A stretch of 59,043 nucleotides of DNA from Flavobacteriaceae bacterium (GTDB taxonomy: Bacteria > Bacteroidota > Bacteroidia > Flavobacteriales > Flavobacteriaceae), in assembly GCA_009886755.1 (NCBI GenBank), contig QXYU01000038.1, forward strand, positions 26,904 through 85,946. Reading direction: 5' to 3'. Position 1 is the first letter of the stretch, and each line of letters begins with the position of its first letter. The notes below the pieces were generated by a model, which saw nothing but the letters and a program-made list of their open reading frames with translations, was not told where the DNA came from and made no database searches. The position numbers and the translations under genes were made by a program. Positions 1 to 59,043 of the stretch are shown here, in pieces.

Positions 1-63
1 TTGCGTTTCGTATTCTTGAGCAAATAGCCCCATGGCAAATAGTAAATAAAAAATTGTTCGCAT
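1..63 (-). CDS. Start of a secreted protein, cut by the left window edge
   Basis: Reading leftward from an ATG at 63, the frame is open for all 21 codons to the window edge. It encodes a short basic start (MRT), a hydrophobic core (IFYLLFAMGLF) and then AQEYETQ, which looks like a Sec signal peptide with cleavage near FA-Q. A TTG-N19-TACTTTTA promoter-like sequence lies just upstream (80-109). The gene is divergent from the lipoprotein at 147. Only the signal peptide is visible, so no function can be given. Confidence 0.6.
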   Translation of the reverse strand, partial: MRTIFYLLFAMGLFAQEYETQ

Positions 64-79
64 GCTACATCAAGTTCTT

Positions 80-109
80 TAAAAGTAAGAAAAACAGAAT
101 TGAAGCCAA
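80..109 (-). promoter_or_regulatory. Candidate Bacteroidota promoter for the leftward secreted protein
   Basis: On the minus strand, TTG (107-109) is followed after 19 nt by TACTTTTA (80-87). This is close to the Bacteroidota -33/-7 consensus TTG...TAnnTTTG. It lies about 17 nt upstream of the ATG at 63, giving a short leader. The last base of the -7 box deviates (A for G). Confidence 0.4.
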
Positions 110-128
110 GCCCGAGAGGGGGTTTTTG

Positions 129-136
129 TACTTTTG
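129..136 (+). promoter_or_regulatory. Candidate -7 box TACTTTTG
   Basis: TACTTTTG fits the -7 consensus TAnnTTTG exactly but ends only 10 nt before the ATG at 147, so a transcript from it would be nearly leaderless. The nearest upstream TTG (100-102) is 26 nt away, longer than usual. The GAGGAG directly abutting the ATG has no spacer and is unlikely to work as an SD. Confidence 0.25.
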
Positions 137-146
137 TTTTGAGGAG

Positions 147-1133
147 ATGAAAAAACTATATTTTTTTACGGCGTATTTGCTAATGGCGGCTTGTAGTAAA
201 ACGACTCTAATTCAGCCGACCGCTGACATTGGTTCCACCATCATATCAACGACAAATTATACCGACGGGTATAACGGGAGTATGGATATTCAGTTCATTT
301 CTTCGGAAAACCTAGTGAGTTTTTCTCAAAGTTTACTAGAAGAACGAGACACTTTGCAGATCACTTATATCACCAAAACACAGAATTTTGATAGTTTGGT
401 ATGGGTGTTTCAAGGTGCAGAACCATTGGTGGAAACGGCGAATTCATCTTATACGGTAAGCACCACTCACTATCTTGGGAATGAAATTGAAGAACAATCG
501 GTTTACGGGGGTATAAAAAGCACAATCCCTTATAGTATTACGATCCCTTATCGCGTATTTGGAAAGTATGACGTGTTTCATGGAGCGTCCAACAGACTTG
601 CCGTAGACAGTAAAATAGAAAACGATTACGTGCAAATTTCCTACAAGGATGACCGTCAAAATTGGGAGTCTTGGGAGTCTTCAGGGATAGTTGGATGGAA
701 GTTCCCTCCAGCGGGGGATGGAGATTTTTCGATCTGTTTAGAAAGTTTAGTGGCATTTTACACCAATTCGAAAGTGGTTCGCATCAAGAAACCCTTTACC
801 GGTTTCGGAGGGAATCGGAAAAAATTAATTTTTGAATTCAAATACGATTTTCAAATTTTCCCCAGTCAAGACAAGGGAAGTCGAAAACTAGGCTTGAGCA
901 TTTTTCCAAGTGAAACGATCCCTACGGGCCTAACCTCGGAGGATATTCCAAACCTTTGGGAGGATGGTGATATCAACCGAACAGAGTTCCGTCAAGTCGT
1001 TGTTGAATTACCTCAAGTAGACTCGTTCAGCTTGGTATTTACGAAATATTTGGGCGATACTGATGAAGAAGGAACACCCATCTATCCCTTTACCGCTTGT
1101 ATTCGAAATATGCGTATTATCCCTGGGGATTAA
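147..1133 (+). CDS. Lipoprotein of unknown function
   Basis: 328 residues from the ATG at 147. I preferred this start to the in-frame ATG at 54 because it begins a clean lipoprotein signal: MKK, then LYFFTAYLLMAAC, with the lipobox cysteine at residue 15. The mature part is rich in Ser, Thr, Tyr and Phe with alternating hydrophobic residues, suggesting a beta-sandwich exported to the periplasm or outer membrane. I do not recognise a domain. Near the end it reads like a carbohydrate-binding-type sandwich, but that is only an impression. It is followed 73 nt later by another lipoprotein gene on the same strand, so the two may be co-transcribed. Confidence 0.8.
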   Translation: MKKLYFFTAYLLMAACSKTTLIQPTADIGSTIISTTNYTDGYNGSMDIQFISSENLVSFSQSLLEERDTLQITYITKTQNFDSLVWVFQGAEPLVETANSSYTVSTTHYLGNEIEEQSVYGGIKSTIPYSITIPYRVFGKYDVFHGASNRLAVDSKIENDYVQISYKDDRQNWESWESSGIVGWKFPPAGDGDFSICLESLVAFYTNSKVVRIKKPFTGFGGNRKKLIFEFKYDFQIFPSQDKGSRKLGLSIFPSETIPTGLTSEDIPNLWEDGDINRTEFRQVVVELPQVDSFSLVFTKYLGDTDEEGTPIYPFTACIRNMRIIPGD

Positions 1134-1206
1134 TGAAAACAGTTTTGATCTTTTTGGGTGTTTTTCCATAGGGCTGTATTTTAGAGTTGTTTTGATTTTA
1201 TTTGTG

Positions 1207-2412
1207 ATGCGCGTACTGTTTTTAACACTAATGATTGGCATGGCTTCTTGTTCTACTGAGAATCCATTGGTGCGGATCATGCAATCCAAAAAAAAAGAAA
1301 TAGCTGTAATTACCAAAAATCAAGACCAACACGCTGTCCAAATCCGCTATACGCAGATCGAACGAGACAGTTTTAACAGACCAATATTCAAGTCCTTTGA
1401 GTTTGGAGTGGATGAGTCGCGGTATTTTTACCCTGCCAGTACAGCCAAACTTCCCGTTGCTATTCTAAGTTTGCAGCGTTTAAGAGAATTACAAGCCGAG
1501 GGGTTTGCGGTTGATATGGATACCCCCTTTCAGATAAAAGACCCTCAAACAGCTGCGATTGTTGCGGTTCGTGATAGTACCCATCCCCAACAGCAACTAA
1601 CAGTAGGACACTTAATCAAAAAAATATTTTTAGTCAGTGATAACGATGCATATAATTATTTATTTGACTTTCTGGGACGTGACTATATTAATACAGAATT
1701 AGAGAAAAGAGGTTTTAGCGCGGTACAAATACATCATAAGTTTCTGTTGGGAGCCGATAATGTGAACAGCTGGGAATATGCGTTTTTTGACGGAAAGAGA
1801 GCCCTCTATGAACAAGCGTCCAAAGTGTCTGAGTACACCCGTACTAATGAAGGATTGGACGGCGTGCTGCAAGGGAGAGGGTTTATGAAAGATGGCGTTT
1901 TGGTGGAAAGACCGATGGATTTTCGAACGAAAAATCGTTTGTCAATACGAAGCTTGGAAGAGCTGCTTAAACGGGTGCTGTTTCCTGAACTATATGAAAA
2001 ACAACAACGTTTCGGTCTGTTACCAGAAGATTATGCCTTTTTGCGTTATTGGATGAGTCGTACCACTATGGAAGGGGAATCACCACGCTACACCCCAGAA
2101 CAGGGCTACTATGACAGCTATGTGAAATTCTTAATCTATGGCGATCAGCCAGGACAGATGTCTTCCACAGTCCGAATTTATAATAAGGTAGGAGACGCAT
2201 ACGGAACCCTTACTGATTCGGCCTATATCGTAGATAAAGAAAAGGACATTGAGTTTTTACTTACAGCTACTATTTTGGTTAATGCCAATGCGATTTTCAA
2301 CGATGATATTTACGAATACGATGGTTTGGGCTTCCCTTTTTTAGGAGAACTCGGGCGGCAAGTGTTGGAATGGGAACAAAAAAGAAAGCAGGCCCATCGG
2401 CCTGCTTTGTAA
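1207..2412 (+). CDS. Class A beta-lactamase-fold serine hydrolase, lipoprotein
   Basis: 401 residues from ATG 1207, chosen because it starts a lipoprotein signal (MRVLFLTLMIGMASC, lipobox Cys15); the frame is open further upstream but overlaps the previous gene. The serine beta-lactamase/PBP motifs are present in order: S78-TA-K81 (SxxK), S144-D-N146 (SDN) and K327-V-G329 (KTG-like). At 401 residues it is longer than classical class A enzymes (about 290), and I see no clear omega-loop ExxLN glutamate. It may therefore be a penicillin-interacting or peptidoglycan hydrolase-like protein rather than an antibiotic resistance enzyme. It is anchored by lipid on the periplasmic side of the inner membrane or in the outer membrane. 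The last codons form half of a terminator hairpin (2385-2408). Confidence 0.85.
   Translation: MRVLFLTLMIGMASCSTENPLVRIMQSKKKEIAVITKNQDQHAVQIRYTQIERDSFNRPIFKSFEFGVDESRYFYPASTAKLPVAILSLQRLRELQAEGFAVDMDTPFQIKDPQTAAIVAVRDSTHPQQQLTVGHLIKKIFLVSDNDAYNYLFDFLGRDYINTELEKRGFSAVQIHHKFLLGADNVNSWEYAFFDGKRALYEQASKVSEYTRTNEGLDGVLQGRGFMKDGVLVERPMDFRTKNRLSIRSLEELLKRVLFPELYEKQQRFGLLPEDYAFLRYWMSRTTMEGESPRYTPEQGYYDSYVKFLIYGDQPGQMSSTVRIYNKVGDAYGTLTDSAYIVDKEKDIEFLLTATILVNANAIFNDDIYEYDGLGFPFLGELGRQVLEWEQKRKQAHRPAL
2385..2408. terminator. Strong hairpin between convergent units, inside the end of a CDS
   Basis: A perfect 10-bp stem AAAGCAGGCC/GGCCTGCTTT with a CATC loop. On the minus strand it is followed by C and a run of six T (CTTTTTTG), a good intrinsic terminator for the small minus-strand unit that starts near 2556. 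On the plus strand the hairpin encodes the last residues of the beta-lactamase-fold protein and lacks a clear T run beyond its own TTT, so it would work less well there. Confidence 0.75.
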
Positions 2413-2434
2413 ATAGTAGATAAGGATCTAGTTC

Positions 2435-2500
2435 CTAAAAGGCCTCAGTAGTGAGGGCCTGAAGTCTTGAACTATTCCTTAAATGATTATCATAAGACAT
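2435..2500 (-). CDS. 21-codon ORF with a perfect Shine-Dalgarno
   Basis: An ATG at 2500 opens 21 codons ending in TAG at 2435-2437. The peptide begins MSYDNHLRNS and ends QALTTEAF; it is hydrophilic with no signal or membrane segment. The SD AAGGAGG sits 6 nt before the ATG, ideal spacing. The unit has its own promoter (2563-2591), a leader hairpin (2533-2548), a hairpin over the final codons (2440-2460) and a terminator (2385-2408). No same-strand gene follows: the next gene on that side is convergent. It is therefore not an ordinary leader peptide in front of an operon. It could be a microprotein, or a small RNA whose ORF serves as a ribosome landing site. I do not recognise the peptide. 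Confidence 0.6.
   Translation of the reverse strand: MSYDNHLRNSSRLQALTTEAF
2440..2460 (-). other. Hairpin overlapping the end of the 21-codon ORF
   Basis: On the minus strand AGGCC-C-TCA...TGA-GGCCT forms a 5+3 bp stem with one bulged base and a short loop, followed by TTTT. The stem covers the codons for ALTTEA, so a translating ribosome would open it. It could act as a weak terminator or an attenuator-like element upstream of the stronger terminator at 2385-2408. Confidence 0.5.
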
Positions 2501-2504
2501 AAGA

Positions 2505-2516
2505 CACCTCCTTTCT
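2505..2516 (-). promoter_or_regulatory. Extended Shine-Dalgarno, 12 nt complementary to the 16S 3' end
   Basis: The minus strand reads AGAAAGGAGGTG, the exact complement of the usual bacterial 16S tail CACCTCCTTTCT. The core AAGGAGG lies 6 nt from the ATG at 2500. Other starts in the window lack an SD: the bases before the starts of pdxA, fabH, accC and atpD are pyrimidine- or A-rich. This makes the site stand out strongly. Confidence 0.75.
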
Positions 2517-2532
2517 ACATTAAATTAAACAT

Positions 2533-2548
2533 CACTGTTGTCACAGTG
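2533..2548 (-). other. Leader hairpin of the small minus-strand unit
   Basis: CACTGT and ACAGTG form a perfect 6-bp stem around a 4-nt loop, lying between the predicted transcription start (~2556) and the SD. It is a likely structural element of the 5' part of the small transcript. Confidence 0.5.
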
Positions 2549-2562
2549 CTCACGGGTCATTC

Positions 2563-2591
2563 CAAATTTAGAAATAGTTTTGGAGCTCCAA
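2563..2591 (-). promoter_or_regulatory. Promoter of the small minus-strand unit
   Basis: Minus strand: TTG (2589-2591), 18 nt, TAAATTTG (2563-2570). This is an exact match to TTG...TAnnTTTG with suitable spacing, one of the best promoters in the window. It predicts a start near 2556 and a transcript of roughly 175 nt ending at the 2385-2408 terminator. Confidence 0.6.
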
Positions 2592-2593
2592 AA
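2578..2593. repeat. 16-bp perfect palindrome over the -33 box
   Basis: TTTTGGAGCTCCAAAA is fully self-complementary. It starts just after the antiporter stop codon and covers the TTG of the promoter at 2563-2591, the position expected for a dimeric regulator's operator. It has no loop, so an RNA hairpin role is less likely. Confidence 0.45.
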
Positions 2594-2594
2594 C

Positions 2595-3863
2595 TTAATC
2601 CACCAATTTTTTTAGAGTTAATCCCTGGCCTAGAATGGTGAACAAAACTACGGCATAGGTAAGGATTAAAATCAATGATTTCCCCCCACCCATACTCTCG
2701 GGTAAATTCAGTGCTAGAGCAACGCTAAGTCCTCCTCGAAGCCCTCCCCAAGTGATGATTAGAGCGGTTCGTTTTTCAAATTTTTTCCAAATAGATAATA
2801 TTGTAATGGGCACCGTAACCCCAATCCAACGCGCAATGACGACAATTAGGATGGTCAGTACGGAAACAATCAAATAAGAAAGTTTAAAGCCTTCGGCAAT
2901 GGTGATGATCTCCAAACCGATTAGGATAAATAAAATGGCATTGAGCGTTTCGTCAAGCAAATGCCAAAACTTATAGACATAGTCTCCCATAGCCCTTTGC
3001 AAACCTTTGGTACGATTATCAGTATCGATGTTTTGGTTTAAGAAAAGGCCCATAACGACAATACCAAGTACGGCAGAAAAGTGGAAACGATGAGAAATGA
3101 TGGGGAGCAACAATACCAAAGAAAGAGTAATGAGTACTTCCAACTCGACAAACTCATTTTCTACATATTTAACCAGTTGGAGGCCTAAGTATCCCATGAT
3201 TGCGCCTAAGACAACCCCTCCAAAAACTTCTGTAACAAACAAACTTGCTACACTGCTGGCTGTGATATTATCCACGCCGTCTTGCTGAATACCCAAAAGG
3301 GTAAGAAATACAACAACACCAATTCCATCGTTAAAAAGAGATTCTCCAGCAATACGGGTCTCTGTAATTGAAGAAAGATTCATTTTTTTGACCATAGCTA
3401 GAACGGCAATTGGATCGGTGGGTGCAATTAAAGCGCCAAAAAGCAAGCAGTCTATATAGGTGAGTCCCAGTTCTCCAAGTCCAAGAAAATGCAGGCTAAG
3501 CAACCAATTCAAGGTAGTTCCGATTGCAAAAGTGGAAAAGACAACCCCAAAAGAAGCCAGTAGCAAAATGGTGAGTTTGTCTTTTAAGAGTTCGTGAACG
3601 TTCACACTAATGGCTCCCGCAAAGAGTAAAAAAGGAAGCATCACGTTTACTAGGAGATTGCTAAAATCATATTCTTTTGAAATCAGCCGAACAGTGTCAA
3701 AAATGGATGGGAAAACCAAGCCGATGCCCATAATGGACAGTGACATAACTAATGCGAGCACCATCAAACCAATGGTGGTGGGTAGTTTAAGCAGTCGGAT
3801 GTTGACCAAAGAGAAAAAGGCAGCAAGACTGATTAGTATCGTCGATAATTCAAGAATTTTCAT
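2595..3863 (-). CDS. Na+/H+ (cation/proton) antiporter, CPA1 family
   Basis: 422 residues from ATG 3863. The frame extends to an upstream TTG, but the ATG begins the first membrane helix directly. About 12 hydrophobic segments span the protein. The family signatures APTDPIAV (T149-D150) and GESLFNDG (N178-D179), which carry the ion-binding acidic residues, are in place. It ends shortly after a glycine-rich helix, with no long cytoplasmic tail such as an RCK domain. It is an inner-membrane exchanger of Na+ (or K+) for protons, for pH and salt homeostasis. It lies 33 nt downstream of riboflavin synthase on the same strand and may be read from that promoter. Confidence 0.9.
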   Translation of the reverse strand: MKILELSTILISLAAFFSLVNIRLLKLPTTIGLMVLALVMSLSIMGIGLVFPSIFDTVRLISKEYDFSNLLVNVMLPFLLFAGAISVNVHELLKDKLTILLLASFGVVFSTFAIGTTLNWLLSLHFLGLGELGLTYIDCLLFGALIAPTDPIAVLAMVKKMNLSSITETRIAGESLFNDGIGVVVFLTLLGIQQDGVDNITASSVASLFVTEVFGGVVLGAIMGYLGLQLVKYVENEFVELEVLITLSLVLLLPIISHRFHFSAVLGIVVMGLFLNQNIDTDNRTKGLQRAMGDYVYKFWHLLDETLNAILFILIGLEIITIAEGFKLSYLIVSVLTILIVVIARWIGVTVPITILSIWKKFEKRTALIITWGGLRGGLSVALALNLPESMGGGKSLILILTYAVVLFTILGQGLTLKKLVD

Positions 3864-3896
3864 GTTTATGGTATTTTGCCTCAAATTAGGGAAAAA

Positions 3897-4481
3897 TTAT
3901 GGCACCATTAATCGTTTGATGTATTTTCCGATCAAATCAAATTCAAGATTGACAGGTGTTCCCTTTTTAAAGCGATGAAAATTAGTGTGTTCGTAGGTGT
4001 AAGGGATAATGGCTACCGAAAAAGCATAAGGTTCTGAATCTACTACAGTTAGACTGACGCCATTTACGGTAATAGAGCCTTTTTCGATAGTGACATTGTT
4101 AGGTCTGGGCTCGTACTCAAATCGGAAACGCCAACTGCCCTCCTCGTTTTCGATACGCGTACAGTGGGCAATCTGATCAACATGGCCTTGGACGAGGTGT
4201 CCGTCTAAACGAGCATTAAGCATCATGGCTCGTTCAAGGTTGATTAAGTCTCCCAACTGCCAGTCTCCCACGTTGGTTTTTTCAAGGGTTTCTTGTATGG
4301 CTGTCACCGTATAACTTTGATCGTCTTGAGCAACTACGGTAAGACATACTCCATTGTGAGCCAAACTTTGATCTATCTGGAGTTCTTTCGCAAGAGAGCT
4401 CTTTAAACTAATGTGTAAATTGGTTTGGTCTTTTTCCAGCCGAATTACTTCTCCGAAGGCCTCGATTATTCCTGTAAACAT
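3897..4481 (-). CDS. ribE: Riboflavin synthase, alpha subunit
   Basis: 194 residues from ATG 4481 (MFTGIIE, the standard N-terminus); upstream in-frame codons overlap the pdxA promoter and were excluded. The two tandem lumazine-binding domains are seen from the repeated motifs NGVCLTVV (about 43-50) and NGVSLTVV (about 140-147). It joins two 6,7-dimethyl-8-ribityllumazine molecules to make riboflavin in the cytoplasm. It is divergent from pdxA across 46 bp, so two cofactor genes (B2 and B6) share an upstream region. That gap is too short for an FMN riboswitch and none is seen. Confidence 0.95.
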   Translation of the reverse strand: MFTGIIEAFGEVIRLEKDQTNLHISLKSSLAKELQIDQSLAHNGVCLTVVAQDDQSYTVTAIQETLEKTNVGDWQLGDLINLERAMMLNARLDGHLVQGHVDQIAHCTRIENEEGSWRFRFEYEPRPNNVTIEKGSITVNGVSLTVVDSEPYAFSVAIIPYTYEHTNFHRFKKGTPVNLEFDLIGKYIKRLMVP

Positions 4482-4493
4482 CTTTGTTTTCTT

Positions 4494-4501
4494 TACCTTT
4501 G
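4494..4501 (+). promoter_or_regulatory. Candidate -7 box TACCTTTG for pdxA
   Basis: Exact TAnnTTTG match, 26 nt before the pdxA ATG. No TTG at the usual -33 distance is visible, so only the -7 element is supported. Confidence 0.4.
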
Positions 4502-4527
4502 GCGAAATTAGAAATAAATCATTCAAG

Positions 4528-5544
4528 ATGGGTAATGCTGTAAAGATTAATCTAGGAATTTCGATGGGAGACCCCAACGGTGTGGGCTTAGAAATTATCC
4601 TTAAAGTCTTTGAAGACCGTCGTATGTTTGATTTTTTTACACCGATCTTGTTTGCTCCTCATTCGGTAGTTCAGTTCCACAAAAACCACTTTAATATTAA
4701 TATTTCCCTACAACTATGTAAGGGCCTAAACAAACTTAACAAGGGAAAGTTGAATGTAGTGGATGTTGAAACGGAAGATCACCAAACACATTTTGGTACG
4801 GTAGCTTCTTCAGCGGGGAAATGTGCGGTAGATTCGCTTCGAGTAGCCACCAAAGCGCTGAAAGAAGAGCAGATTGATGCACTGGTCACAGCCCCAATTC
4901 ACAAGCAATCCATTCAATCGGAAACCTTTACTTTTCCGGGTCACACACAGTTTTTGGCAAAAGAATTACAGGGAGATGCCCTGATGTTAATGCTTTCGGA
5001 TCAATTACGAATAGCACTGGTAACAGATCATATTCCAGTAAAAGAAGTAAGCGCAACAATCAATGCGGAACTGCTAACCGCTAAGGCGAATCAGTTTTAC
5101 CAAAGTTTACAGGAGGACTTTGGACTTCCCAAGCCGAAAATTGCCGTCTTGGGAATGAATCCACATGCGGGGGATGCAGGAGTGATTGGCGATGAAGACG
5201 ATACCGTACTTCGTCCGGTGCTCCAAGAATTCCAAGAGAAAGGAAAATTGATTTACGGCCCTTACGCAGCGGACAGCTTTTTTGGTTCGGGAAATGTCCA
5301 TCAGTTCGATGGAGTTTTGGCCATGTATCATGATCAAGGGTTGATTCCTTTTAAGACCTTGTCTTTTGGCCAAGGAGTTAATTTTACGGCTGGCTTATCG
5401 GGCGTACGAACCTCCCCAGATCATGGAACGGCTTTTGATATTGCCGGAAAGGGAATAGCAGAAGGGCAGTCTTTTAAAGCAGCACTTTTCGCTGCCAAAG
5501 AGATTCAATTCCAGCGAAATCAAAAGGGAGGATCCCAGCAATAG
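4528..5544 (+). CDS. pdxA: 4-hydroxythreonine-4-phosphate dehydrogenase
   Basis: 338 residues from ATG 4528 (MGNAVKINLGISMGDPNG), chosen over an ATG at 4411 that lies inside the divergent ribE. It has the PdxA hallmarks GISMGDPNGVG near the start, GHTQFLA, and the C-terminal block MYHDQGLIPFK...FTAGLSGVRTSPDHGTAFDIA, which supplies metal-binding histidines and phosphate contacts. It oxidises 4-phosphohydroxy-L-threonine with NAD in the DXP-dependent route to pyridoxal phosphate. The ATG has no SD. Confidence 0.95.
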   Translation: MGNAVKINLGISMGDPNGVGLEIILKVFEDRRMFDFFTPILFAPHSVVQFHKNHFNINISLQLCKGLNKLNKGKLNVVDVETEDHQTHFGTVASSAGKCAVDSLRVATKALKEEQIDALVTAPIHKQSIQSETFTFPGHTQFLAKELQGDALMLMLSDQLRIALVTDHIPVKEVSATINAELLTAKANQFYQSLQEDFGLPKPKIAVLGMNPHAGDAGVIGDEDDTVLRPVLQEFQEKGKLIYGPYAADSFFGSGNVHQFDGVLAMYHDQGLIPFKTLSFGQGVNFTAGLSGVRTSPDHGTAFDIAGKGIAEGQSFKAALFAAKEIQFQRNQKGGSQQ

Positions 5545-5607
5545 CGCAGATCACCTCAACAGTTTAAAAATGGGGTGATTAGTAGCGGTATTCCAATAAA
5601 TTTTTAA

Positions 5608-5615
5608 TAGATTTG
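5608..5615 (+). promoter_or_regulatory. Candidate -7 box TAGATTTG before the DUF177-rpmF unit
   Basis: TAGATTTG matches TAnnTTTG 18 nt before the ATG at 5634. No clear TTG at -33. The stretch 5551-5579 before it contains ATCACC...GGTGAT, a weak inverted repeat that might help end pdxA transcription. Confidence 0.4.
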
Positions 5616-5633
5616 CATGCTCAATTTTAGGCT

Positions 5634-6170
5634 ATGGATGCGCGGTCGGAGTTTGTCATTCCTTTTGTAGGATTAAAAAACGGCCAGCACACATTCGAGT
5701 TTAGTATTGATCAGAAGTTCTTTGAAGCATTTGAGTTTTTTGATTTTAACCAGTCTCAGTTTGCTGTTTCGGCAGTGCTGAATAAGAAAGAGCAGTTGTT
5801 AGAATTTGCCCTTGAAGCCAATGGAATGGTAGGTGTCGCATGCGACCTTTCTACCGAACCTTTTGATTTACCGCTTCATTGCCAGTTTGACTTGATTGTC
5901 AAGTTTGGCTCAGAATTCAACAACGACGACGATGAAATATTGGTGCTACCTCACGGAAGCTATCAAGTGGATCTTTCGCAGTATGTCTATGAAATGATTT
6001 TGTTGGCAATGCCTTCAAAATTAATTCATCCCCAAATTGAAGAAGGCACTTTACAATCGCCCATTCTGGATAAATTGAAAGAACTTGAACCCAAAGAAGA
6101 AAAAAAGTCACAGCAGGATAATGATCCTCGTTGGGACAAACTAAAAGATTTGTTACAAAACAACAAGTGA
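5634..6170 (+). CDS. DUF177 / YceD family protein
   Basis: 178 residues. The family is recognised from position directly before rpmF, an acidic middle (FNNDDDEI), the phrase YVYEMILLAMP, and the conserved C-terminal DPRWDKLKDLL. YceD-type proteins accompany bL32 in many bacteria and are linked to 23S rRNA synthesis or processing; the exact activity is not established. Soluble, acidic, no signal peptide. It lies 20 nt ahead of rpmF and is almost certainly co-transcribed. Confidence 0.85.
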   Translation: MDARSEFVIPFVGLKNGQHTFEFSIDQKFFEAFEFFDFNQSQFAVSAVLNKKEQLLEFALEANGMVGVACDLSTEPFDLPLHCQFDLIVKFGSEFNNDDDEILVLPHGSYQVDLSQYVYEMILLAMPSKLIHPQIEEGTLQSPILDKLKELEPKEEKKSQQDNDPRWDKLKDLLQNNK

Positions 6171-6190
6171 TAAAATAAAAACAGGAAACG

Positions 6191-6388
6191 ATGGCACATC
6201 CTAAAAGAAAAATATCGAAAACTCGTAGAGATAAAAGACGTACGCACTACAAAGCAAGCTCTCAACAAATCGCTACTTGTGGCGCTACTGGAGAGGCACA
6301 TCTTTACCACCGCGCACACTGGCACGAAGGGAAACTTTACTACAAAGGTAAAGTTCTTATCGAAAGCGCAGAAGCTGCTGAGGCCTAG
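6191..6388 (+). CDS. rpmF: 50S ribosomal protein bL32
   Basis: 65 residues, starting [19 protein letters not shown] as bL32 does. Only one cysteine (ATCGAT) is present, so this is the zinc-independent form that lacks the four-Cys ribbon. It is a component of the large subunit. A strong terminator (6417-6448) follows, which separates the DUF177-rpmF unit from fabH. Confidence 0.95.
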
Positions 6389-6416
6389 CAGTATTCTCAA
6401 TCCAAAATCATATAAA

Positions 6417-6448
6417 CTCTCCTAAATTCATTTTAGGAGGGTTTTTTT
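6417..6448 (+). terminator. Intrinsic terminator after rpmF
   Basis: Stem CTCCTAAA (6419-6426) / TTTAGGAG (6432-6439) with a short loop, followed by GG and seven T. A textbook Rho-independent terminator on the plus strand. Confidence 0.85.
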
Positions 6449-6521
6449 ATGAAAGAGGATGGCAAGCCAAAAAAACCATTATCTTCACTATAAGAAACCT
6501 CAGTCAGCTAGGATTTTTTAA

Positions 6522-7529
6522 ATGACTTCTGTGCCAGAAAAAACCATAAAAGCAGCCATCACCGCTGTGGGAGGCTACGTTCCCGACGACATACTCACGA
6601 ACTTTGATCTTGAGCGCATGGTTGATACTAGCGACGAATGGATACGTTCAAGAACGGGAATCAAAGAACGTAGAATTCTTAAGGACCCTAACAAAGCAAC
6701 CTCTTTTTTAGCAATCGAAGCGGCCAATGAGGTGCTTCGCAAATCCAACTGTGCTCCGGAAGAGATAGATATGCTTATTCTAGCTACAATTACTCCGGAT
6801 ATGAAAGTGGCTGCAACAGCAGCCAAAGTTGCTACGAACATCGGAGCGGTTAATGCTTTTGCTTTTGACCTTCAAGCGGCATGCTCAGGATTTCTTTACA
6901 GTCTTTCGATGGCAGCAGCTAAAATTGAAGCAGGCCACTGCCAAAAAATCTTAGTCGTGGGAGCGGATAAGATGTCCTCTATTGTAGATTATACAGATCG
7001 AACTACTTGTATTATTTTTGGAGATGGTGCTGGAGCGGTTCTTATGGAAGCTAGTTCCAATGCCTTTGGATGGGAAGATGAATATTTTCGATCCAATGGT
7101 ATGGGTCAAGAGTTCTTACACGTCAAAGCTGGAGGATCGCTGCATCCAACTACGGAAGAAACCTTAGCGAAGGGATGGGAAGCGATCTATCAAGAAGGTA
7201 AGACTGTATTTAAAAACGCGGTGTCTGAGATGGCATTTGCCACGCAAGAAGTACTCCGTCGAAATGACTTACAGCCCGAAACGGTGGATTACATTATAGC
7301 ACATCAGGCGAATAAACGTATTTTAGATGCAACACAAACACGTACGAAATTGAGTCAAAAACAATTTTTAACCAATATCGAACGCTACGGAAACACTACA
7401 GCTGCTACATTGCCTTTGCTGCTGAGGGACTATGAAGACCAATTTAAAACTGGAGATAAATTACTATTTACGGCCTTTGGAGGAGGGTTCACTTGGGGAT
7501 CCGCTTTTTATACCTGGGCTTATAACTAA
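6522..7529 (+). CDS. fabH: 3-oxoacyl-ACP synthase III (KAS III)
   Basis: 335 residues. The catalytic triad is visible: Cys121 in LQAACSGF, His261 in IIAHQANKRI and Asn291 in ERYGNTTAATLP. N-terminal AVGGYVPDDILTN and DEWIRSRTGIKER are typical of FabH. It condenses acetyl-CoA or a branched acyl-CoA with malonyl-ACP to start fatty acid synthesis. It begins the fabH-accB-accC block, which joins initiation to malonyl-CoA supply. The ATG is preceded by TTTTTTAA, no SD. Confidence 0.95.
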   Translation: MTSVPEKTIKAAITAVGGYVPDDILTNFDLERMVDTSDEWIRSRTGIKERRILKDPNKATSFLAIEAANEVLRKSNCAPEEIDMLILATITPDMKVAATAAKVATNIGAVNAFAFDLQAACSGFLYSLSMAAAKIEAGHCQKILVVGADKMSSIVDYTDRTTCIIFGDGAGAVLMEASSNAFGWEDEYFRSNGMGQEFLHVKAGGSLHPTTEETLAKGWEAIYQEGKTVFKNAVSEMAFATQEVLRRNDLQPETVDYIIAHQANKRILDATQTRTKLSQKQFLTNIERYGNTTAATLPLLLRDYEDQFKTGDKLLFTAFGGGFTWGSAFYTWAYN

Positions 7530-7546
7530 TTTGAAAAAACGAACGT

Positions 7547-8032
7547 ATGGATATTAAAGAAATTCAAAATCTGATCCGCTTTGTCGCCAAATCTGGAGCG
7601 CACGAAGTAAAATTAGAAATGGAAGACATTAAGATTACCATTAAAACGGCAGCCGATAATGTCTTGCCGGAATCACAAACGATTGTACAACACTTACCCG
7701 CCATGCCAGCAGCTCCAGTAGCCGTGGTGGAAACAGAAACACCGGCTCCAGCGCCGGAAGCAGCCACTGCGTCGGCGGATACAGACGCCAATCTAATCAC
7801 TGTAAAATCTCCTATCATTGGAACCTTTTACCGCAAAGCTTCTCCGGACAAACCGGCCTTTGTTGAATTAGGCGCCGATGTAAAACAAGGCGATGTATTG
7901 TGTGTGATTGAGGCCATGAAGCTTTTCAACGAAATCGAATCGGAAATGTCTGGGAAAATTGTCAAAATCTTAGTAGATGACTCTTCCCCGGTAGAATTTG
8001 ACCAACCGCTTTTCTTGATAGACCCTTCTTAA
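7547..8032 (+). CDS. accB: Acetyl-CoA carboxylase biotin carboxyl carrier protein
   Basis: 161 residues. An N-terminal helical part (about 1-45) is followed by a Pro/Ala-rich linker and a C-terminal biotinyl domain with EAMKLFNEI; Lys125 is the biotinylation site. The protein swings biotin between the AccC active site and the carboxyltransferase. 17 nt after fabH and 12 nt before accC, so one transcript. Confidence 0.95.
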   Translation: MDIKEIQNLIRFVAKSGAHEVKLEMEDIKITIKTAADNVLPESQTIVQHLPAMPAAPVAVVETETPAPAPEAATASADTDANLITVKSPIIGTFYRKASPDKPAFVELGADVKQGDVLCVIEAMKLFNEIESEMSGKIVKILVDDSSPVEFDQPLFLIDPS

Positions 8033-8044
8033 ACCGTTTTTTCT

Positions 8045-9391
8045 ATGTTTAGTAAAATATTAATTGCCAATCGCGGCGAAATCGCCATGCGTATCATCCG
8101 TACCTGTAAGGAAATGGGAATCAAAACGGTAGCTGTTTATTCCAAGGCAGATGTCGATAGTCTTCATGTGCGTTTTGCCGATGAAGCTGTTTGTATTGGT
8201 CCTGCACCGAGTGCTGAGTCCTATCTTAAAATATCGAATATCATTGCAGCGGCAGAAATTACCAATGCCGATGCAATCCACCCAGGTTATGGGTTCCTTT
8301 CTGAAAATGCTAAGTTTTCCAAAATCTGTTCGGAACACGAAATCAAGTTTATTGGTGCTTCTTCCGAAATGATTGAAAAAATGGGAGATAAAGCCACAGC
8401 AAAAGCCACAATGAAAAAAGCAGGCGTTCCAACGATTCCTGGTTCGGAAGGTTTGTTAGCGTCTTTAGAATCGGCTCAGGAGATTGCGGCAGACATGGGA
8501 TATCCCGTCATGCTGAAAGCCACTGCTGGTGGGGGCGGTAAAGGAATGCGTGCCGTATGGAAGGCAGAAGATTTACAGAAAGCTTGGGATAGCGCCCGCC
8601 AAGAGGCAGGAGCAGCCTTTGGCAATGATGGCATGTATATGGAAAAGCTCATTGAAGAACCCCGTCATATTGAAATTCAAGTGGTAGGGGACTCCTATGG
8701 GAAAGCCTGTCATTTGTCGGAAAGAGACTGTTCCGTTCAACGCCGTCACCAAAAATTGACCGAGGAAACCCCTTCTCCGTTTATGACTCCAGCGTTGCGG
8801 AAAAAAATGGGAGAAGCCGCCGTTCGAGCTTCGGAACATATTAAATACGAAGGTGCTGGAACAGTTGAATTTCTTGTGGATAAGCATAAGAATTTTTATT
8901 TCATGGAGATGAACACACGGATTCAAGTAGAACATCCTATTACCGAACAGGTGATTGATTTTGACTTGATTCGAGAGCAAATCAAAGTGGCTGCTGGGAT
9001 TCCTATTTCTGGGAAGCACTATCTTCCTAAAATGCACTCTATCGAGTGTCGAATCAATGCAGAAGATCCCTACAATGATTTCCGCCCTTCTCCAGGGAAA
9101 ATATCAACACTTCATTTTCCAGGGGGGCACGGGGTGCGATTGGACACCCATGTATATTCAGATTATGTGATACCACCACATTATGATTCAATGATTGCGA
9201 AGCTTATAACAACGGCTCAAACGCGTGAGGAGGCCATAAATAAAATGAAACGGGCCCTTGATGAGTTTTATATTGAAGGAATTAAAACTACGATTCCGTT
9301 CCATCGAAAATTAATGGATCATCCAGATTATGTGGCGGGAAATTATACCACCAAGTTTATGGAAGACTTTACCATGGACGATGAGCAATAA
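8045..9391 (+). CDS. accC: Acetyl-CoA carboxylase biotin carboxylase subunit
   Basis: 448 residues. It has the biotin carboxylase N-terminal domain ([15 protein letters not shown]), the ATP-grasp glycine loop AGGGGKGMR at 161-169, and [14 protein letters not shown] near 288-301. It carboxylates biotin on AccB using ATP and bicarbonate, the first half-reaction of malonyl-CoA synthesis. It closes the fabH-accB-accC operon, with a bidirectional terminator immediately after the stop codon. Confidence 0.97.
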
Positions 9392-9420
9392 AAAAAAGCG
9401 GCTTTTAAGCCGCTTTTTTT
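9391..9420. terminator. Bidirectional terminator between accC and the S9 peptidase
   Basis: A fully symmetric 30-bp element: seven A, GCGGCTT, AAGCCGC and seven T. It gives a GC stem with a T run on both strands, serving the convergent accC and prolyl oligopeptidase genes. It overlaps the last base of the accC stop codon and the first base of the peptidase stop codon. Confidence 0.9.
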
Positions 9421-11552
9421 TAGCCTTTAATTTTTCCTGTTTTTTGAGGCAGCACTTTATAGCCCATATTATAAAGAGTAAATCCAAAGATATCAGCATA
9501 CTGATCAATGATTTTGGAGACGGGTGTTCCGGCTCCATGACCGGCTTTGGTTTCAATTCGGATCAACACCGGACTATTTCCAGCTTGCTTGTCTTGGAGT
9601 TGGGCGGCAAACTTAAATGAATGTGCAGGTACTACTCGATCATCATGATCGCCTGTAGTGATTAAGGTAGCGGGATAGTGTGTCCCTGCTTTTACGTTAT
9701 GTACAGGGGAATAATCTTTTAGATAGCGAAACATTTCTTCGGATTCTTCTGCCGTTCCGTAGTCATAGGCCCATCCAGCTCCAGCAGTAAAAGTATGGTA
9801 GCGAAGCATATCCAAAACACCCACAGCAGGGAGCGCTACCTTAAACAATTCAGGGCGCTGGGTCATGCAGGCACCCACCAAAAGACCACCATTGGATCCC
9901 CCTCGAATGGCTAAAAGTTGGGGTCTAGTTAGGTTCTCTTGAATCAAGTATTCGGCTGCGGCTATAAAATCATCAAAGACATTTTGCTTTTGAGTTTTGG
10001 TTCCTGCTATGTGCCATTTTTTTCCATATTCACCTCCACCGCGTATGTTGGGAACAGCATAAACACCACCTTGCTCAATCCATACCGCATTAGTAATACT
10101 AAAGCGAGGGGTTTGACTGATATTAAAACCGCCATAACCATAGAGAATGGTAGGATTTGCTCCGGTGTACTCGATTCCTTTTTTATGGGTAATAATCATC
10201 GGAACCTTAGTGCCATCTTTAGATTCATAGAAAACCTGTTTGGAAACATAGGCCTCACTGTCAAAATCAATTCCTGGCTTCCAATACGATTGGGAGGTCA
10301 TTTTTTTGGGGTCATAGGCATAAATACTTCCTGGAGTATGGTAATTGGAAAAAGAATAATAAAGAGTGTCCTGTTCTTTTTCCCCGCCAAAACCACCAGC
10401 CGTTCCGAGGCCAGGGAGGGAAATTTCACCCATCAAAGTCCCAGTATAGTCGTATTGATACACTTTAGAAATGGCATCAATCATATATTTAGCAAACAGA
10501 TAACCGCTTCCTGAACTAACACTTAGAACGTATTCTTTTTCTGGGATTACGTCTTGCCAATAGACCTGCTGGGGTTTGTTTTTTCTAGCTCGAACCAAGC
10601 GTTTGTTGGGAGCGTTATAATTGGTCACAAAATAAAAATAACGATTATCACTGTCCACTAGGTAGGTGTCACTATCGTAATTATCTACAATAGGAATAAG
10701 AGGAGTGTTTTTTCGTTTATGATTTTTAAGGAATAATTTGTTTCCAGAAGTCGATTCGGAGGCGTAAATAAAAAGGTAGGCCCCATCTTCAGTGACATCA
10801 GCTCCAACATAACGGTTTTTTTCTGCTGGGGTTGCACCAAAAACAAGTTGGTCTTCTGCTTGTGGGGTTCCTTGTTTGTGAAAGTAGAGTTTGTGTTGGT
10901 CTGTTTTATCTGAAAGCACACTACCATGGGGTTTGTCATAACTAGAATAATAGAATCCTTCATTGCGTTTCCATTGAATTCCACTGAATTTGATGTTTTT
11001 CAGCGTGTCTTCTAGAATTTTTTTAGAACCGGCATCCATAACAATGACTTTTCGCCAATCACTTCCTCCCTCGGAGATCGCATAGGCAAGCGTTTTTCCA
11101 TCATCGGAAAAACTGAGTCCGGCCAAAGAGGTAGTGCCGTCCTCGGAAAAAGTATTGGGATTTAGAAATACTTCTTCCTTATCCGCTGTGTTTTTTCGGC
11201 AGAGTACATACTGATTTTGAAGTCCTGAGTTTCGATAATAATATGTAAAATCGCCTTCCACAAAAGGAGCCGTTTGTTTGGCATAATCCCAGATAGAGGT
11301 CAAGCGCTCGGTCAGTTCTGAACGATACGGGATTCGATCCAAATAAGAGAAAGTGGTTTCATTTTGAGCGCTAACCCAAGCGGCGGTTTCTTGGCTCAAA
11401 TCATCTTCTAACCAGCGATAATTATCGGTTATGGAAGTTCCAAAATACGAATCGACAACTGGTTTTTTGGTTGTTTCGGGGTACTGGACTGTAGCTGTGT
11501 TATGACAGCTGAATAGAAAAGCCAAGCAGCATCCTGCAAGAATAAGCTTCAT
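9420..11552 (-). CDS. Prolyl oligopeptidase, S9A family, lipoprotein
   Basis: 710 residues. The signal MKLILAGCCLAFLFSC carries a lipobox Cys at about 16, so the enzyme is exported and lipid-anchored. The N-terminal beta-propeller domain (about 70-430) starts after the family phrase YRWLEDD. The C-terminal alpha/beta hydrolase domain holds Ser553 (GGSNGG), Asp638 (DHDDRVVP) and His672 (KAGHGAG). It cleaves short proline-containing peptides, probably in the periplasm for nutrient use. It has an 8-bp inverted repeat in its promoter region (11563-11586). Confidence 0.95.
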   Translation of the reverse strand: MKLILAGCCLAFLFSCHNTATVQYPETTKKPVVDSYFGTSITDNYRWLEDDLSQETAAWVSAQNETTFSYLDRIPYRSELTERLTSIWDYAKQTAPFVEGDFTYYYRNSGLQNQYVLCRKNTADKEEVFLNPNTFSEDGTTSLAGLSFSDDGKTLAYAISEGGSDWRKVIVMDAGSKKILEDTLKNIKFSGIQWKRNEGFYYSSYDKPHGSVLSDKTDQHKLYFHKQGTPQAEDQLVFGATPAEKNRYVGADVTEDGAYLFIYASESTSGNKLFLKNHKRKNTPLIPIVDNYDSDTYLVDSDNRYFYFVTNYNAPNKRLVRARKNKPQQVYWQDVIPEKEYVLSVSSGSGYLFAKYMIDAISKVYQYDYTGTLMGEISLPGLGTAGGFGGEKEQDTLYYSFSNYHTPGSIYAYDPKKMTSQSYWKPGIDFDSEAYVSKQVFYESKDGTKVPMIITHKKGIEYTGANPTILYGYGGFNISQTPRFSITNAVWIEQGGVYAVPNIRGGGEYGKKWHIAGTKTQKQNVFDDFIAAAEYLIQENLTRPQLLAIRGGSNGGLLVGACMTQRPELFKVALPAVGVLDMLRYHTFTAGAGWAYDYGTAEESEEMFRYLKDYSPVHNVKAGTHYPATLITTGDHDDRVVPAHSFKFAAQLQDKQAGNSPVLIRIETKAGHGAGTPVSKIIDQYADIFGFTLYNMGYKVLPQKTGKIKG

Positions 11553-11562
11553 AAGATCTGAA

Positions 11563-11586
11563 TTTTGATATCTAAAGGTATCAAAA
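11563..11586 (-). promoter_or_regulatory. Inverted repeat with -7-like box upstream of the S9 peptidase
   Basis: TTTTGATA and TATCAAAA form a perfect 8-bp inverted repeat around an 8-nt centre. The minus strand carries TACCTTTA, one base from TAnnTTTG, partly within it. It could be an operator or a leader hairpin; it lies 10-34 nt before the start codon. Confidence 0.4.
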
Positions 11587-11598
11587 CTTAGTAAAACA

Positions 11599-12588
11599 CT
11601 ACACTAGCTGGTGAGCAACAAGATGTTCTGCAATTTGAATGGCATTAGTGGCAGCGCCTTTGCGGAGGTTGTCTGACACAATCCAAAGATTGACAGTATT
11701 GGGCTGGGAACGGTCTCTACGGATACGCCCCACAAAAACAGCATCTTTCCCCTGAGCATATAGTGGCATGGGATAGGTATTTGTTTCGGGATTATCCTGA
11801 ACCACAACGCCATCACTTTCATGTAAGAGCCTGCGAAGTGCATCCAATTCATAGTCCTTTTGGAATTCAGCATTTACAGACTCACTATGCCCTCCCACCA
11901 CGGGGATTCGAATAGCAGTAGCTGTAATCTGAATGGCGGAATCACCCAAAATCTTTTGAGTTTCGTTGACCAGTTTTATTTCTTCCTTAGTATAACCATC
12001 TTCAACAAAAACATCACAATGAGGGAGTGCGTTCCGGTGAATCGGATATGGATAGGCCATATCCCCGTCCACGCCTTGATATTCGTTTTCCAACTGCTGA
12101 ACGGCAGCCACTCCTGTACCTGTAATGGATTGGTAGGTTGAAATGACCAAGCGCTTGATCCCATACTGCTGATGCAAGGGCGCAAGGGCTACTACCATTT
12201 GAATGGTTGAGCAATTAGGATTGGCAATGATTTTGTCGGTAGCTGTAAGTTCACGCGCGTTGATTTCTGGGACGATCAATTTTTTGGATGGATCCATTCG
12301 CCAAGCAGAAGAATTGTCAATCACAGTTGTTCCTGCTTCGGCAAATTTAGGAGCCCAAACTTTTGACGTTTCTCCTCCTGCCGAAAACAAGGCAATATTG
12401 GGTGCCATGGTAATGGCTTCTTCCATTCCAACAACGGTGAGTTTTTTTCCTTGAAAGTGAATTTTTTTTCCTACAGAACGGGCAGAGGCTACAGGGATCA
12501 AAGTGTCAATAGGTAATTGACGCTCTTCCAATACTTGAAGCATCACCTGACCAACCATTCCCGTTACACCAACAACAGCTACTTTCAT
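11599..12588 (-). CDS. asd: Aspartate-semialdehyde dehydrogenase
   Basis: 329 residues. The N-terminal NADP-binding motif is VGVTGMVGQ, the catalytic Cys126 sits in NPNCSTIQ, and the catalytic histidine is in GGHSESVNAEF. It reduces aspartyl phosphate to aspartate semialdehyde, the branch point to lysine, diaminopimelate, threonine and methionine. The neighbouring alr likewise supplies cell-wall precursors. A TATTTTTG box appears on the minus strand in the 111-bp gap to alr, a likely own promoter. Confidence 0.95.
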   Translation of the reverse strand: MKVAVVGVTGMVGQVMLQVLEERQLPIDTLIPVASARSVGKKIHFQGKKLTVVGMEEAITMAPNIALFSAGGETSKVWAPKFAEAGTTVIDNSSAWRMDPSKKLIVPEINARELTATDKIIANPNCSTIQMVVALAPLHQQYGIKRLVISTYQSITGTGVAAVQQLENEYQGVDGDMAYPYPIHRNALPHCDVFVEDGYTKEEIKLVNETQKILGDSAIQITATAIRIPVVGGHSESVNAEFQKDYELDALRRLLHESDGVVVQDNPETNTYPMPLYAQGKDAVFVGRIRRDRSQPNTVNLWIVSDNLRKGAATNAIQIAEHLVAHQLV

Positions 12589-12699
12589 TGTAATCTAATT
12601 TGTTGGCAAAAATAAGCCGAAATTTTCGCTTTAAGTGCATTTCTTGCAATCCTTGCTTTTTTTCACAAATCGTTGTAAAAACAACAAACCGTGATAAAA

Positions 12700-13785
12700 C
12701 TAACTATGTATCTGCCTTGGAATGCGATTGCTAAGTCCTGTTAAGAGCTCGTAGGGGATGGTATTAGCCGTTTGGGCCCACTCGATTAGGCTATGATCCG
12801 CATTGAAGAAAATCACGGGATCGCCCGGTTGACAATCGATATGAGTCACATCGACCATTAGCATATCCATACAAACATTGCCTACAATAGGCGCTTGTTG
12901 ACCGTGAATCCAAACGGATCCTTTGCCGTGGCCAAACTGCCTTCCAATGCCATCGGCGTGTCCAATAGGCAGACAGGCTACTAGTCCTTTTTTGGGAGCC
13001 TGCCAAGCATGGTTATAGCCAACAAAGTCTCCTTTTTCTAAGGGATGTATTTGGATGATGGTGGCGCGCAGCGCTGCAACGGATTTCAATTGACAATCCC
13101 ATTCGGGATGATTGGCATAACCATACAAACCAATACCGACTCGAACAGCATCCATTTGCCATTCTGGGTAGTTAAAAACACCAGAGGTATTGAGTAGGTG
13201 AAACCAAGCTTTAGGGTAGGCAGCGGCTAAAGGGGCTTTGATTTTTTCAAATTGTTTCCATTGCAAGCGGGTTGGCGAGTGGGGCTTTGACTCCTCAGAA
13301 GCCGCCAAATGGGAATAGATACTGACGATCTCAAGACTAGTGTTTTGTTGCTGTTCTAGAAGCCAATTCACATCTTCAGGGGCAAATCCTATTCGGTTTA
13401 AGCCCGTGTTGAATTTGACATGAACAGGATAGTCTGGAATGTGGTTTTGCTGTACAATTTTGGAAAACTGAGTCCAAACAGAAGGACTGTAGAGAGCCGG
13501 TTCGAGACAGTGATGCAAAAGAGCGGAAAAGTTTTCGGGTTGTGGATAGAACACCATGATACGACAACGAATTCCAGCAGCTCGAAGTTCAATGCCTTCT
13601 GAAACATAGGCCACGGCAAGATAAGTGACTCCTTCATCGACGAGTTTTTTCGCAATAGGTACCACTCCTTGTCCGTAAGCATTTGCCTTGACCACCCCAA
13701 TGATTCGAGTGTCCACTTTGAGCTTAGCACGAATCACGCTAAGGTTGTGGGCGAGATGGGTTAGATGTAAATCAAGAGCTGTCAA
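12700..13785 (-). CDS. alr: Alanine racemase
   Basis: 361 residues. PLP lysine Lys33 lies in VVKANAYGQG and the second catalytic base Tyr257 in VGYNHAW. PLP-dependent L/D-alanine interconversion for peptidoglycan, in the cytoplasm. One oddity: the usual IGYADG motif reads IGHADG, so His276 replaces the tyrosine that lines the substrate entry in the Geobacillus enzyme (Tyr284, same spacing of 19). The rest of the fold, including GNVCMDMLMVDVT, is intact. It begins 3 nt after the tdk stop codon, so they form an operon. Confidence 0.93.
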   Translation of the reverse strand: MTALDLHLTHLAHNLSVIRAKLKVDTRIIGVVKANAYGQGVVPIAKKLVDEGVTYLAVAYVSEGIELRAAGIRCRIMVFYPQPENFSALLHHCLEPALYSPSVWTQFSKIVQQNHIPDYPVHVKFNTGLNRIGFAPEDVNWLLEQQQNTSLEIVSIYSHLAASEESKPHSPTRLQWKQFEKIKAPLAAAYPKAWFHLLNTSGVFNYPEWQMDAVRVGIGLYGYANHPEWDCQLKSVAALRATIIQIHPLEKGDFVGYNHAWQAPKKGLVACLPIGHADGIGRQFGHGKGSVWIHGQQAPIVGNVCMDMLMVDVTHIDCQPGDPVIFFNADHSLIEWAQTANTIPYELLTGLSNRIPRQIHS

Positions 13786-13788
13786 AAC

Positions 13789-14409
13789 TTAAGATTTTTT
13801 GTTCTTTTTGGTAAGGGATGTATCTTTTTTATCGGACCGCATGGCTTTAAAAAAAGCGGCACGACTGAGGGGCTCATAGGCTTCCTTTTCCCCCAATAAA
13901 ACCAAGTTGTCTTGTGGGGCTTTCCGGTAACTGTATTGTGCAAGATTCCCTGTTCGGGTGCAGACCGCGTGAACTTTTGTGACGTATTCTGCTGTTGCCA
14001 TCAAAGCGGGCATGGGTCCAAAAGGGTTTCCTTTATAGTCCATATCGAGACCGGCCACGATGACTCGCATGCCCCGATTGGCTAGATCATTGCAGACCTG
14101 TACAATCTCATCGTCAAAAAATTGCGCTTCATCAATACCGATCACATCACAGCCGTCTGCAAGAATAGGAATATTGGCTGCAGCAGGAACAGGAGTAGAT
14201 CGGATTTGGTTTTCATCGTGTGAAATCACATGACTTTCATCATAACGATGATCGATACTGGGTTTGAAAATTTCAATTTTTTGCTGTGCAATCTCAGCCC
14301 GTTTTAACCGACGGATGAGCTCTTCAGTTTTTCCAGAAAACATCGACCCGCAGATGACTTCGATCCAGCCAAATTGTTCTTTGGGGTTTACGGTGTTTTC
14401 TAAAAACAT
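13789..14409 (-). CDS. tdk: Thymidine kinase (type II)
   Basis: 206 residues. P-loop GSMFSGKTEEL at about 21-31, Walker-B-like GIDEAQFFDDE in the middle, and the lasso region with AVCTRTGNLAQYSYR. It phosphorylates thymidine in the salvage pathway. Only one cysteine of the zinc lasso remains where many family members have CxxC, so the structural zinc site appears lost. The basic tail (KKDTSLTKKNKKS) is disordered. A -7 box TACCTTTG lies upstream on the minus strand. Confidence 0.93.
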   Translation of the reverse strand: MFLENTVNPKEQFGWIEVICGSMFSGKTEELIRRLKRAEIAQQKIEIFKPSIDHRYDESHVISHDENQIRSTPVPAAANIPILADGCDVIGIDEAQFFDDEIVQVCNDLANRGMRVIVAGLDMDYKGNPFGPMPALMATAEYVTKVHAVCTRTGNLAQYSYRKAPQDNLVLLGEKEAYEPLSRAAFFKAMRSDKKDTSLTKKNKKS

Positions 14410-14431
14410 TTTGTACTTTTCAATTTAGATG

Positions 14432-14446
14432 ATCGACCTTCGGGTC
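14432..14446. other. TTCG-loop hairpin in the tdk / 14488 divergent gap
   Basis: CGACC-TTCG-GGTCG: a 5-bp GC-rich stem with a very stable TTCG tetraloop on the plus strand (CGAA loop on the other). It falls in the leader of tdk on the minus strand. Function unknown. Confidence 0.4.
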
Positions 14447-14451
14447 GCTAA

Positions 14452-14459
14452 CAAAGGTA
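14452..14459 (-). promoter_or_regulatory. Candidate -7 box TACCTTTG for tdk-alr
   Basis: Exact TAnnTTTG on the minus strand, 43 nt upstream of the tdk ATG. The nearest TTG upstream is about 27 nt away, longer than ideal. Confidence 0.4.
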
Positions 14460-14487
14460 TTAAAACAATTTTGTTGCACTCCCTCCA

Positions 14488-15177
14488 ATGAAGCATCAAC
14501 TTCGTCAAAAAATCGAAAACGTAATTAAGCGGCTGCATGAGAATAGCAGGCAGCTAACAGAAAACCAACTTTATGAAAGCTTGCGAACGGTTTATGAGTT
14601 GGGTGTTCTTTTGAAACATGAAAATAAAGCTGCTGACACATCCCCTTCTCCGCTTGGAGAACAGCAAGACGAGCTTTTTGCGTCTCTAGAATCAATGGCT
14701 ATTGAAAAGGAAACCCCTCCATCAGAAAGTTTTCAGGAGCAAGAAGAGGTGCCAGAGCTTATGGATACCATCAAAAATATGGTGACAGAAATGCCAGAAT
14801 CCAAAGTAGTAAATGAATTATTCACTCAAATTGAGGAGCCCCATTTTGTGCGTAAGGAAGCACCAGAAGCTCCTCCAGCAGTTGCGTCTTCCACAAAAGA
14901 ATTGGACAAGCCCAGCCCAAATCTCAACGAACGCTTTTCCAAAGGGCTCAAGGTGGATTTGAACGATCGTTTGGCGTTTATACAGCATTTATTTGACAAC
15001 AAACCTAACGATTACCAGCGAGCACTTAATCAGCTTACGACTTTCGATAGTTTTCAAGAAGTTTTTGTCTTTATCGAATCAATGTTAAAACCCGACTACA
15101 ACAACTGGGAAGGGAAAGAACTGTATGAAGAACGTTTTCTGGGGATACTTTCGCAGTTTTTTGAGACCAAAGAATAG
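14488..15177 (+). CDS. Hypothetical protein, probably cytoplasmic and partly disordered
   Basis: 229 residues, no signal peptide. The N-terminus (about 1-50) is helical and charged. The middle (50-145) is Glu/Pro/Ser-rich and likely unstructured. The C-terminal 80 residues are a predicted helical domain (LNDRLAFIQHLFDNKPNDYQ and following). I do not recognise a characterised domain; the pattern of acidic linker plus compact C-terminal domain is common in Bacteroidota proteins found beside rsmI. It lies 6 nt ahead of rsmI and is probably co-transcribed with it. Confidence 0.8.
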   Translation: MKHQLRQKIENVIKRLHENSRQLTENQLYESLRTVYELGVLLKHENKAADTSPSPLGEQQDELFASLESMAIEKETPPSESFQEQEEVPELMDTIKNMVTEMPESKVVNELFTQIEEPHFVRKEAPEAPPAVASSTKELDKPSPNLNERFSKGLKVDLNDRLAFIQHLFDNKPNDYQRALNQLTTFDSFQEVFVFIESMLKPDYNNWEGKELYEERFLGILSQFFETKE

Positions 15178-15183
15178 GCAGCA

Positions 15184-15849
15184 ATGGCATTATATCTAGT
15201 CCCAACCCCTATCGGTAATTTGGAAGACATGACCTTCCGAGCAGTCACACTTCTTAAAGAAGCCGATTTGATATTGGCAGAAGACACACGTACCAGTGCT
15301 GTTTTGTTACAACATTACGGGATCAGTACGCCTATGCAGAGTTTCCACATGCACAATGAGCACAGCAAAGTAAAAGGAGTGGTTGAGAAACTAAATGCAG
15401 AGCAAACGATCGCATTGATTTCAGACGCTGGGACTCCTGGAATTTCAGACCCCGGATTTTTATTGGTGCGCGAAGCCCTCCAACATGAAATTCATGTGGA
15501 ATGCCTACCAGGGGCAACAGCATTAATTCCAGCTTTAGTACAAAGTGGTTTGCCTTCGGATCGTTTTTTCTTTCAGGGTTTTTTACCTCCTAAAAAAGGG
15601 CGACAAAAAAAAATGGAGGAATTGGCACAACTTGCAGTAACAGTTGTGTTCTACGAATCCCCCCACAAGCTCTTAAAAACCCTTGATCAAATGGAACCCA
15701 TTTTTGGAGGGGATCGAAAAGTGAGTATTAGCAGGGAACTGACTAAAAAATTTGAAGACACCTTCCGAGGGAGTTTGTCTGAAGCACAAGAGTTTTATAC
15801 CCAACAAGCCCCTAAGGGCGAATTTGTCCTTTGTATTGCACCCCAATAG
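15184..15849 (+). CDS. rsmI: 16S rRNA (cytidine-1402-2'-O)-methyltransferase
   Basis: 221 residues of the tetrapyrrole methylase fold. Motifs: LYLVPTPIGNLEDMTFRA at the N-terminus, LAEDTRTS, and ISDAGTPGISDPG near 80-92 that binds S-adenosylmethionine. It methylates the ribose of C1402 in the decoding centre. It is shorter than the E. coli protein (about 286) because the C-terminal extension is missing. Seven nt separate it from recJ. Confidence 0.93.
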   Translation: MALYLVPTPIGNLEDMTFRAVTLLKEADLILAEDTRTSAVLLQHYGISTPMQSFHMHNEHSKVKGVVEKLNAEQTIALISDAGTPGISDPGFLLVREALQHEIHVECLPGATALIPALVQSGLPSDRFFFQGFLPPKKGRQKKMEELAQLAVTVVFYESPHKLLKTLDQMEPIFGGDRKVSISRELTKKFEDTFRGSLSEAQEFYTQQAPKGEFVLCIAPQ

Positions 15850-15856
15850 AATTTGT

Positions 15857-17548
15857 ATGCGATGGAATAAAACCACAAATGCCGAGACTACGACCATCTT
15901 ACAGTTGGAACAAGCATTAGGAATTCCTACTGCGGTGGCTACAATTTTGGCGCAGCGTGGGATCACGTCATTTGAAGCGGCTAAAACATTTTTTCGTCCA
16001 GATTTAAAAGCCTTACACGATCCTTTTTTGATGTTGGGAATGTCCAAAGCGGTAGATCGGATTCTGCAAGCTGTTAGTACCGGTCAAAAGATTCTGGTTT
16101 ATGGTGATTATGATGTGGATGGAACCACTGCCGTAGCCTTGCTTTTTTCATATCTCAAAACATTGAAATCCGAAGTTGCAACTTATATCCCCGATCGCTA
16201 TTCGGAAGGATATGGACTCTCCTCTCAAGGAGTGCAGTTTGCAAGTGACAATGATATTGGACTGTTGATTACACTAGACTGTGGGATCAAAGCAGTAGAA
16301 CGGGTGGCCGAGGCCAAGGCTTTGGGAATTGACAGCATCATTTGCGATCACCACCTTCCAGGAGAACAACTGCCCTCAGCGGTGGCGATTTTGGATCCAA
16401 AGCAAAAAGACTGCTTGTACCCATATAAAGAACTGTGTGGCTGTGGAATTGGGTTTAAATTGATTCAAGCCTTAACTCTCCAGCAAGAGCATGATTTTGA
16501 AGTTTTGTATCCCTATTTGGATTTGGTGGCCACAGCCATAGCAGCCGATATTGTTCCGCTGACGGGAGAGAATAGGATTTTGGCCTATTATGGCTTGAAG
16601 CAACTGAACAAGGCACCGCGTCCCGGTTTTGAGCTTTTGATCCAAAACACCAAAAAAAAGGTTTTGCAATTGAGCGATTTGGTTTTTGTGATTGCACCAC
16701 GCATTAATGCAGCAGGGCGGATGCAACACGGCCAGCGAGCAGTTGATCTACTCTGTTCGGAAACTACAGAAATAGCGTTGCCCTATGCCCGTTCCATCGA
16801 ATTGATGAACAGTGAACGCCGACTGACCGATGAAAAAATCACAGAAGAAGCCTTGGCTCAAATTCAGGATTTGGAAACGGAGTTCAGCACGGTTGTGATG
16901 CAAGAACACTGGCACAAAGGTGTGGTGGGAATTGTAGCTTCGCGTCTGATAGAATCCTTTTATCGCCCTACAGTTGTGTTGACAGCTTCCGGAGATCAAC
17001 TGGTAGGTTCTGTACGATCGGTCAAAGGGTTTGATGTTTACGAAGCATTGGTGGCTTGTAGCCATCATTTTATTCAGTTTGGAGGACACAAATACGCAGC
17101 AGGCTTGACCATGACTAAAGAGGCGTTAGAGCCTTTTCGAGCGGCTTTTGAGCAGGCTGTAAAAGAACGAATTCTTCCCGAGCAACGCGAACCCAGTATG
17201 TTATATGATGCTACTTTGACCTTGAATGAAATTACGCCTAAACTGTTTCGAATCTTTCAACAGATGGCTCCGTTTGGCCCCCAAAATATGCGTCCTGTTT
17301 TTCGGACTCAGGGGTTAAAAGATGCGGGCGGAAGCAAGGTGGTGGGCAAAGAGCAAACCCATCTAAAATTAGAGGTCACAGACTTTAGCGGTGCTTCTGT
17401 TTCGGGCATTGCTTTTGGCATGGCGGAACACATCCACAAAATCAAAAGCCAAGTCAGTTTTGAGTTGCTTTATACGTTAGACGAGAATGAGTTTAATGGG
17501 GTAAAGACCTTACAGTTAAAAGTCAAAGCGTTACGATTCACCGAATAA
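15857..17548 (+). CDS. recJ: Single-stranded-DNA-specific exonuclease RecJ
   Basis: 563 residues from ATG 15857 (MRWNKTT). The frame is open further upstream, but those codons overlap rsmI. DHH-family metal motifs are present: D84-Y-D86-V-D88 and D164-H-H166, plus GCGIGFKL and the DHHA1 motif GGHKYAAG. It degrades ssDNA 5' to 3' in recombination and mismatch or base-excision repair. It converges with pgi with 10 nt between stop codons and no obvious terminator. Confidence 0.95.
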   Translation: MRWNKTTNAETTTILQLEQALGIPTAVATILAQRGITSFEAAKTFFRPDLKALHDPFLMLGMSKAVDRILQAVSTGQKILVYGDYDVDGTTAVALLFSYLKTLKSEVATYIPDRYSEGYGLSSQGVQFASDNDIGLLITLDCGIKAVERVAEAKALGIDSIICDHHLPGEQLPSAVAILDPKQKDCLYPYKELCGCGIGFKLIQALTLQQEHDFEVLYPYLDLVATAIAADIVPLTGENRILAYYGLKQLNKAPRPGFELLIQNTKKKVLQLSDLVFVIAPRINAAGRMQHGQRAVDLLCSETTEIALPYARSIELMNSERRLTDEKITEEALAQIQDLETEFSTVVMQEHWHKGVVGIVASRLIESFYRPTVVLTASGDQLVGSVRSVKGFDVYEALVACSHHFIQFGGHKYAAGLTMTKEALEPFRAAFEQAVKERILPEQREPSMLYDATLTLNEITPKLFRIFQQMAPFGPQNMRPVFRTQGLKDAGGSKVVGKEQTHLKLEVTDFSGASVSGIAFGMAEHIHKIKSQVSFELLYTLDENEFNGVKTLQLKVKALRFTE

Positions 17549-17558
17549 AAAACAAAAC

Positions 17559-19199
17559 TTAGTTTCCTTTACAGCGTTCGATTAGTGCTATTGTGGAGGG
17601 ATCATGTGCCGCTAGGGTATCGGACTGTAAATCACTTAAAACACTGTTGGCCAATTGCTTTCCAAGCTCTACACCCCATTGGTCATAGCTATAGATATTC
17701 CAAATGATTCCCTGAACAAAAATCTTATGCTCGTACATGGCAATAAGTGCTCCCAAGGTATAAGGGGTCAATTTTTGAATCAAAAATGTGGTTGTAGGCC
17801 GATTGCCCGTGAATACTTTAAAAGGTGTTAGGCGATCTATTTCTTGCGCACTTAGCCCTTTTTCTTCTAATTCTTTTCGGACGACCGCTTCTGTTTTTCC
17901 ACACATCAAGGCTTCTGTTTGTGCAATAAAGTTGGAAAGCAGCTTGTCTTGATGATCCCCTGTTTCGTGAAGGGACTCTTGGAAGCAAATAAAATCGGTT
18001 GGGATGAGCTTGGTTCCTTGATGGATCAGTTGAAAGAAGGCATGTTGGGCATTGGTTCCGGAAGCGCCCCAGATAATGGTGCCTGTCTGATAATCCACAG
18101 CTTTTCCGTTTCGGTCCACTCCTTTACCATTACTTTCCATAATCCCTTGTTGGAGATAGGCGGGAAGGTTCCTTAGGTATTGAGTGTAGGGAACAATGGC
18201 TTCGCTTTCGGCTTGCCAAAAATTGTTATACCAGACACTCAGTAATGCCAAAAGGGTTGGAATATTTTTTTCAACGGGGGTGTCGCGAAAATGTCGATCC
18301 ATCGCTCCAGCTCCCTGTAAGAGTTGTTCAAAATTTTCAGGGCCTACAGCCAAACAAATACTTAAACCAACCGTACTCCAAAGGGAAAAACGGCCGCCCA
18401 CCCAATCGTTCATTGGGAAGACATTTTCAGGGGCAATACCAAAGGCATCAATTTTTTCCAAGTTTGTGGAAACCGCTACAAAGTGTTGTGCAATAGCCGA
18501 TTCGGGTGCTGAGGAAAGGAACCATTTTCGGATGCTGTTAGCATTGGCCAAGGTTTCTTGTGTGGTAAAGGTTTTGGAAACAATCAAAAAGAGGGTGGTT
18601 TCCGGGTTGATTTTTTTCAATAGCTCCTGATGGTGATCCCCTTCTACGTTTGAAACGAAATAGGGCGTCAGATGATTGCCGTAAAATTCCAGAGCTTCTG
18701 TGACCATGGCAGGGCCTAAATCAGACCCACCAATTCCGATATTGACAATGGTGTCGATAGATTTTCCTGTGTGTCCTTTCCAGTCTCCAGAGATAACACG
18801 TTCAGCAAAGGCATACATTTTTTCTTTGACGGCATTGACCTCTGGGATCACGTTTTGACCCTCCACGGCTATGGCTTCTGTACCCTTGGATCGCAGGGCG
18901 GTATGCAACACGGCACGACCTTCGGTTTCGTTTATTTTTCCCCCTGAAAAATAGGCTTTAATAGCTTGGGAAAGACCGGCTTCATCGGCTAGATTTATAA
19001 GAAGTTCAAGAGTTTTTTGGGAAACACTGTTTTTAGACAAATCCACATAAAAGTCTTCCCAGTGGAGGCTTAGTTTTTCGAGACGGTCTTTTTCCAATTC
19101 AAAAAAATCGAGAATCTCCTGGTTTTGAATTTGGCTAAAGTGAGTAGCTAATTCATTCCAAGCGTTTAGCTGAGTTGGTTTATGGTTGGGTAGTGTCAT
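17559..19199 (-). CDS. pgi: Glucose-6-phosphate isomerase
   Basis: 546 residues from ATG 19199 (MTLPNHKP); the frame opens at a TTG four codons earlier. The signature VGGRFSLWSTVGL and the motif GIGGSDLGPAMV are clear, and the C-terminal half has QQGIMESNGKG and the SYDQWGVELGK block of the family. It interconverts glucose-6-P and fructose-6-P in glycolysis. Its start overlaps the end of the M23 peptidase gene by 20 nt, so translation is likely coupled. Confidence 0.96.
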   Translation of the reverse strand: MTLPNHKPTQLNAWNELATHFSQIQNQEILDFFELEKDRLEKLSLHWEDFYVDLSKNSVSQKTLELLINLADEAGLSQAIKAYFSGGKINETEGRAVLHTALRSKGTEAIAVEGQNVIPEVNAVKEKMYAFAERVISGDWKGHTGKSIDTIVNIGIGGSDLGPAMVTEALEFYGNHLTPYFVSNVEGDHHQELLKKINPETTLFLIVSKTFTTQETLANANSIRKWFLSSAPESAIAQHFVAVSTNLEKIDAFGIAPENVFPMNDWVGGRFSLWSTVGLSICLAVGPENFEQLLQGAGAMDRHFRDTPVEKNIPTLLALLSVWYNNFWQAESEAIVPYTQYLRNLPAYLQQGIMESNGKGVDRNGKAVDYQTGTIIWGASGTNAQHAFFQLIHQGTKLIPTDFICFQESLHETGDHQDKLLSNFIAQTEALMCGKTEAVVRKELEEKGLSAQEIDRLTPFKVFTGNRPTTTFLIQKLTPYTLGALIAMYEHKIFVQGIIWNIYSYDQWGVELGKQLANSVLSDLQSDTLAAHDPSTIALIERCKGN

Positions 19200-20505
19200 G
19201 ATGGTCGGCAATTCGTTTTGTGTTTAAAAAATCAGGTTCAAAAGGGATGCATTCCAAATCGTATTTCAGAGATTCAATAGCCGTAAAAAATTGGTTTTTT
19301 AAATTTTCAGAAATAGGTTTGGCTGCAGGCAGTTTTTGTTTGAATGGATCTACTTGTTTTCCGTATTTCCAGAAGCGGTAGCAAACATGAGGACCAGCAG
19401 TCAATCCGGTCATTCCGACCCAGCCGATGATGTCTCCTTGTTTGACGTATTGCCCCACACGTACATTGCGTTTTTTCATATGGAGGTATTGCGTCTGGTA
19501 AATGTTGTTGTGTTTGATGGTCACATAATTCCCATTGCCCCGGGAATAGGAGGCTTTTTTAATGGTTCCATTAGCGGTGGCCATGATGGGAGTTCCCACA
19601 CTGGCGGCAAAATCGGTTCCACGATGGGGTTTGATACGGTTTCCGTAGAATTTAATTCGACGGCGTAAATTGTAGCGCGAGGAGATGCGGCTAAATTTTA
19701 CAGGAGCTTTTAAAAAAGCGCGACGTAGGTTTTTGGCATTCGCATCAAAATAATCCACACTTCCCACCAAGCTATCAGATTCAAATTTAAAAGCATAAAG
19801 CGGTTTGCCATTATGCTCGAAATAAGCGGCTTTGATCTCTTCAATTCCAATAGATATAGAGTCATCCACAAAACGCTCTGTATAAATGACCTTGAATCGA
19901 TCGCCTTTTTGCAAGCGAAAAAAATCGATTGTCCAAGCATAAACGTCTGCGAGATAATAAGTCAATTGATCGTTGAGTCCACTTTTGATCATAGTCTCGT
20001 ATAAGGAACTTTCAATGGTGGCAGCGGCTTGTAGTTCGACGGTTCTGATGGGCTTGCTAACCTTTTCACCGAAGAGGCTGTCTCGGAGTTGTATTTTGGT
20101 GTAGCTCTCCACACCGGGTTCGTAGATAAAAGCATAAGGGGTAGGAATGCTGTCCTGGCTGTAGAGGAGTGTGTAAGGTTTGCCGATTTGCAATCGGTTT
20201 ACTTTGACTTTTCCTTCAATGGCCTGAAGAATTTCATACACCTGTGGATAATCAATGCCATTGGCTTCTAGAATAGCACCGAAAGTATCTCCTCTACGAA
20301 TTTTTTTATAAACGACTTGAAATTGATTCAAATCGTAACCGTACTTCATTTTAGGGGGTGGAACTTCTACAACCTCTTTTTCTTCCACCAGCTTTGGGGT
20401 CGGTGCATTACAACTGCTTGCCAAAGAGAAGGTAAAAGCCAAGAATCCACAAAACAATACGGTTTTGGAATAAGAAAGAGGGAAATCGCTAACGGCTAAC
20501 TTCAA
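19180..20505 (-). CDS. M23-family peptidase with LysM-like region, lipoprotein-like signal
   Basis: 441 residues. Signal with a lipobox-like LASSC near residue 32, then a Pro/Glu linker, a LysM-like region (IRRGDTFGAILEANGI, about 65-110), a long beta-rich middle, and the LytM/M23 domain. Zinc motif HxxxD is His294-RGT-Asp298. The second motif is GPHVCYRF: His373 is kept, but the family's HxH is HxC here (Cys375). That could mean a Cys ligand or weakened activity. The role is peptidoglycan remodelling or activating another hydrolase in the envelope. It overlaps DUF3108 upstream by 17 nt and pgi downstream by 20 nt. Confidence 0.9.
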   Translation of the reverse strand: MKLAVSDFPLSYSKTVLFCGFLAFTFSLASSCNAPTPKLVEEKEVVEVPPPKMKYGYDLNQFQVVYKKIRRGDTFGAILEANGIDYPQVYEILQAIEGKVKVNRLQIGKPYTLLYSQDSIPTPYAFIYEPGVESYTKIQLRDSLFGEKVSKPIRTVELQAAATIESSLYETMIKSGLNDQLTYYLADVYAWTIDFFRLQKGDRFKVIYTERFVDDSISIGIEEIKAAYFEHNGKPLYAFKFESDSLVGSVDYFDANAKNLRRAFLKAPVKFSRISSRYNLRRRIKFYGNRIKPHRGTDFAASVGTPIMATANGTIKKASYSRGNGNYVTIKHNNIYQTQYLHMKKRNVRVGQYVKQGDIIGWVGMTGLTAGPHVCYRFWKYGKQVDPFKQKLPAAKPISENLKNQFFTAIESLKYDLECIPFEPDFLNTKRIADHHDTTQP

Positions 20506-21313
20506 TGGTAAAAGGATGTTTTAGATTTTTAAAATTCTCTAGATCGGCCTTAATACTTCCGACGGCCAAATCGGCTTGCATACGAAGGGGGATACGATTT
20601 TGATCGTCAGACACCCAGAGAGTTACACTTTCTTGCTCCCGGAATACGCGTCCGGATTGGACAATGGGACGAAACTTGAGTGATGGCACAATACCGAACT
20701 TAGTGCTGAGGTTTTCCTTTCCCATAAACTTGAGCTTGAAAAGATAGTTTTCGCTGTCAAAAAACATGTTGATGGCAAAACTCTGATTGGGAATCAAGTC
20801 TTTTGCCGGAAGAAAATTCCGTAAATAGTAAAAGGCAGAAATTAAGTCTTGTGCTTTGTCATTGAAGGGATAAAGGGTTTTGGTTTTTTTCTTTTTATTA
20901 TAAACCAAGGCTTGTTTGGTCTCTTGGTCAAAATCGATTTCTATATCTTTAGTGTAACCTCCTTCATCAATATTGCGGATGGATTTATAGGGAACACCAG
21001 TCACGGTGTCAAAGTAACTTTCATAATGATCTTCCACCTTAAAAAACCAGCGTGCAAGACCTACGGTTTTCCCATATCCTTTGGCATGAAAAACAGAGCG
21101 TCCGTTGAGGGTGGTCTTATCCACTTCTAGTGTGGCTATGGAGGCATTAAAAAAGCCATAGTGGATACGAAATTCAAACCACTCCTTGTCCCCAAAAGTA
21201 TTATTGGATTGGGTGTCGGGAACAATCGCTTGGGTTGTTTCAGAGGTTTGAGCGTGGGCGACTGAAAAGACGATAATTCCAAGCAATAAGGCAGCTGCAC
21301 TTTTCATTTTCAT
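20489..21313 (-). CDS. DUF3108 domain periplasmic protein
   Basis: 274 residues with a clear Sec signal (MKMKSAAALLLGIIVFSVAHAQ, cleavage after AHA). The mature part starts after a short linker with GDKEWFEFRIHYGFFNASIATLEV and continues with long beta strands, the DUF3108 pattern (a beta-sandwich/barrel related to outer-membrane lipid-binding proteins). Function is not established. It sits between uvrC and the M23 peptidase in an apparent operon, which fits an envelope role alongside the peptidase. Confidence 0.82.
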   Translation of the reverse strand: MKMKSAAALLLGIIVFSVAHAQTSETTQAIVPDTQSNNTFGDKEWFEFRIHYGFFNASIATLEVDKTTLNGRSVFHAKGYGKTVGLARWFFKVEDHYESYFDTVTGVPYKSIRNIDEGGYTKDIEIDFDQETKQALVYNKKKKTKTLYPFNDKAQDLISAFYYLRNFLPAKDLIPNQSFAINMFFDSENYLFKLKFMGKENLSTKFGIVPSLKFRPIVQSGRVFREQESVTLWVSDDQNRIPLRMQADLAVGSIKADLENFKNLKHPFTIEVSR

Positions 21314-21337
21314 ACCAATACAAAAGTAGAAAATCTT

Positions 21338-23140
21338 TTAAGAAGCTGGGGGAGAATTCAAGTTATCAAAAAGGACAGTTCCTTTGCGTGCTCCCAATAC
21401 TTCAATTAAGTCTTCTTTGGAAGCCGTTTTCATGCGTTTAAGAGACTTAAATTTTTTTAAAAGAAGCTCCTTCGCTTTAGGACCAATCCCGGGGATATGA
21501 TCCAATTCAGAGTCCAAGGCCCCTTTGCTTCTTCGGTTTCGGTGCAGTGTAATTCCAAAGCGGTGGGCTTCATTTCTCAGTTGTTGGATGATTTTGAGGG
21601 TTTCTGATTTTTTATCCAAGTAGAGTGGGATAGGATCTTCTGGGAAATAAAGTTCTTCCAAGCGTTTGGCGATACCAATAATGGCAGTTTTGCCGCGTAG
21701 GCCCAGTATATCCAAACTTTTCAGAGCAGAGGATAACTGTCCTTTTCCTCCATCAATGACAATAAGTTGCGGCAGGGGTTCGTCTTCTTCTAGTAAGCGG
21801 CGATAACGCCGAAAGACTACTTCTTCCATAGAGGCAAAATCATCGGGGCCTTCTACGGTTTTAATTTTAAAATGGCGGTAGTCTTTTTTGCTGGGCTTGC
21901 CATTTTTGAAAACAACACAAGCGGCCACGGGGTTGGATCCTTGAATATTGGAGTTGTCAAAACATTCAATGTGAATAGGTTCGGCACTGAGTCGAAGATC
22001 TGTTTTCATCTGCCCAATTAATCGTTTTTCATGTCGATCAGGATCTACAATCTTCATTTGTTTGAACCGTTCCATACGGAAATATTTAGCATTCCGAAGC
22101 GACAATTCCACCAGTTTACGTTTATCTCCAATTTTTGGGAGTACGATTTGTATCCCCTCCCCAAAATCGAGCTTATGCGAACTGTAGATTATTTTGGACT
22201 GAGAGTGGAAGCGTTGTCGGATTTCTATGGCAGCCAAACGGAGCAATTCGGTATCGGTTTCTTCCATTCTTTTTTTGATTTCCAAGGTATGGGAGCGAAT
22301 GATGGAACCATAGAAGATTTGCAGAAAATTCACATAGCCGTAACTTTCGTCGGAGAGGATGGTAAAGACATCGACATCACTGATTTTTGGATTAACGATC
22401 GTGGACTTGGCCTGATAGTTTTCCAAAACATCAATTTTGTCTTTTATCTTTTGGGCTTCTTCAAATTCTAGATCCTGGGCATGGACTTCCATCTGTACTT
22501 TAAACTGTTGCAGAGATTCCTTGAAATTTCCCTTGATAATAGAACGAATCGCCTGAATATTTTCCTCATACACAGAGAGTGCAATATTTCCCACACAGGG
22601 ACCCAAACAGTTTCCCAAATGATATTCTAGACATAATTTGTATTTACCAGAGGCGATTTTGTCGGGGTGTAAGTCGTAGTTGCAAGTTCGTAAAGGATAG
22701 ATTCCCTTAATCAAGTCAAGCAGGGTCCGGACTGTTTTCATACTGGTGTAGGGACCAAAATATTCAGAGCCGTCTTTAATGACTTTTCGCGTTGGGAACA
22801 CTCTTGGAAAAGGCTCTTTTTTAACACAAATCCAAGGGTAAGACTTGTCATCTTTTAACATGACATTGTATTTAGGCTGGTATTTTTTAATGAGGTTGTT
22901 TTCCAGCAATAGGGCATCCATTTCTGTGGCTACTACAATGTGTTCGACTTTAAGGATATTCTTTACCAACATACGGGTACGATTGTTCAGGTGATGTTTG
23001 GTAAAGTAGGAGTTGACACGTTTTTTTAAGTTTTTGGCTTTGCCTACATAAATGACCGTATCCTTAGCATCAAAGTACTGATAGACACCAGGGCTTTCCG
23101 GTAGGGTTTTGATCTGTATGTCGATAGCGGGTAAATTCAT
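21338..23140 (-). CDS. uvrC: Excinuclease ABC subunit C
   Basis: 600 residues. GIY-YIG nuclease domain at the N-terminus (GVYQYFDAKDTVIYVGKAKN, 18-37), a UVR helix (about 205-245), the RNase H-like second nuclease domain (CFDNSNIQG...VIDGGKGQL) and a C-terminal helix-hairpin-helix (GIGPKAKELLLKKF). It makes both incisions around DNA lesions with UvrB. First gene of the uvrC-DUF3108-M23-pgi run, with an inverted repeat upstream (23171-23195). Confidence 0.96.
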   Translation of the reverse strand: MNLPAIDIQIKTLPESPGVYQYFDAKDTVIYVGKAKNLKKRVNSYFTKHHLNNRTRMLVKNILKVEHIVVATEMDALLLENNLIKKYQPKYNVMLKDDKSYPWICVKKEPFPRVFPTRKVIKDGSEYFGPYTSMKTVRTLLDLIKGIYPLRTCNYDLHPDKIASGKYKLCLEYHLGNCLGPCVGNIALSVYEENIQAIRSIIKGNFKESLQQFKVQMEVHAQDLEFEEAQKIKDKIDVLENYQAKSTIVNPKISDVDVFTILSDESYGYVNFLQIFYGSIIRSHTLEIKKRMEETDTELLRLAAIEIRQRFHSQSKIIYSSHKLDFGEGIQIVLPKIGDKRKLVELSLRNAKYFRMERFKQMKIVDPDRHEKRLIGQMKTDLRLSAEPIHIECFDNSNIQGSNPVAACVVFKNGKPSKKDYRHFKIKTVEGPDDFASMEEVVFRRYRRLLEEDEPLPQLIVIDGGKGQLSSALKSLDILGLRGKTAIIGIAKRLEELYFPEDPIPLYLDKKSETLKIIQQLRNEAHRFGITLHRNRRSKGALDSELDHIPGIGPKAKELLLKKFKSLKRMKTASKEDLIEVLGARKGTVLFDNLNSPPAS

Positions 23141-23170
23141 GTCTTAAATTACACTCCTGCAAATTACTAT

Positions 23171-23195
23171 TTTCAAAGTCAATGGGACTTTGAAA
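23171..23195. promoter_or_regulatory. 10-bp perfect inverted repeat upstream of uvrC
   Basis: TTTCAAAGTC and GACTTTGAAA flank a 5-nt centre, in the gap between uvrC (starts 23140) and the plus-strand hydrolase. The minus strand has a TAGTAATTTG stretch just after it, so it may overlap the uvrC promoter. As RNA it would form a 10-bp hairpin without a T run. An operator is the more likely reading. Confidence 0.45.
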
Positions 23196-23278
23196 GCAAT
23201 AGATTATTTGGGTTAGGTTTATCGCAATGGGCAAAAAAAATGTAGATTTATGCAGCCTAAATCTTTAACAAACCACCA

Positions 23279-24525
23279 ATGCCTACAATCTATTTGGGAG
23301 GAAACTACGAGAAGTTATCTTTCGTAAACAATTACATTTTTTATTTTTTTTTCTGGGATTCTTTCTTTTGTTGAGTTGTTCCAAAGACAAACCGGAGGAT
23401 GAAGCCCCAAAGCTGATTGAACCGACCTATGAGTATTTGTTCCAAACTAGTTTGGAACAAAGTTTATCAGCCTCTTCTATTCGTTTTATAGCTGGATTGG
23501 CGGTTGAAGATGCAGAGCAGTATAATTACCAAGATCTAGATGTTTACAGATTAACGTATAAAACACAAGGTCCTGACGGTGGTGCCATTGAAGCCTCTGG
23601 GGCTGTTTTGATTCCTGTCGATACAGAGAGTCAAAAATTGATTTCCTATCAACACGGAACTATCACAAATCAGGAAGATGCTCCTTCACATGGAATTAGT
23701 CTAGGATTGAATGAATTAAGTGCTATGGCCATCTTTGCATCGACTGGGTTTATTGTAACAATGCCTGATTATATTGGCTATGGAGCCAGTAGCGCACTAC
23801 CACACCCTTACGAACATCGAGCGAGTTTGGCTCGTGCTTGTAATGATATGCTCCTAGCAACCCTTGAATTTTTGGAAGAGAAAAAGGAAATAGAATCCAT
23901 TTATTTGATGGGTTATTCGGAAGTCGGATATGCGACCCTATCCACACAACAATATATTGAATCTCAGAACGAAGTTTTGCTTAAGGCAGTATTTCCAGCA
24001 GCAGGTGCTTACAATAAAACTGCTTTTACAAAAGCAATTATACAGCAGGATGAAGAACTTGAATTTATTGATAGTTACCTATGGGTATTGGATGTATACA
24101 ATCAAATTTATTCAAACTTAAACCGTCCTTGGAGTGCTTATGTAAAAGCACCTTATGATGAAATGCTTTCATCTCTTTCGGTACTTAATAGAGAAACCAT
24201 ATCAACTGAGTTGCTTGAAACTAAAATGTTAGAACAGAATCCCCAAAAGCTTTTTAAAGAAGAATTTATCAATGGGATAGTTGATGGTACAGACAGTGCA
24301 TTTTTAGAAGTATTGACTGACAATGATTTGCTAGACTGGATCCCTAAAGCTCCCGTCTATATGTATCATGGGACAGAAGACGATTATGTTTTACCCCTAA
24401 ACACCATTTCTACTGTAGATAATCTTAAGGCGTCAGGAGGAATGATTTCTTATATACCAATCGAAAAAAAAGACCACTTTTCTGCGGCTTTTGATTATTT
24501 CCTTGGGGTGTTGCTTTCTGTTTGA
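23279..24525 (+). pseudogene. Alpha/beta hydrolase lipoprotein with an out-of-frame start
   Basis: The hydrolase frame runs to 24525 and encodes a lipobox LLLSCSKDK (Cys at 23374-23376). Upstream it is open to 23269 but has no ATG or GTG; its only usual start is TTG at 23365/23368, inside the signal. An ATG at 23279 (MPTIYLGGNYEKLSF) leads into the same signal, but its frame differs by one base at a run of nine T (23344-23352). Ten T would join them. The enzyme looks intact: GYSEVG with its Ser codon at 23917-23919, Asp in GTEDDYV, His in KKDHFSA. It resembles secreted lipases/esterases of flavobacteria. It could be phase-variable, a fresh frameshift, a sequence error, or started from a rare codon. 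Confidence 0.65.
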
Positions 24526-24959
24526 GCGCTATGGGTAATGGATACTTGTGGTGTGTTTACAAAATAGACAGTAAAAGATTGGGTTTTGGCGAGAAAGGTA
24601 GGAGTGGGTGTTGCTGAGACCGCATAGACCTCGGCAAACACTCGATCACCGTCTTGGACGTTTTGAGAAAAGTCGTTCTGAGTTGCTGTAGCACTCAACG
24701 TGTGTGTGGTCAAGTAGCTATTGGCACCATTCCGATGAAGGACATAGCGGTAGTTCAATACTGCATTTGGATCTATGGGATTTGCTTGAACAGAATATTC
24801 AAGCGTATCAGAACTACAAGCGATTACAGTTGATCTGTTTCCAAAATTTGTGGTCAACGTTGGCGATGCAGTGAGTTGACTCCATAAATTGCTGGAACCT
24901 ATAGAAAAGAAGAGTAAGTAGGCGAGTAAAGAAAAACGTAAAGCAGTTCGTTCAAGCAT
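24495..24959 (-). pseudogene. N-terminal remnant of a larger secreted protein
   Basis: 154 residues with a good Sec signal (LAYLLFFSIGSSNLWSQ) and one Ser/Thr/Asn-rich beta-sandwich-like unit of about 110 residues, typical of the start of large flavobacterial surface proteins. It then ends abruptly (SITHSAQTESNTPRK) just where it enters the 3' end of the convergent hydrolase, overlapping it by 31 nt. No C-terminal sorting domain is present. The likely reading is that a deletion or rearrangement joined the start of an adhesin-like gene to the end of the hydrolase region. A genuine small secreted protein cannot be excluded. Confidence 0.55.
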
Positions 24960-25061
24960 GGATAGTAAGACTGGGCTTTTCTAAACTACAAAATTTTAAA
25001 TAAGTAACCCGAAAAGGGGTGTCTGCGTGTTTAGTTGTCTATCTTTTTGTAGCTTGTTCTC

Positions 25062-25631
25062 GTGAGGAAAAAAGAAATTCGAATTCATTTTCTTGAAAAA
25101 AGAAAAGCAATTTCGCCAGCAAAGCATACGCAATGGAGTCAACAGATTGCTGCCAGCGTTCTTGAGGGTCTGATGTCAGATCAGAAATGGATTCATGTTT
25201 TTTTACCTATGGCTTCAAAAGCCGAGGTGGCTACCCAAGAGCTGATGGCAAGCTTGTGGAGAGCAGGCAAAAAAGTGGTTGTACCCAAGGTGCAGCCCAA
25301 GGTTCAACTGAGCCATCACCTTTGGACACCTACAACGCCTACGGTAATAAATCAATGGGGTATTGCAGAGCCGGTGGGTGATAAGACCATTTCAGCCGAA
25401 CAATTGGATGTGGTGTTGGTTCCTCTTTTAGCGATCGATCAAGATGGTCAGCGTGTTGGATATGGCAAAGGATTTTATGACCGCTTTTTAGCAAGCTGTC
25501 GCCCAGATATTGTCCGAATGGGTATTGGCTTTTTTCCACCTATAGCAGCGATTGCTGATATTCAAAGGACGGACATTCCGTTAGACAGTTACACTACGCA
25601 AGAAAAAACCTATTTTTTCAAAACTAGGTAG
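25062..25631 (+). CDS. 5-formyltetrahydrofolate cyclo-ligase
   Basis: 189 residues from a GTG at 25062, the first possible start after an in-frame TAG at 25050. Motifs: an N-terminal basic helix (RKKEIRIHFLEKRKAIS) and the C-terminal signature VGYGKGFYDRFLA for ATP and substrate binding. It converts 5-formyl-THF to 5,10-methenyl-THF with ATP, recycling stored folate. It converges with lspA, the two reading frames overlapping by 8 nt. Confidence 0.93.
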   Translation: MRKKEIRIHFLEKRKAISPAKHTQWSQQIAASVLEGLMSDQKWIHVFLPMASKAEVATQELMASLWRAGKKVVVPKVQPKVQLSHHLWTPTTPTVINQWGIAEPVGDKTISAEQLDVVLVPLLAIDQDGQRVGYGKGFYDRFLASCRPDIVRMGIGFFPPIAAIADIQRTDIPLDSYTTQEKTYFFKTR

Positions 25632-26277
25632 GATTGAAAATCTTTTTATTAAAAAACAGTAAAAGCCCCACCCCAATACTGATCCAAGTGTCAGCGGCAT
25701 TAAAGATATATTCAAAAAACAAATAGCGTTCTCCTCCGATGCCAGGAAGCCATTGCGGCCAAGTCCATTCCACCAAAGGAAATTGAAACATATCCACCAC
25801 ATGCCCAAAGAAAATTGGGGCATAGCCATTTCCGCTGGCCCAAGTGGCTATTTGCCCATAGCTATTAGTAAATAAAACCCCATAGAAGACGGAGTCTAGG
25901 ATATTACCCAGTGCTCCGGCAAAGATCAAACAAAGTGCTATCGGTAGAAGGGTTTTTGTGCGTTGGCGAAGTGTTCCCCAAAGCCAATACCCCAATCCAC
26001 AAATGGCAACCAAGCGAAAGCCGGTTAATAGAAGTTTAGCTGTGCGTTCTGACAAAAATGGAAAAATAGTATCCAAACGGGTTCCCATGGCCATCCCCTT
26101 GTTTTCGACAAATAGTAATTTGAAAAAGCCCCAATCGAGAATGGCATCTTGCCCATAGAGTGTTAGAGAATAGTTGAGTTTGATGCTAATTTTGATCCAC
26201 TGATCAATGACCAATAACACAAGAACCAACAAAAAAGCGGTGAAGGCGTTTAGTGGGCGAAAGGAAAGTTTGATCAT
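25624..26277 (-). CDS. lspA: Lipoprotein signal peptidase (signal peptidase II)
   Basis: 217 residues with four hydrophobic segments. Catalytic aspartates lie in ALGNILDSV and FNAADTWISIG. It removes signal peptides from diacylated prolipoproteins in the inner membrane; the many lipoproteins in this window depend on it. It is longer than the approximately 165-residue enterobacterial enzyme, due to a loop between the middle helices, as is usual in Bacteroidota. Last gene of the ileS-traR/dksA-(broken gene)-lspA series. Confidence 0.94.
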   Translation of the reverse strand: MIKLSFRPLNAFTAFLLVLVLLVIDQWIKISIKLNYSLTLYGQDAILDWGFFKLLFVENKGMAMGTRLDTIFPFLSERTAKLLLTGFRLVAICGLGYWLWGTLRQRTKTLLPIALCLIFAGALGNILDSVFYGVLFTNSYGQIATWASGNGYAPIFFGHVVDMFQFPLVEWTWPQWLPGIGGERYLFFEYIFNAADTWISIGVGLLLFFNKKIFNPT

Positions 26278-26307
26278 GGATTCAAAATGAGTTCAAAAAT
26301 ACACATA

Positions 26308-26956
26308 TCAACGGGCTTTGCAATCGACAGACCCTTGTAGATTTAGGATTTGAAAAATAACCCCTGTACTTGCTGTGTTGCAAGAAAGTAATTTTCCTTG
26401 AGATTTGGCCCACAGCTGCATATCCTGATGGATAATTTGCACTAACGCAGATCGGGTTTTTAAACGCCCTTTGGTTTTTTGTAAATCTAGATAACAGTTT
26501 CCGGTTTGCATTTGAATATTGAGTGTTTCGTACTGTCCTTGAGCCATTAGCTATCCCTGTTTTATGTTCAGCTCAATGGCAAGGGAGGAGGGTGCTTGTA
26601 TTTGAATACTACTGGTAATAACTTTATGAGCGGAGAGCTTGTCTCCTGGATTGGATAAAAGGGGGTTTCGAAATTCTGTCAACACCAGTTGTTGGTTGTC
26701 CGACTGACTGCGAAGTCCCATTTGATCTTGGAGTTCTCCCTCCGTTTGATAGGAGATGACAAGTGTATTATCAGGGTGATTGCTTAGTGAAACAGTACTC
26801 GCATAGGGTAAGGCTAATACTACATGATCCAAAGACTTTAAAGACCAATTTTCTCCAAATAGACTGTGTGTAGAGTGCCCAAGTGCTGCAAAGGACACCT
26901 ATAAGGGCAACGGTCTTATTTTTGAATGTTTTTAGCTTCAATACTGAGCGTAGCAT
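26308..26956 (-). pseudogene. Broken DUF4097-like periplasmic protein
   Basis: Three pieces of one protein lie in line. From ATG 26956 (or TTG 26941) the frame gives a signal-peptide-like start (KTFKNKTVALIGVLCSTWAL). The next part, SLFGENWSLKSLDHVVLALPY onward, is in another frame, so a one-base shift lies near 26850-26890. The second frame runs to a TAG at 26551-26553 and then continues in the same frame, with one CTA codon before ATGGCTCAA. The domain pattern (KLSAHKVITSSIQIQAPSSLAIELNIKQG, then LNIQMQTGNCYLDL) is the repetitive beta-strand style of DUF4097/GIN adhesin-like proteins. One frameshift plus one stop suggest a dead gene. Confidence 0.6.
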
Positions 26957-27299
26957 GAGGGACCAACAAAAGGCGTTTTTTGTTGATGAGTTTTCCCGTA
27001 ACACGACAAATGCCATAGGTCTTATTTTCAATCCGTATCAAAGCATTTCTTAAGTCTCTTATAAATTTCTCCTGACGGATGGCGAGCTGGGTATTGGCTT
27101 CTTTGGACATGGTTTCAGAACCCTCTTCAAAGGCTTTAAATGTGGGAGAGGTGTCTTCCGTCCCATTGTTCCCATCATTCATATAGGCACTTTTGAGCAG
27201 TTCCAAGTCTGCTTGCGCCTTTTCTATTTTCTCTTCTATCAGTCCTTTAAATTCTAAAAGTTCCGAATCGGTATATCGTTTTTTTGTAGTTGCTGGCAT
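26916..27299 (-). CDS. TraR/DksA-family protein
   Basis: 127 residues. An N-terminal coiled-coil region (about 10-75, rich in Glu/Lys/Leu) precedes the C-terminal finger region YGICRVTGKLINKKRLLLVPHATLSIEAK. Only one of the four DksA zinc cysteines (in GIC) plus a histidine (VPH) remain, so zinc binding is doubtful; Bacteroidota homologues commonly look like this. It probably acts in transcription, perhaps at the RNA polymerase secondary channel. It starts 2 nt after ileS and is surely co-transcribed with it. Confidence 0.88.
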   Translation of the reverse strand: MPATTKKRYTDSELLEFKGLIEEKIEKAQADLELLKSAYMNDGNNGTEDTSPTFKAFEEGSETMSKEANTQLAIRQEKFIRDLRNALIRIENKTYGICRVTGKLINKKRLLLVPHATLSIEAKNIQK

Positions 27300-27301
27300 G
27301 A

Positions 27302-30300
27302 TTACAGTTTTTTTATGGTTATCTGTGTATCAATTTCATCAAACGTTAGGACTTGACCATTAGGCAATTGCGCTACAAAGTCCAGTGCCTCTGTTAAAGT
27401 CTCTGACATAATATAGCTTTTATTGTTTCCAACGGCTTTTTCGAGCCCAGCATGCTGTGCGATTTGCACGGCAATCTTATCGGTGACTTCTAGTCCCGCA
27501 TCTTTTCGGAGGTTTTGAATTCGATTGACCAGTTCCCTAGAGATTCCCTCTTCAATTAAGGTTTCATTTAAAGTGATATCAAGAGCAACCGTTGTTCCGC
27601 TTCCAGAAGCGATCAACCATCCTTCAATATCCTTGGTGTTGACTTCCACGTCCGATTTTTCTAAAGTAATATTTTTTTCGTTTACTATGACGTCTAATTT
27701 GCCTTGGTCTTCTAATTGACGAATTTCATCTTCAGAAAGTTGCTTGATTGTCTCGGCGACAAAGCGCATCTCTTTTCCAAATCGGGGGCCTAGCGTTTTA
27801 AAATTCGGTTTGATTTCTTTGACCAAAATGGTACTGGCATCGTCAAGCAGTTCCAGTTCTTTGACATTGATTTCGGTTTTGATTTGATCAGTGATGGAGG
27901 CCAATTGTGCCCGATCTTCCTTGTTTTTGACAGGGATCATCAGTTTTTGAAGCGGTTGGCGAACTTTAATCTGTTCTTTTTTCCGTAGAGAAAGGCCCAA
28001 TGAAACAATCAAACGGGCTTTGTTGATTCGGGTTTCCAAAGCGGAGTCAATCGATTCGGACAGTGACACGGGGAAATTGCTGAGGTGTACCGATGCAAAT
28101 GATTCAACGTTAGTGTTGCCGATCAAATCTTGATACAAACGATCCGTATAGAAAGGAGCAATAGGAGCGGCTAGTTTGGCTACGTTCAGTAAACATTCAA
28201 AAAGTGTTTGATAAGCGGCCATTTTATCTGCACCATAGGTTCCTTTCCAAAAACGACGACGGTTGAGGCGTACATACCAATTGCTTAATTTTTCTTGAAC
28301 AAAATCAGCAATGGCTCGTGCGGCCTTGGTGGGTTCATAGTTGGAATAGGCATTATCTACTTCTGCAATCAAGGAGTTCAATTCCGATAAAATCCAACGA
28401 TCCAATTCGGTACGCTGGTCTAAAGGAAGGGCGTTCTCTTCATAACAGAAGCCATCAATATTGCTGTAAAGGCTAAAAAAGGAATAGGTGTTATAGAGGG
28501 TACCAAAAAATTTGCGTTGGACTTCTGCAATACCTTCCACATCAAACTTTAGATTGTCCCAAGGATTGGCATTGGCAATCATATACCAGCGTGTGGCATC
28601 AGGGCCATACTTTTTTAAGGTTTCAAAGGGATCAGCGGCATTGCCCAATCGTTTAGACATTTTCTGACCATTTTTGTCGAGTACCAACCCGTTGGACACC
28701 ACATTTTTATAACTGACTTGATCGAAAACCAAGGTTGCGATGGCGTGTAAGGTGTAAAACCATCCACGGGTCTGATCGACTCCTTCTGCGATATAATCAG
28801 CAGGGAAAGCTTCTCCAGCATCAATTTTTTCCATGTTTTCAAAGGGATAGTGCCATTGAGCATAGGGCATGGATCCAGAATCAAACCAAACATCGATGAG
28901 GTCACTTTCTCTGTGGAGGGGTGTACTCCCGTCATCTCCAACCAATACGATGGGATCCACAGTGTTTTTGTGTAGGTCAATTTTTTCGTAATTGGCTTCT
29001 TCATAGTTTCCTACTTCAAAACCTACGAAGGGATTGTTTTTTTGAACTCCAGCGGCTTGTGCCTTTTCAATTTCGGAGACAAATTCTTCCATAGAGCCAA
29101 TTACTTTGACCTGTTTTCCGTCTTCCGAACGCCAAATAGGCAGCGGAATTCCCCAGAATCGCGAACGGGAAAGATTCCAATCATTAGCGTTTTGAATCCA
29201 GTTGCCAAAGCGTCCTTCTCCAGTGGATTTGGGCTTCCAGTTGATTTCTTTATTGAGGGCTACCATGCGTTCACGAACCGTGGTCATCTTTACAAACCAT
29301 GAGTCTAACGGATAGTATAAAATGGGTTTATCGGTTCGCCAACAGTTGGGATAGGAGTGCACATACTTTTCTACCTTAAAGGCTCGGTTGCGTTCTTTGA
29401 GTCGGATAGCAATTTCAACATCGACCGATTTCTCTGGGATTTCTGTTTCGGAGTAGTATTCGTTTTTGACGTATTTCCCACCCAAAGGACCGAGTTCTTT
29501 CCGAAATTTTCCTTGAAAATCTACTAAGGGAACCAGATTCCCATTTTCGTCTTCAACCCGCAATGGGGGTACAGGAGGCTGGGCTTCTAAGGCTACTTTG
29601 GCATCATCAGCCCCAAAAGTAGGAGCTGTGTGAACAATTCCTGTTCCATCTTCTGTGGTAACAAAATCACCAGTAATAACGCGAAAAGCATCTTGAGGAT
29701 TTTCTGTGGGAAGGGGTGCTTCATCCCAAAGCTGTTGATAGCGAATACCGACCAAATCACTCCCTTTTATTTCGGATTCGATCCAGTAGGGAAGCTGTTT
29801 TTGCCCCTTTTCGTAGTCTTGTAATGCTTCGGGGGTGGTGACTTTAACAAATTTTTTCCCTAGCTGTTTGCCAACTAATGCCTTGGCGAGAAGCACACGG
29901 ATTGGGAGATGGGTGTACTGGTTGAAGGTCTGCACCACTACATAGTCAATTTTGGGCCCCACGGTAAGTGCGGTGTTGGACGGTAAGGTCCAAGGTGTGG
30001 TCGTCCAGGCCAAAATATACAGTGTGTCGGATGCTTGTAAGGTCTTTGGAAGACTATCCATTTGAGTCTCAAACATGGCGGTTACCGTAGTGTCCGTAAC
30101 GTCTTGATAGGTGCCAGGTTGATTGAGCTCATGGGAGCTTAATCCGGTTCCTGCTTTGGGGGAATAGGGCTGAATGGTGTAGCCTTTGTAAAGCAAGCCT
30201 TTCTCGTGGATTTGTTTTAGTAGCCACCAAACACTTTCAATGTATTTGGATTTGTAGGTAATGTAAGGGTCTTCCATGTCCACCCAATAGCCCATTTTGA

Positions 30301-30706
30301 CAGTAAGTTGATTCCAAACATCCGTATAGCGCATCACAGCCTTTTTACAGGCTTCGTTATAGGCTTCAATACTTAGGCTCTTCCCAATTTCATCTTTGGT
30401 GATCCCGAGTTCCTTTTCCACGCCTAGTTCAACAGGAAGCCCATGAGTGTCCCATCCCGCTTTTCGTTTGACTTGGTAGCCTTTCTGGGTTTTGTAACGA
30501 CAGAAAATATCTTTGATCGCTCGCGCCATGACGTGATGAATCCCTGGCATTCCATTAGCCGAAGGAGGTCCTTCGTAAAAAACAAAAGGGGGATTCCCTT
30601 CCCGAGAACTGATGCTCTTTTCAAAAATAGCTTCCGCTTCCCAATAGGAGATAATTTCTTCCGCTACTTTGGGTAAATCAAAATGGTTGTATTCCTTGAA
30701 TGCCAT
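27302..30706 (-). CDS. ileS: Isoleucyl-tRNA synthetase
   Basis: 1134 residues, class I synthetase of the long type. The HIGH-equivalent is GIHH in PPSANGMPGIHH (48-58) and the KMSKS-equivalent is KMSKR (682-686, M683). The editing domain lies between them and the anticodon-binding and C-terminal domains follow. It charges tRNA-Ile and proofreads valine. The 234-bp region upstream has no T-box; it shows a short hairpin (30718-30737) near the ATG. Confidence 0.97.
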   Translation of the reverse strand: MAFKEYNHFDLPKVAEEIISYWEAEAIFEKSISSREGNPPFVFYEGPPSANGMPGIHHVMARAIKDIFCRYKTQKGYQVKRKAGWDTHGLPVELGVEKELGITKDEIGKSLSIEAYNEACKKAVMRYTDVWNQLTVKMGYWVDMEDPYITYKSKYIESVWWLLKQIHEKGLLYKGYTIQPYSPKAGTGLSSHELNQPGTYQDVTDTTVTAMFETQMDSLPKTLQASDTLYILAWTTTPWTLPSNTALTVGPKIDYVVVQTFNQYTHLPIRVLLAKALVGKQLGKKFVKVTTPEALQDYEKGQKQLPYWIESEIKGSDLVGIRYQQLWDEAPLPTENPQDAFRVITGDFVTTEDGTGIVHTAPTFGADDAKVALEAQPPVPPLRVEDENGNLVPLVDFQGKFRKELGPLGGKYVKNEYYSETEIPEKSVDVEIAIRLKERNRAFKVEKYVHSYPNCWRTDKPILYYPLDSWFVKMTTVRERMVALNKEINWKPKSTGEGRFGNWIQNANDWNLSRSRFWGIPLPIWRSEDGKQVKVIGSMEEFVSEIEKAQAAGVQKNNPFVGFEVGNYEEANYEKIDLHKNTVDPIVLVGDDGSTPLHRESDLIDVWFDSGSMPYAQWHYPFENMEKIDAGEAFPADYIAEGVDQTRGWFYTLHAIATLVFDQVSYKNVVSNGLVLDKNGQKMSKRLGNAADPFETLKKYGPDATRWYMIANANPWDNLKFDVEGIAEVQRKFFGTLYNTYSFFSLYSNIDGFCYEENALPLDQRTELDRWILSELNSLIAEVDNAYSNYEPTKAARAIADFVQEKLSNWYVRLNRRRFWKGTYGADKMAAYQTLFECLLNVAKLAAPIAPFYTDRLYQDLIGNTNVESFASVHLSNFPVSLSESIDSALETRINKARLIVSLGLSLRKKEQIKVRQPLQKLMIPVKNKEDRAQLASITDQIKTEINVKELELLDDASTILVKEIKPNFKTLGPRFGKEMRFVAETIKQLSEDEIRQLEDQGKLDVIVNEKNITLEKSDVEVNTKDIEGWLIASGSGTTVALDITLNETLIEEGISRELVNRIQNLRKDAGLEVTDKIAVQIAQHAGLEKAVGNNKSYIMSETLTEALDFVAQLPNGQVLTFDEIDTQITIKKL

Positions 30707-30717
30707 GTACTTGCGCT

Positions 30718-30737
30718 TTTTCGCTCGCTTGCGAAAA
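30718..30737 (-). other. Short hairpin in the ileS leader
   Basis: TTTTCGC and GCGAAAA pair over a 6-nt loop (7 bp) 12 nt upstream of the ileS ATG. It could influence initiation. It is not a T-box and has no T run. Confidence 0.3.
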
Positions 30738-30940
30738 TAATCAATTTAAGGAAGAAATTGGCGGATTGAAATTTGAAATGCTACTGTTTTCGTTTGGTGT
30801 CATCAACAGGAATATAAATGGGTAATGATTTGTATAAAGGAACCCTTTAATGCTGTTTGCATACAGTTAAGTTTACAAAATACCCATTTCTTTTAAATAA
30901 ACACGATTCTGAAATGCTTTCCTTGTCCAATCTAACGGGT

Positions 30941-31165
30941 TTATTTTTTGTTATTCATATAATAACTTAATGCTCCTGAGGGGCATTTTTTTATCTGAGT
31001 TCTTAATTCTTGAGTTGTCGTATTATTTATTGTAATCCAAGGTTTTTGTTTTGGATTATAGACTTTTGGTAAAGCTTTGACGCATTCCCCTGCATGGATA
31101 CAGGTTTTGGGCTTCCAAACGATGGTCAGTTCACCGTTCGTATATTCTTTAATTAGTTCAGTCAT
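30941..31165 (-). CDS. YjdI-type (Fer4_19) iron-sulfur protein
   Basis: 74 residues. The pattern CIHAGEC (Cys22, Cys28) and KCPSGALSY (Cys61) is the divergent mono-cluster ferredoxin domain Fer4_19. Three cysteines suggest a 3Fe-4S or otherwise unusually ligated 4Fe-4S cluster. Small, soluble, probably an electron carrier. It sits 91 nt downstream of a di-iron hydroxylase-like membrane protein, which could be a redox partner; this is inference only. Confidence 0.85.
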   Translation of the reverse strand: MTELIKEYTNGELTIVWKPKTCIHAGECVKALPKVYNPKQKPWITINNTTTQELRTQIKKCPSGALSYYMNNKK

Positions 31166-31256
31166 ATTTTTCTGTTAATTCTTTCAATTAGGGTTACATG
31201 AGAAATCCATTTTCAACTATTGTTGTAGTGCGTTTATAGGGTTTGTAGAGATGTGT

Positions 31257-32138
31257 TTATTTTGAAAATTCTTTAAAACCTATAGATGGATCATAATCAT
31301 TAGTGGTCTTAATCGAATGGAGTTCACTGCTTGTATTTTTAGAAGTAATCATAGGAAAAAAAAGTTGCACATACCAAGGCTCTTTTGATTGATTCCAAGC
31401 GCCAAACCTTGTGGGGTATTTTCGAGTGATTTTTGAAGTCCCAAAAATAACGTCCCAAATGAAAAGAAGATTTCCATAATTACCGTTTGGATGAGAAACC
31501 CCGTCTTCTGCGGTTAGACCATGATGCGCAAAATGAGTACTTGGTGTTGAAATGGTTCTTTCTATAATCCATACCACAGGATTTAATAGTTTATAGCGAT
31601 AAAGAAATCGATCCCATTTTGTTTCACTGTGGGCCAATAAAATGACCACTAGTTTTATGGGGAGATAGAACAGATAGACATAGCCCATTCCCAAATAGAT
31701 TAAAACGGCTGAAAACCATATTCCAGGCATTAAGGCATAGTATAATATCGCATTTCTATAGGTAACAAGCACACCCATTTCTTCTACCACATGATGTGGT
31801 CTGTGTAGCTTCCACATGGTTTTATTTGTATGCGAAAACCGATGCCACCAATATTGGGTCATGTCATCCAAAAGGAGAAACGCCAAAATATGCCACCCTA
31901 AGGAAGATTCTAGAAAATAATCTTCAAGCCCTGGAAAAGCAAAGCCCATGGTCCAAAAGACAAACAGGAATATTCCAGGCTGTATGAAGGTCGGTAAAGT
32001 GATAAGACTAACCAACTCTATGCTAAAATCATTTTTTGACCTTTTATCATCAAAATACAGTCCACCAATGGATTCGATGATTCCTAAAATCAGCAATACA
32101 GTTGCGGGGATGAGTTTGCTTATAGTTACTTCTTCCAT
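31257..32138 (-). CDS. Fatty-acid hydroxylase / sterol desaturase-family membrane protein
   Basis: 293 residues with several membrane helices (about 10-30, 45-70, 80-95, 135-170). The di-iron histidine motifs are complete: His99-RFS-His103, His112-RPH-His116 and His202-FAH-His206. Members insert hydroxyls or double bonds into lipids or carotenoids using O2. The substrate cannot be told. In flavobacteria, carotenoid hydroxylases and sphingolipid or sterol-type enzymes fall in the family. The start MEEVTISKLIP was chosen as the first ATG before helix 1. Confidence 0.88.
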   Translation of the reverse strand: MEEVTISKLIPATVLLILGIIESIGGLYFDDKRSKNDFSIELVSLITLPTFIQPGIFLFVFWTMGFAFPGLEDYFLESSLGWHILAFLLLDDMTQYWWHRFSHTNKTMWKLHRPHHVVEEMGVLVTYRNAILYYALMPGIWFSAVLIYLGMGYVYLFYLPIKLVVILLAHSETKWDRFLYRYKLLNPVVWIIERTISTPSTHFAHHGLTAEDGVSHPNGNYGNLLFIWDVIFGTSKITRKYPTRFGAWNQSKEPWYVQLFFPMITSKNTSSELHSIKTTNDYDPSIGFKEFSK

Positions 32139-32224
32139 GATATGTATCCTCGAAGTTAAGAATTAGTTTTTACGATACACTGATAAATAGTGATGGATAT
32201 ATATTTACAACTTCTTGGGTTTTA

Positions 32225-34711
32225 TTACAACTGGACTTGAAGTCCCAATCGGAAACTTCTCCCGGGAGCAGAAACACCAGAAGCAAAAGTCCGGTAGTGT
32301 ATGTCAAAGAGGTTTTCCAGCCCAGCTTTGAGGTTGACTTTTTCACTCCACTGGTAGTTGGTCAAAATGGAGAGGTCACTCCAAGCAGGTGCTCCAGCAT
32401 GTTGAGCGGTCAACAGTGTAGCATAGGGGTCGATGAGAGGGGTTTCTTCCAAGCCATCTTCACCTCCAAGACTAAAATTGGAGGGGTCTTTGGATGTGCT
32501 GAATTGAAGCTGACTCCGGATTTGAAATCGGGCTTTGCTATAGCTTAGTGCAAACGACCCGAAAAGGGGAGAGATGGACGGCATTGGTCCATAATTGGTA
32601 TTGTGGTCGGCACCGGTAAAAGTGAGATTCCCGATCAACTCCAAGGAGCTGTTAAGCTTGAATTTGGTGTCTAAGGCTGAGCCATAAACCCAGCGATCCC
32701 CTAAGTTTTTATTGGTCACAGTAGGTAATTCTTCGCCATCGTAGCGCACGGTGTTTTGATCAGGAGTAGTGACATCTGAAAACACTATATAATTGGAGCG
32801 AACGATGTGTCGGGATATTAAAGTAATGTAATTTCGAAGGGATAGTTGGTTGCGTTTGTCTTTGGAAAAAACAGTAAATCCAAGATCAAAGTTGTAGGCA
32901 TATTCGGGTCGTAAAAAGGCATTTGGAACAACAAGCACACCACTATTTTCTCGAATTTTGCCAATGTCATCTATGTTAGGAGCTTTAAATCCGTTGGACA
33001 GTAGAACATTCCACTGCCATTGCTCGGAAGGACGATGAACCGCTGCGAGTGTCCAGGTCAATGCTTCTTGAGAAAGACTAACGGAATCCAAGAGTCCATC
33101 GATGAGAGCTGTTTCTTTCCAGCGTGCCGAAAGTTGGTAATGCGTCAGGCGATAGCCCAAATTAAACGTCCATTTGGGGGCGTATTTCCAAATCCAATTG
33201 CCGTAAATCGCATAGGTCTGGGTGTCACTACCATCACTTGGATAGCGGCTTGCAATGGCCAATGGGATTCCCAAGCTGTTAATGTCATTTCCAGAAACAT
33301 TTAGCAATTGTGAATAGCCACGTGAATAAACGTTATTGTAGACACCTTCAAAACCATAATTTACCTGATGTTTGGGTGTGAGTTGCGCACTAAAATCCCC
33401 ATTCAAACTCAACACCTGTACTGTTTCTTCTTGTGAAGATCGGGTTAGACTGCCAAATTTCCGTTTGTTTCTCGACTCCAAAACGTTTTGATAGGCAGCT
33501 GTGAGCGTTCCTTTTTGCAACCATTTTTTTTCAGGGAAGAATTTGTACTGACTTGATACCAAAAGACGTTTTTGCGGACCATAATACCATTCGCTGAAAC
33601 GTAGCATACCTTCTTTATTTTCGTTGAGTTTGTCAAAACGATTGATATTGGAAGAGGTTGAGTACTGAAGATTGAACAGAAGTTGATGATTCCCCCGAAG
33701 TTGCACCAAAAATTTTTGAAGAAAATCGTATTGTGAATAGCCTGTATTTCTTTGAATATTAGGGTGAGGATTGAGGGTTTGCTCCTCCTTGAAATAGTGG
33801 CTGGTATTTTCTGAATAATAATTACTCAGTCCCCAATCTTTGTAGCCGTGTGTCCGGTTGGCGCCCATTCGGATATCCCCAAATTGGGAAAAGCTAAAGC
33901 TGGTAAGACTTCCCCATTTTTCTTTGCTGATATCGGCAGAAGCATGATAAAGACCAGACTGAGTTGCAGAATTAAATTCGCTTGAAACTCGTGTTCGCCA
34001 TTTTTTGGAACGGTTTAGCACAGGGGATTTGGTATAGTAATGAATCACGCCCCCTAAAGCATCGGAGCCATACCCTACAGAAGAAGAACCAAACATGACC
34101 TCTACCCTTTCAATGGTATTGGGATCAAGAGTGATGGCATTCTGTAAATGTCCCGATCGGTAAATAGCATTATTCATCCGTACACCATCTACAACTAGGA
34201 GTACTCGATTAGCTTCAAACCCACGCAATACAGGGCTTCCTCCACCCCCCTGTGATTTTTGAATTCGAACTCCAGGAGTTAATGCTAACAAATCGGCTCC
34301 TGTACTCATGGGGTTTTTTCGAATGGTCTCTGAGCTGATTACAGCTACTTTTTCGGCAATTTCATTTCGTTTACTTTGGGAACGGGCTACAGAAAGAATA
34401 ACCTCGTCAAGGTTTTGCGCTTCTAGCACCAAAAAGAGATCGGTGGTTGTCTTAGAGAAATCAACAGTAAGTTGTTGTGTTTCGTAGCCGAAATATTGAA
34501 CTGTAACCAATTCGTTGGGTAAAAAAATGCTGAGTGAAGCATTTCCTTCGGGTCCCGTTAGGGTACTGCGTTTTCGGTCTTCTGAGAAAATAGCAACACT
34601 TTCCAAAGGAGTATTAGTATCAGCGTCAAACACACGCAACGCCTGTGCCTGCCCAACAGAGAGGCTCCCCAAAAGGAAGAAAATAGCACTAGTACACTTC
34701 AAATATTTCAT
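32225..34711 (-). CDS. TonB-dependent receptor, haemin-receptor-like
   Basis: 828 residues from ATG 34711; an ATG three codons earlier is also possible. Signal (KYLKCTSAIFFLLGSLSVGQAQ), then a carboxypeptidase-regulatory-like domain (about 22-100) and a plug with LRGFEANRVLLVVDGVRMNN, followed by a long beta-barrel ending in an aromatic residue-rich strand. The plug sequence resembles HmuR-type haemin/haemoglobin receptors, so haem or iron uptake is likely but not proven. Its start overlaps recO by 23 nt. It ends an otherwise housekeeping gene run. Confidence 0.85.
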   Translation of the reverse strand: MKYLKCTSAIFFLLGSLSVGQAQALRVFDADTNTPLESVAIFSEDRKRSTLTGPEGNASLSIFLPNELVTVQYFGYETQQLTVDFSKTTTDLFLVLEAQNLDEVILSVARSQSKRNEIAEKVAVISSETIRKNPMSTGADLLALTPGVRIQKSQGGGGSPVLRGFEANRVLLVVDGVRMNNAIYRSGHLQNAITLDPNTIERVEVMFGSSSVGYGSDALGGVIHYYTKSPVLNRSKKWRTRVSSEFNSATQSGLYHASADISKEKWGSLTSFSFSQFGDIRMGANRTHGYKDWGLSNYYSENTSHYFKEEQTLNPHPNIQRNTGYSQYDFLQKFLVQLRGNHQLLFNLQYSTSSNINRFDKLNENKEGMLRFSEWYYGPQKRLLVSSQYKFFPEKKWLQKGTLTAAYQNVLESRNKRKFGSLTRSSQEETVQVLSLNGDFSAQLTPKHQVNYGFEGVYNNVYSRGYSQLLNVSGNDINSLGIPLAIASRYPSDGSDTQTYAIYGNWIWKYAPKWTFNLGYRLTHYQLSARWKETALIDGLLDSVSLSQEALTWTLAAVHRPSEQWQWNVLLSNGFKAPNIDDIGKIRENSGVLVVPNAFLRPEYAYNFDLGFTVFSKDKRNQLSLRNYITLISRHIVRSNYIVFSDVTTPDQNTVRYDGEELPTVTNKNLGDRWVYGSALDTKFKLNSSLELIGNLTFTGADHNTNYGPMPSISPLFGSFALSYSKARFQIRSQLQFSTSKDPSNFSLGGEDGLEETPLIDPYATLLTAQHAGAPAWSDLSILTNYQWSEKVNLKAGLENLFDIHYRTFASGVSAPGRSFRLGLQVQL

Positions 34712-35414
34712 GCAGCACATCCAATGATTTGGGGTGTCTGAACCCCTGTAAATGAAACGCATAATACGCCAAAATCGTATGAAGAATTCGGGAACGCAAA
34801 CTTTTATTTAGTTTTATCTCAATAGACCCCTCAAAATTCGTGCCTAAAAATTGATTGAAGAGAGTTAGCACCTCCCCTTGGATATTTTTTCCACGGGGTA
34901 GGGTTGCGCTGTAGCATCCAGATTCTAAATCAAAATAAGGTGCTTCTTTGAGGGTGGTATTAGGGTAAAAGCCAACAAACTTGGTCAGATCAATTAAAAA
35001 TTTAAGGTGAAAGTTTCCTAGTTTATTGAGGTTTTCAAGCCAATGCATTGTGGTTCTTAGATAGGCAAAGAGCGGGGCATTGCGCTCGCTTTCTTCTTTG
35101 AGTACAGAGGCCAATACTTCACACAAAAAAAGAAGTAATGGCCCTTTGATGGGATCGCTGTCCTGTAGCAAAGCACTCGTCATCAAATGACATTCCCGGA
35201 TGTACCCTAGCCGGTCTGGTTTTTTATCAGACACTTCAATGGCCAAATGACTTAAGGGCTGGAAATAGGATTTTTTCAGCTTCCCTTTTTTGGATGTCAA
35301 AATTCCTTTGATTAAATAAGAGCGGTAGCCCAAGGCTTCGGTAAAAAGATGGACAATCAGACTACTGTCTCCATATTTAATTGTGCCAATGACAAAGGCC
35401 TCTGTTTTGACCAA
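34689..35414 (-). CDS. recO: DNA repair protein RecO
   Basis: 241 residues. The OB-fold N-terminus (MVKTEAFVIGTIKYGDSSLIVHLFTE) is typical, followed by a helical domain. It anneals ssDNA and loads RecA with RecF/RecR. It starts 12 nt after gdhA. No zinc-finger cysteine set is evident. Confidence 0.92.
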   Translation of the reverse strand: MVKTEAFVIGTIKYGDSSLIVHLFTEALGYRSYLIKGILTSKKGKLKKSYFQPLSHLAIEVSDKKPDRLGYIRECHLMTSALLQDSDPIKGPLLLFLCEVLASVLKEESERNAPLFAYLRTTMHWLENLNKLGNFHLKFLIDLTKFVGFYPNTTLKEAPYFDLESGCYSATLPRGKNIQGEVLTLFNQFLGTNFEGSIEIKLNKSLRSRILHTILAYYAFHLQGFRHPKSLDVLHEIFEVY

Positions 35415-35426
35415 GATTTCGGATGT

Positions 35427-36767
35427 TTAGACGACTCCTTGAGCTAGCATGGCATCAGCCACTTTTACAAATCCAGCAATATTGGCTCCTTTGACATAGT
35501 TTATGTTTCCTTTTTCTTCACCAAAATGGAGGCATGAGGAGTGAATATCACTCATGATATCTTTGAGTTTGTCATCTACTTGTTCACGCGTCCAGTTATA
35601 ACGAAGGGAATTTTGCGCCATTTCCAATCCTGAGACGGCAACACCTCCAGCATTGGAAGCTTTCCCAGGGGCGTAGAACACACCATTGGATTTGAAGTGG
35701 GTAATGGCTTCTGGTGTACAAGGCATATTGGCTCCTTCACCTATGGCTTTACAGTTGTTAGCAACCAAGGTTCTGGCATCTCCGATTTCCAGTTCATTTT
35801 GCGTAGCACAAGGCAAAGCGATATCACAAGGCACCTCCCATACTCTTTTACCCGGGAAAAAAGAAGCTTTCGGGTATTTTTCCAAATAAGCACTCAAGCG
35901 TTTGCGCTCCACATTTTTCAGATGCATTATATGGGCAAGTTTCTCTTCATTGATTCCATCTTTATCATGTAAATAGCCAGAAGAATCTGACAAAGTCACC
36001 ACTTTCGCTCCAAGATGATTGCATTTTTCAGCGGCAAATTGCGCAACATTTCCAGATCCGGAAATAACCACAGTTTTTCCATCAATAGAATCTTTATGGT
36101 GATTGAGCATATTTTCGGTGAAGTAAACCACGCCATAGCCAGTGGCTTCAGGGCGAATCAGTGAGCCACCCCAGCTGACGCCTTTTCCGGTAAGAACTCC
36201 TGTAAATTCGTTTTTAAGACGCTTGTATTGCCCGAATAAATATCCAATTTCTCGACTTCCCACTCCAATATCTCCAGCAGGAATATCACGATTAGGGCCA
36301 ATATGACGGAACAATTCAGTCATAAAACTTTGGCAAAAACGCATTACTTCAGTATCTGATTTTCCTTTGGGGTCAAAGTCAGAACCCCCTTTTCCACCTC
36401 CCATAGGAAGGGTTGTAAGACTGTTTTTAAAGATTTGTTCAAAAGCTAAAAACTTAAGCACACTAAGGTTAACAGAAGGGTGAAAACGCAGCCCACCTTT
36501 GTAGGGGCCAATGGCAGAATTCATCTCAATTCGATAGCCGCGATTCACTTGGATTTTTTCTTGATCATCAATCCAAGCCACTCGAAAAGAAACTACGCGT
36601 TCGGGTTCTACCATTCGCAAAAGGATGTTTTGTCCATAATAAATATCGTGTTGGACGATGTAGGGAAGAACGGTTTCGGCGACTTCGGTAACGGCCTGTA
36701 AGAACTCAGGCTCATTTTGGTTACGACTTTCAACCAGTGCTAAAAATTGCTGAATAATTTTTTCCAT
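35427..36767 (-). CDS. gdhA: NADP-type glutamate dehydrogenase
   Basis: 446 residues from ATG 36767 (MEKIIQQF); the open frame begins at a TTG four codons earlier. Size fits the hexameric small GDH. The active-site block PMGGGKGGSDFDPKGKSD holds the catalytic lysines, and ISGSGNVAQFAAE is the dinucleotide-binding loop. It aminates 2-oxoglutarate to glutamate. It follows radA by 31 nt. Confidence 0.95.
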   Translation of the reverse strand: MEKIIQQFLALVESRNQNEPEFLQAVTEVAETVLPYIVQHDIYYGQNILLRMVEPERVVSFRVAWIDDQEKIQVNRGYRIEMNSAIGPYKGGLRFHPSVNLSVLKFLAFEQIFKNSLTTLPMGGGKGGSDFDPKGKSDTEVMRFCQSFMTELFRHIGPNRDIPAGDIGVGSREIGYLFGQYKRLKNEFTGVLTGKGVSWGGSLIRPEATGYGVVYFTENMLNHHKDSIDGKTVVISGSGNVAQFAAEKCNHLGAKVVTLSDSSGYLHDKDGINEEKLAHIMHLKNVERKRLSAYLEKYPKASFFPGKRVWEVPCDIALPCATQNELEIGDARTLVANNCKAIGEGANMPCTPEAITHFKSNGVFYAPGKASNAGGVAVSGLEMAQNSLRYNWTREQVDDKLKDIMSDIHSSCLHFGEEKGNINYVKGANIAGFVKVADAMLAQGVV

Positions 36768-36798
36768 CAGGGATATCAATTTTAAGTTTCAAGTAAAG

Positions 36799-38154
36799 TT
36801 AGCCAAAAAGATAACGTACGAGGTCTTCAATTTTAGGAAAAGCAATCCATTCAATGGATGATGGTGGGTTACTATAGGACGGATGGGGTGCAGTGATGAC
36901 GGTTTCAAAGCCAAGTCTTGCTGCCTCTTGGATTCGCTGTTCTATTTTGGGGACGGGTCGAATCTCTCCCGAAAGACCAATTTCTCCAGCTAGGGTGATT
37001 TTTTTTGTTAAAGGGATATCGTGGTGACTCGATAGAATGGCGGCGACGAGGGCTAGATCCATGGCCGGGTCGTCAATGTGAATACCACCGGTAAGATTGA
37101 TAAAAACATCCTTACTGCCTAGTGCAAAACCGGCTCTTTTTTCCAAGACTGCCAAAAGCATGTTTAACCGTTTGGTATTAAACCCTGTACTGCTCCGTTG
37201 GGGCGTTCCATACACGGCAGTACTAACCAAGGCTTGTACTTCAATCAGCAGTGGTCGAATGCCTTCAATGGCAGCGGCAATGGACTGTCCGGACAAGCCG
37301 TGTTGGGTGTCCGAAAGCAAAAGTCGGCTAGGGTTGCTGACGGCTTGAAGTCCGTTTTGATGCATCTCGTAAATACCAATTTCTGAAGTGGCTCCAAAAC
37401 GATTCTTTTGAGCGCGTAAGATGCGGTAAAAATGATTTCGGTCTCCCTCGAATTGCAATACGGTGTCTACCATATGCTCCAGAATTTTTGGTCCTGCAAT
37501 GCTCCCTTCTTTGTTGATGTGCCCAACGAGTAAAACGGGCGTATGGGTTTCTTTGGCATATTGAATAAGTTCTGCCGCACATTCTCTGATCTGAGTAATA
37601 CTCCCAGGGCTGCTTTCCACTCGAGCTGTTTGGAGGGTTTGGATAGAATCAATGATAATAATTTTGGGAGGGGTTTTTTTGATCTGCTGAAAGATCTTTG
37701 TCGTTTGGGTTTCGCTAAGCACATAACATTGTTGGGTGCTGCTTCCCATACGGTTGGCACGGAGTTTAATTTGCTTTTGACTTTCTTCCCCAGAAACGTA
37801 CAATATCGGATGTTCGGAAGACAATGCTAGTTGAAGTAGGAGCGTTGATTTTCCGATACCGGGCTCACCACCCAAAAGAATGACAGCACCGGGCACCATA
37901 CCGCCTCCTAAAACACGATTGAGCTCGGCGTCTTTGGTGTCAATACGGATTTCTGTATGGGTTTGAATTTCTTCCAGCAAAACAGCTTTGTTCGAAGCAG
38001 TATTTGCTTCTTCTTTCCAAGCCTGTGGGGGTGTTTTTTCTAGGATTTCTTCAACGAGGGTATTCCAGCTTTTGCAAGCATGGCATTGTCCCTGCCATTG
38101 GGCGTGTTGCGTGCCGCAGTTTTGACAAAAAAAACTGGTTTTTGTTTTCGCCAT
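36799..38154 (-). CDS. radA: DNA repair protein RadA (Sms)
   Basis: 451 residues. N-terminal zinc finger Cys10-x2-Cys13...Cys24-x2-Cys27, Walker A GGEPGIGKS (95-103), the RadA-specific KNRFG motif in AQKNRFGATSE and a C-terminal Lon-protease-like domain. It drives branch migration in recombination. It starts 15 nt after the upstream flippase-like gene. Confidence 0.96.
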   Translation of the reverse strand: MAKTKTSFFCQNCGTQHAQWQGQCHACKSWNTLVEEILEKTPPQAWKEEANTASNKAVLLEEIQTHTEIRIDTKDAELNRVLGGGMVPGAVILLGGEPGIGKSTLLLQLALSSEHPILYVSGEESQKQIKLRANRMGSSTQQCYVLSETQTTKIFQQIKKTPPKIIIIDSIQTLQTARVESSPGSITQIRECAAELIQYAKETHTPVLLVGHINKEGSIAGPKILEHMVDTVLQFEGDRNHFYRILRAQKNRFGATSEIGIYEMHQNGLQAVSNPSRLLLSDTQHGLSGQSIAAAIEGIRPLLIEVQALVSTAVYGTPQRSSTGFNTKRLNMLLAVLEKRAGFALGSKDVFINLTGGIHIDDPAMDLALVAAILSSHHDIPLTKKITLAGEIGLSGEIRPVPKIEQRIQEAARLGFETVITAPHPSYSNPPSSIEWIAFPKIEDLVRYLFG

Positions 38155-38169
38155 AGACTATTCGAAAAG

Positions 38170-39132
38170 CTATTTTTTGCTGTTGATTAAAGGTAAGGCA
38201 AAAAAGGAAAGCGCACCAAAGGTTAGAATCATTATGGTTTGAGAAGACCACATGATCCATCCAAAAGCCAAGCCTGCTTCTTGCGTAATCCCAAAACCGC
38301 CCAGAACCAGAGCTACCGTGTAGGGATAGATGCCAATGCCTCCATTGGTGGCACTGATGGCCAAGCCTCCCGCAACAAATGCAGGGATCACCATTGCCCA
38401 GGTCATTTCATAGGTGGCAGGAAGCGTCCATTTGACCACATAAAACATGCCAAGATACATTCCCCATATAAAGACCGTATGGAAAATAAAGGCTCCTTTA
38501 TTCTGCATGGTTTTAAGAGTTGAAATACCTTCCCAAAACCCAAGAAATAGTGCTTTTATTTTGAGAACAATAGAGTGGTTGCTCTGGGCAAAAACACGGC
38601 GAATGACAAAAAATCCAACAAGAGAGATCACTCCAATAGATACTAACAAAAGAGGGTTTATTTCATTGAGTTGTAAAAGCTCCCAGATGAGGTCAAATTG
38701 CAAAAAGAGGGCCAATAAGATAAATAATAGCAGCAGCAACAGATCGATAGCGCGTTCGGCAATGATGGTCCCAAAGACTTTTTCAAAAGCAAATTTTTCA
38801 TAATTGCATAGCGCCGTGGCACGCAATAATTCGCCAGAACGGGGGATTCCCAAATTGGCTAGATAAGCAATCATGACCGTAAAAACAGTATTGATCACTT
38901 TGGGGCGATATCCCAACGGTTCAAGCAAAAACAACCAGCGATAGGCACGAGAAAAGTGACTTAGTACTGCAAAAAGAACGGAGAGTAAAACAAAACGATA
39001 ATCAGCATTTTGAATGGACTCAAGAACCTTGGCCCGTTCATCGGCTGTTGTGGATTGATAGGATAAATAGAGAAACAAAAAGCCGACACCCAGTGGGAGG
39101 ACGGTTTTCAAGATAGCGCGAATCTGTTTCAA
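38170..39132 (-). CDS. Flippase-like membrane protein (LPG synthase TM domain, UPF0104)
   Basis: 320 residues with about eight membrane helices and the family phrase [19 protein letters not shown]. Also [20 protein letters not shown] and an [15 protein letters not shown] stretch, typical of the lysylphosphatidylglycerol synthase/flippase-like domain without the cytoplasmic transferase. It may translocate a lipid or lipid-linked sugar; the substrate is unknown. It overlaps panD by 4 nt (ATGA). Confidence 0.85.
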
Positions 39133-39479
39133 ACTAATTTATTGGTAGCTTCATCTGGGAAGATCAGAGCAGGTGTGAAGTTTTTGGCCTCTTCTAAATC
39201 CAAAAAAGCATAGCCAATAATAATAACTAGGTCTCCTTTTTGAACCTTTCGTGCGGCGGGGCCATTTAGGGTAATTTCACCGCGACCTCTATCACCAGCA
39301 ATCACATAGGTCTCCAGGCGTTCCCCATTGTTAATATTAACAACTTGAACCTTTTCGCCAATCACAAGGTTTGCGGCCTCAATTAGATCTGGATCAATGG
39401 TGATACTACCGATATAGTTGAGATCAGCATTGGTGACTCGAACCCGATGAATCTTGGATTTTACTACTTCGATTAGCAT
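39129..39479 (-). CDS. panD: Aspartate 1-decarboxylase proenzyme
   Basis: 116 residues from ATG 39479 ([13 protein letters not shown]). The self-cleavage site is Gly24-Ser25 in YIGSITID, which generates the pyruvoyl cofactor. It makes beta-alanine for pantothenate. It follows panC after 22 nt, and PanC joins that beta-alanine to pantoate. Confidence 0.95.
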
Positions 39480-39501
39480 GGCGCAAAGGTATTTAAATAA
39501 T

Positions 39502-40335
39502 TCAGAATTTGAGGTTGTCAATCAGCCGAATTTCCCCAAGTTGGGCAGCGATAAAACCACGAACTTTTTCAGGTTTGTCGAGTTGATTTTCCATAAGATT
39601 TTCCTCGGAACAAATACTAAAATAATCAAGATTCAATTGCGATTGAGCGGCAAATAAGGCTTCTACGTGGCGGTGGGCAGCAGCAGTATTTTGGCTTTGA
39701 AATAGTGATTTGGCTTCTTGCAAGGCTTGGAAGATAAGGGGTGCCTGAAGACGTTGTTCGGAACTGAGCCGTTGGTTGCGAGAACTCATAGCTAAGCCAT
39801 CGGGTTCTCTTTTGATGGGACAGCCCACAATAGTCGTGGTGTATTTTCTTTGGGCGACCATTTTTTTGATGATTTGTAGCTGTTGGAAGTCTTTTTCACC
39901 AAAATAAGCGCTGTCAGGTTTAACCAAATTCAATAGTTGTTCTACCACGGTGGCAACTCCTTGGAAATGCCCTTTTCGGGAAGCGCCCTCCATCACCCGA
40001 TCCAAACCTTCAAAAGCGTATTCCTTGGCATCGACGGTGTTTCCATAGATTTCGGAAACGCTCGGGGTGAATACAAGAGCATCGGGCGCGATTTGTTTAA
40101 TAAGGGAAAGATCATTGGAGAGACTGCGAGGGTATTTTTCTAAATCCAGAGGATTGTCAAATTGGGTGGGATTTACGAAAATACTGACAACCAAAACCGG
40201 ATTTTCCTCTAAACTCTTTTGAATCAAGGAGAGATGTCCTTGGTGTAATGCGCCCATTGTAGGGACAAAGCCGACAAGCCCTTGAATGCTGCCGAGAGTC
40301 TCTTGTAAAGACTGGGTTGTCTTTAGTATTTTCAT
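39502..40335 (-). CDS. panC: Pantothenate synthetase
   Basis: 277 residues. [14 protein letters not shown] (HxGH motif, about 26-39) and the ATP-site block [19 protein letters not shown] are standard. It condenses pantoate and beta-alanine with ATP. First gene of the panC-panD-flippase-radA-gdhA-recO-TonB run; divergent from the gene at 40429 over 93 bp. Confidence 0.96.
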
Positions 40336-40393
40336 TTAGGAAAATATTAACAGCGCAAAATAGAGATTATTTCTGTTACTGGGCTTATTTTCT

Positions 40394-40401
40394 TATTTTT
40401 G
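40394..40401 (+). promoter_or_regulatory. Candidate -7 box TATTTTTG
   Basis: Exact TAnnTTTG, 27 nt before the ATG at 40429. No TTG at -33; the divergent side serves panC. Confidence 0.4.
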
Positions 40402-40428
40402 CAAGACCAAAAAAATTCATAAAATCTT

Positions 40429-41235
40429 ATGAAAGATAAAAGGGTCCTGATTATATCTTCGGAGGTAGTACCCTATCTCCCTCAAACAGAACAAGCAGTA
40501 AATTCGTTTTCCATTCCCAAAAGCGTGAATGAAAGCGGAGGACAAACGCGCATTTTTATGCCTCGGTATGGAATGATCAATGAGCGCCGACACCAGCTGC
40601 ACGAAGTGATTCGCCTATCTGGGATGAATTTGGTAATCAACGACATGGATACTCCGTTGATTATTAAAGTAGCCTCCATACCCAAAGAGCGTATGCAGGT
40701 TTATTTCATTGATAATGAAGACTACTTCAAGCGTAAGGCAGCTCTTAGAAACGAAGAGGGCGAGCTTTTTGAAGACAATGACGAGCGCATGTTATTCTTT
40801 ACTAAAGGAGTCATCGAAACAGTTAAAAAACTGAATTGGTCTCCAGACATCATTCATTTGCACGGATGGTTTACCTCGCTATTTCCTCTTTATTTAAAGA
40901 AATACTATAAAGACGAACCTCTATTTGAGCAGTGCAAAATTGTGAGTTCCATCTATCCGCAGGATTTTGACGGTCCTCTTGCTGGTGATTTACATAAAAA
41001 AGTAGCCTTTGACGAATTGGAAGCCGGTGTGATACAAGGTTTGACGGATCCAACCTATGAGCAATTGCTCAATTTTAATGTCACCTATTCCGATGGATTT
41101 GTTCTCGCAGGCGAAACCCTCCCGGCTCCCATTGTAGCGGCTATAAAAGCGTCTAAAAAGCCCGTTTTGGATTATAAGACATCCCAAACCGAGAAAGCCT
41201 ACGTAGACTTCTATACAGATAAAATTGCACCTTAA
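40429..41235 (+). CDS. Starch-synthase-catalytic-domain (GT5-like) protein, likely not an enzyme
   Basis: 268 residues, related to the N-terminal Rossmann domain of glycogen/starch synthases: VLIISSEVVPY, GGQTRIFMPRYG, FTKGVIETVKKLNWSPDIIHLHGWFTSLFPLYL. The C-terminal GT1 half of a GT-B enzyme is absent. The ADP-glucose-binding KTGGL loop that should follow SSEV is replaced by LPQTEQAV. It is therefore probably a pseudoenzyme with a binding or scaffold role. It sits 4 nt before a DUF4270 lipoprotein; the pairing looks meaningful. Confidence 0.8.
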   Translation: MKDKRVLIISSEVVPYLPQTEQAVNSFSIPKSVNESGGQTRIFMPRYGMINERRHQLHEVIRLSGMNLVINDMDTPLIIKVASIPKERMQVYFIDNEDYFKRKAALRNEEGELFEDNDERMLFFTKGVIETVKKLNWSPDIIHLHGWFTSLFPLYLKKYYKDEPLFEQCKIVSSIYPQDFDGPLAGDLHKKVAFDELEAGVIQGLTDPTYEQLLNFNVTYSDGFVLAGETLPAPIVAAIKASKKPVLDYKTSQTEKAYVDFYTDKIAP

Positions 41236-41239
41236 TTAC

Positions 41240-43096
41240 ATGCAGATCAAGCATTCTCTATCCATAATAGCCGTTTTATTGGTTATCGTCTTTGGCGTTT
41301 CCAGTTGTGACAAAGAATTTCACAATGTTGGGATTGATTTATTCGAAAACTACGGCTTTGAAATTCAAACCGAAACCCATCCTGTTTATATCTATCAAGA
41401 CCAGTTAGAAAAGGTACAAACCAATGGTTTACCCTTGTCCATGTTTGGGGAATACACCCATCCTGTTTTTGGCAAAACCAAGTCGCAGATTACCTCTCAG
41501 TTACTGATTAACACTGGCCCCATGTTTGGTAATTTTACTCAAGAACGAGAAGAAAAAGGAGACCCTGATAATGTGAGTGTTATCCCCGAAAACGAGACTG
41601 TATCGGAGGTCTATTTGGAGATCCCTTTTTTTACCAATCAAAACGATTCGGATTTGGATGGGGTGATTGACAGTCGGGACATTGACCCTGAGGATAATCA
41701 AAGTGACACGGACGGTGATGGTATTACCGATTTGGCGGAAACGCAATCCGGAACCAATCCTTTGGATGTTGACAGCGATGGCGATGGCATCACCGATGAT
41801 GATGATGATGATAGCAGCAGTTACGATGCCGGTGATAATGTGTATGAAATTGATTCTCTTTATGGCAATCGTAATGCAAGCTTCAATTTAAAAGTTAAGG
41901 AACTCACCTATTATTTAAGCCAACTTGATCCTGACGAGAATTTTGCGGCATTACGCCCCTACTTTAGTAATACAGATTATGCTTCGCTAGGCTTTACTAG
42001 GGAAACCCTTTTTGAAGGGAATTTTCAGCTTGATTTTGAGGAAATACCCTATTATTACGAAGAAGATGATCCCGATACGGAAGAAGATGAAACGACTATG
42101 ATCGAAGGACGCCTTACTCCTCGAATTCGGGTCCCTTTAGATAAGTTGTTTTTCCAAAAAAACCTGATTGATTTAGAAGGAGAAGACGCTCTCGAAAACC
42201 TATCAAACTTCCAATCAATTTTTAAGGGAATCATCATCCAGGCGGATCAATTCTCGGATGATCTGATGATGCTATTAGACATCAATAATGCCCAGATCAA
42301 AGTGAGGTATAATTATGACGTCAATAACGAAAACGGCACGACTGACGATATTACAGACGACTTTACGGAAACAGCAAATGGAAATTTTAATTTGCCCCTC
42401 GGTGGAGTTACGTTCAACACGATCCAAACGGAATCGGGAGACCCTGCGATAATGGAAAGTGTTCTGGCTGGGATTCAAAAAAAGCCATCTGAAAAAATAT
42501 ACATCCAAGGTGGAAAATACTTTGCCAATCTCTCTCTCTTTGGACAAACAGCCACTCAGCAGCGGGATGCTATTCTACCTATAAAATCAGAAAGAAGGTT
42601 GGTCAATCAAGCAAATCTACGTTTGTATGTTTCCGATTTGTATCGCACCAATTCCTCTCTCTACCTCCCTGAGCGATTGTATTTATATCTTTCTCCTTCT
42701 GGGAATCCTCTTCCAGATTACGCGGTTGATAACACCGTTGGCAGTGGAACCAATGGCGACAAGTATATCCTAAGTGGGTTGTTGCAAATGGATGACAGTG
42801 GCTTGCCTTCGCACTACGCATTTACCATCACTGAAAACATCAATACATTATTAAATAAAGCGACCATTGAAGACGGAACGCTTTCTATGGAAGACTACGA
42901 CAATTTTAATTTGGGCCTAATATTAGGGGCTAATATAAGTCAGATAGTTCCTCGTGAAGGTTTTTTAATTAACGATCGAGGAATGATCAAATATCCAACT
43001 ATGGGCGCCTTAAACCCCTTTGGAGTGGAGCTCTTCGGCAATCTAGCGGAGATTAAAGCGGCAGAGTTGGAAGTTATTTATAACGCGACCCGTTAA
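41240..43096 (+). CDS. DUF4270 lipoprotein with calcium-type acidic repeats
   Basis: 618 residues from ATG 41240. Signal HSLSIIAVLLVIVFGVSSC with lipobox Cys near 22, then DKEFHNVGIDLFENY typical of DUF4270. Around residues 135-190 there is a thrombospondin-type-3-like run (DSDLDGVIDSRDIDPED, DTDGDGITD, DVDSDGDGITDDDDDD), expected to bind calcium and stiffen the protein. The rest is beta-rich. It is probably surface-exposed or on the periplasmic face of the outer membrane. Role unknown. Confidence 0.85.
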   Translation: MQIKHSLSIIAVLLVIVFGVSSCDKEFHNVGIDLFENYGFEIQTETHPVYIYQDQLEKVQTNGLPLSMFGEYTHPVFGKTKSQITSQLLINTGPMFGNFTQEREEKGDPDNVSVIPENETVSEVYLEIPFFTNQNDSDLDGVIDSRDIDPEDNQSDTDGDGITDLAETQSGTNPLDVDSDGDGITDDDDDDSSSYDAGDNVYEIDSLYGNRNASFNLKVKELTYYLSQLDPDENFAALRPYFSNTDYASLGFTRETLFEGNFQLDFEEIPYYYEEDDPDTEEDETTMIEGRLTPRIRVPLDKLFFQKNLIDLEGEDALENLSNFQSIFKGIIIQADQFSDDLMMLLDINNAQIKVRYNYDVNNENGTTDDITDDFTETANGNFNLPLGGVTFNTIQTESGDPAIMESVLAGIQKKPSEKIYIQGGKYFANLSLFGQTATQQRDAILPIKSERRLVNQANLRLYVSDLYRTNSSLYLPERLYLYLSPSGNPLPDYAVDNTVGSGTNGDKYILSGLLQMDDSGLPSHYAFTITENINTLLNKATIEDGTLSMEDYDNFNLGLILGANISQIVPREGFLINDRGMIKYPTMGALNPFGVELFGNLAEIKAAELEVIYNATR

Positions 43097-43105
43097 TCTT
43101 CTATT

Positions 43106-43561
43106 TTGGAAAAATCACTACAAATATTGGGTCACAACCGTCAGATTTTCAAGAGTCTACTGACAAAATTCACCCTCACAGAAATCAATTCCATTCCCAA
43201 GGGATTCAATAACAATATCTTTTGGAATATTGCTCATTGTATGGTGAGTTTTCAAAGACTTGTTTATCACTATTCTGGCCTGCCAATGGGGATTCCTGAA
43301 AAATGGATGCGTCAGTATAATAAGGGCACAGCACCAACAGTGCGCGTTACACAAAAGGATGTGGATGAACTTATTGCCTTATTTGATGCCAAATACACCC
43401 AGTTACTGGAAGATTTGGACAAGGGAATATTCAAAAACTACGAGGTTTACACGACTTCTGCCAAAATGGAACTCAAAAGCGTTGAGGATGCAATCATGTT
43501 CTGTTTAGTTCACGAAGGGCTTCACGTAGGGAGTGTTTTGGCGCTAGCCAAGCTGGTCTAA
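43106..43561 (+). CDS. DinB-family protein
   Basis: 151 residues from TTG 43106; the in-frame stop of the previous gene is only four codons upstream, so only TTG (or the preceding ATT) can start it. A four-helix bundle with the metal histidines in FWNIAHCMVSFQ, LVYHY and HEGLHVG. DinB proteins include bacillithiol-dependent transferases. Its convergent neighbour is a YpdA-type reductase (overlap 4 nt), which makes a thiol-transfer role attractive but unproven. Confidence 0.82.
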   Translation: MEKSLQILGHNRQIFKSLLTKFTLTEINSIPKGFNNNIFWNIAHCMVSFQRLVYHYSGLPMGIPEKWMRQYNKGTAPTVRVTQKDVDELIALFDAKYTQLLEDLDKGIFKNYEVYTTSAKMELKSVEDAIMFCLVHEGLHVGSVLALAKLV

Positions 43562-44529
43562 ATCTCTCCTTTGGCGACAATTCCTTTGACGATCAAAGCG
43601 GCGTGTTCACGTGAATTTTCAATAAACCATTTATTAGTCTTTAACCCTCCACAAACTACTCCTGCCAGATATACTCCTGTTTGATTTGCCTCCATGGTTT
43701 TCTCATTATAAACAGGGGTTCTGAAAGGATCCTTATGAAACGCCACGCCTAGCGACTCTAATAGCGCAAAATTGGGCTGGTAGCCCGTCATTGCTAACAC
43801 ATAATCGTTTCGAATTTCAAGGGTTTCAGTGGGTGTTTGAATGCGAATGGTACTTGCAGTAATTTCTTTTAGCTCAGACTCAAAATAGGCTTGAATACTG
43901 CCCTCCTGGATTCGATTGACAATATCCGGCCGTGCCCAGTATTTGACGTTTTGCCCAATTTGCTTTTCACGAATAATCATACGAACGCTTTTCGCCCCTT
44001 TACGATAGGTTTCCAAGGCGGCATCAACGGCCGAATTAGCAGCACCTACTATGGCAATATCCATATTAAAATAGGGATGCGGTTCGGTGTAGTAGTGGCG
44101 GACTTTATCCAGATTCTCTCCAGGAATATTCAGCAGGTAGGGAGCGTCGTAGAATCCTGTTGCGATCACAATATTTTTGGCGGTGTAGCTAGCTTTGGTG
44201 GTGTGAATTAAGAAAGTGTTTTCTGCGGACCGATCTACCGCCTTCACACCTTCATAGAGATGTAGCTTTAATTGATGATGTTGTGTCACCCTGCGATAAT
44301 ATTCTAAGGCTTCGGAACGCGTCGGTTTTGGATTTTGTGAGATGAAGGGCAACCCTCCGATCTCTAATCGATCGGAAGTGGAGAAGAAAGTCATGTTTAG
44401 AGGATAGTGGTAGATGGAATTGACCAAGGTGCCTTTGTCAACGATCAAGTAGTCCAATCCTGCTTCTTGGGCGGCAATCCCACAGGCCAAACCAATCGGC
44501 CCCGCTCCTATTATTAACATATCTATCAT
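43558..44529 (-). CDS. YpdA-type FAD/NAD(P)H oxidoreductase (putative bacillithiol disulfide reductase)
   Basis: 323 residues. FAD-binding IIGAGPIGLACGIAAQEAG at the N-terminus, NAD(P)H-binding VGAANSAVDAALE in the middle, and the family segments YHYPLNMTFFSTSDRLEIG. There is no CxxC active pair of the thioredoxin reductase type, as in YpdA. YpdA reduces oxidised bacillithiol in Firmicutes. Bacteroidota homologues are assigned the same role by similarity. Confidence 0.85.
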   Translation of the reverse strand: MIDMLIIGAGPIGLACGIAAQEAGLDYLIVDKGTLVNSIYHYPLNMTFFSTSDRLEIGGLPFISQNPKPTRSEALEYYRRVTQHHQLKLHLYEGVKAVDRSAENTFLIHTTKASYTAKNIVIATGFYDAPYLLNIPGENLDKVRHYYTEPHPYFNMDIAIVGAANSAVDAALETYRKGAKSVRMIIREKQIGQNVKYWARPDIVNRIQEGSIQAYFESELKEITASTIRIQTPTETLEIRNDYVLAMTGYQPNFALLESLGVAFHKDPFRTPVYNEKTMEANQTGVYLAGVVCGGLKTNKWFIENSREHAALIVKGIVAKGEI

Positions 44530-44670
44530 GCTGGCGAAGCTACAAACTATTCTTTTATTTATAAATTATAAGAAAAACCTATCACAATTCTTTTTATAAT
44601 AGCAAAAGACATTAAAATGAAAATTAAAAAGACAAAAAATCATTTAATTTGCTTTAAAAAAACATATAAA

Positions 44671-45720
44671 TCAGAAATTACTATTAATAATACGTTGTTG
44701 TATATATAAAATCAATATAAAAAAGGAAACAAGCCCTGCCGACATTGCTATTCCTGCGAAGTAGGCAGCAATAATCCCAGTAAAAACGAACCATATAGGG
44801 AATATGACCAATCCAGCGGCAAACTTTACCGAACCATGAAATATAGGATCAGAAAAGGATTTGATGAGTCTTTTGGTGATCCAAAGAGGGAGAGCGTTGG
44901 GCAAACGAAGTAGATAAATCACAGCCTTAATAAAAGGGGCTTTTTTCTGACTTTTAACTATTTTGCTTTGAGGGGTATGCAAGAGCTGGCGAATGGTTTT
45001 AAAGGATTCTCGGGAGTCTATTTTTTGAAGCGTATCGACTTTGCTTGTGTAATCTTCGCTGTTTTCCGGAATCCATAGGCAGTCCTTCATCCCTTGAGCC
45101 AAATCGGTTCGGATTTGATTGATTAGGTGGACTTCTTTTTCGGAGTTGGATAGGTATTTTTGGATGGGAATCGCTGTGCCAAAAACAAGGTGTAGTCCTT
45201 TCCATGGTCGCTGATAATCCTGATAGTTGATCCCGACAGGAATTAAATACATAGGATTGTCAGGATATTTTTTTTGAGCATTAAAGATCAAGCGACTGGA
45301 TCCCTTGGATACTGGATACAAGAACATTTCTTTGTGATGCAGTCCTTCAGAAAACATCATCAAATTTTTTCCTTGCTTCAGAATTTCATGACATCTATCA
45401 AAGGTGGTGTCATTGTTTTTTAGGCTTGAAAATCCGTTTCGAATTCGAAATACAGGAAGCATCTGTAGGGCTTCAAAAACCCATCGATATGGAGGCACAA
45501 AAACATCGCCCCGTGTAAGGGAAAATAATTTTCCAGGGACATAAGCTCCCACAAGTATGGGGTCTAAAAAGGCGCCTTGATGGTTGGGGGAAAAAAGCAA
45601 CGCACCTTCTTTGGGTAGATTTTCTCTGCCAAAAACGCGAATATGACGGAAATAGAAAGGAGTAAAAGCTTTCAGTAAGCTTTTGATGCTGAAGTAGAAA
45701 ATAGATTTGATGTTTAGCAT
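44671..45720 (-). CDS. 1-acyl-glycerol-3-phosphate acyltransferase-family protein
   Basis: 349 residues. The acyltransferase motif NHQGAFLD (His47, Asp53) has HX5D spacing where the classic form is HX4D, and FSEGLHHKE supplies the EG motif. C-terminal membrane helices (about 285-345). It probably acylates lysophosphatidic acid or a related lipid at the inner membrane. The 141 bp downstream to the YpdA gene hold only AT-rich sequence. Confidence 0.88.
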   Translation of the reverse strand: MLNIKSIFYFSIKSLLKAFTPFYFRHIRVFGRENLPKEGALLFSPNHQGAFLDPILVGAYVPGKLFSLTRGDVFVPPYRWVFEALQMLPVFRIRNGFSSLKNNDTTFDRCHEILKQGKNLMMFSEGLHHKEMFLYPVSKGSSRLIFNAQKKYPDNPMYLIPVGINYQDYQRPWKGLHLVFGTAIPIQKYLSNSEKEVHLINQIRTDLAQGMKDCLWIPENSEDYTSKVDTLQKIDSRESFKTIRQLLHTPQSKIVKSQKKAPFIKAVIYLLRLPNALPLWITKRLIKSFSDPIFHGSVKFAAGLVIFPIWFVFTGIIAAYFAGIAMSAGLVSFFILILYIQQRIINSNF

Positions 45721-45855
45721 AGCCCTTAAAAGTGAAGCAGTTGAGAAAGTTCCTTCAAAAACCTAAAGATAAAATACTTTTCGTGTTTAACTTTTATTAT
45801 GAAGTGTTGCAATATTCTCATATATTTAGTGAATATTTATAAAACTTCCGAAAAA

Positions 45856-48813
45856 ATGAAAAGAATTACATCACTATTGCTAATGCTGCTCTGCGCGACG
45901 ACGGCATTGGCCCAAACAATGCTTTCCGGTACGGTAGTGGATGAGAACAATCAGGCGGTTCCTGGTGTGAACATCGTCCTTTCCTCCACAGAAGGTGTTG
46001 TTACCGACTTTGATGGAAACTTCCAGGTTGAGACGACTCAATCATTACCCATAATGTTGGAAATTTCTGCTGTAGGCTTTGCTTCACAGCAACTTAGTGT
46101 TTCCGACGCAGGAGCTTCGATCAACATTACTTTGATGGAACAAGCCAGCCAATTAGATGAAATTATTATTGCGGCTTCCAGAACCCCAGAAAGAATTGCA
46201 GAATCGCCTGTTTCTGTAGAGCGTTTGAGTTTGAAAGATATTCGAAATACAACCTCTCCAGACTTTTATAACTCTTTAGAAAACCTAAAAGGAGTGGATG
46301 TCAATTATTCTGCTATAGGTTTTCCTTCTGTAAACACACGTGGTTTTGCTTCTTTTGCCAATACTCGATTTTTGCAGTTGGTAGATGGAATGGATAATGC
46401 AGCACCAGGACTAAACTTTTCAGTAGGAAACTTACTTGGGTTGAATCAACTAGATGTTGAGTCCTTGGAGTTACTTCCTGGAGCCTCTTCTGCTTTGTAT
46501 GGAGCCAATGCCTTTAACGGTATTTTGTTTATGCGAAGTAAAAACCCATTTGACAGTGAAGGAGTTTCTGCCTATGCCAAAACGGGAATTAACTCATCTT
46601 CCAATAACGGAGACAATACCTACTACGATGTTGCGGTTCGTGCTGCTCTTAAACTGAGTGATAAGTTTGCTTTGAAGTTTAATGTTTCCCATTACCAAGG
46701 CAAAGAATGGTCAGCTTCTGATGATCGAATGTATATTGATGCAGGAGCTGGAAAAGCCGATACTCGAATCGATAGAACAGGGAATGAAACCGTTTTTGAT
46801 GCGGCTAATGTCTATGGAGACGAAATTGCGCTCAACTTTGACTACCAAGCAATAGCAAAAGGAACTCAGGCTGTTAGAGACGCTATAGGAACTCAATATG
46901 CTGCGGGGGCTGCTTTACAAGGACTTGTACCGGCTGGCACTCCATATAACTTAATACCTGGTTCTGGTGCATTTATAGATGGAGCAATTGATGCTTCAGC
47001 TCTTGACAGCAATGTTACTGTAGGGATGGATGGTTATACGGAACAACAGTTGTATAATGGCGATGCTACTTCAACTAAATTTGACGTTGCATTGCATTAT
47101 AAACTCAGTGATACCACAGAGGCCATTTTTGTTTCCAAAGTAGGGATGGGGAACTCTATCTACCAAGGTGCGAGTCGCTATATTCTAAAAGATTTCATGA
47201 TGCAGCAGCATAAATTGGAGATCCGGGGAGACAATTTCTTCGTACGTGGATATACTACCATCGAAGATTCTGGAAATGCTTATGACGCCGTTGCTACAGG
47301 TTTGGCTATCAATACTGTTCAAGCCCCTCAGTGGTTTGGAACTTATGGAGGAGCTTATATAAATTCTGTTTTAGGTGGCGCAACAAGCCCTGAGGCACAC
47401 ACAGCAGCTAGACAAGCAGCCAATTCTGGTCTTGCTCAAGTTGGTTCTGCTGAGTTCGAAAATCTGTTTAATACCATCATTACTACTCCCTTGTATGAAG
47501 GATCTAAGTTTACAGATAAAACAAGTTTGATGCATTTTGATGGAAACTATAACTTTAAGGATAAAATCAGTTTTGCTGAAATCCAAGTGGGCGGTTCTTA
47601 TCGGTCTTACAGCTTGAATTCTGACGGAAGTATTTTTACAGATCGTGGTAGCACAATCGATTATTCTGAGTACGGATTGTATGTGCAGGCACAACGTAAA
47701 TTTGGAGAAAAACTCAAGTTTACAGGATCCCTACGTTACGATGGTGCTCAAAACTATGAAGCAAATTATTCGCCAAGAGCCTCTTTTGTTTGGACGCCAG
47801 ACGCAGCGCGCAAACACAACTTCCGAGTTTCCTACCAAACAGGATTCCGTTATCCTACAACTCAAAACCAATATATCGGTCTAGAAACACCTATTGGAAT
47901 TCTATTAGGATCCGCGAGTGATAACTACGGAAGATATGAGACAACGGCTAGAGAAAACAATATTTCCTCAGCACTTCAAGCCGCTTTCCCAACACTAGGA
48001 GTGACCAACTATGCTACCTTAACAGGAAATAACATTAAAGACAACTCTTGGACATTTGAATCTGTAACAAAGTTTTCGCAAACACAAAACCCTGCCGATC
48101 TTGTCAAGGCGAATGTCGCAAATGTTAGCCCGGAAAAGATTACAGCCTACGAGTTTGGATATAGAGGCCAGCTAGGCAAGGTCTTTATTGATGCTAGTTA
48201 TTATATGAATGATTATGAAGATTTTATTTCAGGAGCAACAGTAGTTACACCTCACTATGGAGATGTAAATTTCACAGAACAGATACCTAATGCTGTTTTA
48301 ACGGGACAAGCCGTACCTGGAGGAACCCCTGCCAGTGTAATAGCACTCGCATCATCAGATTTTACAGGAACTTCTATAACAACAAACACAGATGCCGATG
48401 TAAAATCTAGTGGGTTTAATTTTGGACTCAATACAGTTCTATCTGGATTTGATCTTGGCCTAAGTTACACCTACGCTAAGTTTGATTTTGATCAAAGTGA
48501 AGATCCTGACTTTGAAGCTGGGTTCAATACTCCTGAGAACACCTTTAAATTTTCATTAGGGAAAGAGAACTTATTCAAAAACATAGGATTTGGAATTAAC
48601 TTCAGACATTATGATTCTTACTTGTGGGAGTCGACATTCTACGATGGAATTATCCCTGCAAGAGATTTGTTAGATGCTCAGATCACGTATAATCTTAATA
48701 ATCTTTCGATTAAGCTTGGAGGATCAAACCTAACCAATAACGAGTATGTTTCATCTCCTGGATCAGGTCTTATAGGGACTACCTATTACATTGGATTGAC
48801 TTTTCAACCCTAA
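45856..48813 (+). CDS. TonB-dependent receptor with carboxypeptidase-regulatory-like domain
   Basis: 985 residues from ATG 45856 (MKRITSLLLMLLCATTALAQ, a good signal; the frame opens earlier at 45799). A regulatory-like domain (LSGTVVDENNQAVPGVNIVLS, about 22-105), a plug (about 115-230, TRGFASFANTRFLQLVDG) and a 22-strand-type barrel ending GTTYYIGLTFQP. No SusD-like gene follows, so it is not a typical SusC pair. Substrate unknown. It ends in a strong terminator. Confidence 0.9.
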   Translation: MKRITSLLLMLLCATTALAQTMLSGTVVDENNQAVPGVNIVLSSTEGVVTDFDGNFQVETTQSLPIMLEISAVGFASQQLSVSDAGASINITLMEQASQLDEIIIAASRTPERIAESPVSVERLSLKDIRNTTSPDFYNSLENLKGVDVNYSAIGFPSVNTRGFASFANTRFLQLVDGMDNAAPGLNFSVGNLLGLNQLDVESLELLPGASSALYGANAFNGILFMRSKNPFDSEGVSAYAKTGINSSSNNGDNTYYDVAVRAALKLSDKFALKFNVSHYQGKEWSASDDRMYIDAGAGKADTRIDRTGNETVFDAANVYGDEIALNFDYQAIAKGTQAVRDAIGTQYAAGAALQGLVPAGTPYNLIPGSGAFIDGAIDASALDSNVTVGMDGYTEQQLYNGDATSTKFDVALHYKLSDTTEAIFVSKVGMGNSIYQGASRYILKDFMMQQHKLEIRGDNFFVRGYTTIEDSGNAYDAVATGLAINTVQAPQWFGTYGGAYINSVLGGATSPEAHTAARQAANSGLAQVGSAEFENLFNTIITTPLYEGSKFTDKTSLMHFDGNYNFKDKISFAEIQVGGSYRSYSLNSDGSIFTDRGSTIDYSEYGLYVQAQRKFGEKLKFTGSLRYDGAQNYEANYSPRASFVWTPDAARKHNFRVSYQTGFRYPTTQNQYIGLETPIGILLGSASDNYGRYETTARENNISSALQAAFPTLGVTNYATLTGNNIKDNSWTFESVTKFSQTQNPADLVKANVANVSPEKITAYEFGYRGQLGKVFIDASYYMNDYEDFISGATVVTPHYGDVNFTEQIPNAVLTGQAVPGGTPASVIALASSDFTGTSITTNTDADVKSSGFNFGLNTVLSGFDLGLSYTYAKFDFDQSEDPDFEAGFNTPENTFKFSLGKENLFKNIGFGINFRHYDSYLWESTFYDGIIPARDLLDAQITYNLNNLSIKLGGSNLTNNEYVSSPGSGLIGTTYYIGLTFQP

Positions 48814-48832
48814 GTAAGGGATACCAAATTGC

Positions 48833-48858
48833 AAAGGGGGCTTTTGGCCCCCTTTTTT
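48833..48858 (+). terminator. Intrinsic terminator after the TonB receptor
   Basis: AAAGGGGGC-TTTT-GGCCCCCTTTTTT: a long GC stem with a T run on the plus strand, 20 nt after the stop codon. It insulates atpD from the receptor. Confidence 0.88.
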
Positions 48859-48879
48859 ATTGAAAAAAAACCTAAAAAA

Positions 48880-48914
48880 TTGATGGCGTATCTCTGCCGT
48901 ACCTAGTATATTTG
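48880..48914 (+). promoter_or_regulatory. Promoter of atpD-atpC
   Basis: TATATTTG (48907-48914) matches TAnnTTTG, with TTG at 48880-48882 (24-nt spacer, slightly long). It is 28 nt upstream of the atpD ATG, in a region freshly terminated by the upstream hairpin. Supports an atpDC unit with its own promoter. Confidence 0.5.
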
Positions 48915-48924
48915 CACAGCTTAA

Positions 48925-50453
<1,529 letters not shown>

Positions 50454-50454
<1 letters not shown>

Positions 50455-50732
50455 TGTATTTAGAAATTATTTCCCCCGAAGCAACCCTTTTTCAAGGGGA
50501 GGTGAACTCGGTTAGCTTACCCGGCACCAAAGGAAGCTTTCAATTGTTAGAAAATCACGCTCCAATTGTTTCAACCCTACAAGCAGGTACGGTTGTCATC
50601 AAGGGATCTATTGACATAGCAGAAGAAGCCCAGTCTTTTTTCGCCTCAATAACCAAAAGCGAATTGCACTTTGAGTTGCAATCTGGAACCGTTGAGATGA
50701 AAGAAAACAAAGTTATTTTGTTAAGCGACTAG
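50454..50732 (+). CDS. atpC: F-type ATP synthase epsilon subunit
   Basis: 92 residues covering only the N-terminal beta-sandwich (MYLEIISPEATLFQGEVNSVSLPG). The C-terminal two-helix inhibitory domain of longer epsilon subunits is missing, as in other Bacteroidota. It couples F1 to the c-ring. Translationally coupled to atpD by a 1-nt overlap. Confidence 0.94.
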
Positions 50733-50779
50733 GCTTAACAGGCCTTATTCAAATTTTTAATCCCCCAAATTTCATAAAA

Positions 50780-52603
50780 ATGAAAACTATTAAGGTAGCT
50801 TTTTTGTGCCTATTTGTTGGAGGTATTGCTCAATCACAAACCCCTCAAGATTCTTTATCTAAGACCCAGTTGGACGAAGTAGTTCTTACATCGGCTCGTA
50901 TCGACCAAGCACTGTCCAAAAATGCTCGATTTATTCAGACCATTTCTCAAGTAGAAATCAGCCAATCACCAGCGCAAAACCTAGCGGAACTTTTACAGCA
51001 AGTAGCAGGAGTTGATATTCGTCGACGTGGCGTTGCTGGGATGCAAGCGGACTTGTTTATTAGAGGTGGCGGTTTTGATCAAACCCTTTTATTAGTGGAT
51101 GGGATCAAGCTGGAAGATGCGCAAACGGGCCATCACTTGCTCAATTTTGCTCCACCGTTGGAAACGATTGAACGGATCGAAATTTACAAAGGTCCGGCCG
51201 CTCGGGTCTTTGGGCAAAACGCTTTTACTGGAGCCATCAATATTGTTACCAAAACCCCACACGAAACACAGGGAAATATAGGGACCTCAGCAGGTTCTTA
51301 TAAACAACGAAATGTGGAAACAACATTTCAAACCCAAGGTAAAAAAACAGGATTGATGGCGCACTACAGCCGGAATAGTTCGGAGGGGTATCGCTACAAC
51401 ACAGATTTTAAAAGCAATCAAGTGTTCCTCAAAGGAGAACTAAAAACAGCGGTAATGCCATTGCGATTACTAGCGAGTTTTAGTGATCGTAAATTTGGAG
51501 CCAATGGCTTTTATGCCTTGCCCAGCTATGAGGAGCAATACGAAGAAACCCAAGCCAGTCTGTTAGCCTTAACATCTCAGTTTGCTTCTGGTGAGTGGAC
51601 TTTTAAGCCCAAGATTTATTGGCGAAGAGGTCAAGATATGTATTTATTCCTTCGGGAAGAGCCTTCTTTTTATCGGAATTTACATATCACCCACAAAACA
51701 GGAATTGCTTTGGATGTATCTAAAACATCCGATTGGGGGATTAGTGGAATGGGAATTGATGTTGCCCGAACAACAATTTCGAGTAACAACTTGGGCGATC
51801 ACGATCGTCTGATTACTACTTTTTTTGCCGAACACCAGTTTTTTTTCGGGGACGATAAATGGGAACTAACTCCTGGAATTGCGATCAGTCAATATTCGGA
51901 CTTTGACGCCTTCTTTTTTCCGGGTATAGATGTAGGCTACGCGGTTTCGAACCGCTTCGGTGTTTTTGCCAATGCAGGAGCTACGTATCGGGTTCCTACT
52001 TTCACCGATTTGTATTACAGTGACCCAACCACCCTTGGAAATGAAAACTTGGAAGTAGAGGAAGCAATTACCGAAGAAGTTGGCTTTCGTTGGATTCAGG
52101 CAAATTTTCAAATGAGTACTGCTGTTTTTTACCGCAGTGCAAATAACCTCATTGATTATATCCGTTCCTCAGAGGAAGCTCCTTTTCAGGCGACCAATAT
52201 ACGAACCGTTAATACACTCGGATTGGATTGGGAAGCCAAAGGCGTGTTTTTTTGGAAACAGCAGCCCCACCGAATTAATTTAGGCTATACCTATCTTAAG
52301 GATGATTTAAAATCGTTACCCGGAACAGATTCCCGTTATCAGATCAATTCGCTCAAACACCACCTTACGTTCAACTATCAAGCGCAATGGACAAAGACAT
52401 TATCTACTGCTGTTAGTTATAAATATGCACAACGTCAGACGCAAACGCCATACACTGTTGTTGACGTTGGTTTGCAGTGGCAATTAGGAGCCTTTCAGCT
52501 AGAAGCAGCTTTCAACAATATTTTTAATACTCGATATACAGAAACGAATTTAGTTCCCATGCCTTTGGGCAATGGACTATTTGGCGTCCGTTTCACTTTC
52601 TAA
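50780..52603 (+). CDS. TonB-dependent receptor, BtuB-like
   Basis: 607 residues. Signal MKTIKVAFLCLFVGGIAQSQ, TonB-box-like LDEVVLTSAR (about 31-40), plug with DLFIRGGGFDQTLLLVDGIK and RIEIYKGPAARVFGQNAFTGAINIVTK, then a 22-strand-type barrel. Size and plug are close to cobalamin receptors, but no cobalamin riboswitch or transport gene is nearby, so the substrate is open. The 3' end overlaps convergent recX by 27 nt. Confidence 0.87.
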   Translation: MKTIKVAFLCLFVGGIAQSQTPQDSLSKTQLDEVVLTSARIDQALSKNARFIQTISQVEISQSPAQNLAELLQQVAGVDIRRRGVAGMQADLFIRGGGFDQTLLLVDGIKLEDAQTGHHLLNFAPPLETIERIEIYKGPAARVFGQNAFTGAINIVTKTPHETQGNIGTSAGSYKQRNVETTFQTQGKKTGLMAHYSRNSSEGYRYNTDFKSNQVFLKGELKTAVMPLRLLASFSDRKFGANGFYALPSYEEQYEETQASLLALTSQFASGEWTFKPKIYWRRGQDMYLFLREEPSFYRNLHITHKTGIALDVSKTSDWGISGMGIDVARTTISSNNLGDHDRLITTFFAEHQFFFGDDKWELTPGIAISQYSDFDAFFFPGIDVGYAVSNRFGVFANAGATYRVPTFTDLYYSDPTTLGNENLEVEEAITEEVGFRWIQANFQMSTAVFYRSANNLIDYIRSSEEAPFQATNIRTVNTLGLDWEAKGVFFWKQQPHRINLGYTYLKDDLKSLPGTDSRYQINSLKHHLTFNYQAQWTKTLSTAVSYKYAQRQTQTPYTVVDVGLQWQLGAFQLEAAFNNIFNTRYTETNLVPMPLGNGLFGVRFTF

Positions 52604-53062
52604 GCGATTGAGACAGTCAAAGATGTGTTCGGTTTCCCATCCTCGGTATTTGAGAGCGGTATAAACCTTCTTTTTACGAAGAGATAGGGGTTTGTTGATA
52701 TGGGTTTCCCAGAATTTTTGTGCAAGGCTTTCCAGTGTTTCCAAGTATTCCGTAGGGTCAATTTCTAGAAGGCCTAATCGGATGTTATAAGGGGAAATTT
52801 GTTTGAATTTAAGTTCCCGCTCAATACGTTCTTTACCCCACTTCTTTATACGGAACTTTCCCCGGGTGAAGCTTTGGGCAAAACGACTTTCGTTGAGATA
52901 GTTTTGGGTAATCAGATGTCCGATGATTTGGTCTCTAGCGGCAGGAATCATTCCATAGCTTTTGAGCTTGGCATTGACCTCTTGGTGGCATCGCTCCTGA
53001 TAGGCGCAGTAGTGCTCTAATTTTTTTTGAGCTTCGGTAATAGTTAAACCTTCCGTTGGCAT
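52577..53062 (-). CDS. recX: Regulatory protein RecX
   Basis: 161 residues, three helix repeats typical of RecX (KLEHYCAYQERCHQEVNAKL, KFRIKKWGKERIERELKF, the final KVYTALKYRGWETEHIFDCL). It inhibits RecA filaments. Terminated rng transcription lies just upstream, so it has its own start. It converges with the BtuB-like receptor. Confidence 0.9.
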   Translation of the reverse strand: MPTEGLTITEAQKKLEHYCAYQERCHQEVNAKLKSYGMIPAARDQIIGHLITQNYLNESRFAQSFTRGKFRIKKWGKERIERELKFKQISPYNIRLGLLEIDPTEYLETLESLAQKFWETHINKPLSLRKKKVYTALKYRGWETEHIFDCLNRLESETDAK

Positions 53063-53076
53063 GGGATAAAAATAAA

Positions 53077-53106
53077 AAAACCGCCCTACATCAGTAGGGC
53101 GGTTTT
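53077..53106 (-). terminator. Intrinsic terminator after rng, ahead of recX
   Basis: AAAACCGCCCTAC-ATCA-GTAGGGCGGTTTT: a 13-bp stem with T run on the minus strand (and symmetric on the plus). It ends the rng transcript before recX starts. Confidence 0.88.
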
Positions 53107-53108
53107 AT

Positions 53109-54662
53109 TTAATTCCTAAGTCGTTTTCCCGAATTGTTGAGAAAACGAAAATCTAAATACAAGTAAGCATTTCTGGGTACGACACGTACCCATTTTTTGT
53201 GTTCTAACCACCATTTGAATCGGATGGATGGAAATCCTTTGGTGAGATAAGCAGCGATAAAAGGGTGCAAATGCAAATGAATGCTTTGTCCTTTGTTGTG
53301 CTTATACTTAACAACTTTGTTAAGCTCTGCGTTGATTTTGTCGATTAGAACAATGGGCGCTTCTACCTCACCATTTTGGTTTGGATTGCGCTCTTTGGTT
53401 TTAATATTCATTTCCGGACGAACCCGTTGTCGGGTAATCTGGATCAGACCAAACTTGCTCGGAGGCAATATTTTGTGTTTGGTTCGGTCTTCTTTCATCT
53501 CATCACGGAGGTGTTCAAACAATTTGCGTCTGTTTTCCCCAGAGTTGAGATCAATAAAATCGACCACAATGATTCCGCCCATGTCTCGGAGTCGTAGCTG
53601 CCGTGCAATTTCAGAGGCAGCAATCATGTTGACTTCCAAAGCGGTGTCTTCTTGTGATCGCGATTTGTTGGATCGGTTTCCGCTGTTGACATCGATTACG
53701 TGAAGGGCTTCGGTATGTTCAATGACCAAATAGGCTCCTTTTTGCATGGAAACCGTTTGGCCAAAGGCTGTTTTGATCTGACGATCTACACCATATTTTT
53801 CAAAAATGGGCAGTTGGTCTTTGTACAGCTTGACAATACTCTGTTTTTTTGGGGCAATGGCCGCCAAATAGTCCTTCACTTCTTCATGCAGTTGTGGGTC
53901 ATCAGTATAAATGCCTTTGAAACTATCATCGAAAACATCTCGCAAGATGGAGGAAGATCGGTTGATCTCGCTCAGTACCTTGGTAGGGTGTTTGTCGATG
54001 CGTGGCAATTGTTGGCATAAATTTTTCCAACGTTTTAAGAGCCCTTGCAAGTCGGCGTCGAGTTCAGCTACTTTTTGCCCTTCGGCTACGGTGCGGATAA
54101 TAATACCAAACCCTTTAGGGCGGATACTCTGCACCAAGCGTTTGAGTCGGCTTTTTTCAGCGCGGTCTTCTATTTTTTGCGAAATAGAGACGCGGTCGGA
54201 AAAAGGCATAACCACCATAAAACGGCCGGCTAACGATATTTCTGAACTTAAGCGCGGCCCTTTGGTTGAGATCGGTTCTTTCACTACCTGAACCAATAGG
54301 GTTTGCTGACTTTTAACTGCAGATTCAATATTCCCGTCTTTGGGAATATCTTCTTCGAAGCGGAAATTTTTTAGAAAATAGTCTTTTTGCTTACCTGTAC
54401 TTATTTGTTTTAAAAATTTTATCATAGAAGGGAATCGTGGGCCGAGATCGTGATAGTGTAGAAAACCATCTTTTTCGTGACCTACGTTGACAAAGGCTGC
54501 ATTGAGCCCTGCCATAGATTTTCTGGCTTTGGCAACATAAATGTCGCCAACAGAAAATTTATTGTTTTCCACTTCTTTGTTAAGCTCAATTAACTTTCCA
54601 TCCTTGAGCAAAGCAAAATCAACAGCAGAGGAATTCGATCGGATAATCAGTTCTTTATTCAC
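53109..54662 (-). CDS. rng: Ribonuclease G/E
   Basis: 517 residues. An S1 domain follows the start (FSVGDIYVAKARKSMAGLNAAFVNVG), then the catalytic DNase I-like region with the metal Asp in VDFIDLNSGENRR. A basic C-terminus follows, but no long degradosome arm. It cleaves AU-rich single-stranded RNA in mRNA decay and rRNA processing. Two inverted repeats lie in the leader region (54678-54695 and 54713-54726), a plausible site of autoregulation. Confidence 0.93.
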   Translation of the reverse strand: MNKELIIRSNSSAVDFALLKDGKLIELNKEVENNKFSVGDIYVAKARKSMAGLNAAFVNVGHEKDGFLHYHDLGPRFPSMIKFLKQISTGKQKDYFLKNFRFEEDIPKDGNIESAVKSQQTLLVQVVKEPISTKGPRLSSEISLAGRFMVVMPFSDRVSISQKIEDRAEKSRLKRLVQSIRPKGFGIIIRTVAEGQKVAELDADLQGLLKRWKNLCQQLPRIDKHPTKVLSEINRSSSILRDVFDDSFKGIYTDDPQLHEEVKDYLAAIAPKKQSIVKLYKDQLPIFEKYGVDRQIKTAFGQTVSMQKGAYLVIEHTEALHVIDVNSGNRSNKSRSQEDTALEVNMIAASEIARQLRLRDMGGIIVVDFIDLNSGENRRKLFEHLRDEMKEDRTKHKILPPSKFGLIQITRQRVRPEMNIKTKERNPNQNGEVEAPIVLIDKINAELNKVVKYKHNKGQSIHLHLHPFIAAYLTKGFPSIRFKWWLEHKKWVRVVPRNAYLYLDFRFLNNSGKRLRN

Positions 54663-54677
54663 TCTGAACTAGTTTGT

Positions 54678-54726
54678 ATTGTCCCAGGGGACAATGATTA
54701 AACAATAAATATCAGGTTATTACCTG
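54678..54726 (-). promoter_or_regulatory. Two inverted repeats in the rng leader region
   Basis: ATTGTCC-CAGG-GGACAAT (54678-54695, 7-bp stem) begins 16 nt upstream of the rng ATG; CAGGT-TATT-ACCTG (54713-54726) lies further upstream. On the plus strand the second is followed by TTGTTTTTTTT. Together they would make two hairpins in a minus-strand leader, the kind of structure RNase E can use to cut its own message. Confidence 0.4.
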
Positions 54727-54786
54727 TTGTTTTTTTTCAAAAACAATTTCAATGAACGTGGGAGATTTTTAAGTGTGCCCTACACA

Positions 54787-54876
54787 CTATTTCTTTTTGT
54801 GGCGATTCGCTCTTCTGCGCTTTTTACGCTTGTGCGTCGCTACCTTGTGTCTTTTGCGTTTTTTACCACTAGGCAT
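54787..54876 (-). CDS. 29-residue highly basic protein
   Basis: ATG 54876 to TAG 54787-54789. It begins MPSGKKRKRHK and consists of about 60 percent Lys/Arg/His, with no acidic residue. It lies between HU and rng on the same strand. Such tiny arginine/lysine-rich proteins in Bacteroidota are usually ribosome-associated, and the composition resembles ribosomal proteins like bTHX or bL36-sized subunits without matching them. I do not recognise its family with certainty. No SD; 32 nt separate it from HU. Confidence 0.75.
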   Translation of the reverse strand: MPSGKKRKRHKVATHKRKKRRRANRHKKK

Positions 54877-54908
54877 ATGTTGCTAAATTAAATTGGACAA
54901 TATTTTTT

Positions 54909-55199
54909 TTAAGCTACGGGTACTTTGGATTTGACTCCTTGTACAAATACTTTCGCAGGCTTGAAGGCAGGAATATTGTGAGCAGGGATTTGAACTGCCA
55001 CGTTTTTGGAAATATTCCGACCGGTTTTTTCGGCGCGTGTTTTAATAATAAAACTACCAAAGCCTCTCAGGTAAACATTCTCGCCGTTTTCCAAAGAACC
55101 TTTGACTTCACTCATAAATTTTTCAACAATCGCTTGCACATCGGCTTTGTCAATTCCCGACTGCTCTGATATGTTGGATACGATATCTGCTTTTGTCAT
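54909..55199 (-). CDS. hup: HU-family DNA-binding protein
   Basis: 96 residues. MTKADIVSNISEQSGIDKADV and the beta-arm region VYLRGFGSFIIKTRAEKTGRN followed by IPAHNIPAFKPAKVF are standard HU/IHF features. It compacts and bends DNA. A TATATTTG -7 box (55243-55250) lies 44 nt upstream. The next gene, the 29-residue basic protein, is probably on the same transcript. Confidence 0.95.
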   Translation of the reverse strand: MTKADIVSNISEQSGIDKADVQAIVEKFMSEVKGSLENGENVYLRGFGSFIIKTRAEKTGRNISKNVAVQIPAHNIPAFKPAKVFVQGVKSKVPVA

Positions 55200-55242
55200 T
55201 TTGTGTTATTTACAGATTTAGATTATTAGATTTAAAGGCTCG

Positions 55243-55250
55243 CAAATATA
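55243..55250 (-). promoter_or_regulatory. Candidate -7 box TATATTTG for hup
   Basis: Exact TAnnTTTG on the minus strand with an AT-rich upstream region; no TTG at -33. Confidence 0.5.
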
Positions 55251-55332
55251 CACATTAAAAAATTATAAACTACTCTGAATAACCAATTTAAAAGGAGGAA
55301 TTGAGCCGCCGCTTTCTGGTATCTTTACAAAG

Positions 55333-56385
55333 ATGATTTGGCAAAAACAACTATTGGATTGGTATGAGGTCTACAAGCGAGATTTTCCTTGGCGGGAGAC
55401 CAAAGATCCATATCATATATGGCTGTCTGAAATCATCATGCAGCAAACACGAACCCAACAGGGCCTTCCCTATTACAAAGCTTTTGTGGAAACCTATCCT
55501 ACAGTGCATGATTTGGCGGCGGCCCCAGAGGAAGCAGTGCTTAAATTATGGCAAGGGTTGGGGTATTATTCTCGGGCTCGAAATTTACACAGCACCGCTC
55601 AATACATTAGTCGAGAGTTGGGAGGGCTTTTTCCTTCTGATTTTGAAACGCTCAAAACACTTAAAGGGGTGGGGGACTATACCGCTAGCGCGATTGCTTC
55701 CATTGCTTTTGGGGTCAAGCAAGCTGTTGTGGACGGAAACGTTTACCGTGTATACGCCCGTTTTTTTGGAATAGATGTACCGATCAATAGCGCTCCAGCT
55801 TTTAAACACTTTAAGGCAATTGCTCAAAACGCACTTCCTGCCTCAGATCCTGGCACTTTCAATCAAGCCGTGATGGAACTGGGCGCCTTACAATGTTCGC
55901 CCCAACAGCCCAAGTGCTCCATATGCCCCCTTCAGAGAGACTGCAATGCGTATGCTCTCCAACAGGTTGCGCACTTACCCGTAAAAGAGAAAAGGAGTAA
56001 AATTAAAAAGCGGTTTTTTCATTACCTGGTCTTTGATTGTGGCGATGAAAAAAAATATCTACAACAGCGGACAGCCAAAGGGATTTGGTACAAACTGTAT
56101 GAATTCCCACTGGTAGAAGCAAACCACACACTTAAAAAGCCTAACCAGAAATTCAACGAAGTGATCCAGCGATTCACAAAGGACCCGTTTGTTGTGCGTC
56201 AAATGGCTCCTCCTCAGCTACACAAGCTGAGCCATCAACACATAGAAATCAGTTTTTGGGAAGTGAAATTAACCGATATTCGGATAGATGGGTACGATTG
56301 GGAACAGTGGTATCAACTGCCCGTTCCAGTACCGATTGCTAATTTCTTGAAGGAAAACGAGACATCAAAAAATTCCTATATTTGA
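55333..56385 (+). CDS. mutY: A/G-specific adenine DNA glycosylase
   Basis: 350 residues. Catalytic Glu33 in LSEIIMQQTR, the HhH GVGDYTASAIASIAFG, the catalytic Asp in VVDGNVYRV, and the iron-sulfur cysteines 188, 195, 198 and 204 (C-x6-C-x2-C-x5-C). It removes A mispaired with 8-oxoG. It leads the mutY-ssb-gldE-gldD series, which is a known flavobacterial arrangement. Confidence 0.96.
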   Translation: MIWQKQLLDWYEVYKRDFPWRETKDPYHIWLSEIIMQQTRTQQGLPYYKAFVETYPTVHDLAAAPEEAVLKLWQGLGYYSRARNLHSTAQYISRELGGLFPSDFETLKTLKGVGDYTASAIASIAFGVKQAVVDGNVYRVYARFFGIDVPINSAPAFKHFKAIAQNALPASDPGTFNQAVMELGALQCSPQQPKCSICPLQRDCNAYALQQVAHLPVKEKRSKIKKRFFHYLVFDCGDEKKYLQQRTAKGIWYKLYEFPLVEANHTLKKPNQKFNEVIQRFTKDPFVVRQMAPPQLHKLSHQHIEISFWEVKLTDIRIDGYDWEQWYQLPVPVPIANFLKENETSKNSYI

Positions 56386-56407
56386 CTATGCTCTTAAATC
56401 AATAATT

Positions 56408-56830
56408 ATGAATGGCACCTTAAACAAAGTAATCCTGATTGGACATCTAGGAGACGATGTCAAGCTCCATTATTTTGATGGAGGCAATTGTATTGGACGA
56501 TTTAGTCTAGCGACGAATGAATCCTATACCAACAAAAGCACAGGCGATCGAGTTACTAACACCGAATGGCATAATGTTGTTCTTAGAGACAAGGCCGCAG
56601 AAATCTGTGAGAAGTATCTTAGCAAAGGCGATAAAGTCTATGTGGAAGGCAAAATGAAAACTCGAAAATGGCAAACGAAAGAGGGTGTAGATCGCTACAC
56701 TACCGAGATTCACGTCAATGAGTTTACTTTTTTAAACACTAAAAAACAAACGGATACGATCGGCAATCAAGCCAGTCCGCAAAGCCCAAAGGCCGAGGAA
56801 ACCCCTCCGGATGATGATCTACCATTCTAA
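56408..56830 (+). CDS. ssb: Single-stranded DNA-binding protein
   Basis: 140 residues. OB fold (LNKVILIGHLGDDVKLHYF), then a short disordered tail ending DDDLPF, the acidic tip that recruits repair and replication partners. It starts 22 nt after mutY. Confidence 0.95.
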   Translation: MNGTLNKVILIGHLGDDVKLHYFDGGNCIGRFSLATNESYTNKSTGDRVTNTEWHNVVLRDKAAEICEKYLSKGDKVYVEGKMKTRKWQTKEGVDRYTTEIHVNEFTFLNTKKQTDTIGNQASPQSPKAEETPPDDDLPF

Positions 56831-56848
56831 ACTAAAGCAAGCAAATAG

Positions 56849-58165
56849 TTGGACCCAGAACCCGCCTTATTGAGTAGTCTTTTTTCATTGGATATGTCCT
56901 TTGTATGGCTAAAAGGGGTGCTTCTGTTGGGATTAATCACATCTTCAGCACTCATTTCGGGTGCCGAAGTAGCTTTCTTCTCCCTCAATAGTGCCACCTT
57001 AAGTGAAGCGGAAGCCCAAAACGCAAAGCACCTTTCATTGATTCGGTCGCTTTTGGCAAAGCCAAATCGGTTGTTGGCGATCATATTGGTGGCCAACAAC
57101 TTTATCAACATTGCCATTGTATTGTTATTTGCTTCCTTGAGCCCTTTGTATCTCAGTGGAATTTCAAATCCCATTGTCGTCTTATTGATTGAAATAGGAT
57201 TAATCACTGGACTGATATTGGTATTTGGGGAAATTCTTCCAAAAGTCTATGCGAATCGAAATGCCTTGGGTTTTTCTCAATTGATGGCTCCTGTCCTCAA
57301 ATCTTTAGACCGTTACTTGCTTTTCTTTATCACCAGTCCTATGAGTAAACTGACCCTTTGGTTTGAAAAGCGAGCCAAACAACCCAAAAATGATTTTTCT
57401 GTGGATCAACTTTCACAAGTGTTGGAACTCAACACCGAAGAAAAACGTTCCAAAGAAGAAGAGAAAATACTTCAAGGGATCGTTAATTTTGGGAATACGG
57501 AAGTAAAAGAAGTTATGTGCCCTCGAGTTGATATGTTTACTCTTTTTGAGGGAGCGAATATCCAAGAAATCATTCCCACGATACTAGACAAAGGCTTTTC
57601 AAGAATCCCAGTATATAAAGAAAAACAAGAGGTGATCTCTGGAATCCTCTATGTAAAGGACTTATTGCCACACCTAGGAGATGAAAGTTTTAAATGGCAA
57701 AGCTTGTTGCGAGAACCTTTTTATGTTCCTGAGAATAAAAAACTAGATGATCTGTTGGCGGAGTTTCAGCAAAAGAAAATTCATTTGGCTGTGGTTGTAG
57801 ATGAATATGGAGGTACCCAAGGAGTGGTTACCTTGGAAGATATTATTGAAGAAATTGTGGGAGATATCTCGGATGAGTTTGATGAAGATCCACTTTTTTA
57901 TTCCAAACTCGATGCCTACAACTATGTTTTTGACGCCAAAACAAGTTTAAAGGATTTTTTAAAAATCATTCAGTTGTCGGATGAAGAAAGTTTTGAAAAG
58001 GTCAAAGGTGAGGCAGAAACATTGGCAGGGTTTTTATTGGAGCTGGCACAATCCCTTCCCAAAAAGGGACAGAAGCTCTCTTTTGATCATTTGCTTTTCA
58101 CTGTAGAATCTGTGGATAGAAAACGCATCCGCCAAATCAAAGTAACCCTACCAAAGAAAAAATAA
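56849..58165 (+). CDS. gldE: Gliding motility-associated protein GldE
   Basis: 438 residues from TTG 56849 (reads MDPEPALLS), the start used by relatives that begin with DPDP/DPEP. Order: DUF21 membrane domain (about 15-190), a CBS pair (about 205-330: VMCPRVDMFTL...HLAVVVDEYGGTQGVVTLEDIIEEI) and a CorC/HlyC domain at the end. GldE is needed with GldD for gliding and probably assists assembly of the type IX secretion or gliding machinery. Overlaps gldD by 1 nt. Confidence 0.93.
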   Translation: MDPEPALLSSLFSLDMSFVWLKGVLLLGLITSSALISGAEVAFFSLNSATLSEAEAQNAKHLSLIRSLLAKPNRLLAIILVANNFINIAIVLLFASLSPLYLSGISNPIVVLLIEIGLITGLILVFGEILPKVYANRNALGFSQLMAPVLKSLDRYLLFFITSPMSKLTLWFEKRAKQPKNDFSVDQLSQVLELNTEEKRSKEEEKILQGIVNFGNTEVKEVMCPRVDMFTLFEGANIQEIIPTILDKGFSRIPVYKEKQEVISGILYVKDLLPHLGDESFKWQSLLREPFYVPENKKLDDLLAEFQQKKIHLAVVVDEYGGTQGVVTLEDIIEEIVGDISDEFDEDPLFYSKLDAYNYVFDAKTSLKDFLKIIQLSDEESFEKVKGEAETLAGFLLELAQSLPKKGQKLSFDHLLFTVESVDRKRIRQIKVTLPKKK

Positions 58166-58728
58166 TGCATATCAAACATCTAGGGTATTTTTTATTGGCG
58201 TGTGTGGCAATGGGTTGTGTACAAACGAGCTTACCCAAGCCCAAAGGCTTGTTGTCATTGAACTATCCAGATCCCTCATACCAGTCGTTTCGGAACAAGG
58301 CTCCTTTTGGGTTTGAATACAATCAAACAGCGCGGATAAAGAGAAGTGCTCGACAAGGACATTCACTGGTTTATCCCGATATGAAAGCAACACTCTATTT
58401 GTCCTATGTTCCTGTGACGAACAATCTAGACTCATTGTTGACAGACGCCTACAAATTGCCAAGTAAACACATTAGTAAAGCAGTAGAAATACCAGAACGC
58501 CTGTTTGTCAATCCCGATCATCGAGTTTATGGTACCCTATTTAAGGTGGTGGGAGACGCAGCTTCACAGCTTCAGTTTTTTTTGACCGATAGCACAGACC
58601 ATTTTATGGTGGGCTCACTTTATTTTTATTCTCGGCCCAATTATGACTCTCTCCTTCCAGCATTGGATTATATCGAAAAAGATGTCATTCATTTAATGGA
58701 GACCCTGGAGTGGAAAGCAAAAAAATAA
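58165..58728 (+). CDS. gldD: Gliding motility lipoprotein GldD
   Basis: 187 residues. Signal MHIKHLGYFLLACVAMGC with lipobox Cys18, then PKPKGLLSLNYPDPSYQSF, characteristic of GldD. It is an outer-membrane or periplasmic lipoprotein required for gliding. The TAATG overlap with gldE implies translational coupling. Confidence 0.92.
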   Translation: MHIKHLGYFLLACVAMGCVQTSLPKPKGLLSLNYPDPSYQSFRNKAPFGFEYNQTARIKRSARQGHSLVYPDMKATLYLSYVPVTNNLDSLLTDAYKLPSKHISKAVEIPERLFVNPDHRVYGTLFKVVGDAASQLQFFLTDSTDHFMVGSLYFYSRPNYDSLLPALDYIEKDVIHLMETLEWKAKK

Positions 58729-58746
58729 ATGCACCTTTACAGGTAG

Positions 58747-59043
58747 ATGACGATTACATATAAGAAATGGCTTTATTTGCTGCTGCTTTCTCTCATCTGG
58801 GGAAGTTCCTATATCCTAATCAAAAAAGGACTGGTCGCCTTGACTCCCTTACAAGTCGGTTCCCTTCGGATTTTGTTTACGCTATCAATACTTACCATAG
58901 CAGGCTTAAAGCATCTCAAACAGATTCCAAGACCTCAATGGCGTTGGATTGTTGTTTCGGGTTTTTTGGGCACTTTTTTCCCCAATTACCTATTTGCTTT
59001 TGCCGAAACAAAAATTGACAGTGCCATTGCTGCGGTACTTAAT
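58747..59043 (+). CDS. EamA/DMT-family transporter, cut by the right edge
   Basis: ATG 58747 opens a frame that runs 99 codons to the window end. The start MTITYKKWLYLLLLSLIWGSS and the following helices (ILFTLSILTIAGL, WIVVSGFLGTFF) match the EamA drug/metabolite transporter pattern. Helices 1-3 only are visible. Substrate unknown. Confidence 0.85.
   Translation, partial: MTITYKKWLYLLLLSLIWGSSYILIKKGLVALTPLQVGSLRILFTLSILTIAGLKHLKQIPRPQWRWIVVSGFLGTFFPNYLFAFAETKIDSAIAAVLN

Follow-up and report, generated by a model that had tools for sequence, protein, structure and literature searches.

An unannotated small gene with an extended Shine-Dalgarno sequence in small-genome Flavobacteriaceae: a candidate translated RNA for anti-SD-exposed ribosomes

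In a number of small-genome Flavobacteriaceae there is a so far unannotated gene that would give rise to a short translated RNA with an extended Shine-Dalgarno (SD) sequence. We place about an even chance on the reading that ribosomes whose anti-SD is exposed engage this RNA, and that its occupancy by such ribosomes matters more than the peptide it encodes. The gene family, its SD, its open frame and its hairpins are established by sequence comparison, in part of sequences that were themselves found through the SD. The element was studied in a 59,043-nucleotide stretch of DNA (the window) from a Flavobacteriaceae metagenome-assembled genome (MAG), where every part named in the preliminary description (promoter box, leader hairpin, SD, ATG, open reading frame (ORF), hairpin and terminator) is present on the minus strand (Table 1). 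Its proposal that an SD-less genome conceals a small gene with an extended SD has also held up, through conservation of the family, a frame kept open and weak pairing at other starts in the window.

The predicted RNA has a length of about 180 nt and a single ORF of 19-21 codons. In the window, 4 nt separate the end of the SD TAGAAAGGAGGTG from the ATG, and the element as a whole folds more stably than shuffled sequences (z -3.68). The sequence AGAAAGGAGGTG has a single site in the window genome of 1.78 Mb, and the window copy scores 149.9 bits with the second of two covariance models, among whose training sequences it was included.

Table 1. Positions of the element and its parts in the window
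Feature	Position	Strand	Content or basis
Whole element	2378-2570	-	-7 box, P1, SD, 21-codon ORF, P3, TCCTTATCTA, terminator
-7 promoter box TAAATTTG	2563..2570	-	Seen in sequence and kept in most copies
P1 leader hairpin, stem CACTGT/ACAGTG, loop GACA	2533..2548	-	Fold
Extended Shine-Dalgarno TAGAAAGGAGGTG	2505..2517	-	13-nt complement of 16S tail CACCTCCTTTCTA
21-codon ORF MSYDNHLRNSSRLQALTTEAF	2435..2500	-	ATG 2500, stop TAG 2437-2435
P3 hairpin over last codons	2440..2460	-	Ends 2 nt ahead of stop codon
TCCTTATCTA, near-invariant 16S-tail-like segment, SD-complementary	2417..2426	-	Alignments, pair counts
Intrinsic terminator, CGATGG loop and T run	2378..2408 (hairpin 2408-2385)	-	Pair counts
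Upstream neighbour, Na+/H+ exchanger (PF00999), outside element	2595..3884	-	Pfam

Distribution and genomic setting

At least 47 distinct copies were gathered by DNA search, pattern scan, family genomes and a covariance model; the covariance-model and homology searches of relatives that had been proposed earlier yielded a gene family within which both SD and ORF are conserved. A DNA search of 60 genomes recovered the window copy itself, further copies from the three other genomes of its genus (G003 twice) and one from another genus; no element is present in G058, the sixth match. When contigs of named genomes were scanned with a pattern, at least 40 members (32 distinct and eight repeats of copies already in the set) were among the 120 stretches listed, to which L099, cut by its locus end, is added, and all 41 among these listed matches are titled Flavobacteriaceae, Flavobacteriales, Flavobacteriia, Candidatus Arcticimaribacter or Bacteroidetes. 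In 299 family genomes, eight of the nine pattern matches listed are members and the ninth (G153) is due to chance; a reversed-pattern control gave four.

These counts carry the imprint of how the copies were collected. The pattern contained AAAGGAGG, which is part of the SD, and TGTGACAACA, the P1 core, so the invariance of SD and P1 is overstated, since most copies came through a pattern holding parts of both. Members were kept from the 120 listed stretches only if GAAAGGAGG, TGACAACA and CGATGG were all present, and copies lacking one of them were therefore missed there; eight of the stretches that failed this filter were read, one of which (L099) proved to be a member. Two chance matches (L023 and L071) and one duplicate core (L096) were dropped before counting.

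A covariance model (R1) built from 42 copies was run on 397 family genomes and found a true copy in 17 of them, with scores of 68 to 168 bits. These genomes fall into nine genera, all are about 1.3-2.2 Mb in size, and one copy (G297) is decayed. In the other 18 of the 35 genomes with listed R1 matches, scores were 42.7 bits or lower; the 13 that were read (L215-L227) are unrelated, mostly terminator-like, and the other five weak matches are in G111, G340, G360, G410 and G419. Under strict filters (E up to 1e-5), the second model recovered nothing but the window copy from 395 genomes drawn from the order, and no true match beyond the window copy in 295 drawn from the class, where two 40-bit matches (L228 and L229) were false on reading. 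The distribution of the element is patchy. A phage origin was also considered: 17 viral contigs matched the pattern, and none was a member on reading. The family was not found in Rfam, Pfam or NCBIfam, and Rfam 15 gave no match above its gathering threshold in the window, the best sub-threshold resemblance (CC2171, 21.6 of 75 bits) not being repeated in six relatives. Among the titles and abstract openings listed by searches of open-licence PubMed Central papers, none describes this RNA.

The apparent second copy in G003, a 72% complete MAG, lies at L008 (G003:C40) and has a core identical to that of UBA980 (L096); it may be a misbinned contig. In L003:1531-1700, from a 66%-complete MAG of the window's genus (G001), AGG replaces the start ATG, which is either a true loss or an assembly error. 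Finally, the decayed copy of G297 (L214) has its SD changed to AAAGGAAG, a broken P1 and an eroded terminator around an ORF that is still open, and by these features it is apparently a natural loss in progress.

Of 43 copies, 36 have an exchanger of one cluster as their upstream neighbour, and seven further loci, including the decayed copy and L210 and L211 of one genus, have it too. The usual upstream gene is absent in five of the 43 loci: at L049, L105 and L133 the exchanger is missing and a riboflavin synthase relative adjoins, and at L080 and L117 the element sits at another genomic place, between opposite-strand genes. L053 and L090 run into the end of their contig or locus. The L080 and L117 copies (L080:3208-3369 and L117:6046-6207) are divergent and have a sodium/calcium exchanger for a neighbour, where other copies usually have a sodium/proton exchanger.

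Downstream, the genes of the 43 loci fall into eight clusters (blastp at 1e-8; ORFs of at least 80 aa): a 2OG-type oxygenase in 21 (by Pfam, one representative), a putative glycosyltransferase in 11 and six others in the remaining 11. A leader-peptide attenuator, or the 5' leader of the next gene, would be expected to have a fixed same-strand gene downstream. There is a slight chance of a link to a neighbour, because the downstream gene is co-directional at 34 of the 43 loci and 36 of the 43 have the exchanger upstream; however, nine of the 43 downstream genes, including that of the window, are on the opposite strand, the clusters are eight in number and the terminator is conserved, and we regard this explanation as barely credible. 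From its arrangement across loci, the element instead appears to be a free-standing gene.

Promoter, hairpins and the 16S-tail-like segment

The element would be transcribed from near 2558. A -7 box of the form TAnnTTTG is present in 39 of 46 copies (one copy was skipped at a contig end), against a mean of 2.3 and a maximum of 6 in shuffles, and it ends at a nearly fixed distance of 11-16 nt, mostly 15, before the leader hairpin. The sigma-A box consensus and the -12 to -5 position used here are those given in passages of PMC9723704. The preliminary description had proposed a promoter of TTG-N18-box form, and although TTG does stand 18 nt upstream of TAAATTTG in the window, only the box is general: TTG occurs at 17-24 nt from it in just 10 of 46 copies.

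Taking P1, the helix between the SD and TCCTTATCTA, and the terminator together, 77 cells of the alignment are changed on both sides of a pair, compared with 21.1 in shuffles; 65 of them belong to the terminator, eight to P1 and four to the SD helix. In the terminator, 7 of 10 pairs are changed on both sides and 99.7% of cells are paired; its CGATGG loop served as a collection filter and is also present in an unrelated terminator (L220). In the window, at 2385-2412, the terminator hairpin overlaps the 3' end of a convergent beta-lactamase-like ORF (PF13354) that ends at 2412. P1 has one covarying pair (GC 18, GU 10, AU 7, UA 1 and unpaired 2, of 38), and the invariance of its core TGTGACAACA arises partly by selection of copies, as the core belonged to the search pattern. 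The P3 hairpin has a mean z of -2.55 over 45 copies (L020 and L032 were skipped), compared with +0.74 for a control region; it is conserved while its sequence varies, and the stop codon or the base before it is paired in 43 of 45 copies. The exceptions are the window copy (z only -0.7) and its near-twin L003. A pseudoknot between the GACA loop and TGTC after the SD, spotted by eye, is unsupported, since both sides are near-invariant and L006, L047, L060, L090 and L124 miss part of one side (the first three and the last two as groups).

Between ORF and terminator lies TCCTTATCTA, whose L080 version (CTCCTTTCTA) almost reproduces the 16S tail. Its complementarity to the SD is real, and the helix is chosen by RNAalifold, has 95.9% of its cells paired and shows two pairs changed on both sides, in the L212/L213 clade only. 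These points would suit a self-regulating mRNA of the kind seen in metastable toxin mRNAs, with an SD that the 3' TCCTTATCTA masks until processing or ribosomes free it. However, folding disfavours such sequestration: the computed pairing of the SD core is 0.69 in the full RNA, 0.66 when the RNA is cut before TCCTTATCTA and 0.75 with TCCTTATCTA shuffled, and it is higher in the full than in the shuffled RNA in only 12 of 46 copies (L117 left out). The peptide, moreover, is by inspection not hydrophobic, and we consider this model very unlikely.

The near-invariance of TCCTTATCTA in the alignment, and its complementarity by inspection, with a bulge, to the SD of rpsU, could also reflect a base-pairing small RNA in which this segment or the loops target mRNAs and the ORF is secondary. 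Any such target would be putative, and the perfect complement TAGATAAGGA is not enriched: six genomes hold 32 sites of it and 37 of the reversed control, and the counts are three against three in the element's own genome, where one of the three is the element itself; this role seems quite improbable. Dual-function small RNAs, of which SgrS/SgrT is an example, are nevertheless comparable in being short units of promoter, ORF and terminator, and the element has, by sequence, its own promoter and terminator. It differs from them in that its SD is among its most conserved parts and that its base-pairing targets would be putative.

Reading frame and peptide

Read from ATG to first stop (in L003 from its AGG), the ORF is 20 or 21 codons long in 43 copies out of 45, and longer in L032, which has lost its stop, and in L020, which contains an N. 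L212 and L213, outside the 45, have 19-codon ORFs. Because ORFs were read in this way, the informative point is the lack of short ones: none of 43 copies has an early stop, compared with a mean of 32.3 of 43 when columns are permuted, and 0 of 2000 permutations were as low. Furthermore, the three indel sites in the ORF alignment are each 3 nt long. The comparison thus indicates that the frame is maintained open, and the RNA may be translated.

The product could be the 20-residue peptide itself, the strong SD merely controlling its synthesis. In favour of such a microprotein are the near-constant length of 20-21 aa (43 of 45), a recurrent MSY..N.LR..QQ.P pattern and changes in the Pro codon that fall mostly on the third base (2, 1 and 12 at positions 1, 2 and 3), as do those of Leu-8 (0, 1 and 5). 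However, pN/pS is 0.72 against a column-permutation mean of 0.87, a non-significant difference with 32 of 200 permutations as low, so that constraint on the amino acids is weak, and pairing within the hairpin may account for part of the nucleotide conservation. In G091 and G306 the peptide (MSNTKYSSWNGLDDAFLVI) is unrelated and the SD is kept. Searches of Pfam with three peptides and of NCBIfam with four gave no match, though queries this short are insensitive. We therefore regard the microprotein as rather unlikely: of the earlier proposal the open frame stands, and 'translated RNA' is the stronger reading because amino-acid constraint is weak.

The extended Shine-Dalgarno sequence and rpsU

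The preliminary description gave the SD as a perfect 12-nt complement of the 16S tail. The match is indeed perfect, and because the 16S ends of G306 and G325 read CACCTCCTTTCTAGAG, it extends to 13 nt provided that the A is part of the mature tail. The intended comparison with the organism's own 16S 3' end found that the window MAG lacks this end; among 17 element-carrying genomes searched the 3' end is present in those two, whose tails agree with the SD and likewise contain GGAACACCTCCTTTCTAGAG, as do the tails of eight of nine relatives (the ninth has TTTTTAG).

Bacteroidia ribosomes hide the anti-SD in a bS21-bS18-bS6 pocket, so an SD of 12-13 nt should favour tail-free ribosomes, for example those lacking bS21. 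In ViennaRNA duplex calculations the window SD pairs with the 16S tail at -23.1 kcal/mol, compared with -19.9 for the rpsU of the same genome, which lies elsewhere; the predicted 21-aa product of the element is not bS21 and has no Pfam match. Over 47 copies the median is -23.1 and the range -17.6 to -23.3 kcal/mol, biased to strong values because the collecting pattern held AAAGGAGG. Copies found without AAAGGAGG, by BLAST or model, have GAAAGGAGG, GAGAGGAGG or TAAAGGAGG as SD, and the decayed copy has GAAAGGAAG. Exact GAAAGGAGG occurs at 10 sites in the window genome against 22 for the reversed control. Seven are inside longer open frames (including L264, with ATG at +10), at L265 no start codon stands at a suitable distance, and the two that remain, this ORF and rpsU, alone are properly positioned starts not enclosed by a longer frame. 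By comparison, the first-ATG sites of the window's 44 mechanically called ORFs (at least about 150 codons) have a median of -3.5 and a best value of -9.1 kcal/mol.

We found rpsU in 14 of 15 element-carrying genomes searched, 10 of them with an SD of -17.7 kcal/mol or stronger and one (G078) with a weak SD (-9.9). In G091, G107 and G315, rpsU has no SD (-1.5 to -2.6) and the element SD is kept, so the element does not merely mirror rpsU autoregulation. The SD-less loci (L274, L279, L283 and L282) belong to two Flavobacteriaceae genera; G315, which shows 7% contamination, carries rpsU twice, and neither copy has an SD. This pattern suggests that bS21 autoregulation has been lost in these three genomes. 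Genus g72, represented by two genomes only, has an intact element with the weak rpsU SD in G078, and the decayed element with a strong rpsU SD (-17.7) in G297.

Passages of McNutt et al. (2023; PMC9976891) report that autoregulation of rpsU by bS21-lacking ribosomes was shown experimentally in Flavobacterium johnsoniae, that such ribosomes prefer mRNA with an extended SD and, from complete-genome annotations, that SD control in Flavobacteriales may be limited to rpsU. By analogy, bS21-responsiveness of the element is plausible. Like rpsU as described in these passages, it has an extended SD (there forming 9-13 bp to the 16S tail) in an order that otherwise avoids SDs, and at -23.1 kcal/mol in ViennaRNA it is below the -13 kcal/mol that marks the rpsU class, a value obtained with another program (PMC9976891). 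Unlike rpsU, the element encodes no ribosomal protein, is a free-standing short RNA with an ORF-end hairpin and a terminator, and has the stronger SD in the window genome and an SD that is kept where rpsU has none.

Cyanobacterial Downstream-peptide/yfr6 RNAs, in which the leader regulates the ORF, offer another parallel. As far as passages of Weinberg et al. (2010; PMC2864571) describe them, they share with the element a conserved structured 5' part, a short conserved ORF and ORF indels in multiples of three; the element differs in belonging to another phylum and in being dominated by its extended SD.

Since the SD and the open frame are retained while the peptide drifts, ribosome engagement would be the conserved function, and the short RNA engaged by anti-SD-exposed ribosomes remains our preferred reading. 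Tail-free ribosomes would initiate on the RNA made from the free-standing gene and then meet the hairpin near the stop codon, which may slow them. The occupied RNA, whether held, terminated or protected, would then be a readout of, or a sink for, tail-exposed ribosomes, in a manner that may depend on the state of bS21.

In summary, the current view is that Bacteroidia block SD recognition and that Flavobacteriales have one clear exception, rpsU. As such SD signals are thought to be ignored except in that one gene, ribosome state may control a second. That the element is a second SD-dependent gene in the order, whose RNA, with a 16S-tail-like segment of its own, senses or traps tail-exposed ribosomes as a gauge of ribosome integrity, and which is possibly the sole such gene where rpsU is SD-less, we consider possible rather than probable. 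If true, specialized, tail-exposed ribosomes would own a second dedicated target, with an SD better than that of rpsU, and small-genome Flavobacteriaceae would contain a ready reporter of ribosome composition.
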